Assembly (NCBI GenBank): GCA_009692485.1
Contig: SHZB01000011.1
Location: forward strand, 1 to 38,525
Direction: 5' to 3'
DNA from: Myxococcales bacterium
Lineage (GTDB): Bacteria; Myxococcota_A; Polyangia; Polyangiales; Polyangiaceae
Length of the DNA stretch: 38,525 nt
Part shown: piece after piece, positions 1 to 38,525 of the stretch
Position numbering within the stretch: the stretch's first letter is position 1
Layout of the letters: every line of letters starts with the position of its first letter
Position numbers and translations under genes: made by a program
Notes under the pieces: generated by a model
Database searches by the model: none
The model's input: only the letters and a program-made list of their open reading frames with translations
Told to the model about the DNA's origin: nothing

Positions 1-533
1 ACGGTCCCGAAGCAGGCACTGTTACCATTCGGAACCGGCTTTCCGGCACAGTCCGTGGCTGCCTGAATCCCCGGGTCGCACTGCTCGCGGCCATCAACGA
101 CGCCGTTGTTGCAGCACCCGGGCACGATGTAGCGGCGCAACGCAACGTCGACGCGCAGCGGATCTTGATCGACCAGCGCCTCGCTGCAGCCTTCGGCCGC
201 GACCTCCGTGGCGGTCTTGCCCACGACGTGGAAGACCCGGCTCACCCCGTCCTTCTCAAGCGATATGTCCTTGCACCATTTCGCGCCGCTCGCGCAGCTG
301 CGGTCCATCGGAAAACGCTGCGCCGCATCGGGCTCGTCCGTGACCCGCCCGGTTGCGGCATCGCAGTGCGCGCCCTCGCTCACGATGAGCTCCATGCTCG
401 TGACTTCGTCCAAGAGCCCTTGCGGCACGCGGATCGCAAGATCGATCGAGCTGCGTCCGTCTTCGCACGCGCCCGCCGCCACCAGGCCACACGACAAGGA
501 CGCGAACGAAACGAGGAAATGAAATCGCCGCAT
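1..533 (-). CDS. Cys-rich exported protein with DGREQCD motif, partial (C-terminus beyond left edge)
   Basis: I translated the minus strand directly. One frame stays open from the ATG at 533 to the window edge (177 codons). The N-terminus MRRFHFLVSFASLSCG is a signal peptide, perhaps of a lipoprotein (LVAAGAC followed by ED). Residues 25-135 are an acidic, beta-rich region with several Cys. A YIVPGCCNNGVVDGREQCD segment near residue 135 matches the Cys-rich repeat found in many myxobacterial secreted proteins (a CCxNGxxDxGEQCD-like pattern), and more Cys follow at the edge. The protein is therefore probably exported and disulfide-rich. Its function is unknown and further repeats may lie outside the window. 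It is on the same strand as the sigma/anti-sigma pair and lies downstream of it, separated by about 150 bp that contain short repeats. Confidence 0.7.
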   Translation of the reverse strand, partial: MRRFHFLVSFASLSCGLVAAGACEDGRSSIDLAIRVPQGLLDEVTSMELIVSEGAHCDAATGRVTDEPDAAQRFPMDRSCASGAKWCKDISLEKDGVSRVFHVVGKTATEVAAEGCSEALVDQDPLRVDVALRRYIVPGCCNNGVVDGREQCDPGIQAATDCAGKPVPNGNSACFGT

Positions 534-569
534 GCGCGGAGCATAATCGCTAGGCACCCGTGGAGGTAG

Positions 570-654
570 CTTCGCGCACTGCCTTCGCGCACTGCTTCCT
601 GCGCTGCCTCCTCAACGGCGCCGGCACTGCCTCGTCAACGGCGCAGGCACGTCG
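570..654. repeat. Two short tandem duplications between genes
   Basis: A 13-bp unit (CTTCGCGCACTGC) occurs twice head to tail at 570-582 and 583-595. A second unit of about 23 bp beginning TCAACGGCGC occurs at 612-634 and, shortened, at 635-654. Both lie in the gap between the anti-sigma gene and the Cys-rich gene. I see no gene in this gap. Confidence 0.7.
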
Positions 655-681
655 AGAAATCAGCGGCGCGCGAATGCCAAC

Positions 682-1821
682 TCAAAATGCCTTGGCGTCG
701 GCTGCGCCTTGCTCGCTCGGCTTCGACTTCTTCGCTGCGGCGTTGGGCGCGTCGGCCGGTGACTTCGGCGACGCTGCGGCTGCCGGTGACGCTGCGGCCG
801 TCTTCTTCGGCGCGCTCACGGCCTTGCTTCCGCTCGTGCCAGAGCCTGCCTGCGAGAGGGCCTCGCCCGCGCGCGCCCGGTACTCCGGATTCTCATTGAG
901 GGCCACCAGCAGCTCGCGTGCCTGCCGCGAGTCGCCCAGTTGCCGATGGCACTCAGCTTGTTCGAAAGCCGCATCCGCGCCGACGCCCGTCGCGCCGTAA
1001 CTCTTGCGTATCTGCTCGTAGCGAGGGACGGCATCCTTGCATCCCGTCGCGCCGCGCACGGAGCGCGCTTCGTAGAGAGCGGCGAGCGCTGCCCCCTCAC
1101 CGCCCGCGGCGTGCGCAGCGGCAAAGTCCTTACGCGCATCAGCGAGATCGCCGGCACGATAGCGAGCGAGCCCCCGTTGGAAGCGTCCGTCGCCTCCATC
1201 CGCTGCTTCTGCATCCACCGCGTTTGCTTTGCCTTTGGTAGCCACCGCCTCCGCACGCGAGGACCTGTCGTCAGCGCTTGCCGTCGCCGCGGCTGCGTGC
1301 CTCGGACCCTCGTTTGCCAGGCCACGCGCGTCGTTTTCTTCCGCCCTGCCTTCGGCAACGATGAGCGGACCTGCCGAAGGCGCGCGCGTCGCCGCCGGAT
1401 CCTTCGTCGCCGAAACGCCTTTTTCCGACGTGACATCTTCGGAGGAAACCGAGCGCACGGTGCCGGGAGTCGAACGCAGCAAGAGCATGCTCGAGCCAAG
1501 TACGAGCACGAGGATCGCCGCCATCGCGAGCTGAGGGCGCATCGCGTGCGCTCCGGCCCATGACAGTGAGCGCACGAGCTTTCGGTGCCACGGCTCCCCG
1601 CTCGCCGCGAGCTCGACCGCTGCCAGGATCCGATCTTCGAGATCGGCGCTCGGCTCGACCATCTTGAGCTCCGCAAGCTCCACCGTGGCCCGCAGTTGCG
1701 CCTCGAGTTCGCGGCATTCGCTGTCCGCATCCAGCTTTCGCTTCACGGCGGCGCGCGTGACCTCATCGAGCTCTCCGTAGAGATACCCAAGAAGGTTTTG
1801 TTCGAATCGTTCGCGGTCCAT
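682..1821 (-). CDS. Membrane anti-sigma factor-like protein with periplasmic TPR region
   Basis: The protein has 379 aa from the ATG at 1821. Residues 1-75 (MDRERFEQNLLGYLYGELDE...) have the acidic helical form of an anti-sigma N-terminal domain, but without the HxxxCxxC zinc motif. One TM segment spans about residues 97-116 (LAMAAILVLVLGSSMLLL). Beyond it is a long Ala/Ser-rich linker, a TPR-like helical stretch (RGLARYRAGDLADARKDFAAA, ALYEARSVRGATGCKDAV) and an Ala/Lys/Pro-rich tail. The start at 1821 lies 7 bp after the sigma stop; the open frame reaches back to 1863 but would then overlap the sigma gene. It very likely holds the upstream ECF sigma factor inactive at the inner membrane, while the TPR part could sense an envelope partner (inference). 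With no zinc motif, it could instead be a scaffold. Confidence 0.75.
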   Translation of the reverse strand: MDRERFEQNLLGYLYGELDEVTRAAVKRKLDADSECRELEAQLRATVELAELKMVEPSADLEDRILAAVELAASGEPWHRKLVRSLSWAGAHAMRPQLAMAAILVLVLGSSMLLLRSTPGTVRSVSSEDVTSEKGVSATKDPAATRAPSAGPLIVAEGRAEENDARGLANEGPRHAAAATASADDRSSRAEAVATKGKANAVDAEAADGGDGRFQRGLARYRAGDLADARKDFAAAHAAGGEGAALAALYEARSVRGATGCKDAVPRYEQIRKSYGATGVGADAAFEQAECHRQLGDSRQARELLVALNENPEYRARAGEALSQAGSGTSGSKAVSAPKKTAAASPAAAASPKSPADAPNAAAKKSKPSEQGAADAKAF

Positions 1822-1828
1822 GGTGCCG

Positions 1829-2443
1829 TCACCGCAGTGCGCGGGCGTACTCCTCGTATTCACTCAGCGCTTCTTTGAGTCGCTCGAGCGCGTATCGCAT
1901 ACGGCTCTTCACCGTATTCTCCGGGGCGCCCGTGATCGCCGCAATTTCTTTGAAGGATACCTTTGCAACCTGGCGCAAAACGAACACCTCTCTTTGTTCG
2001 TCTGGCAGCTCCTCGACCGCTCGCTCCACGCGTTCGGCGATATCGCGGCTCACGAGGCGCCGATCCGCCGCGGCTTCGGGGTGATCATCGGCGATGCGGT
2101 CGCCCAGCGACGTACCGGTGTCGCCGTCACCGAGCGGTTGATCGAGGGACGCGTGGCGGCGGTGCGACATCTTGCGGAGATGGTCGATGCAGAGGTTGCG
2201 TGCGATCGAGAGAGTCCACGTCATGAAGCGGGATTCGTGCTTGAAGCCGGCGGCGTTCTGCACGATGCGGACGAACACATCCTGGGTGAGATCCTCCGCC
2301 GCGGCCGGGCTGCGAACGTGCCGAAGGATGAAGTTGAAGACCAAACCTTTGTGTCGCCGGACGAGCGTCGCGAGCGCCCGCCGGTCCCCACCCTGAAACC
2401 GCAGCATCAGGGTCTCGTCGGCGGTGTCGTTTAGCTCCGCCAT
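1829..2443 (-). CDS. ECF-family RNA polymerase sigma factor
   Basis: This 204-aa protein from the ATG at 2443 (MAELNDTADETLM) has the two-domain form of an ECF sigma factor. Region 2 contains EDLTQDVFVRIVQNA and FMTWTLSIARNLCIDHLRK. Region 4 contains ELPDEQREVFVLRQVAKVSF and an HTH segment (FKEIAAITGAPENTVKSRM). The frame is open back to 2542, but the extra 33 residues are Pro/Arg-rich, unlike a sigma N-terminus, and overlap a hairpin, so 2443 is preferred. The next gene on the strand is its likely anti-sigma factor. The pair diverges from the envelope-machine operon starting at 2719, which makes that operon a plausible target. No ECF-type promoter could be assigned with confidence. Confidence 0.92.
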   Translation of the reverse strand: MAELNDTADETLMLRFQGGDRRALATLVRRHKGLVFNFILRHVRSPAAAEDLTQDVFVRIVQNAAGFKHESRFMTWTLSIARNLCIDHLRKMSHRRHASLDQPLGDGDTGTSLGDRIADDHPEAAADRRLVSRDIAERVERAVEELPDEQREVFVLRQVAKVSFKEIAAITGAPENTVKSRMRYALERLKEALSEYEEYARALR

Positions 2444-2506
2444 GCCGCTCTCGGCGCGTCCAGGCTCGGCTCGTGGGTCCGACTCTCGGTTCGGCTGAGA
2501 CGCGCC

Positions 2507-2530
2507 GGGCCGCAAAAAGATTTGCGGGCC
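2507..2530 (-). promoter_or_regulatory. Hairpin upstream of the sigma gene
   Basis: Ten-base arms at 2507-2516 and 2521-2530 (CGCAAA/TTTGCG core, one mismatch) close a 4-nt loop. On the minus strand the loop and second arm give a TCTTTTT run. It would lie in the 5' leader of the sigma mRNA, about 65 nt before the start codon. It could be a leader structure or a terminator of upstream transcription; the sequence does not decide. Confidence 0.4.
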
Positions 2531-2638
2531 ATGGCGCCACACTAACAGCGTGTTGCAACCGGATCGGCAGAATTCTCGGACCCGGACCCGCAGCGCGCAA
2601 GGAATATGCGCTCGCCTCCGACGAGCCGGTTTCCGGCG

Positions 2639-2668
2639 TTGCTACCGCGGCGCAAGCCCGACTAGACT
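2639..2668 (+). promoter_or_regulatory. Candidate sigma-70 promoter for the envelope operon
   Basis: TTGCTA (2639-2644) and TAGACT (2663-2668) are separated by 18 bp, 50 bp before the first operon gene. It matches the consensus only moderately. A divergent ECF-controlled promoter is an alternative. Confidence 0.35.
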
Positions 2669-2718
2669 ACCTGCGCGGTCTCCCCGGTGTTGGGGCAAGG
2701 CCGCCTGCGAGGAATTTC

Positions 2719-3669
2719 ATGGATTTCCGACGGACCGTCCTTCGCGTTGGCTTTCCGGTGCGTGCCATCCGGGCGCAGCGAGCGAACGCGCCCATTGTGG
2801 CACTCTTACTCGTGGCGCTCGTGGGCTCATCGTGGGTGACTCGCGCCGCCTTCGCGCAACCAGCGCCAGCCGCTGCGCCGCCACCTGCCGCCGGATTGCC
2901 CGCAACGCCACCTGCCGCCGGACTGCCCGCAACGCCACCTGCCGCCGGACTGCCCGCCACGCCGGCTGCCGCCGGACTGCCCGCCGCTGCACCGCCGGCT
3001 GCCGCCGGACTGCCCGCGTCGACACCACCCGCTTCGCCACCTGCCGCAGCGGCCGCCGCGGTCACTGCGCCCGCCGCTGCTGGCCCCGCCGTCGCTGCTC
3101 CCGTCGTGCGCGCGCCGGGTGCCGTCGATGCCGCGACACACTCCGTGCGCCTGCGAGATCTTCAGCAGCGCATCGACCAGCTCAAGGAGCAAATTCGCCG
3201 CAGCCATACGCGGCTCTCGCTCCTGAGCGACACGATCCTCTCGAGCGGTGCGGCCGGCTCGCGCGCCTCGATTCAGCTCGAAAACAAGCTCTCGAGCCTG
3301 TTCTCGGTGACGAAGGCGTTGGTCGTCCTCGACGGCGCCGTCCAGTACAACAAGGCCGATCGTTCCGGCGTCCTCTCCGAGCAGAAGACCATCCCCGTCT
3401 TCAGCGGCTCGATCCCCCCAGGCGACCACTTGGTACAGGTGCTCGTGAATTTAAGGGGCGACGGATACGGCGTCTTCTCGTATCTCCGCGGCTATCGATT
3501 CGAGGTGCGCTCGAGCCATTCTTTCACCGCGCTCGAAGGAAAGACCACGCGGCTTCGCATTCTCGCTTATGAAAAGGGCGGCGCCACGACCCCACTCGAA
3601 GAGCGCCCCGCGATTCGATACCTCGAGAAGATCGTCAGCGGCCTCGTCGAGGCCGGCACCGGAAACTGA
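2719..3669 (+). CDS. Exported coiled-coil/beta-sandwich protein with Pro-Ala repeat linker, first gene of Glt/Nfs-like operon
   Basis: The protein has 316 aa from the ATG at 2719, which is preceded by GAGGAA at 5-nt spacing; the frame is open further upstream but without a good start. A signal peptide covers residues 1-46 (APIVALLLVALVGSSWV...AFA). Residues 47-135 are a low-complexity AGLPATPPA repeat encoded by a 27-bp tandem repeat. Residues about 140-185 are a coiled coil (LRDLQQRIDQLKEQIRRSHTR). The rest is a beta-rich domain (KALVVLDGAVQYN, IPPGDHLVQVLVNLRGDGYG). Such Pro/Ala-linker proteins can be misnamed dihydrolipoamide acetyltransferase; no lipoyl domain or acetyltransferase core is visible. 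It is probably a periplasmic or envelope-attached structural part of the machine encoded downstream. The function is not known. Confidence 0.8.
   Translation: MDFRRTVLRVGFPVRAIRAQRANAPIVALLLVALVGSSWVTRAAFAQPAPAAAPPPAAGLPATPPAAGLPATPPAAGLPATPAAAGLPAAAPPAAAGLPASTPPASPPAAAAAAVTAPAAAGPAVAAPVVRAPGAVDAATHSVRLRDLQQRIDQLKEQIRRSHTRLSLLSDTILSSGAAGSRASIQLENKLSSLFSVTKALVVLDGAVQYNKADRSGVLSEQKTIPVFSGSIPPGDHLVQVLVNLRGDGYGVFSYLRGYRFEVRSSHSFTALEGKTTRLRILAYEKGGATTPLEERPAIRYLEKIVSGLVEAGTGN
2884..3020 (+). repeat. 27-bp in-frame tandem repeat (AGLPATPPA)
   Basis: Three near-identical 27-bp units (2884-2910, 2911-2937, 2938-2964) and two degenerate ones encode the Pro/Ala linker of the exported protein. The unit length is a multiple of three, so copy changes keep the frame. 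Confidence 0.85.
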
Positions 3670-3747
3670 CGCTCGAGCGGCGGCGCGGCTCTTTGCGCCG
3701 AGTTCTGATTCTTACACACGAGACTTCGATTGCTGACTTCCACGGAA

Positions 3748-6168
3748 ATGGGGCATCTGCCGGCGCGGCGAGCGATGTGGCGCAACGCCCTGCGTTGGTT
3801 GGCGCGAAAGCCCGTATTTCCGGCGATCGCGGCGCTGGCCGTGACCTTGTGTTCGTCTCCGCAGGCACACGCCGAGAACCCAGAGCAGGCCTTCAAGGGC
3901 GCGAGCGATCAGATCCAATCCACGGTCTCGGACGCCAGCGCGATTGAGCAAGCGATCGCCATTCAGAAGCAACGGGCGCGCGGTCCCCAGCAGCGCATTG
4001 CCGACGCCGTCCTGCTCATGGGCGTCAAGGATTTCGACCGCGCCGCCGACGTTCTCAACGAGGTTGTAGAGCAGTATCCCGATCACGCGACCGCGTTTGC
4101 CGACGGCCTGCAGCTGCTCGGCGAGACCTACTTCCTTTCGAAGCAATACCTCTCCGCACAGCGCGTTTTCACGAAGCTGGTCGAGCGCGGCACCGAGGCG
4201 CGCTTCCAGCCCTATCGCGAGCGCGCGGTGATCCGGCTCGTGGACATCGCCCTTCGGCTTCGTGACTTCGCTTCGCTCGATCGGCTGTTTTCGCTCGTCG
4301 GACAGCTCAGCAACGAGGCCTCCAGCGGGATGTCCTACGCCCGCGGCAAGGGCCTCTTGGCGCAAGGTAAGCTCGACGCCGCGGAGGTGTCGTTGCGAGC
4401 CGTCGCGGCGGATAGTCAGTTCGCCCACCAGGCGAAGTACCTCGCGGCGGTGCTCGCAATTCGGCGTGTGGCACAGCGCGCCGGAAAGCCGGGCGACCCG
4501 CTGCCAAAGGGCCGCTACGACGAGGCGGTTTCACGATTCCGCGAGGCGACCAAGCTTGCCGGCGACTCCGCCGAGCATCGCCACGTCATCGATCTCGCCT
4601 GGCTCGGCATCGGCCGGCTCATGTTCGAGATGAATCAACTCTCGCAGTCCGTCGAGGCATTCAACCGCATCGACCGCACCTCACCCGAGTTCGGCACGAT
4701 GCTCTACGAGCTTGCCTGGGTGTACGTCCGGATCGGCGACTTTACCCGAGCCCAGCGCGCCCTGGAGGTGCTCGCCGTGTCGGCGCCAGCGAGCCAAGAC
4801 GTTGCCGATGCGGCGCTCCTTCGCGCGGACTTGATGCTGCGCGCGGGACAGTTCGACAAGTCGGTCAAGGTCTATGAGAGCGTCCTCGGCACCTACGACT
4901 CCATGCGCGAGCGGCTCGATTTTTTCCTCGGCTCCACGAACGATCCGGGCGTTTTCTTCGACACGCTGAGCGCCGAACAGCTCGAGCTCTTCGAGTCGGC
5001 GAAGCTTCCGTCGTTGGTCCTACGCTGGGCGCGCGAAGGCGATGATGGCGCGACGGCATTCGCCCTCATCGACGATCTGACGACGTGCCGGCGCCTCATC
5101 AAAGAGTCGAACGAGATGATTGAGCGGCTGAACGCAGTGCTCACGTCTCCCAACAAAATCCGGGCGATTCCGAGCCTCAAGTCGGGCGCAGAGCGTGGTC
5201 TCGGTCTCTTGAACGGCATCGCGCTCGCCCGGATGCGCGTCGGCGGCGGAGTCGACGGCGTCGATGCGAAGCAACTGACGCCAGAATTGCGTGATGCACG
5301 GGCTCAGCGGAAGGCTCTCGAGCAGCGGCTCTCCCTCGTTCCGGTCACGAGCGGCGATTTTTCCGCGCGCGAGCAGCAGGCGAAAAAACAGTGGAACGTC
5401 GCGTCACAATCGCTGATGCGGATCGATCTGGAGATCGACACGCTGCAAGCGACCATCAATGGGCTGGAGCGGATGCTCAACGACGCTCCGCAGCAGGGCA
5501 TCGTCCGTAGTCCGCAGCAGCTTCAGATGTATCGGCATTCGCTCGAGGAGCAGAAGCGGCTCGTGGCGCAGTATCGAGCCGAGGGCGGTGAGCTTCGGCG
5601 CGTCATCGATGCCGGCAAGATTCAAGTTGGGTTCGGCGACAAGCGTTTCATCGAGGATGAACAGGTTCGCAAACAATACGCCCAGCTTCTCTGGAAAGAG
5701 GTCCGCCTCGCCGTGCAGGGGGCAGGCGGCGCCGCCCTCGCAGAATACGCAAAACGCCTCGTGCCGCTGTTGACGCTCGCGGATGATACCGAGCAGAAGA
5801 TCGAAGCCACGCTCCGTAAACTCTACGCCACGGTCCAAGATAAGGTGGCCGAGCTTCGGCGCGTCGTGCAGCACGAGACGCAAAACGTCGTCGAGTTTTC
5901 CCTTCGGCTAGACGCTCTCGACGGCGAAGCGCGCAGCGTCGTCGGCGGCATCGCGATGCGAAATTTCGGCCTCGTACGTGAACGTCTCAAGAACATCGTG
6001 CTCCGCGCCGATGTTGGGATCACCGAAGAGGCATGGGAGGTCCGCGAAGAGCAGCAGACGCGCGTGCGCCGCCTCAAAGTCGAGAAGACCCGCACCGAGA
6101 ATCGCCTGCAGGAGGAGCTCGATGAGGTCCTAGACGACAGCGGGAATACCGAGTCGGAGGAAGATTGA
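3748..6168 (+). CDS. Large periplasmic TPR/coiled-coil protein of the Glt/Nfs-like operon
   Basis: The protein has about 806 aa with a signal peptide (ARKPVFPAIAALAVTL...AHA). The N-terminal half has TPR-like helix pairs (VLLMGVKDFDRAADVLNEVV, LYELAWVYVRIGDFTRAQRA). The C-terminal half, about residues 480-800, is largely coiled coil (RDARAQRKALEQRLSLV, EEQKRLVAQYRAEGGELRR) and ends in an acidic EELDEVLDDSGNTESEED tail. Start choice is uncertain: ATG at 3748 or 3775, or a TTG at 3730 that has a weak GAG. It overlaps the next gene by 4 bp and its last codons supply that gene's GGAGG ribosome site, so the two are translationally coupled. It is likely a periplasmic scaffold. I do not recognise a specific named homologue. 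Confidence 0.85.
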   Translation: MGHLPARRAMWRNALRWLARKPVFPAIAALAVTLCSSPQAHAENPEQAFKGASDQIQSTVSDASAIEQAIAIQKQRARGPQQRIADAVLLMGVKDFDRAADVLNEVVEQYPDHATAFADGLQLLGETYFLSKQYLSAQRVFTKLVERGTEARFQPYRERAVIRLVDIALRLRDFASLDRLFSLVGQLSNEASSGMSYARGKGLLAQGKLDAAEVSLRAVAADSQFAHQAKYLAAVLAIRRVAQRAGKPGDPLPKGRYDEAVSRFREATKLAGDSAEHRHVIDLAWLGIGRLMFEMNQLSQSVEAFNRIDRTSPEFGTMLYELAWVYVRIGDFTRAQRALEVLAVSAPASQDVADAALLRADLMLRAGQFDKSVKVYESVLGTYDSMRERLDFFLGSTNDPGVFFDTLSAEQLELFESAKLPSLVLRWAREGDDGATAFALIDDLTTCRRLIKESNEMIERLNAVLTSPNKIRAIPSLKSGAERGLGLLNGIALARMRVGGGVDGVDAKQLTPELRDARAQRKALEQRLSLVPVTSGDFSAREQQAKKQWNVASQSLMRIDLEIDTLQATINGLERMLNDAPQQGIVRSPQQLQMYRHSLEEQKRLVAQYRAEGGELRRVIDAGKIQVGFGDKRFIEDEQVRKQYAQLLWKEVRLAVQGAGGAALAEYAKRLVPLLTLADDTEQKIEATLRKLYATVQDKVAELRRVVQHETQNVVEFSLRLDALDGEARSVVGGIAMRNFGLVRERLKNIVLRADVGITEEAWEVREEQQTRVRRLKVEKTRTENRLQEELDEVLDDSGNTESEED

Positions 6169-9100
6169 GCCTCGTGAACTTCCCGATCTTGCCAGCTTCA
6201 AGCCGTGCGCCCAAGTCGCGTGCCGCACGCCTCCAGCACGCGACCACGAGCGCCGGCGAGACTTGCGCATGCGGCTCGCTGGGCATTCGAGGCCGCGTCC
6301 TGCGGCGGCTCCTCACTGGGCTCGGCGGATTCGCTGCGACCATCATCGCGGCACAGGCGCTATCGCAACCGGCAGCGCCCACGCCCGCCAGTTCTGCCAC
6401 GCCCGCCAGCTCTGCCACGCCCGCCAGTTCTGCCACGCCCGCCAGCTCTGCCACGCCCGCCAGCTCAGCCACGCCCGGCGTACCGGCAGCCGTCAAGCCG
6501 CGCTCGCGCAAATCTGCGCCGAAGCGGCCCGACCCGGCGTCGGCGCAGAGCGAGGCTCTCGCGGAGATGGAGCGGGAGGCTTCACGCTACGAGGCGGACG
6601 CGCGCGACTACCGCAGCACGATGACGCGCATCATTCGCCATCACTACGAAGAGAAGCGCAAGCGGGTCCTGTCCGCGCTCGAGCGGGAAATTGGCATCGA
6701 ATCGAAGTCGATGCGCGAGGCGCGCGATGAGGCGATTCGGCGGCTCGAGGTCTTCGTCGCCAAATACTCGGGCGCCGCGGCCCACCCGGAAAACACGCCC
6801 GATTCCATGTTTCGGCTTGCGGCCCTCTACGAAGAGCGTGCGCGCGACGTCGCCGACCAGACTCCGCTAGAGCCCGGAAAGGCGCCGCCCGAGCCCGACC
6901 TCAGCACGGCCATCGCTCTCTACAAGCGCATCGTTCGGGAGTTTCCTAAGTATCGCGAGCTCGCCGGCGCGTACTACTACCTCGGGCACGCGCTCAACGA
7001 TGGCGGACGCCTCGAGGAGGCGCAGCAGATCTGGCGCTCGCTCGTTTGCAGAAACCAGTATCCGTATCCGGTGCCGCCGGACCCGAAAGACGCGACCAAG
7101 GACAGCGTCGCGCGTTTGCCACAGGACCACGACAGCGAGTGGTGGCTGGGCTGGCTGACGCGCCATCCGGAGCCTCTCGACAAGATGCGAGAGAAGCCGC
7201 GTGTAGCCAGGCCGGGACGTGCCGCACCCGACGCCCCAGTCGCCGTCACGGACGACGAAGAGTCCTACAAGAATCCCTTCTCCGAGGACTGCCGTCCCAT
7301 CCCACAAGTGGCCGAGCCCGGCGAGCCTCCGCGTTACCTCGCCGAGATTTGGTGGCGAATTGGCGACTACTACTTTGACGAGATTGATCCGCAAGGCGGC
7401 CCCTACAACTACAACCGGGCGGAGAGCGGATATGACCACTCGCTCAAATTCGACCGGCCTCCGGTCTACGACGTCTCGATGTACAAGCTCGCTTGGACCT
7501 TCTTCAAGCAGCAGCGCTACGAGACCGCCGTTCACAAGTTCGTCGACTTGCTCGTCTTGACCGATAAGCGCGAGGCCGAGACGGGCAATCCCGGCGCCGA
7601 CTTTCGCAATGAGGCATACGCGTACATCGCCGGCTCGATGACGTACCTCGATTTCAAGGGACCTGCTCGCAACGATCCGTACATGGCGCGCAACGACGTC
7701 TTCGACCTCTACAGCGACCCGGCGCAGGTTGAAGAGGCGATGCACGTCGCCATCACGCGCGTTCAAGATCCGACCCTTCTTCCACAAGACAAGCGGTGGA
7801 CGGTAGAGATCTACCGCGCGTTGGCCTTCGAGTTTCGTGAGTACAATCAACAGCACAACCTGATCGAGATCGACGAGCTGATGTTGGCCAAATGGCCTCT
7901 GCATCGCGATGCGCCGTCGGTGCAAAACCAGATTGCGCAGGTCTACGAGCAGCTTGCATCCGTGGCCCGTGGCGCAGAGACGGAGCGTTACGCGGCAAAG
8001 GCCTTAGAGGCGCGCGGCAAGCTCGTGAACTACGTCACGCAACCTGGCCATACGCCAGAGTGGGTCGAGGCCAACAAGGAAGATCCAGAGGCCGTTCGGG
8101 CTGCCGAACAGCTCGTACGCGGAGGCCTTCGACGGGCCGCGGCTGACCACACCAACATTGCGCGCAATTTCATTCAACGCGCGAGAAGCGCCGATGACGA
8201 GGGCGAGCGTGCGGCCGCGTACGAACAGGCGCTCCCCGAATATCGGCTCGCTGCGAAGGCATGGGGCAGCTATTTGCTTCAGGACGAGAACGCGGAAGAC
8301 GCCTACGAGAGTCGATTCTGGCTTGCGGATTCGTACACCAACATCGTCCTCGTGAAGGCGCAGTTGGGCCGGATTCCCGAGCCGGAAGATGTGGCTATTG
8401 CCCAGACGACCGCCCGCGAAGTGCGAGATTCGAACGAGGACGAGAAGTATCTGCAGCCCGCGGGGATCATGGTCGTGCGCGTCGCACAGCAGGTCGTCGC
8501 GGCGAATTACGTTCAATACGAAAAGTCCGGCGGCACAGTCGGCTTCCCCGAGCGCAAAGAGGTCCAGACAGAGAAGTACGACGACAACGGTGAGACCAAA
8601 GACCGCGTCGTGAAAGCGGACGTGCCGCAGCCCATCGTCGACCTCGTTGCCGCTTTCGACGAATACGCCGAGGTCGTCCCGGTCGAGGCCGACCCCTACG
8701 ACAACCACAATCTCTTTGCCTACCAGTCCGGCGAGATCCCGTTCTTGTATGGCCAATTCGATTTGGCAAAGACACGGCTCGAGCCGATCTACGAGCAGCA
8801 CTGCGGCAAATCTCGCTATGGCTATGACGCGTGGAAGAAGCTCATCACGATGGCCAATCTCGAGGGCAACTTCGAGAAGAGCCACGCGCTCGCGACGGCA
8901 GCGACGACGAGGAGCTGCGCGCTCACCGATGCCGACAAGGCGATCGAAGACGCTCTAAGCAAGGGCACGATCGAGACCGGTTTCTACAAAGAAGCCTTCA
9001 AGGCCTACACAGCGGCCGAAGAAATGAAGGAAGATTCTCCCGAGCGTCGAAAGCTGTGGGCCAAGGCGGCACAGCTTTATGAAGAGGCGCTCAAGGCGGC

Positions 9101-10568
9101 CCCGGCCCACGACGCGGCTCCCGAAGCGGCGATCAACGGCGCCATCGCGTACAAGCAGATTGGCAATTACGACAAAGCCATCGGGATGTACGAGCTGTTC
9201 ATCAAAGAGTACGGCAACGACGCGCAGCTAGAGATTCTCGAGAGCGGCGACAAGGCCAAGGGCAAGCCGCCAAACCCCAAGAAGTACGGCGAACGAATTG
9301 GCTATTTGAAGACTGCGTATGACGCGCTCGCCGAGTCGTACGTGTTGTTCTTCGACTACCGGAGAGCGGCCCAGACCTTCGACAAAATCAGCTCGCTGCA
9401 GCGCTTTGCCGAAAACGACCGGCGCGTCGCAGCGCAGAACGCGGTGTTCCTCTATCTGAGCATCGGCGATCGCGACAAGGTAGAGGCGACGAAGAAGCGG
9501 TTTTTCGGCATGAACCCGCCGCGCGATCAGCAGGCCGAGATCGAGTGGCTGATCGTGCAGGGCGACGTCAAGGCTTGGGATGAACGCGCGCCCGACCGCA
9601 GCGAGAATCGCACGGCGCGGGTACGCGCGACGGGCACGCTAGAGGCATTCCACGCGAAGTGGGCGAACGACACTGCAGGCCACGGCTTTGCAGTTCAGGC
9701 AGCGGCGGGGGCCGCGAAGATGCGGCGTGCCGGCAATGAGCCGAAGGCCGAAGAATGGTGTCAGAAGACCCTGAGCAGCTTTGACGCCTACAAGGGCAGT
9801 GCGCCGAAAGATCCCGAGAGCGGAAAGAGCAAAGCGCTCGGTAGCATCCAGGCCGATCTTGCGGCGGAGTGCGAGTATCGGGTCGTCGACGCGGACCTGA
9901 AGAAGAACTTCGACTACGAGTCCGGACATCACCGCTACACGGGCGTCATCATCGACATCAAGAAGGAATACAAAGCCGACGTCGAGAAGGACGCCAAGGG
10001 CTATTTCGACAAGCTCCAGTCCGTGATCTCGAGGTTCGAGTCGCCGCGGTGGGCGGTAGCGGCCCGTGCGCGACAAGGCTCCCTTTACGATTCGTGTCGA
10101 ACCGGGCTCTACAACGCGCGCGAGCCGGGTCTCAAGCTCTACAGCGAAAAAGAAGAGAAGATCCTGAAGAAGACGGACGACCTCTGCGTGAACGAGGGCA
10201 ATGAGAAGGCCTGCACGGACTACGATGCCTTCACCGCGAAGCGGCGCACAACCTGGCGCGAAGAGCGGGACAACCTGCTCGCGGGCTCCGACAGACCGAT
10301 GGTGGCGGGCTACGGCGAGGCGATCCTGTGGGCGCGTTATTCGAAGGTCGGAACGCGGGAGGTCGATGGGGCGATTGGCCGAATGGCCTTCTATACGGAC
10401 CTCATCGGCGACGACAAACTGCGCGAATACACGGGGATCCTGAAAGATCCGAGCACCAGAGAAGCGTTTAGCTATGTCGATGGGATGTACCCCCGAATGA
10501 GGCGAGGGCTGGTCGTTGAAATGCCGACGACGGTGCTCACTCCACCGCTCCCCGCGAGCCCGCAATGA
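6165..10568 (+). CDS. Giant periplasmic TPR protein (GltD/NfsD-like candidate)
   Basis: This 1467-aa protein starts at a TTG (6165) with GGAGG at 4-nt spacing, overlapping the upstream stop as ATTGA; a GTG at 6174 is the alternative. A signal segment (RRLLTGLGGFAATIIAAQALS) is followed by five PASSAT hexapeptides encoded by an 18-bp repeat. A long series of TPR-like helices follows (SMFRLAALYEERARD, YKLAWTFFKQQRYETAVHKF, NGAIAYKQIGNYDKAIGMYE, AESYVLFFDYRRAAQTFDKI). Its size, TPR content and place directly before a TPR lipoprotein match the order D-E in the myxococcal glt and nfs clusters. There the D protein is a periplasmic scaffold linking inner- and outer-membrane parts of a motility or spore-coat machine. 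The role is inferred from family and order, not shown. Confidence 0.85.
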   Translation: MSLVNFPILPASSRAPKSRAARLQHATTSAGETCACGSLGIRGRVLRRLLTGLGGFAATIIAAQALSQPAAPTPASSATPASSATPASSATPASSATPASSATPGVPAAVKPRSRKSAPKRPDPASAQSEALAEMEREASRYEADARDYRSTMTRIIRHHYEEKRKRVLSALEREIGIESKSMREARDEAIRRLEVFVAKYSGAAAHPENTPDSMFRLAALYEERARDVADQTPLEPGKAPPEPDLSTAIALYKRIVREFPKYRELAGAYYYLGHALNDGGRLEEAQQIWRSLVCRNQYPYPVPPDPKDATKDSVARLPQDHDSEWWLGWLTRHPEPLDKMREKPRVARPGRAAPDAPVAVTDDEESYKNPFSEDCRPIPQVAEPGEPPRYLAEIWWRIGDYYFDEIDPQGGPYNYNRAESGYDHSLKFDRPPVYDVSMYKLAWTFFKQQRYETAVHKFVDLLVLTDKREAETGNPGADFRNEAYAYIAGSMTYLDFKGPARNDPYMARNDVFDLYSDPAQVEEAMHVAITRVQDPTLLPQDKRWTVEIYRALAFEFREYNQQHNLIEIDELMLAKWPLHRDAPSVQNQIAQVYEQLASVARGAETERYAAKALEARGKLVNYVTQPGHTPEWVEANKEDPEAVRAAEQLVRGGLRRAAADHTNIARNFIQRARSADDEGERAAAYEQALPEYRLAAKAWGSYLLQDENAEDAYESRFWLADSYTNIVLVKAQLGRIPEPEDVAIAQTTAREVRDSNEDEKYLQPAGIMVVRVAQQVVAANYVQYEKSGGTVGFPERKEVQTEKYDDNGETKDRVVKADVPQPIVDLVAAFDEYAEVVPVEADPYDNHNLFAYQSGEIPFLYGQFDLAKTRLEPIYEQHCGKSRYGYDAWKKLITMANLEGNFEKSHALATAATTRSCALTDADKAIEDALSKGTIETGFYKEAFKAYTAAEEMKEDSPERRKLWAKAAQLYEEALKAAPAHDAAPEAAINGAIAYKQIGNYDKAIGMYELFIKEYGNDAQLEILESGDKAKGKPPNPKKYGERIGYLKTAYDALAESYVLFFDYRRAAQTFDKISSLQRFAENDRRVAAQNAVFLYLSIGDRDKVEATKKRFFGMNPPRDQQAEIEWLIVQGDVKAWDERAPDRSENRTARVRATGTLEAFHAKWANDTAGHGFAVQAAAGAAKMRRAGNEPKAEEWCQKTLSSFDAYKGSAPKDPESGKSKALGSIQADLAAECEYRVVDADLKKNFDYESGHHRYTGVIIDIKKEYKADVEKDAKGYFDKLQSVISRFESPRWAVAARARQGSLYDSCRTGLYNAREPGLKLYSEKEEKILKKTDDLCVNEGNEKACTDYDAFTAKRRTTWREERDNLLAGSDRPMVAGYGEAILWARYSKVGTREVDGAIGRMAFYTDLIGDDKLREYTGILKDPSTREAFSYVDGMYPRMRRGLVVEMPTTVLTPPLPASPQ
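6381..6470 (+). repeat. 18-bp in-frame tandem repeat (PASSAT x5)
   Basis: Five head-to-tail 18-bp units (core ACGCCCGCCAGYTCTGCC) lie just after the signal peptide of the giant TPR protein. They encode a flexible Pro/Ala/Ser/Thr linker. Confidence 0.9.
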
Positions 10569-12094
10569 GCGCGCACGTGGGCGGCAGCGAAGATAGGCCC
10601 TTCCGGTGCGCCGACGGCTGCGCCCCGGAGTCCAAGTGCGAGGCCCTTTCGGGCGCGCCTCGTCGTGCCACGCAGAGGCTATTTGCAGGCGATCACCGCG
10701 CGTTGGCCCGGAGAGTCTGTGCCTCGCTGACGATCCTCGCTGCGACCTCGATTGGCGCCGCGCTCGCCGCTGGCTGCGAAGACGGTCCGCCACCGGTCGT
10801 GCCAAGCCAGCCGCCGGCAGCTCCCGCGTATGCCGTACCGTACACAGTGCCAGCAGTCGCGGGCGCACCGGAAGGCGAAGCCGTGACGCCGCAGGTCGTA
10901 GCGCCGCCATCGCCGGTTCTGGAGAGCGGCCCCCAGATGAACGCGCAGGCGCAAGCCTCCTATTCACAGGGCGTTGCGGCGTTTGGGAACGCGGACCTCA
11001 AGGGGGCTTCGGCCGCATTCCGACAGGCGTCTCTGGCTGACCCCAAGGCCTATCGGGCATTCTATTCGTTAGGCGCCGTCGAAGAGCGCTTGGGTCGTGC
11101 CGGCGAGGCGCTCATTGCATATCAGCGCGCCTTCGACATCCTGCCGGAATACACCGACGCCATGGTCGCGTACGCGATGCTGCAGATGGGCCAGGGCGCC
11201 ACGAGCGATGCGGATGCATTTCTCACGGACAAGCGGGGTCGCCTGCCGAAGAGCGCGGCCATTGCATCTGCGCTCGCGGAAGTAAAATCGCTGCAAAATG
11301 ACAGCGCGAGCGCGCAGCAATTTGCCCAGGAGGCGCTGAAGCTCGACCCGAGCCACGCTCCAGCGATGTTGGCGATTGCACGCGATCATTGGCGTGCGCG
11401 GCGCCTCGACCTCGCGCTCTACGCGCTGAAGGCGATCCTCGATGGCTTTGGTGACGCGAACCCACCGCGCGACAAGAACAACGCGGATGCCCATTTGCTG
11501 CGGGCGACGATCTTGCTCGAACAAGACAAGCGTGTGCCCGCGATCGAGGCTTATCGCCGTGCGATGGAGCTTCGTCCCGATCTCGTTTTGCCGCGGGTCC
11601 GAGTTGCGACGTATTTGCTCGAGACGGGAGGAGCGACCGAGGCGCTCCCCATTTTGCAAGGCGCTCTGCGCTACGACGCTGAGAACCTCGCCGTGCATCT
11701 CTCCATTGGGGATGCACATCGCCTCATGGGCGATTATGCGAAGGCCAAAGAAGAATTCGATTGGGTGAAGCGCAAGGACGGCAACCTCGCGCCGGTCTAT
11801 TACAACCTCGGATTGCTTTATCTGTTCGCGCCAAGTCTCGTCGGGCTTTCGGCGAAAGAACAGGTCGAAGCCGCGATTGCCGAGTTCGTCCGATTCAAGG
11901 AGCTTCGCAGCAAGAGTGATCCGACCGACGTCGACGATCTCCTCGGTCGCGCCAACTTGAAAAAGGCCGAGATCGACGCGGTGGCAGCAGCGAATGCAGC
12001 GCCGACGTCCACGCCGACCGCAGCGCCAGCCGCCACGGGCGAATCAGCGCCCGCGGGCGAAGAGCCAGCGCCTGAGGGCGGCGACGGCGGCTGA
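10565..12094 (+). CDS. TPR outer-membrane lipoprotein (GltE/NfsE-like)
   Basis: The protein has 509 aa. Its ATG overlaps the upstream TGA (ATGA), which suggests coupling. A lipobox LAAGC puts the lipidated Cys at residue 71, an unusually long n-region; a TTG at 10703 would give a normal signal. After a Pro-rich linker come several TPRs (AFGNADLKGASAAFRQASLA, FYSLGAVEERLGRAGEALIA, AHLLRATILLEQDKRVPAIE, HLSIGDAHRLMGDYAKAKEE) and an Ala/Thr/Pro tail. A TPR lipoprotein directly after the giant TPR protein is the glt/nfs D-E arrangement; GltE/AglT and NfsE are envelope lipoproteins of those machines. It probably docks the periplasmic scaffold to the outer membrane (inference). Confidence 0.85.
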   Translation: MSAHVGGSEDRPFRCADGCAPESKCEALSGAPRRATQRLFAGDHRALARRVCASLTILAATSIGAALAAGCEDGPPPVVPSQPPAAPAYAVPYTVPAVAGAPEGEAVTPQVVAPPSPVLESGPQMNAQAQASYSQGVAAFGNADLKGASAAFRQASLADPKAYRAFYSLGAVEERLGRAGEALIAYQRAFDILPEYTDAMVAYAMLQMGQGATSDADAFLTDKRGRLPKSAAIASALAEVKSLQNDSASAQQFAQEALKLDPSHAPAMLAIARDHWRARRLDLALYALKAILDGFGDANPPRDKNNADAHLLRATILLEQDKRVPAIEAYRRAMELRPDLVLPRVRVATYLLETGGATEALPILQGALRYDAENLAVHLSIGDAHRLMGDYAKAKEEFDWVKRKDGNLAPVYYNLGLLYLFAPSLVGLSAKEQVEAAIAEFVRFKELRSKSDPTDVDDLLGRANLKKAEIDAVAAANAAPTSTPTAAPAATGESAPAGEEPAPEGGDGG

Positions 12095-12125
12095 GCGTGC
12101 GCCACCCGCGTGCTACGGTGTCGCC

Positions 12126-12419
12126 ATGCGAAACTTCAGCACAAGGCGATCGGTGATGGCGGCGTCGTGCCTCGCGCTTGCGGTTGTCGCATTCGCTCCG
12201 GCGTCGGCGAGTGCGCAGGACGAGCCCGGCGGCGGCAAGGGCAAGGGGCGCGCACCGCGCGGAATCATCACGCTTGCCGAGATCACGATCAGCGGACGGA
12301 TTCAAAAGCCGATCGCATCCGTCGATGTCGGGCGCATTCGTCCCAAGCTAACCCTGTCCGAGCTCGATCAGCCCTTCGTGGCGCGCATCGAAGCGGCGAT
12401 CTACAAAGAGCCGTTTTGA
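12126..12419 (+). CDS. Small periplasmic protein (positional GltF/NfsF candidate)
   Basis: This 97-aa protein from the ATG at 12126 has a clear signal peptide (RRSVMAASCLALAVVAFAPASASA). The short mature part has a Gly/Lys linker followed by RGIITLAEITISGRIQKPIA and SVDVGRIRPKLTLSEL, a small alpha/beta segment with no motif I can name. It lies 31 bp after the TPR lipoprotein and before the TM protein, where F sits in the myxococcal D-E-F-G order. The position is suggestive but similarity was not tested. It is too small to be an enzyme and is likely a structural adaptor. Confidence 0.75.
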   Translation: MRNFSTRRSVMAASCLALAVVAFAPASASAQDEPGGGKGKGRAPRGIITLAEITISGRIQKPIASVDVGRIRPKLTLSELDQPFVARIEAAIYKEPF

Positions 12420-12471
12420 GCCTAACGCCGCGGCCCGGCGCTGGTCGCGGCGCGGTCGGCGGCGTCGTACA

Positions 12472-13092
12472 ATGAGCGTCATCGCTCTGCTCGTTGGCCC
12501 GATCGTGGCGAGCGTTTTTTGCGTCGCGAGCTACGCCATCGCACGTGTGCCGCATCGACTCTTAGGGTGGAATGGCAAACTCGCGGCCGCCGGCGTCGTC
12601 ACGACCAAAGACTCCAGCTCGGGCGAAGTCGTCGTCAAGGACGAAGCGCCGATGTGGCTGCACGAGCTGGTGGAGGAGCTCGAATCCGCACGCGACCCGG
12701 CCGAGCGCATGGCGGTGGTGAATCATGCTCTCGATCAACGTCAGCGGGAACTCGACGCCTTCGAGATTTGGCCGCGCGGCGCACTCGGAATTGCAGCGGC
12801 GGGCGGCCTGCTCGCCGTCATGGTCGGGTGGACAGCAGGGGGCGTCGTCGGACTCGTCGCCTCAGCGCCGATCGCAGCGACCGGAGTCGCGGCGGCATTC
12901 TTCGCTCGCGGCACGCTGCGAAATGCCATCGTACGGCACAGGGCGCTCGTGGACCGCACCGTGGCGGCGCTTGTTGGCGATCTCGCCGGGGTCGAGCTCG
13001 AGTTGCCGAGGCGGCGTAGTCGTGAGCGGCACGCCCGACGTGATTCTCGCCGTCGCAGTCGTGCCCTCTCCATGCGCGTGCGGGGCGGCTGA
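12472..13092 (+). CDS. Three-TM membrane protein, ExbB/TolQ-like topology
   Basis: This 206-aa protein has a TM at residues 3-24 (VIALLVGPIVASVFCVASYAI), then about 75 mainly helical charged residues. Two adjacent TM helices follow at about 100-150 (GALGIAAAGGLLAVMVGW and GVVGLVASAPIAATGVAAAFF), then an Arg-rich tail. TM, long loop, TM hairpin is the topology of MotA/TolQ/ExbB proton-channel subunits, and small Gly/Ala-rich helices fit, but the family's conserved TM motifs are not clear. It sits between the periplasmic genes and the FHA-TM-TonB gene. It could be a divergent motor subunit or a structural inner-membrane part. The Arg-rich last 30 residues look poorly constrained, so the true stop could be affected by a sequence error. 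Confidence 0.65.
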   Translation: MSVIALLVGPIVASVFCVASYAIARVPHRLLGWNGKLAAAGVVTTKDSSSGEVVVKDEAPMWLHELVEELESARDPAERMAVVNHALDQRQRELDAFEIWPRGALGIAAAGGLLAVMVGWTAGGVVGLVASAPIAATGVAAAFFARGTLRNAIVRHRALVDRTVAALVGDLAGVELELPRRRSRERHARRDSRRRSRALSMRVRGG

Positions 13093-13236
13093 TATCCTTC
13101 GTCGGGCTCGCTCGTTCGAAGAAAACGATCACCGTCACTAACACTGTCACGGGCTTTACCCTCGCGGCCCCCCCGTGTACGCTTCTCCTGCCCGGGTTTC
13201 TCCGGCGATCCGCCATTCTGGCGCGAAGGAATTTTG

Positions 13237-14700
13237 ATGCAACAGCAACCTCAGAGCATGCGTCCGTCCGCTCGACCGGGCCGGATGACGGCGGTGATGC
13301 GTGCCGTCTCGCAGCAAGCCGGGCCGAAGATCCTCCGGATCGGGGTCGTTCAAGCCGGCAAGGTTGTGGACGAGCGGCTCATCAAGCAACGAGTCGACGT
13401 CACCATCGGCCCGAGCGAAAAGAACACGTTTGTCGTGCCGAGTCGGAAGATCCCGCCGAACTTCAAGCTCTTCGCGCTCATCGCCAACGAGTATCACCTC
13501 AACTTTCTCGACGGCATGGGTGGTCGCGTCGCGCTGAAGACTGGCATCAGCGAATTGGCGGCGCTCAAGGCGCAGGCGAAGGCCATTTCGGAGAAGGGCG
13601 CGACTTATTACCAGACGCGAATTTCCGATGATGCGCGCGGAAAGGTAGTCGTCGGTGACACGACCTTCTTGTTCCAGTTCGTGGTGCCGCCGCCGGCGCA
13701 GCCGAAGCCCCAGCTGCCCGTATCGGTTCGCAAGGGGGTCGCGGGCGACATCGACTGGTTCACGACGATCGTCGCCGCGTTCTCATTTCTGCTCCACTTC
13801 TTCCTCGTCGCGCTCGTGTATTCCGATTGGATGGATCCGGTCCTTCCTGACGAGGATGCCGTCATTTCCCAGCTCATCGAGCAGGTAAAGGCGCTGCCGC
13901 CCCCTCCTGTGCAGGAGAAGCAAAAGAGCGACGAACCGACACCCACAGACAAAGCCGTGGCCGCGACCGAGGCGCCCAAGCAGGCGACGGCGTCGGCGGG
14001 CGGCAAGCCAAGCCCGTCCGACCCGAACGCCGGTGCCAAATCGGCCGATGCTGCCAAGGCGGCCGCCGATGCGAAGGCCACAGAACTTTCGTCCGCTCTC
14101 GCCGAACTCGACGTGCAGACGCTCGGTGCTTTGGGCCAGGGCGGCGTCGCGACGGAGGGCGTTCTCGGTACCGGGGAGGTCCCGGCCGGAATGCTGGATA
14201 GCGCGGCGCGCTCCGACGCGGGAGCAGGCAGCGGAGATCCTTCCGGTCTTCGGGGCCTTGGATCTACCGGACGCGGAGGCACGGGTCCGCTTGGCGGCAA
14301 TGAGGGCCGAGATGTCGGATTCCGCGGCCAGGATGGCATCGGAGCTACGGTCGCTGCCAAGACGGTCGAGGTAAAGGGCCCGGTGGGAAATGCCAGCGTC
14401 GGCGGCGCGAGCGTGAGCGGCGGCAAGGTTGCCGGTGCGTCCGGGGTCGTCGGCCGCATGAAGGGGCGCTTCCGGCAGTGCTATCAGAGCGGGCTGAACA
14501 GCAACCCCGAGCTCGCCGGCAGCGTGACGCTGGTAGCCAAGGTTGGTGAGAATGGCGAGGTACGCAGTGTCAGCGGCGGCGGCGGAGCGCTCGCGGCGAT
14601 CAGCGGCTGCCTCAAGAGCGTCGTTCAGAGCGCGAGCTTCGCTCCTCCTGAAGGCGGGTCGGCGGTCATCGCCATCCCCATCACCTTCGTCAAGCAGTGA
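13237..14700 (+). CDS. FHA-like / TM / AgmX-PglI C-terminal domain protein (GltG/NfsG-like)
   Basis: The protein has 487 aa. The ATG at 13237 has GAAGGA at 6-nt spacing; the frame also has a TTG one codon earlier. Residues 32-150 are an FHA-like beta domain (VDVTIGPSEKNTFVVPSRK...YHLNFLDGMGGRV) on the cytoplasmic side. One TM spans about 175-195 (FTTIVAAFSFLLHFFLVALVY). A long Pro/Lys/Ala then Gly-rich periplasmic linker follows. Residues 404-487 are an AgmX/PglI (TonB-C-like) domain with a GRMKGRFRQCYQSGL start and ending AIPITFVKQ. This is the architecture of GltG/NfsG, an inner-membrane protein thought to transmit motor force to the envelope complex. It is the last gene of the operon, followed by a hairpin on its stop codon. 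Confidence 0.85.
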   Translation: MQQQPQSMRPSARPGRMTAVMRAVSQQAGPKILRIGVVQAGKVVDERLIKQRVDVTIGPSEKNTFVVPSRKIPPNFKLFALIANEYHLNFLDGMGGRVALKTGISELAALKAQAKAISEKGATYYQTRISDDARGKVVVGDTTFLFQFVVPPPAQPKPQLPVSVRKGVAGDIDWFTTIVAAFSFLLHFFLVALVYSDWMDPVLPDEDAVISQLIEQVKALPPPPVQEKQKSDEPTPTDKAVAATEAPKQATASAGGKPSPSDPNAGAKSADAAKAAADAKATELSSALAELDVQTLGALGQGGVATEGVLGTGEVPAGMLDSAARSDAGAGSGDPSGLRGLGSTGRGGTGPLGGNEGRDVGFRGQDGIGATVAAKTVEVKGPVGNASVGGASVSGGKVAGASGVVGRMKGRFRQCYQSGLNSNPELAGSVTLVAKVGENGEVRSVSGGGGALAAISGCLKSVVQSASFAPPEGGSAVIAIPITFVKQ

Positions 14701-14721
14701 CCGCCGCTATGGTTGCGGTCA
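14698..14721 (+). terminator. Hairpin on the stop codon of the envelope operon
   Basis: TGACCGC (14698-14704, beginning with the stop codon) pairs perfectly with GCGGTCA (14715-14721) around a 10-nt loop. There is no T-run, so intrinsic termination is uncertain. The new promoter at 14807 supports a transcription boundary here. Confidence 0.4.
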
Positions 14722-14806
14722 CGCAGAGATGCCGGGATCTTCGCAGACTGGTGTCCGGGCGTGAACGTTCGCGCGGCCCCCTGCATCCATTCTCCGGCCT
14801 GTCGCG

Positions 14807-14836
14807 TTGACATGCGAATTGGCTGGGCCGTATAGT
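14807..14836 (+). promoter_or_regulatory. Near-consensus sigma-70 promoter
   Basis: TTGACA (14807-14812) and TATAGT (14831-14836) are separated by 18 bp, 45 bp before the ATG at 14881. Against such a GC-rich background the match stands out. Confidence 0.75.
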
Positions 14837-14880
14837 TCGTGGCTTCTGGAATGTTCCCTCTCGGGGGGAAGGTTGGGCGC

Positions 14881-15459
14881 ATGCTCCGAAAAAACTCCGT
14901 AGGATATTCGCTCGTTGGTCTGTTTGTCGCCGTCCTTGGCCACGGGGTCGCAACGGCGCAGGACCCAGTGGGTGGCCCAACGCTGGACGTCCCGTCCGCG
15001 GCGCGCACGGTGTCTCTCTCACCGAAAGAGCAGCTCGATCAGGCGAACGCGTTTGTCGCTGCGATGGAGCGCATCCGCGAGACCGTGCGCCGAGAGCTCG
15101 AGGACGCGCGGAACAAGAAGGACGTCGTCAAGACCCTCTGCCTCGATGACAAGCTGAACCAGCTCGATGTGGCTCTGCGCAAGGTCCAGGACCGGACCAA
15201 GGCGCTCCAAGCGGCCGTGGATCGCGGGGACTCGGAGCTGAGCGGCCACGAATACACGATCGTCGCCGTGCTTCATCAGCGCGCGCTTCAGCTCGATGCG
15301 GAGGCGCGGCAGTGCATTGGCAAAGAGATCGTCTCCGTGGGCGAGAGCGACACGAAACTGGAAATTGAGGGGGACCTCCCTGGGGAAGAGCAGACGACGA
15401 CGTTCCCCGTGCCGCCGATCATCACCGAGCCGCCGACCTGCGCGTCATGTTTTCAGTGA
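14881..15459 (+). CDS. Small exported coiled-coil protein, unknown function
   Basis: The protein has 192 aa from the ATG at 14881, preceded by GGGGGAAGG; the frame opens earlier, inside the promoter. A signal peptide covers about residues 1-27 (YSLVGLFVAVLGHGVATAQ). A mainly helical, charged body follows (LSPKEQLDQANAFVAAMERI, LNQLDVALRKVQDRTKALQA) with single Cys in KTLCLDD and ARQCIGKE. It ends with a short Pro-rich tail containing CASC. I do not recognise a family. It has its own promoter and lies between the Glt/Nfs-like operon and the OPX/porin pair, so an accessory periplasmic role is possible. Its stop codon lies inside the first unit of a tandem array. Confidence 0.75.
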   Translation: MLRKNSVGYSLVGLFVAVLGHGVATAQDPVGGPTLDVPSAARTVSLSPKEQLDQANAFVAAMERIRETVRRELEDARNKKDVVKTLCLDDKLNQLDVALRKVQDRTKALQAAVDRGDSELSGHEYTIVAVLHQRALQLDAEARQCIGKEIVSVGESDTKLEIEGDLPGEEQTTTFPVPPIITEPPTCASCFQ

Positions 15460-15610
15460 CAGTGCGCCCGTCCTTTCAGTGACAGTGCGCCCGTCCTTTC
15501 AGTGACAGTGCGCCCGTCCTTTCAGTGACAGTGCGCCCGTCCTTTCAGTGACAGTGCGCCCGTCCTTTCAGTGACAGTGTGCCCTCCTTTCAGTGACAGT
15601 GCGCCCGTCA
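15451..15610. repeat. 23-bp tandem array beginning on a stop codon (7 copies)
   Basis: Seven head-to-tail copies (core TTTCAGTGACAGTGCGCCC) lie at 15451, 15474, 15497, 15520, 15543, 15566 (22 bp, slightly altered) and 15588. Copy 1 contains the last codons and TGA of the upstream gene. With a 23-bp period, the TGA recurs in all three frames. A partial copy follows near 15621. Confidence 0.95.
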
Positions 15611-15655
15611 TGGATGTGGATTCAGTGACGTTTCACCCGATGCCGCGCTGAGCTT

Positions 15656-15725
15656 GGCCTACGCGGCTCGGCCTACGCAACTGGGCCTACGCGGCTCGGC
15701 CTACGCAACTGGGCCTACGCAACTC
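15656..15725. repeat. 14-bp tandem array (5 copies)
   Basis: Five 14-bp units, GGCCTACGCGGCTC or GGCCTACGCAACTG/C in mostly alternating order, are followed by a decayed unit. With the 23-bp array they fill most of the 378-bp gap 15460-15837, in which I see no gene. Confidence 0.9.
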
Positions 15726-15788
15726 GGCCTGCCCAAGAATGCGACGCGATTTTCTCGGAGAGTTCTTGCGGAAGCGTGGGGAAGTTTG

Positions 15789-15818
15789 TTGAAAGGTCCG
15801 AGGGCGTAGGACTAAGCT
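15789..15818 (+). promoter_or_regulatory. Candidate sigma-70 promoter of the porin/OPX pair
   Basis: TTGAAA (15789-15794) and TAAGCT (15813-15818) have an 18-bp spacer and end 20 bp before the ATG at 15838. Confidence 0.45.
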
Positions 15819-15837
15819 CCCGCCCGGATTTGCCTTG

Positions 15838-17184
15838 ATGAATCGAACGGTCCCATTCGTCGCGCTCCTCGCGGCCGTCGTCTTTTTCGCCGGTGGTGCC
15901 GCCGCGCAAGAGCCAGTGTGGCTCGGCGACCGCCAATACCGGGAAGGGGCCGGCTTTCTCTTTGGCGACTTCGAGGTTCACCCGGGCGTTGCTGCTGACG
16001 TCGGCTACGACTCGAACTATTTTCATCGGGACACGAGCGAAGACCCGATCAGTGCCCTGCGACTGCGCGTGTCGCCGTCTTTCTCGATTGCGACGCTCGG
16101 TGCGCAGCGTCGGGGCGATACGCCGCCGCCTGCGTTCGGATTTCGGCTCGACGCGGGGGCCACGTACAACGAGTTTATCCCGGTCTCGGGGAGCGCGGTG
16201 GGCCAGGAGAACCTTGCCGGGCAACGCAACGTGTCTGGTTTCGCGCGGCTGAATTTCGACATTCTTCAGGGGCAGGTATGGTCCGGTCGAATCTTCGGCG
16301 GGGTCGTGCGGTCGCTTCGGCCATCGAGCGAAGGGCTCTCGGAAGCCAGCTTCAATCGCATCGCGCCTGACGCCGGAACCGAGCTCGTGTGGACGCCGGG
16401 AAGTGGTCTCCTGGACTGGCGGCTCGGATACGCCTTCTCGGGGTCGTTCTTCGAGAACACGAGTTTCTCCGGGCTGAACTCGATTCAGCATGAATTGACG
16501 ACACGCGGTCGGTGGCGATTTCTCCCGCGGACTGCGCTCATCTACGACGCTCGCCTCGGGTTTGTTTCGTATCCCTCTGCGGCTGCTGCCGGGGGCAAGA
16601 CCGGCTCCCATCCGCTGCGTACCCGCGCCGGCCTCAACGGCCTCATCACGCCGTCGTTCGGCGCGCTGGCGATGGTCGGTTGGGGCGCAAGCTTCTACAG
16701 CGGCGGGGCGGACGACTTCGACAGCGTCATCGCGCAGGCCGAGCTCAAATGGTTTTTCACGCCAGCCGCGTCGAGCGATCCCTTGAAGATGTCGGCGCCT
16801 TTGTCCGGTCTCACGCTGGGATTTGCGCGCGATTTTCAGGACAGCTTGATTGGCACTTACGCTGAAAAGGACCAGGGCTACGTTCGTTTCAACTACCTCT
16901 TCGGAGGCGCGTTTCTGCTGCTCGCGGAGGCTGCGGCTGGTGCCGTCGTCTTTCCGGCCGGAGCGAACGCGAGCTTCGGACAGCCGGCGGGCTGGACTGA
17001 TCTGCGCGTCGACGGCCGCGTCTTCGCCGAGTACCGCATCAAGGACTTTGTCGGACTCGACGCCGAGCTGAGCTACACGGGGTATTTCAGCAACACCGCG
17101 CTGGCGTTCCCCAATGTCACGGGGGTTGATCGGCTCGCGTATCAGCAGATCGCGGCCTTCATCGGCGCTCGCTGGTTCATGTAG
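15838..17184 (+). CDS. Outer-membrane beta-barrel porin, Wzp/BBP2-like, paired with OPX protein
   Basis: The protein has 448 aa from the ATG at 15838. A signal peptide (VALLAAVVFFAGGAAAQ) is followed by alternating amphipathic beta strands throughout (ADVGYDSNYFHRD, LRLRVSPSFSIATLG, FRLDAGATYNEF, RGRWRFLPRTALIYDARLGF) and a final aromatic strand QQIAAFIGARWFM. Length and strand pattern fit an 18-stranded BBP2-type barrel. In Myxococcus such barrels (WzpX, WzpS, WzpB) are encoded with short OPX proteins and are proposed to form the outer-membrane pore for polysaccharide. The OPX gene starts 1 nt after its stop. The polymer exported here is unknown, as no glycosyltransferase gene lies in the window. 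Confidence 0.82.
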   Translation: MNRTVPFVALLAAVVFFAGGAAAQEPVWLGDRQYREGAGFLFGDFEVHPGVAADVGYDSNYFHRDTSEDPISALRLRVSPSFSIATLGAQRRGDTPPPAFGFRLDAGATYNEFIPVSGSAVGQENLAGQRNVSGFARLNFDILQGQVWSGRIFGGVVRSLRPSSEGLSEASFNRIAPDAGTELVWTPGSGLLDWRLGYAFSGSFFENTSFSGLNSIQHELTTRGRWRFLPRTALIYDARLGFVSYPSAAAAGGKTGSHPLRTRAGLNGLITPSFGALAMVGWGASFYSGGADDFDSVIAQAELKWFFTPAASSDPLKMSAPLSGLTLGFARDFQDSLIGTYAEKDQGYVRFNYLFGGAFLLLAEAAAGAVVFPAGANASFGQPAGWTDLRVDGRVFAEYRIKDFVGLDAELSYTGYFSNTALAFPNVTGVDRLAYQQIAAFIGARWFM

Positions 17185-17185
17185 C

Positions 17186-17803
17186 GTGGGCGGCCGGCGA
17201 TTCGCTTACTTGCTATCGGCGGCCCATCTCTGGGCGCTGATGGTTTCGCTGACGGTGCTCGTCGCCTGTCACCGCGTTGCGGTCCCGGTTTCGCTGCCGC
17301 CGCCTGTCGAGGTGACCAGCATCGGCGTTGGCGATGTATTCGTGTTGCACATCGTTGGTGAGGACAAACTGCCGACCGAGTTCACGGTGGCCCCCGACGG
17401 CACCGTCGACATCCCCTACGTGCATCGCCTGAAAGTCATGGGACTTGAGCCTCAGGAAATCAGCGAGCTCGTTCGCACGAAGTTGATGGCGGCCGAGGTA
17501 TTGACCGACCCAAGCGTCGTGGTCAACGTCAAGGCTTACAACTCAAAGCGGGTCGTCGTCACCGGCGAGGTCAAGACTGCAGGTGCGATGGCGCTCGAGC
17601 CGGGCATGACGCTCGTACGCGCGATCTCCGAAGCTGGCGGACTTAGCCCCGTGGCACGATCGAACGGCCTCGTCCTTCGGCGAACTTCTCAGGGCAAGAC
17701 GCGTGCGGTGGTGATCGACTACGACGCGATCACGAACAACGAGATCCCGGACGTACCCCTGCAGGCGGGGGACACGATCCACGTGCCGCCGCGAATTTTC
17801 TGA
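17186..17803 (+). CDS. Polysaccharide export (OPX/Wza-family) lipoprotein, short class
   Basis: The protein has 205 aa from the GTG at 17186, 1 nt after the porin stop. The lipobox is LTVLVAC, with Cys near residue 27. The PES domain follows (VTSIGVGDVFVLHIVGEDKL, TVAPDGTVDIPYVHRLKVMG, EISELVRTKLMAAEVLTDPS, VVVNVKAYNSKRVVVTGEV), then one SLBB-like segment (PGMTLVRAISEAGGLSPVA) and LQAGDTIHVPPRIF at the very end. The amphipathic C-terminal helix with which E. coli Wza crosses the outer membrane is absent. This is the class of OPX proteins that depend on a separate beta-barrel, here the preceding gene. Its product likely forms the periplasmic ring of a polysaccharide exporter. Confidence 0.9.
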   Translation: MGGRRFAYLLSAAHLWALMVSLTVLVACHRVAVPVSLPPPVEVTSIGVGDVFVLHIVGEDKLPTEFTVAPDGTVDIPYVHRLKVMGLEPQEISELVRTKLMAAEVLTDPSVVVNVKAYNSKRVVVTGEVKTAGAMALEPGMTLVRAISEAGGLSPVARSNGLVLRRTSQGKTRAVVIDYDAITNNEIPDVPLQAGDTIHVPPRIF

Positions 17804-17823
17804 TCAACGTGATAGCCCGCGGC

Positions 17824-18927
17824 TCAGTCGCGAGGGCTCGTCGTCGTCGAGATGGCGACAGAGAGCAGTGCGCGAAGGGCCGGTGCGGTGACATCCGACG
17901 CACGGCCGATCGGGAGTGCACCGCCGACGCCGAGGACCAGGCCAAGCCGTCCGGCGAGCAGGTGATTGGATTGGGCCGAGATGAGCCATTCCGCAGGAAT
18001 ATGGGGCGCGTCCGACGGTCTCTCTCGAGGCGAGAGCGCCGCGGGGGCAGGGTCCTCGACGAGTTGAGTCGCGAGCGTGAACAGCGCGAAGCTCTCGAGC
18101 GCCACCGTGAGCCATCTATCGGGCAGCACCGGATGGCTCGCGCCGACGCCGAGTGAGAGCTGATGGCCAATGAGCGCGCCTCCGAGCTCGGTATGACGGC
18201 GCAGTCGGGCGCCAGCGTCGACGGCGAGCCTGAATTGGCCTCTTCGTGCGGTCCCCGAAATGCCGGGCGCGAAGGTGACGCTCCCAGCAGAGACGAAGGC
18301 CGTGCGATCTCCGGTCGGGGCTGTGACGAGCATGCGGCTTGCCAGCGCGAGGTCCCATTCGTTGAGCGTTTGGGCCAGGACCGAGACGGTCGGACCGAAG
18401 CGCGCGTCGCCCATCGCGCTCCTCGGAAGCGTGGTGTTCGAGCCCGTGAGATGGGAGGTTCCGGCACCGCGTTGAAAGCTCGCGAACGGGAAATTCAGCT
18501 CGAAGTGCACGCGCTGTGTGAGCCCGAGCGCGGCGCCCATGGTGGCGTAAACGGCGTCCTCGACTGCCCACACGGTCGTTCCCTCAGGATCGGCGGACGC
18601 GACGGAGAGGCCGATCGGGTGATGCAGGTAGGAGAGTGACAACGCGAAGGCGACCGACCGCTCGGGTTCGGTGGACGACGGGCCAAGCCACGCGAAGCGA
18701 CTGCGCGGCGAGGGCCACAAGTTGTCGGCGGGGAGGCACGTCGACAGCCCGCTCGGCGGCTGGCAAGCCTCGGAGGCGAGCAGCGATCGCGCTAGTCCTT
18801 GCAAACCGAGTGATGCGATGACCGCGACGATCGTTCGCGCCCACTTGCGTCCGCGCCTGCCCACGCGCGGGCAATACCACGAAGCCACGCCGGGTCGCGC
18901 GCTGCCACCAAGTTCGGCTGCTCTCAC
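17824..18927 (-). CDS. Exported outer-membrane beta-barrel-like protein
   Basis: The protein has 367 aa. A signal-like segment lies at about residues 27-52 (RKWARTIVAVIASLGLQGLA). A GTG at 18864 would give a more normal N-terminus. The rest alternates beta strands typical of small myxobacterial barrel proteins (VAFALSLSYLHHPIGLSV, RVHFELNFPFASFQRG, LALASRMLVTAPTGDR, FRLAVDAGARLRRHTELGGA, AGRLGLVLGVGGALPIG). These resemble the barrel part of OmpA-family proteins in this group, but no peptidoglycan-binding OmpA domain is present. It converges on the OPX gene with only 20 bp between stops. The function is unknown. Confidence 0.72.
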   Translation of the reverse strand: MRAAELGGSARPGVASWYCPRVGRRGRKWARTIVAVIASLGLQGLARSLLASEACQPPSGLSTCLPADNLWPSPRSRFAWLGPSSTEPERSVAFALSLSYLHHPIGLSVASADPEGTTVWAVEDAVYATMGAALGLTQRVHFELNFPFASFQRGAGTSHLTGSNTTLPRSAMGDARFGPTVSVLAQTLNEWDLALASRMLVTAPTGDRTAFVSAGSVTFAPGISGTARRGQFRLAVDAGARLRRHTELGGALIGHQLSLGVGASHPVLPDRWLTVALESFALFTLATQLVEDPAPAALSPRERPSDAPHIPAEWLISAQSNHLLAGRLGLVLGVGGALPIGRASDVTAPALRALLSVAISTTTSPRD

Positions 18928-19038
18928 CGATGAACGTCGCCGCGTGGTCGTGCAGAGAAGGGCTGCTCGACGACGCTGTGCTACGCGGGGCGTGTGAAGT
19001 CAGACTCGTACCCGCACTCGCATTCGCACGCGCACTCA

Positions 19039-19650
19039 ATGCTGCTCGCTTCGGGCTCGCCACGCCGCCGCGAGATGCTCGAGGCGCTGGGTTTCCCGCT
19101 CGTCGTGCGAGCCGTGGACGCGGATGAGACCTTGCTCCCAGGTGAAGCTGCGACCGCGTATCTCGAGCGTGTCGTCCTTGCCAAGCTCGACCTTGCCCTG
19201 CGTCTTTCGGAGGCGAATGCCGCGAGCTGTGTGCTCGTTGCCGATACGATCGTCATCGCCCGACCAGACGAAACGCCCGTGATTCTCGGCAAACCACGCG
19301 ACGATGCCGACGCGCAGAACATGATCAAGATTCTGTCGGGCGCAATTCACGAGGTCGCGACCCGATTCGCGCTCGTGATGAAGCCGGTCGATGCCAACCT
19401 CGGCGAAGCGGTCCGAACGGTGTGCCGAACGGTGACGACACGCGTCGAGTTTCGGTCGCTCGATGACGCGGCCATCGAACGGTACGTCGCGACCGGGGAG
19501 GGACGTGACAAGGCCGGGTCTTATGCGCTCCAGGGTGTCGGAGCCACGCTCGTGCGCCGCATCGAGGGCTCCCACAGCAACGTGATCGGACTGCCGCTCT
19601 GCGAAGTCGTCGAGGCGCTCGAGCGGTTTCGCGCGGAGGCGGGATCGTGA
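19039..19650 (+). CDS. maf: Maf-family nucleoside triphosphate pyrophosphatase
   Basis: The protein has 203 aa from the ATG at 19039, beginning MLLASGSPRRREMLEALGF as expected for Maf. The frame is open to a GTG at 18994, which would add a His-rich stretch (SYPHSHSHAHS) made of 6-bp microrepeats; that start is judged less likely. The substrate/metal motifs SGSPRR, VVADTIV, LGKPRDDADA, GEGRDKAGSYALQG and IEGSHSNVIGLPL are all present. The DKAGSYALQG form matches the YhdE/Maf (dTTP/UTP) subgroup rather than the YceF (m7GTP) subgroup. The enzyme hydrolyses non-canonical or excess nucleoside triphosphates to monophosphates. It is divergent from the barrel gene. Confidence 0.93.
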   Translation: MLLASGSPRRREMLEALGFPLVVRAVDADETLLPGEAATAYLERVVLAKLDLALRLSEANAASCVLVADTIVIARPDETPVILGKPRDDADAQNMIKILSGAIHEVATRFALVMKPVDANLGEAVRTVCRTVTTRVEFRSLDDAAIERYVATGEGRDKAGSYALQGVGATLVRRIEGSHSNVIGLPLCEVVEALERFRAEAGS

Positions 19651-19814
19651 GCGCTGGGCCATGATGGCACGCTCTTCGTTGGCGCCGGTCGGTGGCGCGG
19701 GTCTTCCCGAGCAAGCTTCATTTGCCTTGCCATGACTAAGCGTCGAGGCGCGCCCGTCTCACCCGTGCCCTTGGCTCGCGTCATGGTTGGCGCGGCACCC
19801 ATCCCCATAGCATC

Positions 19815-21383
19815 ATGAGCCCCATGAACGACCGACTCGCTCCACGGCAGTTTGCCAGGTTGTTGTCATTCGTCTTCGCCCTCGTTTCCTTGCTCGCCGG
19901 CAGCGTCGCGCAGGCGGAACACGCTGCCGCTGCGGTCGGCAATGAGGCCGCGGCCGAGCCCCTCGTCTCCGATTACGACTACGCAGCGGACACCGATCCG
20001 AGCGCGCTCGATGAGTTCAGGGGCGAGCTTGCGCCCCACGGAGCGTGGATTGCAGACGGGCGCTACGGACAAGTGTGGGTGCCCAATGAGGGTGTTGTCG
20101 GGCGGGACTTCGTGCCGTATCGAAGCCGCGGCCGATGGGCAGTTGCGGACGATGGCAACTGGGTCTTCATGAGCGACTACGACTGGGGCTACATCCCGTT
20201 TCACTACGGCCGCTGGGTATGGATCGCGGAGCGCGGCTGGGCATGGGTCCCCGGGCGCACGTGGGCTCCGGCGTGGGTTGTCTGGCGCGTCGGGGAGACC
20301 GGATACGACTACGTCGGCTGGGCGCCGATGCCTCCGCGCTACGTCTGGATCGACGGTTCTGCGATGGCGTTCGCGTGGGCCATCACGGTGCCGTGGTGGT
20401 TCTGCTCGAGCCATTATTTCTTTCACCCGCATTGGCACTCTCACATCGTTCACAACCACGTCCTCGTGCAGCGCATCGTCAATCACACGCATGTCCATCA
20501 TGCGTCGTCGCACGGGCATCATGCGTCGCACGGGCATCATGCTTCGCAGGGACACGGCCATGGCACCGGCCACGTGAAGGCTTCCGGTCAGCGCGCCGGC
20601 GTGAAGTCCGCGGAGCGAACGACCAAGATCGGCGGCATGCCCTCTTCGCCTAGCTTCGCCGATGCGCGAATTTCGAAGGCGGCGATCCCGAAGCAGCGCG
20701 TCGCTCATGACACGCGCGCCCTTTCGATGCGGAGCCCTGCACGCAATGCTGCGCGAACGTCTTCAGCTCGTGCCGCCACGCCACAGTCCGCCACGCCTCG
20801 GCTCGCGGCCACGGCACAGTCCGCCTCGCCTCGCCCCGCGGCTACGGCCAGCTCGGGCTCGCCACACGCAGTCGTCTCGTCGCAGTCGCCGGCGCCAAAT
20901 CGAGCGAGCTCCGGCGCGGCGCGTCCGCCCGTCGTGCGGCAGGTTCGTGGGCCCTCCGGCGACCCCTCGAGTCGCACGCTCCACGCGGCGCCTGGCGCTT
21001 CGAGGCAGAGCAGCATCATCCCGCATCGCAGCTATCGCGCGCCGGGGCAGTCCACTCCGAACTCGAGCGGACATGACCGCTCGCAGCCGTCACGTCGGTC
21101 GTTCGATGACGGCACCCGCGCGGCGCCATCGACGCCGGGATATTCCTCGCCGGTGTCGCGTTCGTCGGCACCGCGCTCGTCGTCGCACGCGTTGCCGCCG
21201 CGCTCTTCGTCACCGAGCACGGGCACGCCGTACACATCGGTACCGCGCCAGGGCACTCCGGCGCGGGCTGCTTCGCCGAGTCCGAGCGCTCCGAAGAGTT
21301 CCGCAGCGAAGGGCTCATCATCGAAGAGCGGATCGGTGAGCGCGACGCCGTCGAAACACGGTAGCGGCTCACGTCGCCGCTGA
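19815..21383 (+). CDS. DUF6600-like exported protein with YxWGxW-type aromatic region and His-rich, Ser/Pro/Arg-rich tail
   Basis: The protein has 522 aa from the ATG at 19815; an ATG at 19824 is also possible. A signal peptide (FARLLSFVFALVSLLAGSVAQA) is followed at residues 60-195 by aromatic repeats (LAPHGAWIADGRYGQVWVP, YDWGYIPFHYGRWVWIAERG, WAWVPGRTWAPAWVVWR, VGWAPMPPRYVW) typical of the DUF6600/YXWGXW group. Next comes a His-rich stretch (HHASSHGHHASHGHHASQG, about 228-255) that could bind metal. The last 250 residues are low-complexity Ser/Ala/Pro/Arg. It is probably an envelope or surface protein of unknown role. Its TGA lies in the first unit of a 32-bp array. Confidence 0.8.
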   Translation: MSPMNDRLAPRQFARLLSFVFALVSLLAGSVAQAEHAAAAVGNEAAAEPLVSDYDYAADTDPSALDEFRGELAPHGAWIADGRYGQVWVPNEGVVGRDFVPYRSRGRWAVADDGNWVFMSDYDWGYIPFHYGRWVWIAERGWAWVPGRTWAPAWVVWRVGETGYDYVGWAPMPPRYVWIDGSAMAFAWAITVPWWFCSSHYFFHPHWHSHIVHNHVLVQRIVNHTHVHHASSHGHHASHGHHASQGHGHGTGHVKASGQRAGVKSAERTTKIGGMPSSPSFADARISKAAIPKQRVAHDTRALSMRSPARNAARTSSARAATPQSATPRLAATAQSASPRPAATASSGSPHAVVSSQSPAPNRASSGAARPPVVRQVRGPSGDPSSRTLHAAPGASRQSSIIPHRSYRAPGQSTPNSSGHDRSQPSRRSFDDGTRAAPSTPGYSSPVSRSSAPRSSSHALPPRSSSPSTGTPYTSVPRQGTPARAASPSPSAPKSSAAKGSSSKSGSVSATPSKHGSGSRRR

Positions 21384-21470
21384 CGCACGCGATCGCTGCC
21401 GCACGTCACCGCTGACGCACGCGATCGCTGTCGCACGTCACCGCTGGCGCACGCGATCGCTGCGCACTCC
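21379..21470. repeat. 32-bp tandem array beginning on a stop codon (about 3 copies)
   Basis: Units start at 21379, 21411 and 21443 (core GACGCACGCGATCGCTG; the third begins GGCGC). Unit 1 includes the TGA of the upstream gene, and the preceding coding bases (CACGTCGCC) already match the end of the unit, so the array seems to have grown out of the gene end. Confidence 0.85.
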
Positions 21471-21563
21471 ATCGCTGCCGCAAGCGTGCGCTTCGATGTT
21501 CACATTCACCATGAGCGCTTGAGAATAGGGACCGCGACCATGCCATCCGATATGCTGACTTGC

Positions 21564-22112
21564 ATGCGAACCCGACTCGCCCGTGTGACGGCAATCTTGC
21601 TGATGGCCACCACCGGCGGATGTGTCTTCTCGGAACGCCACGATGACGACGATCGCGACGGCCTCGGTCGAGACGTCACGGCCTTCCACACGACGATCGA
21701 CTCGGGCGAGATGCTATCCACCGAGCTCGGCAGCGGCGCTGGCGTGTTCGTTGAGTACGCGCGCGGCGGCGTGTGGCGCATCTGGACGAGCTGCGACACG
21801 GCCCTGACGGGACTCGATTGCATCTACCAAATCGAAGTCGCATCTTACGGTCGCATCGACGCGGTCGATGGCATCGATCTCGAGCCCTTTGACACGGTCG
21901 ATGTCTTCGACGACGAGTCGCTGACCTTCTACGCCGAGACCGACTACGAGAGCGATGCGGTGGAAGTCTTCGCGACGCCGGGCGCGCTGCTCACTGTCTC
22001 GGTCGCGCTCGATGGCTTGGTCGATCCGAGCTATTTCGTGTGGATCGGCAACGGCGCCGTCAACGAAGGGGCGCCCGCGAGCCCGGTCGTGTTTCAGCCC
22101 GACGCACCCTGA
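21564..22112 (+). CDS. Small acidic lipoprotein, unknown function
   Basis: The protein has 182 aa from the ATG at 21564 (MRTRLARVTAILLMATTGGC). The lipobox TTGGC is followed by an Asp-rich stretch (HDDDDRDGLG). The mature part is beta-rich and acidic with a Cys pair (WTSCDTALTGLDCIYQIEV), probably a disulfide. The frame is open upstream to 21486, but only the 21564 start places the signal at the N-terminus. It converges on the NHL gene with 24 bp between stops, where CCCTGA and TCAGGG, each containing a stop codon, could pair. No family is recognised. Confidence 0.75.
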   Translation: MRTRLARVTAILLMATTGGCVFSERHDDDDRDGLGRDVTAFHTTIDSGEMLSTELGSGAGVFVEYARGGVWRIWTSCDTALTGLDCIYQIEVASYGRIDAVDGIDLEPFDTVDVFDDESLTFYAETDYESDAVEVFATPGALLTVSVALDGLVDPSYFVWIGNGAVNEGAPASPVVFQPDAP

Positions 22113-22136
22113 GCCATCAGCGCGTAGGGCGTCGTT

Positions 22137-23276
22137 TCAGGGCGCGAGGAAGATCACGCGCGCCGTGTGATTGCGCTGATCTGCCAGGTAAATCCGGCCT
22201 TCGCTGAATTCGAGGCCGCGTGGTGCGTGAAGCGCAGCGCTCGAGGCTTCGCCACCGTCGCCGCTGTGTCCGGCTGTCGTGCCCGCGACGGTGGTGATGA
22301 TTCCGTTCGCGTCGATGCGCCGCACGCGGTGGTTGCCCGAGTCGCTCAGGTAGACATCGCCATTCGGTGCGACCGCGAGTCCGAGCGGTGTGTCGAGCAT
22401 GGCCAAGGTGGCGGGGCCGCCGTCGCCCGCGAGCCCGCGGCTGCCCGCTCCCGCGATGGTCGTGATGATGCCTTTCGCGTCAACGCGCCGCACTGCGTGG
22501 TTGCCCGAGTCTGCGATCAGGAGTGCGCCATCGTGCGCGACCGCGAGGCCGGTCGGTTCGGTAAGCTGCGCCGCCGTGGCATGACCCCGATCGCCAGAAA
22601 ATCCGGGCAGTCCGTTGCCAGCGAGCGCGCGGACGATGCCGTTCTCGATGACCCGCACGCGGTTGTGCTTCTCGTCCGTGACGTAGATGGCGCCGCTATT
22701 GCCGAGTCCAAGCGCGAGCCCGGTGAGCTCTTCGAAGTGGGCGGATAGCGCCGGGCCACCGTCGCCGTCGTCGCCGGGCATGTCGCTGCCCGCGAGCACC
22801 TCGACGCGTCCATCGGCGTCGAGTCTGAGCACACGCGGATCGTGGTATGCGATGAAGACGAGCGCGCCAGAATCCGAGAATTGGAAATCGATCGGATTCT
22901 CTAGCGGCGTATTTTCCGCGAGCGCCCCGGGCACGGCGATCGAATGCACACCGTTGCCGAGGTGCGTGCGCACGCGACCGTCCGCATCGACGCGGCGCAG
23001 GCGCATGTTGTTGAAGTCCATCACGTAGACGAGTCCGTCCGGCCCGACCCGCACGGCCGACGGCAAATAGAATGAAGTCTCGGTCGCCATGCGGCCGTCA
23101 CCGTCGAACGCCGCCATGCCAGTTCCCGCGAGCGCGCAGATCACACCCGCGCCGCCGCACGGCTCCTCGGTGCAGCCGGCGGTGGCCAAAAACAGCAGCG
23201 CGACAGCACCGGCTCGGCTGAGCGCACCGCTCATGGCACGGCGCAGGTCCAGTCGTGCCGCACCCGGGCGAGTCAT
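22137..23276 (-). CDS. NHL-repeat beta-propeller lipoprotein
   Basis: The protein has 379 aa from the ATG at 23276, which overlaps the upstream stop as ATGA. A second ATG at 23234, created by a duplication of the junction, gives 365 aa and a more compact signal. The lipobox is FLATAGC. Five or six NHL-type blades follow, each with a pattern like GxxGDGGPAxxAxLxxPxGLAVxxxGxLYVxDxxNHxVRRV (e.g. AVRVGPDGLVYVMDFNNMRL, LAVAPNGDVYLSDSGNHRVR). Such propellers bind proteins or carbohydrates and no catalytic residues are evident. It is the last gene of a run of five lipoprotein genes and is translationally linked to the P460-like gene. Confidence 0.85.
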   Translation of the reverse strand: MTRPGAARLDLRRAMSGALSRAGAVALLFLATAGCTEEPCGGAGVICALAGTGMAAFDGDGRMATETSFYLPSAVRVGPDGLVYVMDFNNMRLRRVDADGRVRTHLGNGVHSIAVPGALAENTPLENPIDFQFSDSGALVFIAYHDPRVLRLDADGRVEVLAGSDMPGDDGDGGPALSAHFEELTGLALGLGNSGAIYVTDEKHNRVRVIENGIVRALAGNGLPGFSGDRGHATAAQLTEPTGLAVAHDGALLIADSGNHAVRRVDAKGIITTIAGAGSRGLAGDGGPATLAMLDTPLGLAVAPNGDVYLSDSGNHRVRRIDANGIITTVAGTTAGHSGDGGEASSAALHAPRGLEFSEGRIYLADQRNHTARVIFLAP

Positions 23277-23301
23277 GGCACGGCGCAGGTCCAGTCGTGC
23301 C
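23231..23301. repeat. Tandem duplication across the P460/NHL gene junction
   Basis: An identical 29-bp segment lies at 23231-23259 and 23273-23301, a 42-bp period. On the minus strand each copy ends in GCCATGA, so both the stop/start overlap and the sequence before it are duplicated. The period is a multiple of three, so the downstream gene keeps frame and gains an optional 14-residue N-terminal extension. Confidence 0.9.
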
Positions 23302-23767
23302 CGTCCGGCGCGACTCCGCAGCTCGCGTGGCAGCCGACGCAGCGCTCGAGCTTGCCATCCTCGAAGACTTTCTCGTCTTGATCGAGTCGCTGCCAGTGCC
23401 AGTCGCCGTGGGTGGCGTCGAAGCCCGCCTCGCGTCGCATCGCGGTCAGCCCCGACCTATCCGTGCACGCCGGATCGGCGAACTCGAGCTTGAGCACCAC
23501 GGCCCCGTCGGGAAATGCGGCGTCGCGAGTTTGGTACGGCCCGAGCGCATCTGGCGCGGCGAGGATGCGCACATAGTTGAGGTCGTGATCGCCGCTTCGA
23601 CGGCAGTCGCGCACCTCCGTGTAGCTCGTCGCCCAATCCGCGGCGTAGACCGGCGCAGGCGACGGCTCCGTCTCGGTCGGGTCGCACCCAGAGAGCACGC
23701 AGGCAGCGAGCCAGCACGGCACGAGTTCGATAATATGCCGAAAAAACGGCGCTTTTCGTTCCAACAT
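23273..23767 (-). CDS. Cytochrome P460-like c-type haem lipoprotein
   Basis: The protein has 164 aa. The lipobox AACVLSGC is followed by DPTETEPSPAP. The mature part contains ATSYTEVRDCRRSGDHDLNY, AFPDGAVVLKLEFADPAC and DWHWQRLDQDEKVFEDGKLE, followed by one haem-binding motif CVGCH near the C-terminus. This order (beta-rich domain, then a single C-terminal CxxCH) is that of the cytochrome P460 family, whose characterised members carry a c-type haem and oxidise hydroxylamine, although many family members are uncharacterised. It is probably a periplasmic or membrane-anchored redox protein. It sits between NHL propeller lipoprotein genes, which suggests a shared complex or pathway (inference). 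Confidence 0.85.
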   Translation of the reverse strand: MLERKAPFFRHIIELVPCWLAACVLSGCDPTETEPSPAPVYAADWATSYTEVRDCRRSGDHDLNYVRILAAPDALGPYQTRDAAFPDGAVVLKLEFADPACTDRSGLTAMRREAGFDATHGDWHWQRLDQDEKVFEDGKLERCVGCHASCGVAPDGHDWTCAVP

Positions 23768-23769
23768 GC

Positions 23770-23929
23770 CTGAGCCGCGGCGAGCTGAGCTGGGGCGATT
23801 TGCGTTGAACTGAGTTGCGTTGAACTGAATTGAGCTGAATTGGGTTGCGCGGAGTTGAGCTGATTTGCGTTGAACTGATTTGCGTTGAGCTGAATTGGGT
23901 TGAGCTGAGTTGCGTTGAGTTCAGCTGCG
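23770..23929. repeat. 5-bp phased tandem array, 32 units without slippage
   Basis: From 23770 to 23929 the plus strand reads as 32 consecutive pentamers, mostly TTGCG, TTGAA, CTGAG, CTGAA, TTGAG and TTGGG, in unbroken 5-bp phase with a higher 15-bp order. Plus-strand frames are full of TGA. The minus strand is nearly stop-free and would read as pentapeptides such as QLNAN or QFNAN, but no start codon leads into them. It fills the gap between an NHL gene and the P460 gene. Confidence 0.92.
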
Positions 23930-23942
23930 AGCCGTGCGTGGC

Positions 23943-25208
23943 TCAGCGCGCGACCACGCGGACGCGATGGTTGTAGCTGTCGGCGATGTAGAGATCGCCA
24001 TTCGGTGCGAGCGCGACTCCGTAGGGTCGGTCGAGTGCCGCGCTCGTCGGTGAAGCGCCGTCGCCCGAAAAGCCACGCTCGCCGCAGCGGCCGGCCGCGG
24101 TCGTGATGATGCCGTTCGTGATCGCGCGCACGCACGAGTTGAAGGTGTCGGTGAAGTAGACGGTGCCGTCATCTCCGAGCGCGACGTCGATCGGGCGGTA
24201 GAGGTCCGCCTCCGTGGCGGGCCCGCCATCACCGGAGTAGCCGTGTTTCCCGCTGCCGGCGATCGTCTCCACGATTCCGGTCTTGCCGTCGATGCGCCGC
24301 ACCCGGTGGTTCTCGGTGTCGGCGAAGGTGATGCTGCCGTCCGCGTCGACGACGAGCCGCCCCGCCGGATCGGCCTGCTGGCCGAAGGGTTGGGCCATCC
24401 GCATCAACAGCGCGTCGCCGCCGTCGCCTGCGAACCCCGGCTGACAGGGCTTCGCGCACACGGTCGGATCGGTGGCGAGGTGACACGCGGACTTGTTGGT
24501 TTCGGGGCAGGCCTCGGGCACTTCGCCGTCGGCGCAGGCGTTCACGATGCAGCTGCCCGCGACGCGCGTGATCGTTCCGTCGGCGCTGACCTTGCGGATC
24601 ACCTGATTGGCCTGGTCCATGATGAACAGGTTGTCGTCGGCATCGAGCGCGACGCTGGCGGGTAGATCGAGCGCAGCGTCTTTCGCCGGCCCGAGATCGC
24701 CCTTGTACGCGCGCGCACCGGTGCCGCAGGTATCGATGAGCTCGCCGCTCTCGAGATCCACGACCTTGATGCGGCTGTTGTGCCACGCCGCGATGATCAT
24801 CTTGCCGTCGCTGTCGAAGATGACGTTGGTGGGGTGATTGAAGTCCGCCTTCAGGGCCGGGCCGGGCGGTCCGTCCCCGAGCAAACCCGTGCCGGCGACG
24901 GTCTCGATCACGCCGTCGGATGCGCGCACTCGCCGCACCCGATGGTTGTTCCAGTCGAGCAGATAAACATTGCCATCGGGGCCGACGGTCATGTCCTGCG
25001 GCAGGTAGAGCGCGGCGTCGAACGCGGGCCCACCGTCGCCGCTGAAGCCGGCATGCTCGACCCCCGCCACCGTGCAGATCGTCCCGCTTTTCGGGCTGCA
25101 ATGCTCATCGACGGCCTCGGGATCGCAGCCCGCGAGCGCCGCCCCGAGCGTGGCGATTTGCACGAACCTTGGCAGCTGATTCATCGGGTAATTCATCGGG
25201 GAGCTCAT
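23943..25208 (-). CDS. NHL-repeat beta-propeller lipoprotein
   Basis: The protein has 421 aa from the ATG at 25208, which overlaps the upstream stop (ATGA). Two further in-frame ATGs at 25196 and 25184 come from a 12-bp microrepeat (MSSPMNYPMN). The lipobox GAALAGC is followed by DPEAVDEHC. NHL-type blades follow (MTVGPDGNVYLLDWNNHRVR, VALDADDNLFIMDQANQVIR, VALAPNGDLYIADSYNHRVR), with GFSGDGGPA motifs between blades. A Cys-rich insert lies around residues 220-260 (SCIVNACADGEVPEACPETN) and is absent from the neighbouring paralogues. It is probably a surface or periplasmic binding protein with no enzymatic signature. Confidence 0.85.
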   Translation of the reverse strand: MSSPMNYPMNQLPRFVQIATLGAALAGCDPEAVDEHCSPKSGTICTVAGVEHAGFSGDGGPAFDAALYLPQDMTVGPDGNVYLLDWNNHRVRRVRASDGVIETVAGTGLLGDGPPGPALKADFNHPTNVIFDSDGKMIIAAWHNSRIKVVDLESGELIDTCGTGARAYKGDLGPAKDAALDLPASVALDADDNLFIMDQANQVIRKVSADGTITRVAGSCIVNACADGEVPEACPETNKSACHLATDPTVCAKPCQPGFAGDGGDALLMRMAQPFGQQADPAGRLVVDADGSITFADTENHRVRRIDGKTGIVETIAGSGKHGYSGDGGPATEADLYRPIDVALGDDGTVYFTDTFNSCVRAITNGIITTAAGRCGERGFSGDGASPTSAALDRPYGVALAPNGDLYIADSYNHRVRVVAR

Positions 25209-26572
25209 CGGGGGACCTTCACGATTCGGCTGTTGAAGGTGTCGGCGATGTAGAGCGCACCGCTCGCGTCGAAGGCGAGCCCGAAGGGCCGGTTCAGCTC
25301 GACCTCGCGCGCAGTCACGCCGTCGGCTTTGCTGCCAGCAGTGCCCGTGCCGACCACGGTCTCGACGACGCCGGTGTCGAGATCGATCGCGCGCACGACG
25401 TGGTTGTCGGTGTCGGCCACGTAGAGCCGCCCGTCGGGCCCGAGCTCGAGATCGCGCACGTTGTTGAAGCTTGCATCGAGCGCGCTCTTGCCGTCACCGG
25501 AGAAGCCGGGCTTGCCGTTGCCAGCGACCGTCGCGATGAGCCCCGTGGCCAAGTCGACGACGCGGATACGGTGGTTGAGCGCGTCCGCGACGTAGAGCTT
25601 TCCGCCCGCGTAGAGCAGCGCCCCCGACGGCTCGGGATTGCCGCCGGCCTCGAACGCGAGCTCGGCGGCGTCCGCGGGGCCGCCGTCGCCGCTGAATCCG
25701 GCGGTGCCCTTACCGACGGCGGTGCCCATCGTCGCAGTCTCGTCGCCGGAAACGCGCCGTACCCGGAAATTACGCTGATCCAGAATGTAGAGCTCGCCCG
25801 AGTCGCCGTACGCGAGCGCCTTCGGCTGGTTGAATTTTGCCGTGCGGGACGGGCCGCCGTCGCCCACGAATCCGGGTCCGCTTCCGTAGATCACGACGAC
25901 GTTGCCGGTCTCGGGATCGAGCTTGCGGATCTTGTGGTTGTGCCACGCCGCGAACACCAGCGCGCCGTCCGGGCGGAACACGATGTCGGTCGGGTGATTG
26001 AGGCTCACGTCGAGGCCGGGGGCGCCAGGCTCTTCGAGATCGAGGCCGCCGGGGGCACCGTCGCCGACGAAGGTTCCGACCGCGGTCGCGACCGTGCCGT
26101 CCGGCTGCACCTTGCGGAGCATGTGGTTGTTCCAGTCGAGGAACCACGCCGTGCCGTCGGGCGCGAAGCTGAGATCGAGTGGCCAGTAGAGGAGTGTGTC
26201 GCGGCGATCTTTGCCGTCGCCATTGAGCCCGAGCTCGCCGGTCTTTCCGGCCCAAACGCACGCCACGCCGGAGGCCTCTTCGCACGGCGGCGCCTCTTCG
26301 GGATCGCACGCGACCGACGCGACCGAGAGCAGCACGAGGCAGACGGCTCGGGCGCCAGTTCGCGCTGCGCGAAGGTGGTTTCCAGTCTTGCATGGGCCAT
26401 TCACGTATTGGCCATTCACGGTTTGGCCATTCACGTATTGGCCATTCACGTATTGGCCATTCACGGTTTGGCCATTCACGGTTTGGCCATTCACGTATTG
26501 GCCATTCACGTATTGGCCATTCACGTATTGGTCATTCAGCGTGTGCACGATCGCCTCTGGGCTCGGTTGCAT
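25205..26572 (-). CDS. NHL-repeat lipoprotein with pentapeptide-repeat N-terminus before the signal
   Basis: The protein has 455 aa from the ATG at 26572, chosen because GAGGA lies 6 nt upstream; ATGs at 26578, 26611 and 26638 are in frame but less well placed. The N-terminus MQPSPEAIVHTLND is followed by nine QYVNG/QTVNG pentapeptides and only then by the lipoprotein signal (RAVCLVLLSVASVAC, then DPEEA). If translated, the array adds about 60 residues before the signal, which is odd for a Sec substrate. GTG codons within the array (GTGAATGG) could be the real starts, making the array a leader. The mature part is a beta-propeller of NHL blades (LSFAPDGTAWFLDWNNHMLR, LELGPDGRLYVADTDNHVVR, LAFDASGALYIADTFNSRIV). 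Confidence 0.82.
   Translation of the reverse strand: MQPSPEAIVHTLNDQYVNGQYVNGQYVNGQTVNGQTVNGQYVNGQYVNGQTVNGQYVNGPCKTGNHLRAARTGARAVCLVLLSVASVACDPEEAPPCEEASGVACVWAGKTGELGLNGDGKDRRDTLLYWPLDLSFAPDGTAWFLDWNNHMLRKVQPDGTVATAVGTFVGDGAPGGLDLEEPGAPGLDVSLNHPTDIVFRPDGALVFAAWHNHKIRKLDPETGNVVVIYGSGPGFVGDGGPSRTAKFNQPKALAYGDSGELYILDQRNFRVRRVSGDETATMGTAVGKGTAGFSGDGGPADAAELAFEAGGNPEPSGALLYAGGKLYVADALNHRIRVVDLATGLIATVAGNGKPGFSGDGKSALDASFNNVRDLELGPDGRLYVADTDNHVVRAIDLDTGVVETVVGTGTAGSKADGVTAREVELNRPFGLAFDASGALYIADTFNSRIVKVPR
26395..26544. repeat. 15-bp tandem array, 9 units plus one decayed
   Basis: Units GGCCATTCACGTATT and GGCCATTCACGGTTT run head to tail from 26395 to 26529 in the order a-b-a-a-b-b-a-a-a. A decayed unit lies at 26530-26544. 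On the minus strand it lies in frame in the NHL gene, giving QYVNG or QTVNG. There are no spacers, so this is not a CRISPR array. Confidence 0.95.
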
Positions 26573-26597
26573 CGGCATTCCTCGTTTTTCGCGGAGC

Positions 26598-27692
26598 TCA
26601 GTTCGTAGCATATGGGCCGGCGCTGATGCTGGTTTCACCTTTGTAGAGGAGCATGCCGCGGACGAGCGGAAAGGCCGCGACTTGACCGCCCGCGCACCAG
26701 ACCCCGCCGCTTGGATCGATCCAGACCGCGTGGAAGTCGTCGTGCAGCTCGATGCCGGTGTCTTCGAGTCTCCAGCCGTCGTCGTGGCGCCGCATGATCG
26801 AGCCGAGGGAGCCCGCCGCGTACGCGCTTCCGCCGTGCGCGAAGACTCCGGTCATCTGCGGTGCCGCGGCCGGCGTCACATCGGTGAAGCCGAGGCCATC
26901 CTCCTCGAGCATCACCGCCGTGCCGAAGCCGCCGACCGCGATCGTGCGTTGGTCGTCGCCGTGCACCGTGAACAACGTGCGCGTGGTCGGCGTCTTGCGC
27001 GCCTCGTAGGCCGCCCCGTCGTAATGCAAGACGAGCCCGCCGGTGCCCACGAGCCACACGTCGTTTGCCGCGCGCCCCCACACCTTGAACACCGTGGCGG
27101 TCGCGGACAGCTCGGCGGGAACGCCGGCGGCCTCGCTCCACGCGCTGCCGTCGAAGTGCCACACGAAGCCACCCGTCGGCGTGCCGCCTGCACCGCCCAC
27201 CGCCCACACGTCGTCCGCCGCGCTGCCCCACAATCCGAACACCGTGCCGTCGCCGGGCGTCGTCATCGCCTCGAGCTTGCCGCCTTCGTAGCGCAGGATC
27301 TTTCCGCCCTCGCCGCCCATGAACACGGGGCCGCCGGCGAAGCCGTGCACCCACCACAGGTCGCCTTCGCTCGGAGCCGTGACGCGCGTCCATGCGCTGC
27401 CGTCGTAGTGCAGCACCATCGGCCCGCTGCCGTCCTTGGGATCGCCGCCTACCGTCCACACGTCCGAGGTGCTCGCGCCCCAGATCGAGATGAGCGCACC
27501 CGGAAGCTCCGCGAAGAGCTGCTGCCACTTCGGCTCGCTCGGGGCGGGAATCACCGGGTCACAGCCGAGCCCCGCGACGGCGAAGATGGCGAGCGCGACG
27601 ATGGCCGCCTGATGCCCGCGTGGGCTGCGTGACGGAGCCAGCGCGTGCCGGTGGGTGCTGCGTGACGCAGGCGACGTGGTGTGTTGGTTCAT
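26598..27692 (-). CDS. SDVWAVGG-type beta-propeller lipoprotein
   Basis: The protein has 364 aa from the ATG at 27692. The signal and lipobox (AAIVALAIFAVAGLGC) are followed by DPVIPAPSE. Five or six blades carry the pattern SIWGASTSDVWTVGG, FGLWGSAADDVWAVGGAGG, FKVWGRAANDVWLVGTGG and TVHGDDQRTIAVGGFG, each followed by a LHYDGSAW-type strand. These Trp/Gly-rich repeats are common in secreted myxobacterial proteins of unknown function and form a Kelch-like or sialidase-like propeller. It is the first gene of the minus-strand lipoprotein run, 25 bp before the next start. Confidence 0.82.
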   Translation of the reverse strand: MNQHTTSPASRSTHRHALAPSRSPRGHQAAIVALAIFAVAGLGCDPVIPAPSEPKWQQLFAELPGALISIWGASTSDVWTVGGDPKDGSGPMVLHYDGSAWTRVTAPSEGDLWWVHGFAGGPVFMGGEGGKILRYEGGKLEAMTTPGDGTVFGLWGSAADDVWAVGGAGGTPTGGFVWHFDGSAWSEAAGVPAELSATATVFKVWGRAANDVWLVGTGGLVLHYDGAAYEARKTPTTRTLFTVHGDDQRTIAVGGFGTAVMLEEDGLGFTDVTPAAAPQMTGVFAHGGSAYAAGSLGSIMRRHDDGWRLEDTGIELHDDFHAVWIDPSGGVWCAGGQVAAFPLVRGMLLYKGETSISAGPYATN

Positions 27693-27832
27693 TCGACCGT
27701 GGTGCGCGCGGGCCCGTTATTTGGGGAATTCCGTGCGCGAATCTTCAGTGCCCGATAAAAACGGACGCGACAGATCAGCGAGTAAGCAAGCACCTCTAGC
27801 GCAGCGACAAGCGGGAGCTGGGCGGCTACACC

Positions 27833-27978
27833 GTAGCACTTGGGCAGCACGCGGGCAGCAGGCGGCGTAGCACTCGGGCAGCACTCGAGTTGCACTCGGC
27901 GCAGCACTCGGCGCAGCACGCGGGCAGCACGCGGGCAGCACGCGGGCAGCACGCGGGCAGCACGCGGGCAGCGCTCGG
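27833..27978. repeat. 11-bp tandem array (about 13 units)
   Basis: Units resembling GCAGCACGCGG, 11 bp and occasionally 12 bp, run from 27833 to 27978. Five are perfect (27913-27967) and the outer ones are decayed. The array fills much of the 337-bp gap 27693-28029 between divergent genes. No gene is seen in the gap, and I found no convincing promoter for either direction. Confidence 0.9.
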
Positions 27979-28029
27979 GTGGACGCGCGGTGGACGAGCG
28001 GACGCGATCGGGGTTAGCGTCGCGGCACC

Positions 28030-28374
28030 TTGGCGAAGCGATCGCGAAAACAGCGCAAGGACGACGCGCAACATCCGGCGCGCATGCCACGACCCACGCA
28101 TGATCACGGGGAGCAACATGTCCTCGCCGCGGCGGCCGCGCGCGCTCGCGAAGGTGCTGATGCGGAAGAGCGCGACGAGCGACCCTCGGCCCGCGGCGCG
28201 CGCAGGAGCGAAGGTGAGGGCGAGGGCCGTGTCTCGGCGGCACCGCCACCGTGGCGTCGAGCAGAGCGGCTCGCGCGGAATCGAAAAACGGATCGGAGCG
28301 TGCTCTTGATCTTCGCGGGCCTCGCCATCTCCGCGGCGCTCTTCATCTGGTGGGGCACACGCCCCACGCCTTGA
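28030..28374 (+). CDS. Small tail-anchored membrane protein, hypothetical
   Basis: The protein has 114 aa from a TTG at 28030; an ATG at 28084 would give 96 aa. The N-terminus is very basic ([19 protein letters not shown]), followed by a charged Ala/Arg/Glu-rich disordered region. A single TM lies at residues 89-108 ([20 protein letters not shown]) with only TRPTP after it. It is 19 bp upstream of panC, so probably co-transcribed. No ribosome site is clear, and composition alone could mislead in such GC-rich DNA, but the well-formed terminal TM supports a real gene. Confidence 0.5.
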
Positions 28375-28393
28375 AAGGTCCTGGCGAGCCGTG

Positions 28394-29269
28394 ATGGTCC
28401 TTCACGATCCCGTCGCCCTGCGCGCCATGTGCGACCACGCGCGGAGTGAGGGCCGCCGCGTGGGCTTCGTTCCGACGATGGGCGCGCTGCATGACGGCCA
28501 CCTCGCGCTCGTGCGTGAGGCGAGAAGCCGCGCGACCTTCGTCGTCGTGTCGGTGTTCGTGAACCCGACGCAGTTCGGTCCGGCGGAGGACTTCTCTCGC
28601 TACCCGCGCACGCTCGAAAGCGACTGCGCGCGCTGTGCCGAGGCGCTCGTCGACGTCGTGTTCGCCCCCGAAAAAGACGTCATTTACGCACCGGGAGACG
28701 AGACTCGCGTGCGCGTCGGCGACACCGCTGCGGCCCTCTGCGGCGCCCATCGCCCCGGGCATTTCGAGGGCGTGTGCACCGTGGTCGCGAAGCTCTTCGC
28801 GCTGGTCGGTCCGGCCGTGGCGGTCTTCGGACGGAAGGATTATCAGCAGTACCGCGTCATCGACCGCATGACGCGCGACCTCGCCATGCCGATCGAAGTC
28901 GTCGGCCTTCGGACCGTGCGCGAACCGGACGGACTCGCGCTCTCGTCCCGCAATGCGTACCTCTCGGCCGGCGAACGCACCCGCGCGCTTGGGCTCGCCC
29001 GCGGGCTCTCGCACGCGGTGCGCGCCTTCGAGAGTGGCGCACGAAACGCGGGACACCTTCGCTCGCTCGTCCTCGCAGAGGTCACGCGCGCGGCGACGTT
29101 GATCGACTACGTCACCGTCGCCGACCCCGACACGGTGCGGCCGATCTTCGACGCGGACTGCATCGGCGAGCGCGCGCTCGTGGCGGTGGCGGCGCGCATC
29201 GGAGCGACCCGGCTCATCGACAACGTGGTGCTCGGCGAAGATCCGGCCCCCATCGAGGTGTGCGCGTGA
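28394..29269 (+). CDS. panC: Pantothenate synthetase
   Basis: The protein has 291 aa from the ATG at 28394; a GTG one codon earlier is also open. It joins pantoate and beta-alanine with ATP to make pantothenate, the precursor of coenzyme A. Recognised motifs are [20 protein letters not shown] (contains the HIGH-like nucleotide motif), [46 protein letters not shown] (KDxQQ) and [14 protein letters not shown] (KMSKS equivalent). Length fits the family at about 280 aa. The last 36 bp belong to a 68-bp duplication that also covers the tmk start. Confidence 0.97.
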
Positions 29270-29369
29270 CGGCCGCAATTCGCGGCAAATTCGTGGTGTT
29301 CGGCGAAGACCCGGCCCCCATCGAGGTGTGCGCGTGACGGCCGCAATTCGCGGCAAATTCGTGGTGTTC
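29234..29369. repeat. 68-bp tandem duplication across the panC/tmk junction
   Basis: Copies at 29234-29301 and 29302-29369 differ at a single base (T/C at unit position 9). Each copy holds the panC 3' end, the GTGA stop/start overlap and the tmk 5' end. A CGTGGTG-TTC-like sequence lies at both edges (panC has CGTGGTGCTC), suggesting slippage between short homologies. Confidence 0.97.
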
Positions 29370-29981
29370 GAGGGGATCGACGGCGCCGGCACGACGACCC
29401 AGCTCGCGCGCTATGGAGCCCATCTTCGCTCGCTCGGTCAGGCCGTTCACCTCACCCGCGAGCCGAGCGCTGGCCCCGTCGGCTCGATGCTACGCCTCGC
29501 GCTCAGCAAGCGACTCGAGCTTGGCGGCGCCACGCACGCGCAGACGATGGCGCTGTTGTTCGCCGCCGATCGCCTCGATCACGTCGCGCACGAAATCGAG
29601 CCGCACCTTGCTCTCGGCACGCACGTTCTCTCGGATCGCTACGATCTCTCGAGCCTCGCCTACCAGACGGCGACCACCGAGCCCGCGCACAACCCCGGCG
29701 TCGATGCCGTCCTTTGGGTCCGGTCGCTCAATCGCTTCGCGCTCCGGCCCGATGCCACCGTCGTGCTCGACGTGAGCCCGGATGTCGCCGCCCAGCGCCG
29801 CGACACCCGGGCCGCGCAGATCGAGCTCTACGAGCGGCAAGATCTCCAAGCCAAGCTCGCCGCGCTCTACCGCGACGCCGAGCGGCTCGTGCCCGGAGAT
29901 TGCATCCTCCACATCGACGGCAATGCCAGCGCCGACGCGGTGACCTTTGCCGTCATCGCCGCGCTAGCTCCGCGCCGATAG
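29334..29981 (+). CDS. tmk: Thymidylate kinase with atypical P-loop
   Basis: The protein has 215 aa from the GTG at 29334, with GAGG 7 nt upstream; a GTG at 29328 is alternative. It phosphorylates dTMP to dTDP. The N-terminus KFVVFEGIDGAGTTTQLARY is the family P-loop, but the Lys of GxxGxGK[ST] is Thr here. Other motifs are intact: LTREPS, LGTHVLSDRYDLSSLAYQ (DRY) and a lid-like RAAQIELYERQDLQAKLAAL. The start lies in the second copy of the 68-bp duplication. In the first copy, panC ends and the truncated tmk start reads into the duplicated panC tail. The gene converges with the next one; GCGCCG (29972) and CGGCGC (29991) could form a stem at its 3' end. Confidence 0.93.
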   Translation: MTAAIRGKFVVFEGIDGAGTTTQLARYGAHLRSLGQAVHLTREPSAGPVGSMLRLALSKRLELGGATHAQTMALLFAADRLDHVAHEIEPHLALGTHVLSDRYDLSSLAYQTATTEPAHNPGVDAVLWVRSLNRFALRPDATVVLDVSPDVAAQRRDTRAAQIELYERQDLQAKLAALYRDAERLVPGDCILHIDGNASADAVTFAVIAALAPRR

Positions 29982-30014
29982 CAACGAATCCGGCGCAGGT
30001 GCGGGAGAGTCGAC

Positions 30015-31547
30015 TTACAAACAGGGGCCGTTCGAGAGCAACACGTCGTCGACGTTCCACTGCGAGACGGTGAAGACTCCGCCGCTCGTGACCGTGAAGC
30101 CGAACCGCACCTTCATGGTGGCGCTCTTGTGCGCGGTGATGTCATAGCTGACCTTGGTCCACGCGCTGTCCTGGATCCCGGGCGAGCCGGCGGTCGTCCA
30201 CAGATTCACCCAGGTCGTGCCGTTGAACACCTCGACCTTGTTGGCCATGTAGCGCGTGTAATCGCTATTCAGCCAGCGCCAGAACTCGAAGTACACGGTC
30301 TGCGCCGCCGCTGTGTTCACGGCCGGACTCTCGAGCCAATAGTAGTCGTGGAGGCCCGTGGCGGCGTTGCCTCCAAGGACGACACCGGCGACGCCATTGT
30401 CCAGCGAAGGCGAGTGATCGGCGGCCGGATCGGGGGCGCCATAGACCTGGCCGGACGACTCCTTGGTCGCGCCTATTTGCCATTCTGTCCCGAGCGTCCA
30501 TCCCTTCGCCCCAGTGCTGAAATCATCGGCGAAGTAGACGACGATGTTCGACGTGCCGCCCGTGCACATGCCGGTCGTGCAGATCGTATCGACCGTGCAG
30601 CTGAGCTTGTCGTCGCACTTCAGGCCCTCGTTGATCGGCGAGCCGATGCATTTGCCCACGCTGTCGCAGAAGCCGGTATTGCAAACATCGGTCTTCTCCA
30701 GGCACGCCTGCCCCTGCATCAGCGGCTTGGCGAAACACTGGCCATTCACGGTGTCGCAGAGGCCGTCGTTGCAGCCTTTGCTCAAGAGCGAGCAATCCTT
30801 CGGTTTGCCGCCGCCGCAAACACCGTTCAGGCAGGTCTTGCCCACCGTGCAGAGGTCGCTCAGATCTGTGCAGGCCCCGTTGTCGTTACCGGGCTGCGGC
30901 TTGCACTGGCCCGTGGCGGGTTCGCACACGGCGACGAAGCACTCGTTGGGCACCGGCGCAAAGAAGCAGTCGTTCACCTGGCCGCCGCAAACGCCGTTTT
31001 GGCATTTACCGCCGACGACGCAGAGGTCCTGCGAGATGCAGCTCGCGCCGTTCGATTGGGGAGTCGTCCCGCACTTCTTCGTCGCTTCTTCGCAGGTGAG
31101 CTGAGTGCACTCTGGCGGGTCGAGCCCGCAGTCGTTCACCGGCCCGCCAACGCAGATCCCGTTCTGGCAGGCGTCCTTCACCGTGCAGAACTTGCCGTCG
31201 TCGCAGCCGGCGCCATTGCCGAGCGAGATGACCTCGCACTGCTTCGTCATGAGGTTGCATTGGGCCTTCTGGCACGCGGGCACGCCGATCGTCGCACAGT
31301 CGACACCGCACGGGAGTGGACCCACCGAACCGCCCTCGGCGCCGTTTCCGCCGTCTGCGACACCGCCCGCGCCGTCTGCGACACCGCCCGCGCCGCCCGC
31401 CTCGCCGCTACCACCCGCGCCCGGCGAGCTCGACCCGCCGCCCGCATCATTGGCAAAGTCGACCGTTCCGGAGGCGCACCCGGTCGCGACGCCGGCCGCA
31501 AGACCAAATGCTGCAAGCACCCCAGCGAATAGCTTTCGAAAAACCAT
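30015..31547 (-). CDS. Cys-rich lipoprotein with C-terminal jelly-roll-like domain
   Basis: The protein has 510 aa from the ATG at 31547, which has GGAG 8 nt upstream; the frame is open to 31970 but the added residues are Arg-rich shadow. The signal and lipobox (FGLAAGVATGC) are followed by a Gly/Ser-rich linker with GGAGGVADGAGGVADG repeats. Residues 70-330 hold about eight Cys-rich units (CxxxxC...NGxxCxD...CxxGxCxGG, e.g. GKFCTVKDACQNGICVGG). The last 180 residues are a beta-rich domain (VYFADDFSTGAKGWTLGTEW, VYFEFWRWLNSDYTRYMANK, MKVRFGFTVTSGGVF, NVDDVLLS) like MAM/jelly-roll modules. Probably a surface-exposed, disulfide-stabilised binding protein. Confidence 0.82.
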   Translation of the reverse strand: MVFRKLFAGVLAAFGLAAGVATGCASGTVDFANDAGGGSSSPGAGGSGEAGGAGGVADGAGGVADGGNGAEGGSVGPLPCGVDCATIGVPACQKAQCNLMTKQCEVISLGNGAGCDDGKFCTVKDACQNGICVGGPVNDCGLDPPECTQLTCEEATKKCGTTPQSNGASCISQDLCVVGGKCQNGVCGGQVNDCFFAPVPNECFVAVCEPATGQCKPQPGNDNGACTDLSDLCTVGKTCLNGVCGGGKPKDCSLLSKGCNDGLCDTVNGQCFAKPLMQGQACLEKTDVCNTGFCDSVGKCIGSPINEGLKCDDKLSCTVDTICTTGMCTGGTSNIVVYFADDFSTGAKGWTLGTEWQIGATKESSGQVYGAPDPAADHSPSLDNGVAGVVLGGNAATGLHDYYWLESPAVNTAAAQTVYFEFWRWLNSDYTRYMANKVEVFNGTTWVNLWTTAGSPGIQDSAWTKVSYDITAHKSATMKVRFGFTVTSGGVFTVSQWNVDDVLLSNGPCL

Positions 31548-31630
31548 GAGCGACACTCCAAGAATCGAAGACGAAACTTCAGCGCGAAAGAACTCCGCCC
31601 GCGCACAGCGAAACCCGCTCCCGCACGCTA

Positions 31631-31733
31631 GCACGCCGCCTCGTGATCCTCGATGTCGGCATGCCCTCGTGGGCGCACGCCGCCTGGTGATCCTCGATGT
31701 CGGCATGCCCTCGTGGGCGCACGCCGCCGGTTC
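31631..31733. repeat. 44-bp tandem duplication between divergent genes
   Basis: Units at 31631-31674 and 31675-31718 are followed by a 15-bp third start at 31719. The unit includes GTGATCCTCGATGTCGGCAT and GCCCTCGTGGGCGC. It lies between the Cys-rich lipoprotein and porin genes, just upstream of the porin start at 31766. Confidence 0.92.
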
Positions 31734-31765
31734 ACCACCGCGCGCGCCCGTAGTATCAGGCGAAG

Positions 31766-33652
31766 ATGCAGCCCTCGCCCCGCCGTCTCGTTCTGGCATC
31801 CTCTTTGGTAGTGCTCGTGGCATCGCTCGCCGCTCGACGAGATGCGCACGCCGCGAGCTCGCCGACGCAAACCCCTGCGATTCCGGCTCCCGGCGATGCG
31901 GATGACGATGACGATGACGACGACAAGGACGACGACAACGACGGGGCGAGTGACGCCGGCAAGCCCACACTCACCACGACCTGGGGCGCGAAGGTTCAAT
32001 CCGATTTGCGGTTTCGCGCGGCCAAGGTCGGTGCCGGGCCGTGGTTCGACCGGCGTGAGCTGCCCGCGGGCGTGGACCGAAACGAGAACCTCTTCGGGGC
32101 ACGTTTCGCGGCCGAATACGGTAAGCTCAGCGCCCGCGCCGACCTCGATTTCGTCTTGTATGGAGCCGCGCGCGACGTCGAGACGTTCACCGACCTGACG
32201 CGACGCGAGGTGGTCGATCCCTTCCGCATCGACGCGCACAACCTCTACGTAGAGATGCGCGATCTCTTCGTCAGGGGCCTCGATCTTCGCGTGGGACAGC
32301 AGCTCGTCGAGTGGGGCGCCGCCGATCAGTTCAACCCCACGAACAACCTCAACGCCGACGATCTGGAGGACGTGCTTCTCTTCGGGGACCAGCAGGGCAA
32401 CATGATGGTGCGCTTCGACTACTGGCTCAATGAGGACTGGTCGCACCAGCTCGTGGTGGTGCCCGTCTTCAGGCCCGCGCTCTTGCCGCGCTCGGCGGCG
32501 CTCGCGACTGGCGCGGTCGATCGATTGCCCATGGTGGAAGAGTCGCTTCGCTGGCGCCTCCACGCCGAGACCGCCGCGGCGCTCGACAACCCGCTCGCAT
32601 CGCGCAACGCCACCGTGGTCGCGAGCGTGCGCCCGACTTTGCCGGACCTGTCTTTCGAGAACATGCAGCTTGGCTATCGGCTCGCGGGCACGCTCTTCGA
32701 TCAGGACGTCTCGCTCAGCTATTACCTGGGCCGCAGCGACTTTCCGGTCGCCGCGCGCCAAGACGTGCATCAAGACCGCACGCGCCGCTGCAATCCCGAG
32801 GACGCGAGCGACTGCATCGACAGCGTCCTCTTGACGGACGTGACGCTCCAGTATCCGCGCATGCACGTCTTCGGGCTCAACGTCGCGGGCGAGATTGGCA
32901 CCCTCAAGGCACTCAGCGACAAGCTCTTCAACGCCGTCGGCTACCGGCTCGAAGCCGCGCTCATCGTCCCGAAGGAGACCCGGATGGAAGTTCAACGCGG
33001 GCCCGTCGTGATCGGCCCCATCGACGTCCCCGCGGGCGAGTACGACTACGAGGGCGACGGCACAGCGGGAGGCGCGCGCCCCATCGTCGTCACGGACACT
33101 CCGTTTCTGAAGTGGACCGCGGGGGTCGATTACACCTTCAGCGGCACGGCCTATGCCAATTTGCAGTGGGTCCACGGATTCCCCGACGAGTTCGGCGCGG
33201 GGGATTTTTTCTCGAGCGGGGTGACCGTGGCCGAGGGCGGCGTGACGACGGACCCGACCACGACTGCCCTCGACTGTGCCTTCGTGCTCTCCGGTGAGAA
33301 ATGCGCGCGCGAGGTGCTGCGACCGCGGCTCGGCGACTACCTCGTCGGCGGCCTGATGTTCCATTTCATGCAGCAAAAGCTGATGCTGCGGCTCTTCACG
33401 ATCTTCGCGCTCAACGGCGTAGAAGAGTCGACCTACGACCAAGCCGCGGGCAAGCGCATCAAGGTTTCACACTCGATGTTCACGGAGAAGGGCTTCTCGG
33501 CGGTGATCTACCCCGAGCTCAACTACAATTTCGGCAACGGTCTCGACCTCGGCCTCGGCGTGCTCGGACAGCTCGGCAAGACCTCGACGAAGTTCGGCGA
33601 TCCCGCGGGTGGCGGCTCCGTCGTGTGGACCCGCACGCGCTTCAATTTCTGA
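31766..33652 (+). CDS. DUF1302-like outer-membrane porin with Asp-rich N-terminal segment
   Basis: The protein has 628 aa from the ATG at 31766. A signal peptide (LVLASSLVVLVASLAARRDAHA) is followed by an acidic stretch (ADDDDDDDDKDDDNDGASD, about residues 45-65) that could bind calcium. The body is beta-rich with DUF1302-type features (DLFVRGLDLRVGQQLVEWGA, ADQFNPTNNLNADDLEDVLL) and ends in an aromatic strand with terminal Phe (VVWTRTRFNF), as in many barrels. A Cys pair lies near residue 335 (RRCNPEDASDCID). Members of this family are thought to be porins for hydrophobic or ester substrates in some Proteobacteria. Two acyl-CoA dehydrogenase genes lie about 1 kb away, which would fit fatty-acid-like substrates (weak inference). 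Confidence 0.8.
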   Translation: MQPSPRRLVLASSLVVLVASLAARRDAHAASSPTQTPAIPAPGDADDDDDDDDKDDDNDGASDAGKPTLTTTWGAKVQSDLRFRAAKVGAGPWFDRRELPAGVDRNENLFGARFAAEYGKLSARADLDFVLYGAARDVETFTDLTRREVVDPFRIDAHNLYVEMRDLFVRGLDLRVGQQLVEWGAADQFNPTNNLNADDLEDVLLFGDQQGNMMVRFDYWLNEDWSHQLVVVPVFRPALLPRSAALATGAVDRLPMVEESLRWRLHAETAAALDNPLASRNATVVASVRPTLPDLSFENMQLGYRLAGTLFDQDVSLSYYLGRSDFPVAARQDVHQDRTRRCNPEDASDCIDSVLLTDVTLQYPRMHVFGLNVAGEIGTLKALSDKLFNAVGYRLEAALIVPKETRMEVQRGPVVIGPIDVPAGEYDYEGDGTAGGARPIVVTDTPFLKWTAGVDYTFSGTAYANLQWVHGFPDEFGAGDFFSSGVTVAEGGVTTDPTTTALDCAFVLSGEKCAREVLRPRLGDYLVGGLMFHFMQQKLMLRLFTIFALNGVEESTYDQAAGKRIKVSHSMFTEKGFSAVIYPELNYNFGNGLDLGLGVLGQLGKTSTKFGDPAGGGSVVWTRTRFNF

Positions 33653-33687
33653 GGCAAATCTCGGCGCTCATGACCCATTGCCGGGCC

Positions 33688-33732
33688 GCTAGTTGCCAAT
33701 CCACTAGTTGCCAATCCGCTAATTGCCAGAGC
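33688..33732. repeat. 15-bp tandem array (3 units)
   Basis: Three units of CTAGTTGCCAATCCG (the third decayed: CTAATTGCCAGAGCG) lie between two convergent stop codons. Like the arrays at 26395 and 23770, each 15-bp unit carries CAA on the minus strand in a fixed phase. Confidence 0.85.
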
Positions 33733-33741
33733 GCGACGTCG

Positions 33742-34578
33742 TCAGCGGTCGCGTTCGATCGCGGTGCGAACCGCAAATCCGAGTCCCAGGCACAGTGCCG
33801 CTACGCCCCAAAAAAGCCACGGCGCGGCGGTCGACTCGAATCCGTGCATGAGGTTCACGCCCAGAATCGAGCCGGCCGCCGTGATCGGCAGCGTGAGGGC
33901 CGCTAGCTGATTGAGGCGATGCGCGGCCCGCTCGGCGCGGCGGCTTGCCTGGGCTTGTTGTTCGCTCTCCCGCGCCACGATGAAGTCGAGCCCGTCGCGC
34001 GCAAAGCCATGCACGAGCTCCGCGGCCCGCTCGAGATCGTAGCTTCGGTCGCGCAGCGCGATGAGCTCGCGCGCGCCCTCGATCGCGTTGCGGGCCTCTT
34101 GCAAGGCCAGGTGCATGTTGCGGGTGGCGCGGCGCAGCGGAAGGACCTCGTGCAGCACGGAGAAATAGTCCTGTGACGTGCGCGCGCGCTCGACGCGGTC
34201 CTCGAGCGACGAGAGCTTCTCGGCGTAGCATTGCAGGTGGTGCTGGAGCCCGGCAGCTTCGTCGAGGCTTGCCGTCGATTGGCCTTCTGCTTCTTGCGAG
34301 CGGGAATGCTCGCCGCTTGGACGGCCGTGTTCACCGCTCGTCCTCGCATGCTCGTCCGTCCGCTGCGAGTGCTCCTCGCTGGAGCGCCACTCTCCCTCGC
34401 ACGAGCGCCAGAACAGCCGTGCTTCGCGCAGGTCGGGCTCGTTCGGATCCGGCAGGCCGTGCAGGATGATGAGCACATGTCCCGCCTCGCTCATCGCACG
34501 CTGCCGGCCGGCGTGCTCACCGATGCGGCTGCGAATCGCCTCGGGAACTTGCCAATCGACGGGCAGGGGACTCGTCAT
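33742..34578 (-). CDS. CorA-like membrane protein with GVN motif and hydrophilic insert
   Basis: The protein has 278 aa. The C-terminus has two TM helices (LAALTLPITAAGSILGVNL and APWLFWGVAALCLGLGFAV) separated by MHGFESTA. This is the CorA/ZntB layout, with GVN in place of the GMN signature at the pore mouth. The preceding long helices (LQHHLQCYAEKLSSLEDRV, SVLHEVLPLRRATRNMHLAL, LIALRDRSYDLERAAELVHG) match the CorA stalk. Between about residues 65 and 100 is a repeat-like hydrophilic insert (HSQRTDEHARTSGEHGRPSG) not usual for CorA. It is shorter than typical CorA (about 315 aa). A divalent-cation channel is likely, but the selectivity motif change makes the ion uncertain. Confidence 0.75.
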   Translation of the reverse strand: MTSPLPVDWQVPEAIRSRIGEHAGRQRAMSEAGHVLIILHGLPDPNEPDLREARLFWRSCEGEWRSSEEHSQRTDEHARTSGEHGRPSGEHSRSQEAEGQSTASLDEAAGLQHHLQCYAEKLSSLEDRVERARTSQDYFSVLHEVLPLRRATRNMHLALQEARNAIEGARELIALRDRSYDLERAAELVHGFARDGLDFIVARESEQQAQASRRAERAAHRLNQLAALTLPITAAGSILGVNLMHGFESTAAPWLFWGVAALCLGLGFAVRTAIERDR

Positions 34579-34595
34579 GATGGGCTCTCAGCTTT

Positions 34596-34668
34596 CATAC
34601 GCTTCGATGGACACAGAGCATCCGCTTCGATGGACACTTTTCATCCGCTTCGATGGACACAGAGCATG
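34596..34668. repeat. 23-bp tandem array (3 units)
   Basis: Units at 34596, 34619 and 34642 share CATCCGCTTCGATGGACAC. The last four bases alternate AGAG, TTTT, AGAG, and CATGG begins a fourth. It lies between the CorA-like start and the acyl-CoA dehydrogenase stop. Confidence 0.92.
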
Positions 34669-34692
34669 GTCGCCGCGACGGTCAGCGTGCGC

Positions 34693-34721
34693 GGCCGCCT
34701 CAAAAGGACTTGAGGCCGGCC
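34693..34721 (-). terminator. Hairpin over the stop codon of the acyl-CoA dehydrogenase
   Basis: GGCCGCCTCAA (34693-34703) pairs with TTGAGGCCGGCC (34710-34721) with one bulged base and a 6-nt loop. The stem contains the TGA at 34702-34700. There is no clear T-run after it on the minus strand, so terminator function is tentative. Confidence 0.4.
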
Positions 34722-35944
34722 ACGATCCGCTTCGAGATCACGACGCGCTGGATGTTGCCGGTGCCCTCGAAGATGTCGAAGACCTTGATGTCCCGAAACC
34801 ATTTGTCGAGCAGTGAATGGTCCTCTGCGAGGCTGCCGTGCGCGCCGCAGATCTCGACCGCCTCGATGCACGCCGCCGTCGCCGCCTGCCCTGCATAGGC
34901 CTTCGCCATCGACGCCTCGCGGGCGTTGGGTTCGCCGAGATCCGCGAGGTAGGTCGCGCGATAGACCAGCAGACGCGCCGCCTCGAGCCGCCGGCCGATC
35001 CGCGCGAGTTTGTCCGCGATCAGCGCATATCGCGGGACCGGCCGCGACAAGACGTAATGGTCACGCACGAACTGCTGCGCGTACTCGAAGGCTGCACGAC
35101 CGATGCCGCACGCCATCGCCGCGACGAGCGGACGGGTCGTGTCAAAGGTCTTCATCGCGGTGAGGAAGCCCTCTTTCGTGCGGTAAGCCTCCTCACCACC
35201 GAGTAGATTTTCGCCGGGTACGCGGCAGTCTTCGAGCACCAGCTCCGCGGTCTCGCTCGCGCGAAGGCCCATCTTCTCTTCGAGCTTGCCGACCGAGAAA
35301 CCAGGCGTGCCCTTCTCGACCACGAAGGCACGCTGGCCCGCGCGACCGAGGCTCGGATCGACGGTGGCGAAGATCACGGTCCACGCCGCGCGCCCGCCAT
35401 TCGTAATGAAGCATTTGCGCCCGTTCAGGATCCAAGCGCCGCCGTCCTTCACGCAGCTCGTTCGGATCGCCGCCACGTCGCTGCCCGCGCCCGGCTCCGT
35501 CAAGCCGTAGGCGCCCCATTGCAGCTCGCTGTCGAGCATGTCGTTGAAGATGCCAAAGAAGCGCTTCTTCTGCTCGCTGGTGCCGCTCGAGCGCACCGGC
35601 GGACCGCCGAGCCCCGGCCCCGGCAAGCCGAGCAAGATCGAAGCGTCCGCCCACCCGAAGACCTCGGACGCGATCGCAGCGGTACGGTTCGCTTGGCTTT
35701 GTTTCTTTGGATCGCGGGCCGGCTGGGCCGCAGCGTCTTCGGGGTCTTCGCCGCCGAGAAAGCGCGCCGACTCTTTCGCGCCACCGAAGGCCGCCGCCAT
35801 GCGCATGAAGTTTCGGTAAAACTCGTCCGGCACCGCGTGTGCGCGATCCCACGCGAGCGTCTGCGGGCGAATGATGCTGTGGCCGAGGTTGGTCAGCGCA
35901 TCGTGCAGCTGGCGCTGGCGGTCGCTCAGGTCGAACTCGATCAT
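34700..35944 (-). CDS. Acyl-CoA dehydrogenase, catalytic type
   Basis: The protein has 414 aa from the ATG at 35944 (MIEFDLSDRQRQLHDAL); the frame is open to 36109 but the added residues are Arg/Ser-rich shadow. It is an FAD enzyme that introduces a trans-2 double bond into acyl-CoA. Motifs are WGAYGLTEPGAGSDVAAIRT, ILNGRKCFITNGGRA, GLRASETAELVLEDCRVPGE, EICGAHGSLAEDHSLLDKWF and FDIFEGTGNIQRVVISKRIV; the last contains the catalytic Glu (FEGT). It lies 22 bp downstream of a second family member, so the two form an operon. Substrate chain length cannot be told from sequence. Confidence 0.92.
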   Translation of the reverse strand: MIEFDLSDRQRQLHDALTNLGHSIIRPQTLAWDRAHAVPDEFYRNFMRMAAAFGGAKESARFLGGEDPEDAAAQPARDPKKQSQANRTAAIASEVFGWADASILLGLPGPGLGGPPVRSSGTSEQKKRFFGIFNDMLDSELQWGAYGLTEPGAGSDVAAIRTSCVKDGGAWILNGRKCFITNGGRAAWTVIFATVDPSLGRAGQRAFVVEKGTPGFSVGKLEEKMGLRASETAELVLEDCRVPGENLLGGEEAYRTKEGFLTAMKTFDTTRPLVAAMACGIGRAAFEYAQQFVRDHYVLSRPVPRYALIADKLARIGRRLEAARLLVYRATYLADLGEPNAREASMAKAYAGQAATAACIEAVEICGAHGSLAEDHSLLDKWFRDIKVFDIFEGTGNIQRVVISKRIVAGLKSF

Positions 35945-35966
35945 CGTGGTCCTCGCGCGCCCGGGT

Positions 35967-37202
35967 TCAAGTGAAGATCGCCTGCGTGTCGGGCGTGGGC
36001 AAGACGAGGCCGGGATCGAGCGCCCCGAGATCGCCGCCGAGCTCGAGCGCCGACGCCAGCTGATCGAGCGTCGCGACCGTTGGCCCGCACAAGGAGAGCT
36101 GCTTGGCATCGCGCATGAGCTTCTCGGCGAGCACGTCGCGCACGAAGCCGGCGCCGCCGTGGAGACTCACGCAGTCGTCCGCGCAACGCATGGCGATCTC
36201 ATGAATCTGTGCGGCTGCCTGCGCGCTCGCGAGCAGACACGCGCCGTCGGGTTTCGCGACGTCCCACGACCACGCCGCGCGCCACAAGAGCCAGCGCGCG
36301 GACTCGAGGTCCATCAGTCGATCGGCGAGGTTGAATGCCACGGCCTGGAAATGGCCGATGGGTTTACCAAAGGCGACGCGCGTGTCGCAATACTGTCTGG
36401 CGAGCTCGAACGCCGTGTGCGCGAGACCGAGCGCGCGTGCCGTTACGACGAGCGCATATTTCGAAAAAAACCGCAGCGTCGCGAGCAGAAACTCGGGCTT
36501 GTCGAGATGCGCCGACGGCATGACCCGCGCGCTCTCGAGCTTGATCGCGCCGAAGCTCGCGGCTTCGAGGCCGAGCGTCGCATGCCGAGCCGTGAAGCTC
36601 AGGCCGGGGTTGTCGCGCCGGACGACGAAGGCGCCGATGCCGCGCCAACCGAGCGCCTCGTCCAGCTGCGCGAACACGACGAAACGATCGGCGTGCTCGG
36701 CGTTTGCGATGAAGCATTTCTCGCCAGTCAGCTCCCAGTTGGTATCGCCTTGGTCGTCCTTCACGCATCGCGCCACGGTCGAGAATCCAGCGCGCTCGCG
36801 GTTCGGGCCCGCCTCGCTCCAGGCCACGGCGCCGTAGCGATCGAGCGCGTCCGGAGCGGTGAAGGGCCCCAGCCACTCGACGAGTTGGTCCGCGGTGCTG
36901 AGCTCGCATAGGGCAAGGCCGAAGGCTCCTGGGCCAGGCAGGCCGAACGCAGCGCCGGCATCCGCGCGCCCGAGCTCTTCTTCGAGCAGCACGGCGGTCG
37001 TGAGCCCGAGCCCCGAGCCTCCGCAGTGTTCGGGCACGAGCACGGTGCCGAGGCCGAGTTCCGATGCCGCCGCGCGCACTTCCGCTGCCACACGACGCGC
37101 CGCCTCGTGCCGCCGCGCCGCAGGAAAGAGCACCGCCTTCGCGAGCTCCGCGACGCTATCGCGCATCAGGCGCTGTTCTTCGCTTGGCTCGAAATTCAAC
37201 AT
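35967..37202 (-). CDS. Acyl-CoA dehydrogenase family protein lacking the usual catalytic Glu
   Basis: The protein has 411 aa from the ATG at 37202 (MLNFEPSEEQRLMRDSVAEL); an in-frame TTG lies at 37214. AAGGAG at 37222-37217 is 14 nt from the ATG and only 2 nt from the TTG, so the start is not certain. The fold is clear: VLVPEHCGGSGLGLTTAVLL, VAWSEAGPNRERAGFSTVAR, LTGEKCFIANAEHADRFVVF, RVAFGKPIGHFQAVAFNLAD and DDCVSLHGGAGFVRDVLAEK. Where the catalytic family has [YF]EGTxxIQ, this protein has LCGPTVATLDQLA, so the Glu is missing. It may be the non-catalytic partner of the adjacent enzyme in a heteromeric dehydrogenase, as in actinobacterial FadE pairs, or use another base. Confidence 0.88.
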   Translation of the reverse strand: MLNFEPSEEQRLMRDSVAELAKAVLFPAARRHEAARRVAAEVRAAASELGLGTVLVPEHCGGSGLGLTTAVLLEEELGRADAGAAFGLPGPGAFGLALCELSTADQLVEWLGPFTAPDALDRYGAVAWSEAGPNRERAGFSTVARCVKDDQGDTNWELTGEKCFIANAEHADRFVVFAQLDEALGWRGIGAFVVRRDNPGLSFTARHATLGLEAASFGAIKLESARVMPSAHLDKPEFLLATLRFFSKYALVVTARALGLAHTAFELARQYCDTRVAFGKPIGHFQAVAFNLADRLMDLESARWLLWRAAWSWDVAKPDGACLLASAQAAAQIHEIAMRCADDCVSLHGGAGFVRDVLAEKLMRDAKQLSLCGPTVATLDQLASALELGGDLGALDPGLVLPTPDTQAIFT

Positions 37203-37262
37203 TGCGGTTCGCAAAGCTCCTTCATGCGTACGCGCTCACTCGGAGGCGCAACGCATCCGCGA

Positions 37263-37291
37263 GGATCATGGCCGTCGGCAGACCGCGTCAA
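37263..37291 (-). promoter_or_regulatory. Weak candidate promoter for the acyl-CoA dehydrogenase operon
   Basis: On the minus strand, TTGACG (37291-37286) and TGATCC (37268-37263) have a 17-bp spacer, about 60 bp before the start codon. The -10 match is poor. Confidence 0.3.
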
Positions 37292-37324
37292 GCTCGGCGC
37301 GAATATCTTCAGCGCGGCCTTATC

Positions 37325-37403
37325 GCGATCGCGTTCGTAAGTGCAGTCGCGAGTGCAGTGGCGATCGCGTTCGCGAGCGCATTCGTAAGTGCAGTGGCGA
37401 GTG
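37325..37403. repeat. 36-bp imperfect tandem repeat upstream of rplM
   Basis: GCGATCGCGTTCG occurs at 37325 and 37361. The subunits TTCGTAAGTGCAGT and GCGAGTGCAGTGGCG recur within and after it. The repeat lies directly upstream of the rplM promoter. Confidence 0.8.
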
Positions 37404-37423
37404 ATGGATCGCCTTGGAAATCG

Positions 37424-37452
37424 TTGACAAGGTTGGACCGGGCAACTAGAAC
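37424..37452 (+). promoter_or_regulatory. Strong sigma-70 promoter of rplM-rpsI
   Basis: TTGACA (37424-37429), a 17-bp spacer and TAGAAC (37447-37452) lie 29 bp before the rplM ATG. Position and match are as expected for a ribosomal-protein promoter. Confidence 0.8.
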
Positions 37453-37481
37453 GGCGCTCCCTTACTTTCCGGCACGCCACC

Positions 37482-37952
37482 ATGAACGGTCATCGCAAAA
37501 CCTTTTCGGCCAAGCCAGCTGAGGCCCAAGCACAGCGCCGCTGGTGGGTCATCGACGCGGACAACAAGCCGCTCGGTCGCATCGCGACGCTCATCGCGGA
37601 CAAGATCCGCGGCAAAGACAAGGCTGTGTTCACGCCACACGTCGACACGGGCGATTTCGTCGTCGTGGTCAACGCCAGCAAAGTCGCGCTGACGGGCCGC
37701 AAGCTCGAGCAGAAGCGGCACTACTCGCACACGGGTTATCCCGGTGGCATCAAGTCCGTCGGCTACGACGAGCTGCTCAAGGTGAATCCCGATCTGCCCT
37801 TCCGTCGGGCAGTGTGGGGCATGCTTCCGAAGGGGCCGCTCGGCCGCCAGCTCATCAAGAAGCTGAAAGTTTACGGTGGCCCCGACCACCCGCATACGGC
37901 TCAGCAGCCGCAGCTGCTCGACGTGCCGGTCGCCAGCTCTGTCACCAAGTAA
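37482..37952 (+). CDS. rplM: 50S ribosomal protein L13 (uL13)
   Basis: The protein has 156 aa from the ATG at 37482. It is a large-subunit protein important early in 50S assembly. Recognised by [96 protein letters not shown] and [15 protein letters not shown]. The N-terminus is about 12 residues longer than in E. coli L13. It is followed 34 bp later by rpsI, the conserved bacterial pair. Confidence 0.98.
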
Positions 37953-37986
37953 TTGGCCAGCAAGTAAAGCGCCCTCAAGGAACATC

Positions 37987-38388
37987 ATGGCTGAGGCTCA
38001 GACCGATCGAATTTACGCAACAGGCCGCCGCAAATGCGCGACGGCTCGCGTGTGGCTCTCGCCAGGCACCGGCAAGATCACGGTGAATCGCCGCGATGCG
38101 GACGCGTACTTCTTGCGCGAGACGACGCGGATGATCCTTCGCCAAGCGCTCGAGCTCATCGAAGGAATCGAAAAGTACGACGTGATGGCGACCGTCGCAG
38201 GCGGCGGCCACAGCGCGCAAGCGGAAGCGATTCGCCACGGCGTCGCCCGCGCCCTCACGACCTCGGATGGCGGCATGCGTGCCGTGCTCAAGAGCGCCGG
38301 TTTTCTCACGCGCGACTCGCGTAAGAAAGAGCGCAAGAAATACGGCCAGCCAGGCGCCCGCAAGCGCTTCCAGTATTCGAAGCGCTGA
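37987..38388 (+). CDS. rpsI: 30S ribosomal protein S9 (uS9)
   Basis: The protein has 133 aa from the ATG at 37987, with AAGGA 5 nt upstream; the frame is open to 37876 inside rplM, but that part is shadow. Motifs are [75 protein letters not shown] and the conserved C-terminus [10 protein letters not shown], which reaches the ribosomal P site. Its TGA is the first unit of an 8-bp array that runs to the window edge. Confidence 0.98.
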
Positions 38389-38525
38389 GCTTCTGAGCTT
38401 CTGAGCTTCTGAGCTTCTGAGCTTCTGAGCCGCTGCGCGCTGAGCTTCTGAGGGCTGAGCCGCTGAGCCGCTGAGCCGCTGCGCGCTGAGCTTCTGAGCC
38501 GCTGCGCGCTGAGCTTCTGAGGGCT
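38386..38525. repeat. 8-bp tandem array starting on the rpsI stop codon
   Basis: TGAGCTTC repeats from the stop codon (TGA at 38386, 38394, 38402, 38410, 38418, 38426). Mixed units TGAGCCGC, TGCGCGC and TGAGGGC then continue to the right edge. An 8-bp period puts TGA in all three frames. The array continues beyond the window. Confidence 0.93.

What the first reader, a model, noticed from the sequence alone, without database searches (positions are those of the whole stretch)
29234..29369. 68-bp duplication that copied the panC/tmk stop-start junction
The two copies differ at one base, so the event is recent. It keeps both essential genes intact: panC ends in copy 1 and tmk starts in copy 2, but their former GTGA coupling is broken and a decoy tmk start remains in copy 1. 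CGTGGTG-type homologies at the edges suggest the mechanism.
Basis: seen in the sequence. Interest (0 to 1): 0.6.

Follow-up and report, generated by a model that had tools for sequence, protein, structure and literature searches.

The report
Duplicated gene junction forms translation relay
A 68-letter stretch covering the end of one essential gene (panC) and the start of the next (tmk) has been copied in tandem, and instead of cutting the link between the two genes it created a 23-codon mini-gene that can hand ribosomes from one to the other; other junctions in the same bacterial genome show the same pattern.

Summary
The duplication is real: 29234-29301 and 29302-29369 match at 67 of 68 bases (29242 T / 29310 C). 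All other panC-tmk junctions examined are single copy, including all four congeners; three of these have a 4-nt ATGA overlap.

An 11-bp near-match (CGTGGTGyTCG, 10/11) between panC codons (NVVLG) and tmk codons (FVVFEG) at the outer edges points to homology-mediated slippage. Sampled tandem-duplication density in this genome is about 6.5 times that of its congeners.

The unit is 2 mod 3, so the copy-1 start (GTG 29266, GTGA overlap with panC) opens a 23-codon chimeric ORF (Tmk N-terminus plus PanC C-terminus). Its TGA (29335-29337) overlaps the tmk GTG (29334) as GTGA. The direct gap is now 64 nt, too far for coupling, but the mini-ORF restores a -4 overlap at each step, with the same Shine-Dalgarno (GAGGTG).

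Five further junction relays were found in about 1 Mb of the same genome (recJ/ABC, ABC/MacB permease and others); none supported by repeat similarity in 0.88 Mb of relatives. Nearest known analogue: mycobacterial MIRUs.

Shown: anatomy, recurrence, single-copy state in relatives. Inferred: translation of the mini-ORFs, and selection.

The parts
28394..29269 (+). panC, pantoate--beta-alanine ligase; stop TGA 29267-29269 in copy 1 (alternative start GTG 28391)
   Evidence: TIGR00018 306.7 bits, cut-off 212.75; 66-76% identity to congeners
29224..29234 (+). left edge homology CGTGGTGCTCG (panC codons GTG GTG CTC, NVVLG)
   Evidence: pairs with 29360-29370 at 10 of 11 bases
29234..29301 (+). copy 1 of the 68-bp unit: panC 3' end, GTGA overlap, and first 12 codons of tmk
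29302..29369 (+). copy 2 of the 68-bp unit; one mismatch (29310 C against 29242 T)
29257..29262 (+). Shine-Dalgarno-like GAGGTG, 3 nt before the copy-1 GTG's GTGC..., serving the copy-1 start GTG 29266
   Evidence: anti-SD duplex -7.2 kcal/mol, identical at both starts; exact placement read
29266..29337 (+). relay mini-ORF, 23 codons: [12 protein letters not shown] (Tmk N-terminus) + [11 protein letters not shown] (PanC C-terminus), then TGA; GTGA overlap with panC at its start and with tmk at its end
   Evidence: no match in NCBIfam
29325..29330 (+). Shine-Dalgarno-like GAGGTG, the copy that serves tmk GTG 29334
   Evidence: anti-SD duplex -7.2 kcal/mol
29334..29981 (+). tmk, dTMP kinase, starting in copy 2 at GTG 29334 (in-frame GTG 29328 is an alternative)
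   Evidence: TIGR00041 132.3 bits, cut-off 83.25; the MTAAxRG N-terminus and GTGA start are matched in relative L013
29360..29370 (+). right edge homology CGTGGTGTTCG (tmk codons GTG GTG TTC, FVVFEG)

Best explanation
A single-copy panC-tmk pair with a 4-nt stop-start overlap underwent a 68-bp tandem duplication by slippage (or unequal exchange) between an 11-bp imperfect homology that both genes carry because both encode a Val-Val-(Leu/Phe) motif in the same codon phase. The shared codon phase, with the one-base frame offset of a GTGA overlap, forces the unit to be 2 mod 3. Therefore the copy-1 tmk start, still overlapping the panC stop, opens a 23-codon chimeric ORF that stops exactly on the copy-2 tmk start, again as GTGA. 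A ribosome finishing panC can reinitiate at GTG 29266, translate 23 codons, terminate at 29335-29337 and reinitiate at GTG 29334. Direct initiation at tmk from its own Shine-Dalgarno sequence remains possible. Tmk output is expected to be kept, perhaps lowered by one extra reinitiation step. SHOWN: sequence anatomy, single-copy state in relatives, recurrence at other junctions of the same genome. INFERRED: translation of the mini-ORF, reinitiation, effect on Tmk level, slippage as the mechanism.
For: Exact anatomy. Congeners have one copy, three with ATGA; among 52 loci with tmk next to panC (own included, some genomes counted twice) only the own locus has a duplication, and 34 show an in-phase NTGA stop-start motif. 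Edge homology is 10/11, against 2.7e-5 for random position pairs in the window. Published reporter work on native E. coli pairs: coupling nearly lost at +38 nt and often by about +20 nt, whereas the last 15 nt of the upstream gene suffice (PMC10666635); here the direct gap is 64 nt but each relay step is -4 nt and the mini-ORF ends in the same 35 nt as panC apart from one base. Recurrence: relays at recJ/ABC ATPase (53 bp, mini-ORF VTRARRAAALALHDYAFE), an unnamed pair in L235 (41 bp, VTIAEFLFHAWTVA), a pair in L168 (36+35 bp), an ABC ATPase/MacB permease pair (35 bp, two chained mini-ORFs) and a pair in L241 (29+29 bp) (family matches). The congener versions seen of recJ/ABC (L258) and ABC/permease (L269) have a single GTGA. 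Genome-wide setting: 91 tandem duplications (unit 30-400 bp) per Mb against 14 per Mb in congeners, p about 5e-10.
Against: No translation data. tmk keeps a good Shine-Dalgarno sequence of its own, so it may not need coupling and the mini-ORF may be inert. The 2-mod-3 excess at junctions is suggestive only: the unconditioned survey gave 3 relays, 2 in-frame cases and 0 of the third kind, a separate cut-off gave one weak 1-mod-3 case, and three further relays were found by inspection or by a search conditioned on relays. Edge-homology p-value ignores that the best breakpoint placement was chosen.
Confidence: 0.62

Rival explanations
1. Real but neutral: the duplication broke nothing because tmk initiates independently from its own Shine-Dalgarno sequence in copy 2; the mini-ORF is an untranslated or irrelevant by-product.
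For: The same strong SD (duplex -7.2 kcal/mol) and start are present intact in copy 2, and predicted accessibility of the tmk start is the same with or without the duplication. The genome carries many tandem duplications, so one more needs no functional reason.
Against: The -4 overlap is conserved across three congeners and much of the family, and all junction duplications judged sound are of the two kinds that keep a -4 link (2 or 0 mod 3).
Confidence: 0.3
2. Coupling really is broken: tmk now sits 64 nt behind the panC stop, with a decoy start that captures reinitiating ribosomes and lowers Tmk.
For: Direct distance is 64 nt, beyond the range of coupling measured in native E. coli pairs (PMC10666635).
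Against: The captured ribosome terminates exactly on the tmk start (GTGA 29334), so the 'decoy' delivers it rather than diverting it.
Confidence: 0.05
3. Assembly artefact of a metagenome-assembled genome (false tandem copy).
For: Fragmented assembly, 277 contigs, 86% complete; no reads available here.
Against: The 11-bp edge homology is far shorter than assembler k-mers, so the novel join must have come from reads; the copies differ by a base; assemblers collapse tandem copies more often than they create them; many independent duplications of different unit lengths occur across the assembly. This reasoning is general knowledge, not a test.
Confidence: 0.03

Closest known systems
Mycobacterial interspersed repetitive units (MIRUs) inserted at gene starts
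   Different: MIRUs are dispersed and appear mobile; here the unit is made of the two flanking genes themselves, is found only at this site, and arises by local tandem duplication.
Translational coupling by termination-reinitiation at ATGA/GTGA overlaps (Huber et al. 2019, 2023)
   Same: -4 nt overlap at both ends of the mini-ORF, upstream Shine-Dalgarno sequence, co-directed genes (PMC6728339, PMC10666635).
   Different: Two successive overlaps through a chimeric 23-codon intermediate instead of one overlap.
Short upstream ORFs that deliver ribosomes to a coupled downstream gene (uORFs, bicistronic designs)
   Same: The short ORF serves to bring a ribosome to the next start (discussed in PMC12548453).
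   Different: The short ORF here is itself coupled to an upstream gene and was made from pieces of both neighbours.
Homology-mediated tandem duplication by replication slippage (general knowledge)
   Same: Short near-identical direct repeat at the edges, head-to-tail copies.
   Different: Nothing mechanistic; the homology is protein-coding on both sides and in the same codon phase, which fixes the unit at 2 mod 3.

Membership tests
Tandem duplication by slippage between short direct repeats | Head-to-tail copies with high identity | tested here: met
   67/68 identity
Tandem duplication by slippage between short direct repeats | Short homology at both outer edges, present before the event | tested here: met
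   CGTGGTGyTCG in panC and tmk, 10/11; related codons in congeners' NVVLG and VVFEG motifs
Tandem duplication by slippage between short direct repeats | Single-copy ancestral state | tested here: met
   All four congeners single copy; no duplication in any other adjacent panC-tmk locus
Tandem duplication by slippage between short direct repeats | RecA-independent slippage rather than unequal exchange | not testable with these tools
   needs genetics
Termination-reinitiation coupled gene pair | -4 nt (ATGA/GTGA) or -1 nt stop-start overlap, or a very short gap | tested here: met
   panC/mini-ORF GTGA 29266 and mini-ORF/tmk GTGA 29334; the direct panC/tmk pair does not meet it (64-nt gap)
Termination-reinitiation coupled gene pair | Downstream translation depends on upstream termination at the overlap | not testable with these tools
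   needs a reporter assay
MIRU | Short ORF in the repeat coupled to the next gene at -4 nt | tested here: met
   mini-ORF stop overlaps the tmk start
MIRU | Interspersed, multi-locus repeat | tested here: not met
   the unit has matches only at 29234-29301 and 29302-29369 in the whole assembly

The most novel reading that the evidence does not exclude
In a lineage with a high rate of tandem duplication, duplications across overlapping stop-start junctions are kept mainly when their length lets a relay ORF (2 mod 3) or an in-frame N-terminal extension (0 mod 3) preserve the -4 link. Such events repeatedly generate short chimeric coding sequences, some chained two in a row, between operon genes. 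This would make junction duplication a route to new small ORFs and direct evolutionary evidence that coupling is under selection.
Probability: 0.35. Interest if true: 0.65.

Novelty: new variant of a known kind. Interest (0 to 1): 0.48.

Why it matters
It corrects a natural assumption, that duplicating an overlapping stop-start junction breaks coupling. Depending only on unit length modulo three, the duplication can rebuild the coupling through a new mini-ORF made of both neighbours' ends. If translated, such relays are natural experiments on whether bacterial operons need tight coupling, and they offer a simple origin for short, chimeric, ribosome-delivering ORFs. The excess of tandem duplications in this genome makes the length-modulo-three prediction testable on many junctions at once.

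Tried and rejected
RNA structure: the 201-nt region folds no better than shuffles (z 1.23), so a structural element is unlikely. Internal promoter or terminator: no sigma-70-like promoter or + strand terminator between panC and tmk. Mobile or dispersed repeat: the unit is unique in the genome. Loss of MutS as the cause of the high duplication load: MutS1 is missing from this assembly and complete in three of four congeners, but its conserved neighbour genes are missing too, and contig C47 starts about 1.3 kb before the nearest conserved gene found, so this is missing data, not a shown deletion; MutL is present. Most of the 71 relay chains lack sequence similarity between junctions and occur at a similar rate in relatives (49 in 0.88 Mb); I treat them as chance and count only those whose junctions are near-identical. 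Ambiguous cases left out of the count: L240 (26-bp array), L237 (23 bp), L159 (11 bp), L234 minus strand (20 bp) and L250 (25 bp, 1 mod 3, weak coding signal).

Full report
Observation. The window holds two head-to-tail 68-bp copies, 29234-29301 and 29302-29369, with one mismatch (29242 T / 29310 C). Drawn from 29224, a second difference appears (29231 C / 29299 T), which is what a join of the tmk-side edge onto panC sequence would produce. The flanking genes are panC (TIGR00018) and tmk (TIGR00041), both over their curated cut-offs. The unit is found nowhere else in the assembly. Shuffled sequence gives no such duplications.

Ancestry. The window lies in a 4.13-Mb, 277-contig, 86% complete genome. 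All four congeners have panC next to tmk in single copy; three overlap as ATGA, and the fourth has a few bases between stop and start. Across the loci fetched from relatives, tmk lies next to panC in 52 cases (own included, some genomes counted twice); 34 show an in-phase NTGA motif at the stop, and no other locus has a duplication. A more distant relative, L013, has the same GTGAC-GCC-GC start as here (MTAARGSF), which supports GTG 29334 as the tmk start and GTGA as the pre-duplication state. The duplication is thus derived in this lineage; its age is poorly bounded (0.04-8% divergence from 1 difference in 68).

Mechanism of origin. The outer edges carry CGTGGTGCTCG (panC 29224-29234) and CGTGGTGTTCG (tmk 29360-29370), 10 of 11 bases. 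Random position pairs in this window match that well in about 2.7e-5 of trials. Both edges encode Val-Val in the same codon phase: NVVLGED at the PanC C-terminus and FVVFEG at the Tmk N-terminus, both conserved in relatives. Slippage or unequal exchange between them gives exactly this product. The genome is unusually rich in tandem duplications with 30-400 bp units: 57 in 627 kb sampled (91 per Mb) against 9 in 642 kb of four congeners (14 per Mb), p about 5e-10. So the event is one of many.

What it does to coupling. With a single copy, panC ended and tmk began in one GTGA. Now the panC stop (29267-29269) and the tmk start (29334) are 64 nt apart. Measured on native E. coli pairs, reinitiation falls by 80-90% or more at 38 nt (PMC10666635). 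But the copy-1 GTG (29266) is not a dead-end decoy. Because 68 is 2 mod 3, it opens a 23-codon frame, [23 protein letters not shown], that stops at 29335-29337, overlapping the tmk GTG 29334 as GTGA. Both starts have the same GAGGTG Shine-Dalgarno sequence (duplex -7.2 kcal/mol). The last 15 nt of an upstream gene suffice for coupling (PMC10666635), and the mini-ORF ends in the panC 3' end. The anatomy therefore predicts a two-step relay. The 2-mod-3 length is a direct consequence of homology in equal codon phase between two genes offset by a 4-nt overlap.

Recurrence. In about 1.0 Mb of the same genome I looked for tandem duplications across 4-nt overlaps. A survey not conditioned on reading frame returned five: this one (68), recJ/ABC ATPase in L234 (53), an unnamed pair in L235 (41), and two 0-mod-3 cases that would extend the downstream N-terminus (L171, 24; L173, 54, weaker); none was 1 mod 3. 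A different cut-off added one weak 1-mod-3 case, L250. Inspection and a relay-conditioned search added L168 (three ATGA copies, 36+35), L249 (ABC ATPase/MacB-type permease, 35, two chained mini-ORFs) and L241 (29+29, two chained mini-ORFs). In L234, L235 and L241 the mini-ORF is again downstream N-terminus plus upstream C-terminus. Pfam confirms real genes on both sides for L234 and L249 and on the downstream side for L168; L235 has no Pfam match and L241 was not scanned. The congener junctions that could be read have a single GTGA: L258 for recJ/ABC and L269 for ABC/permease. Relay chains whose junctions are near-identical (19 or more of 24 bases) were absent from 0.88 Mb of relatives, as expected if relays follow from the high duplication rate.

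Statistics, with caution. Six relays against none or one 1-mod-3 case, compared with 58:49 or 58:48 among other tandem duplications, gives p = 0.035 or 0.14. Three of the six came from searches or inspection that favour relays, so this is a lead and not a demonstration of selection.

Known context. The nearest described system is the MIRU of mycobacteria, whose internal ORF becomes coupled at -4 nt to the gene it sits before, probably softening the insertion (PMC12548453). The present unit is not a MIRU by the dispersal criterion but works alike in design. My literature searches found no account of tandem duplication of an overlapping stop-start junction building a relay; the library holds open-access papers only, so this is weak evidence of novelty.

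Verdict. Observation confirmed; the interpretation needs amending from 'broken coupling plus decoy' to 'relay by a chimeric mini-ORF'. Ordinary mutational mechanism, unusual and testable consequence.

Noticed in passing
whole assembly (samples L116-L135, L156-L175): Tandem-duplication density is about 6.5 times that of four congeners (91 against 14 per Mb for 30-400 bp units), with short-period arrays also raised.
   Followed up: partly
L234 18264-18381 (G000:C21): 53-bp duplication across the recJ/ABC-ATPase GTGA junction making the relay ORF VTRARRAAALALHDYAFE.
   Followed up: yes
L249 16256-16357 (G000:C36): ABC ATPase/MacB-type permease junction with two chained 12-codon relay ORFs; congener L269 has a single GTGA.
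   Followed up: yes
L168 2112-2186 (G000:C183): Three copies of an ATGA junction (36 and 35 nt apart); relay ORF MSFERTLLCARPMRLERTLLVLAR.
   Followed up: partly
L241 minus strand, reverse-complement positions 4850-4958: 29-bp duplications giving two chained relay ORFs (MIDGRARSRP, VIDGRARSRP) before a gene starting MIDEARL.
   Followed up: partly
L171 1621-1673 (G000:C186): 24-bp duplication of an ATGA junction (0 mod 3) that would add eight residues to the downstream protein's N-terminus.
   Followed up: partly
genome G000: MutS1 and its conserved neighbour genes are missing from the assembly although three congeners have complete mutS; contig C47 breaks in that neighbourhood, so absence is unproven. 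MutL is present.
   Followed up: partly
window 31631-31728: Another near-perfect tandem duplication, 44-bp unit, 2.2 copies, 98%, overlapping the divergent gene starts near 31766.
   Followed up: no
window 26395-26538: 15-bp unit repeated 9.6 times, encoding a VNGQY/VNGQT-type repeat at the N-terminus of a minus-strand protein.
   Followed up: no
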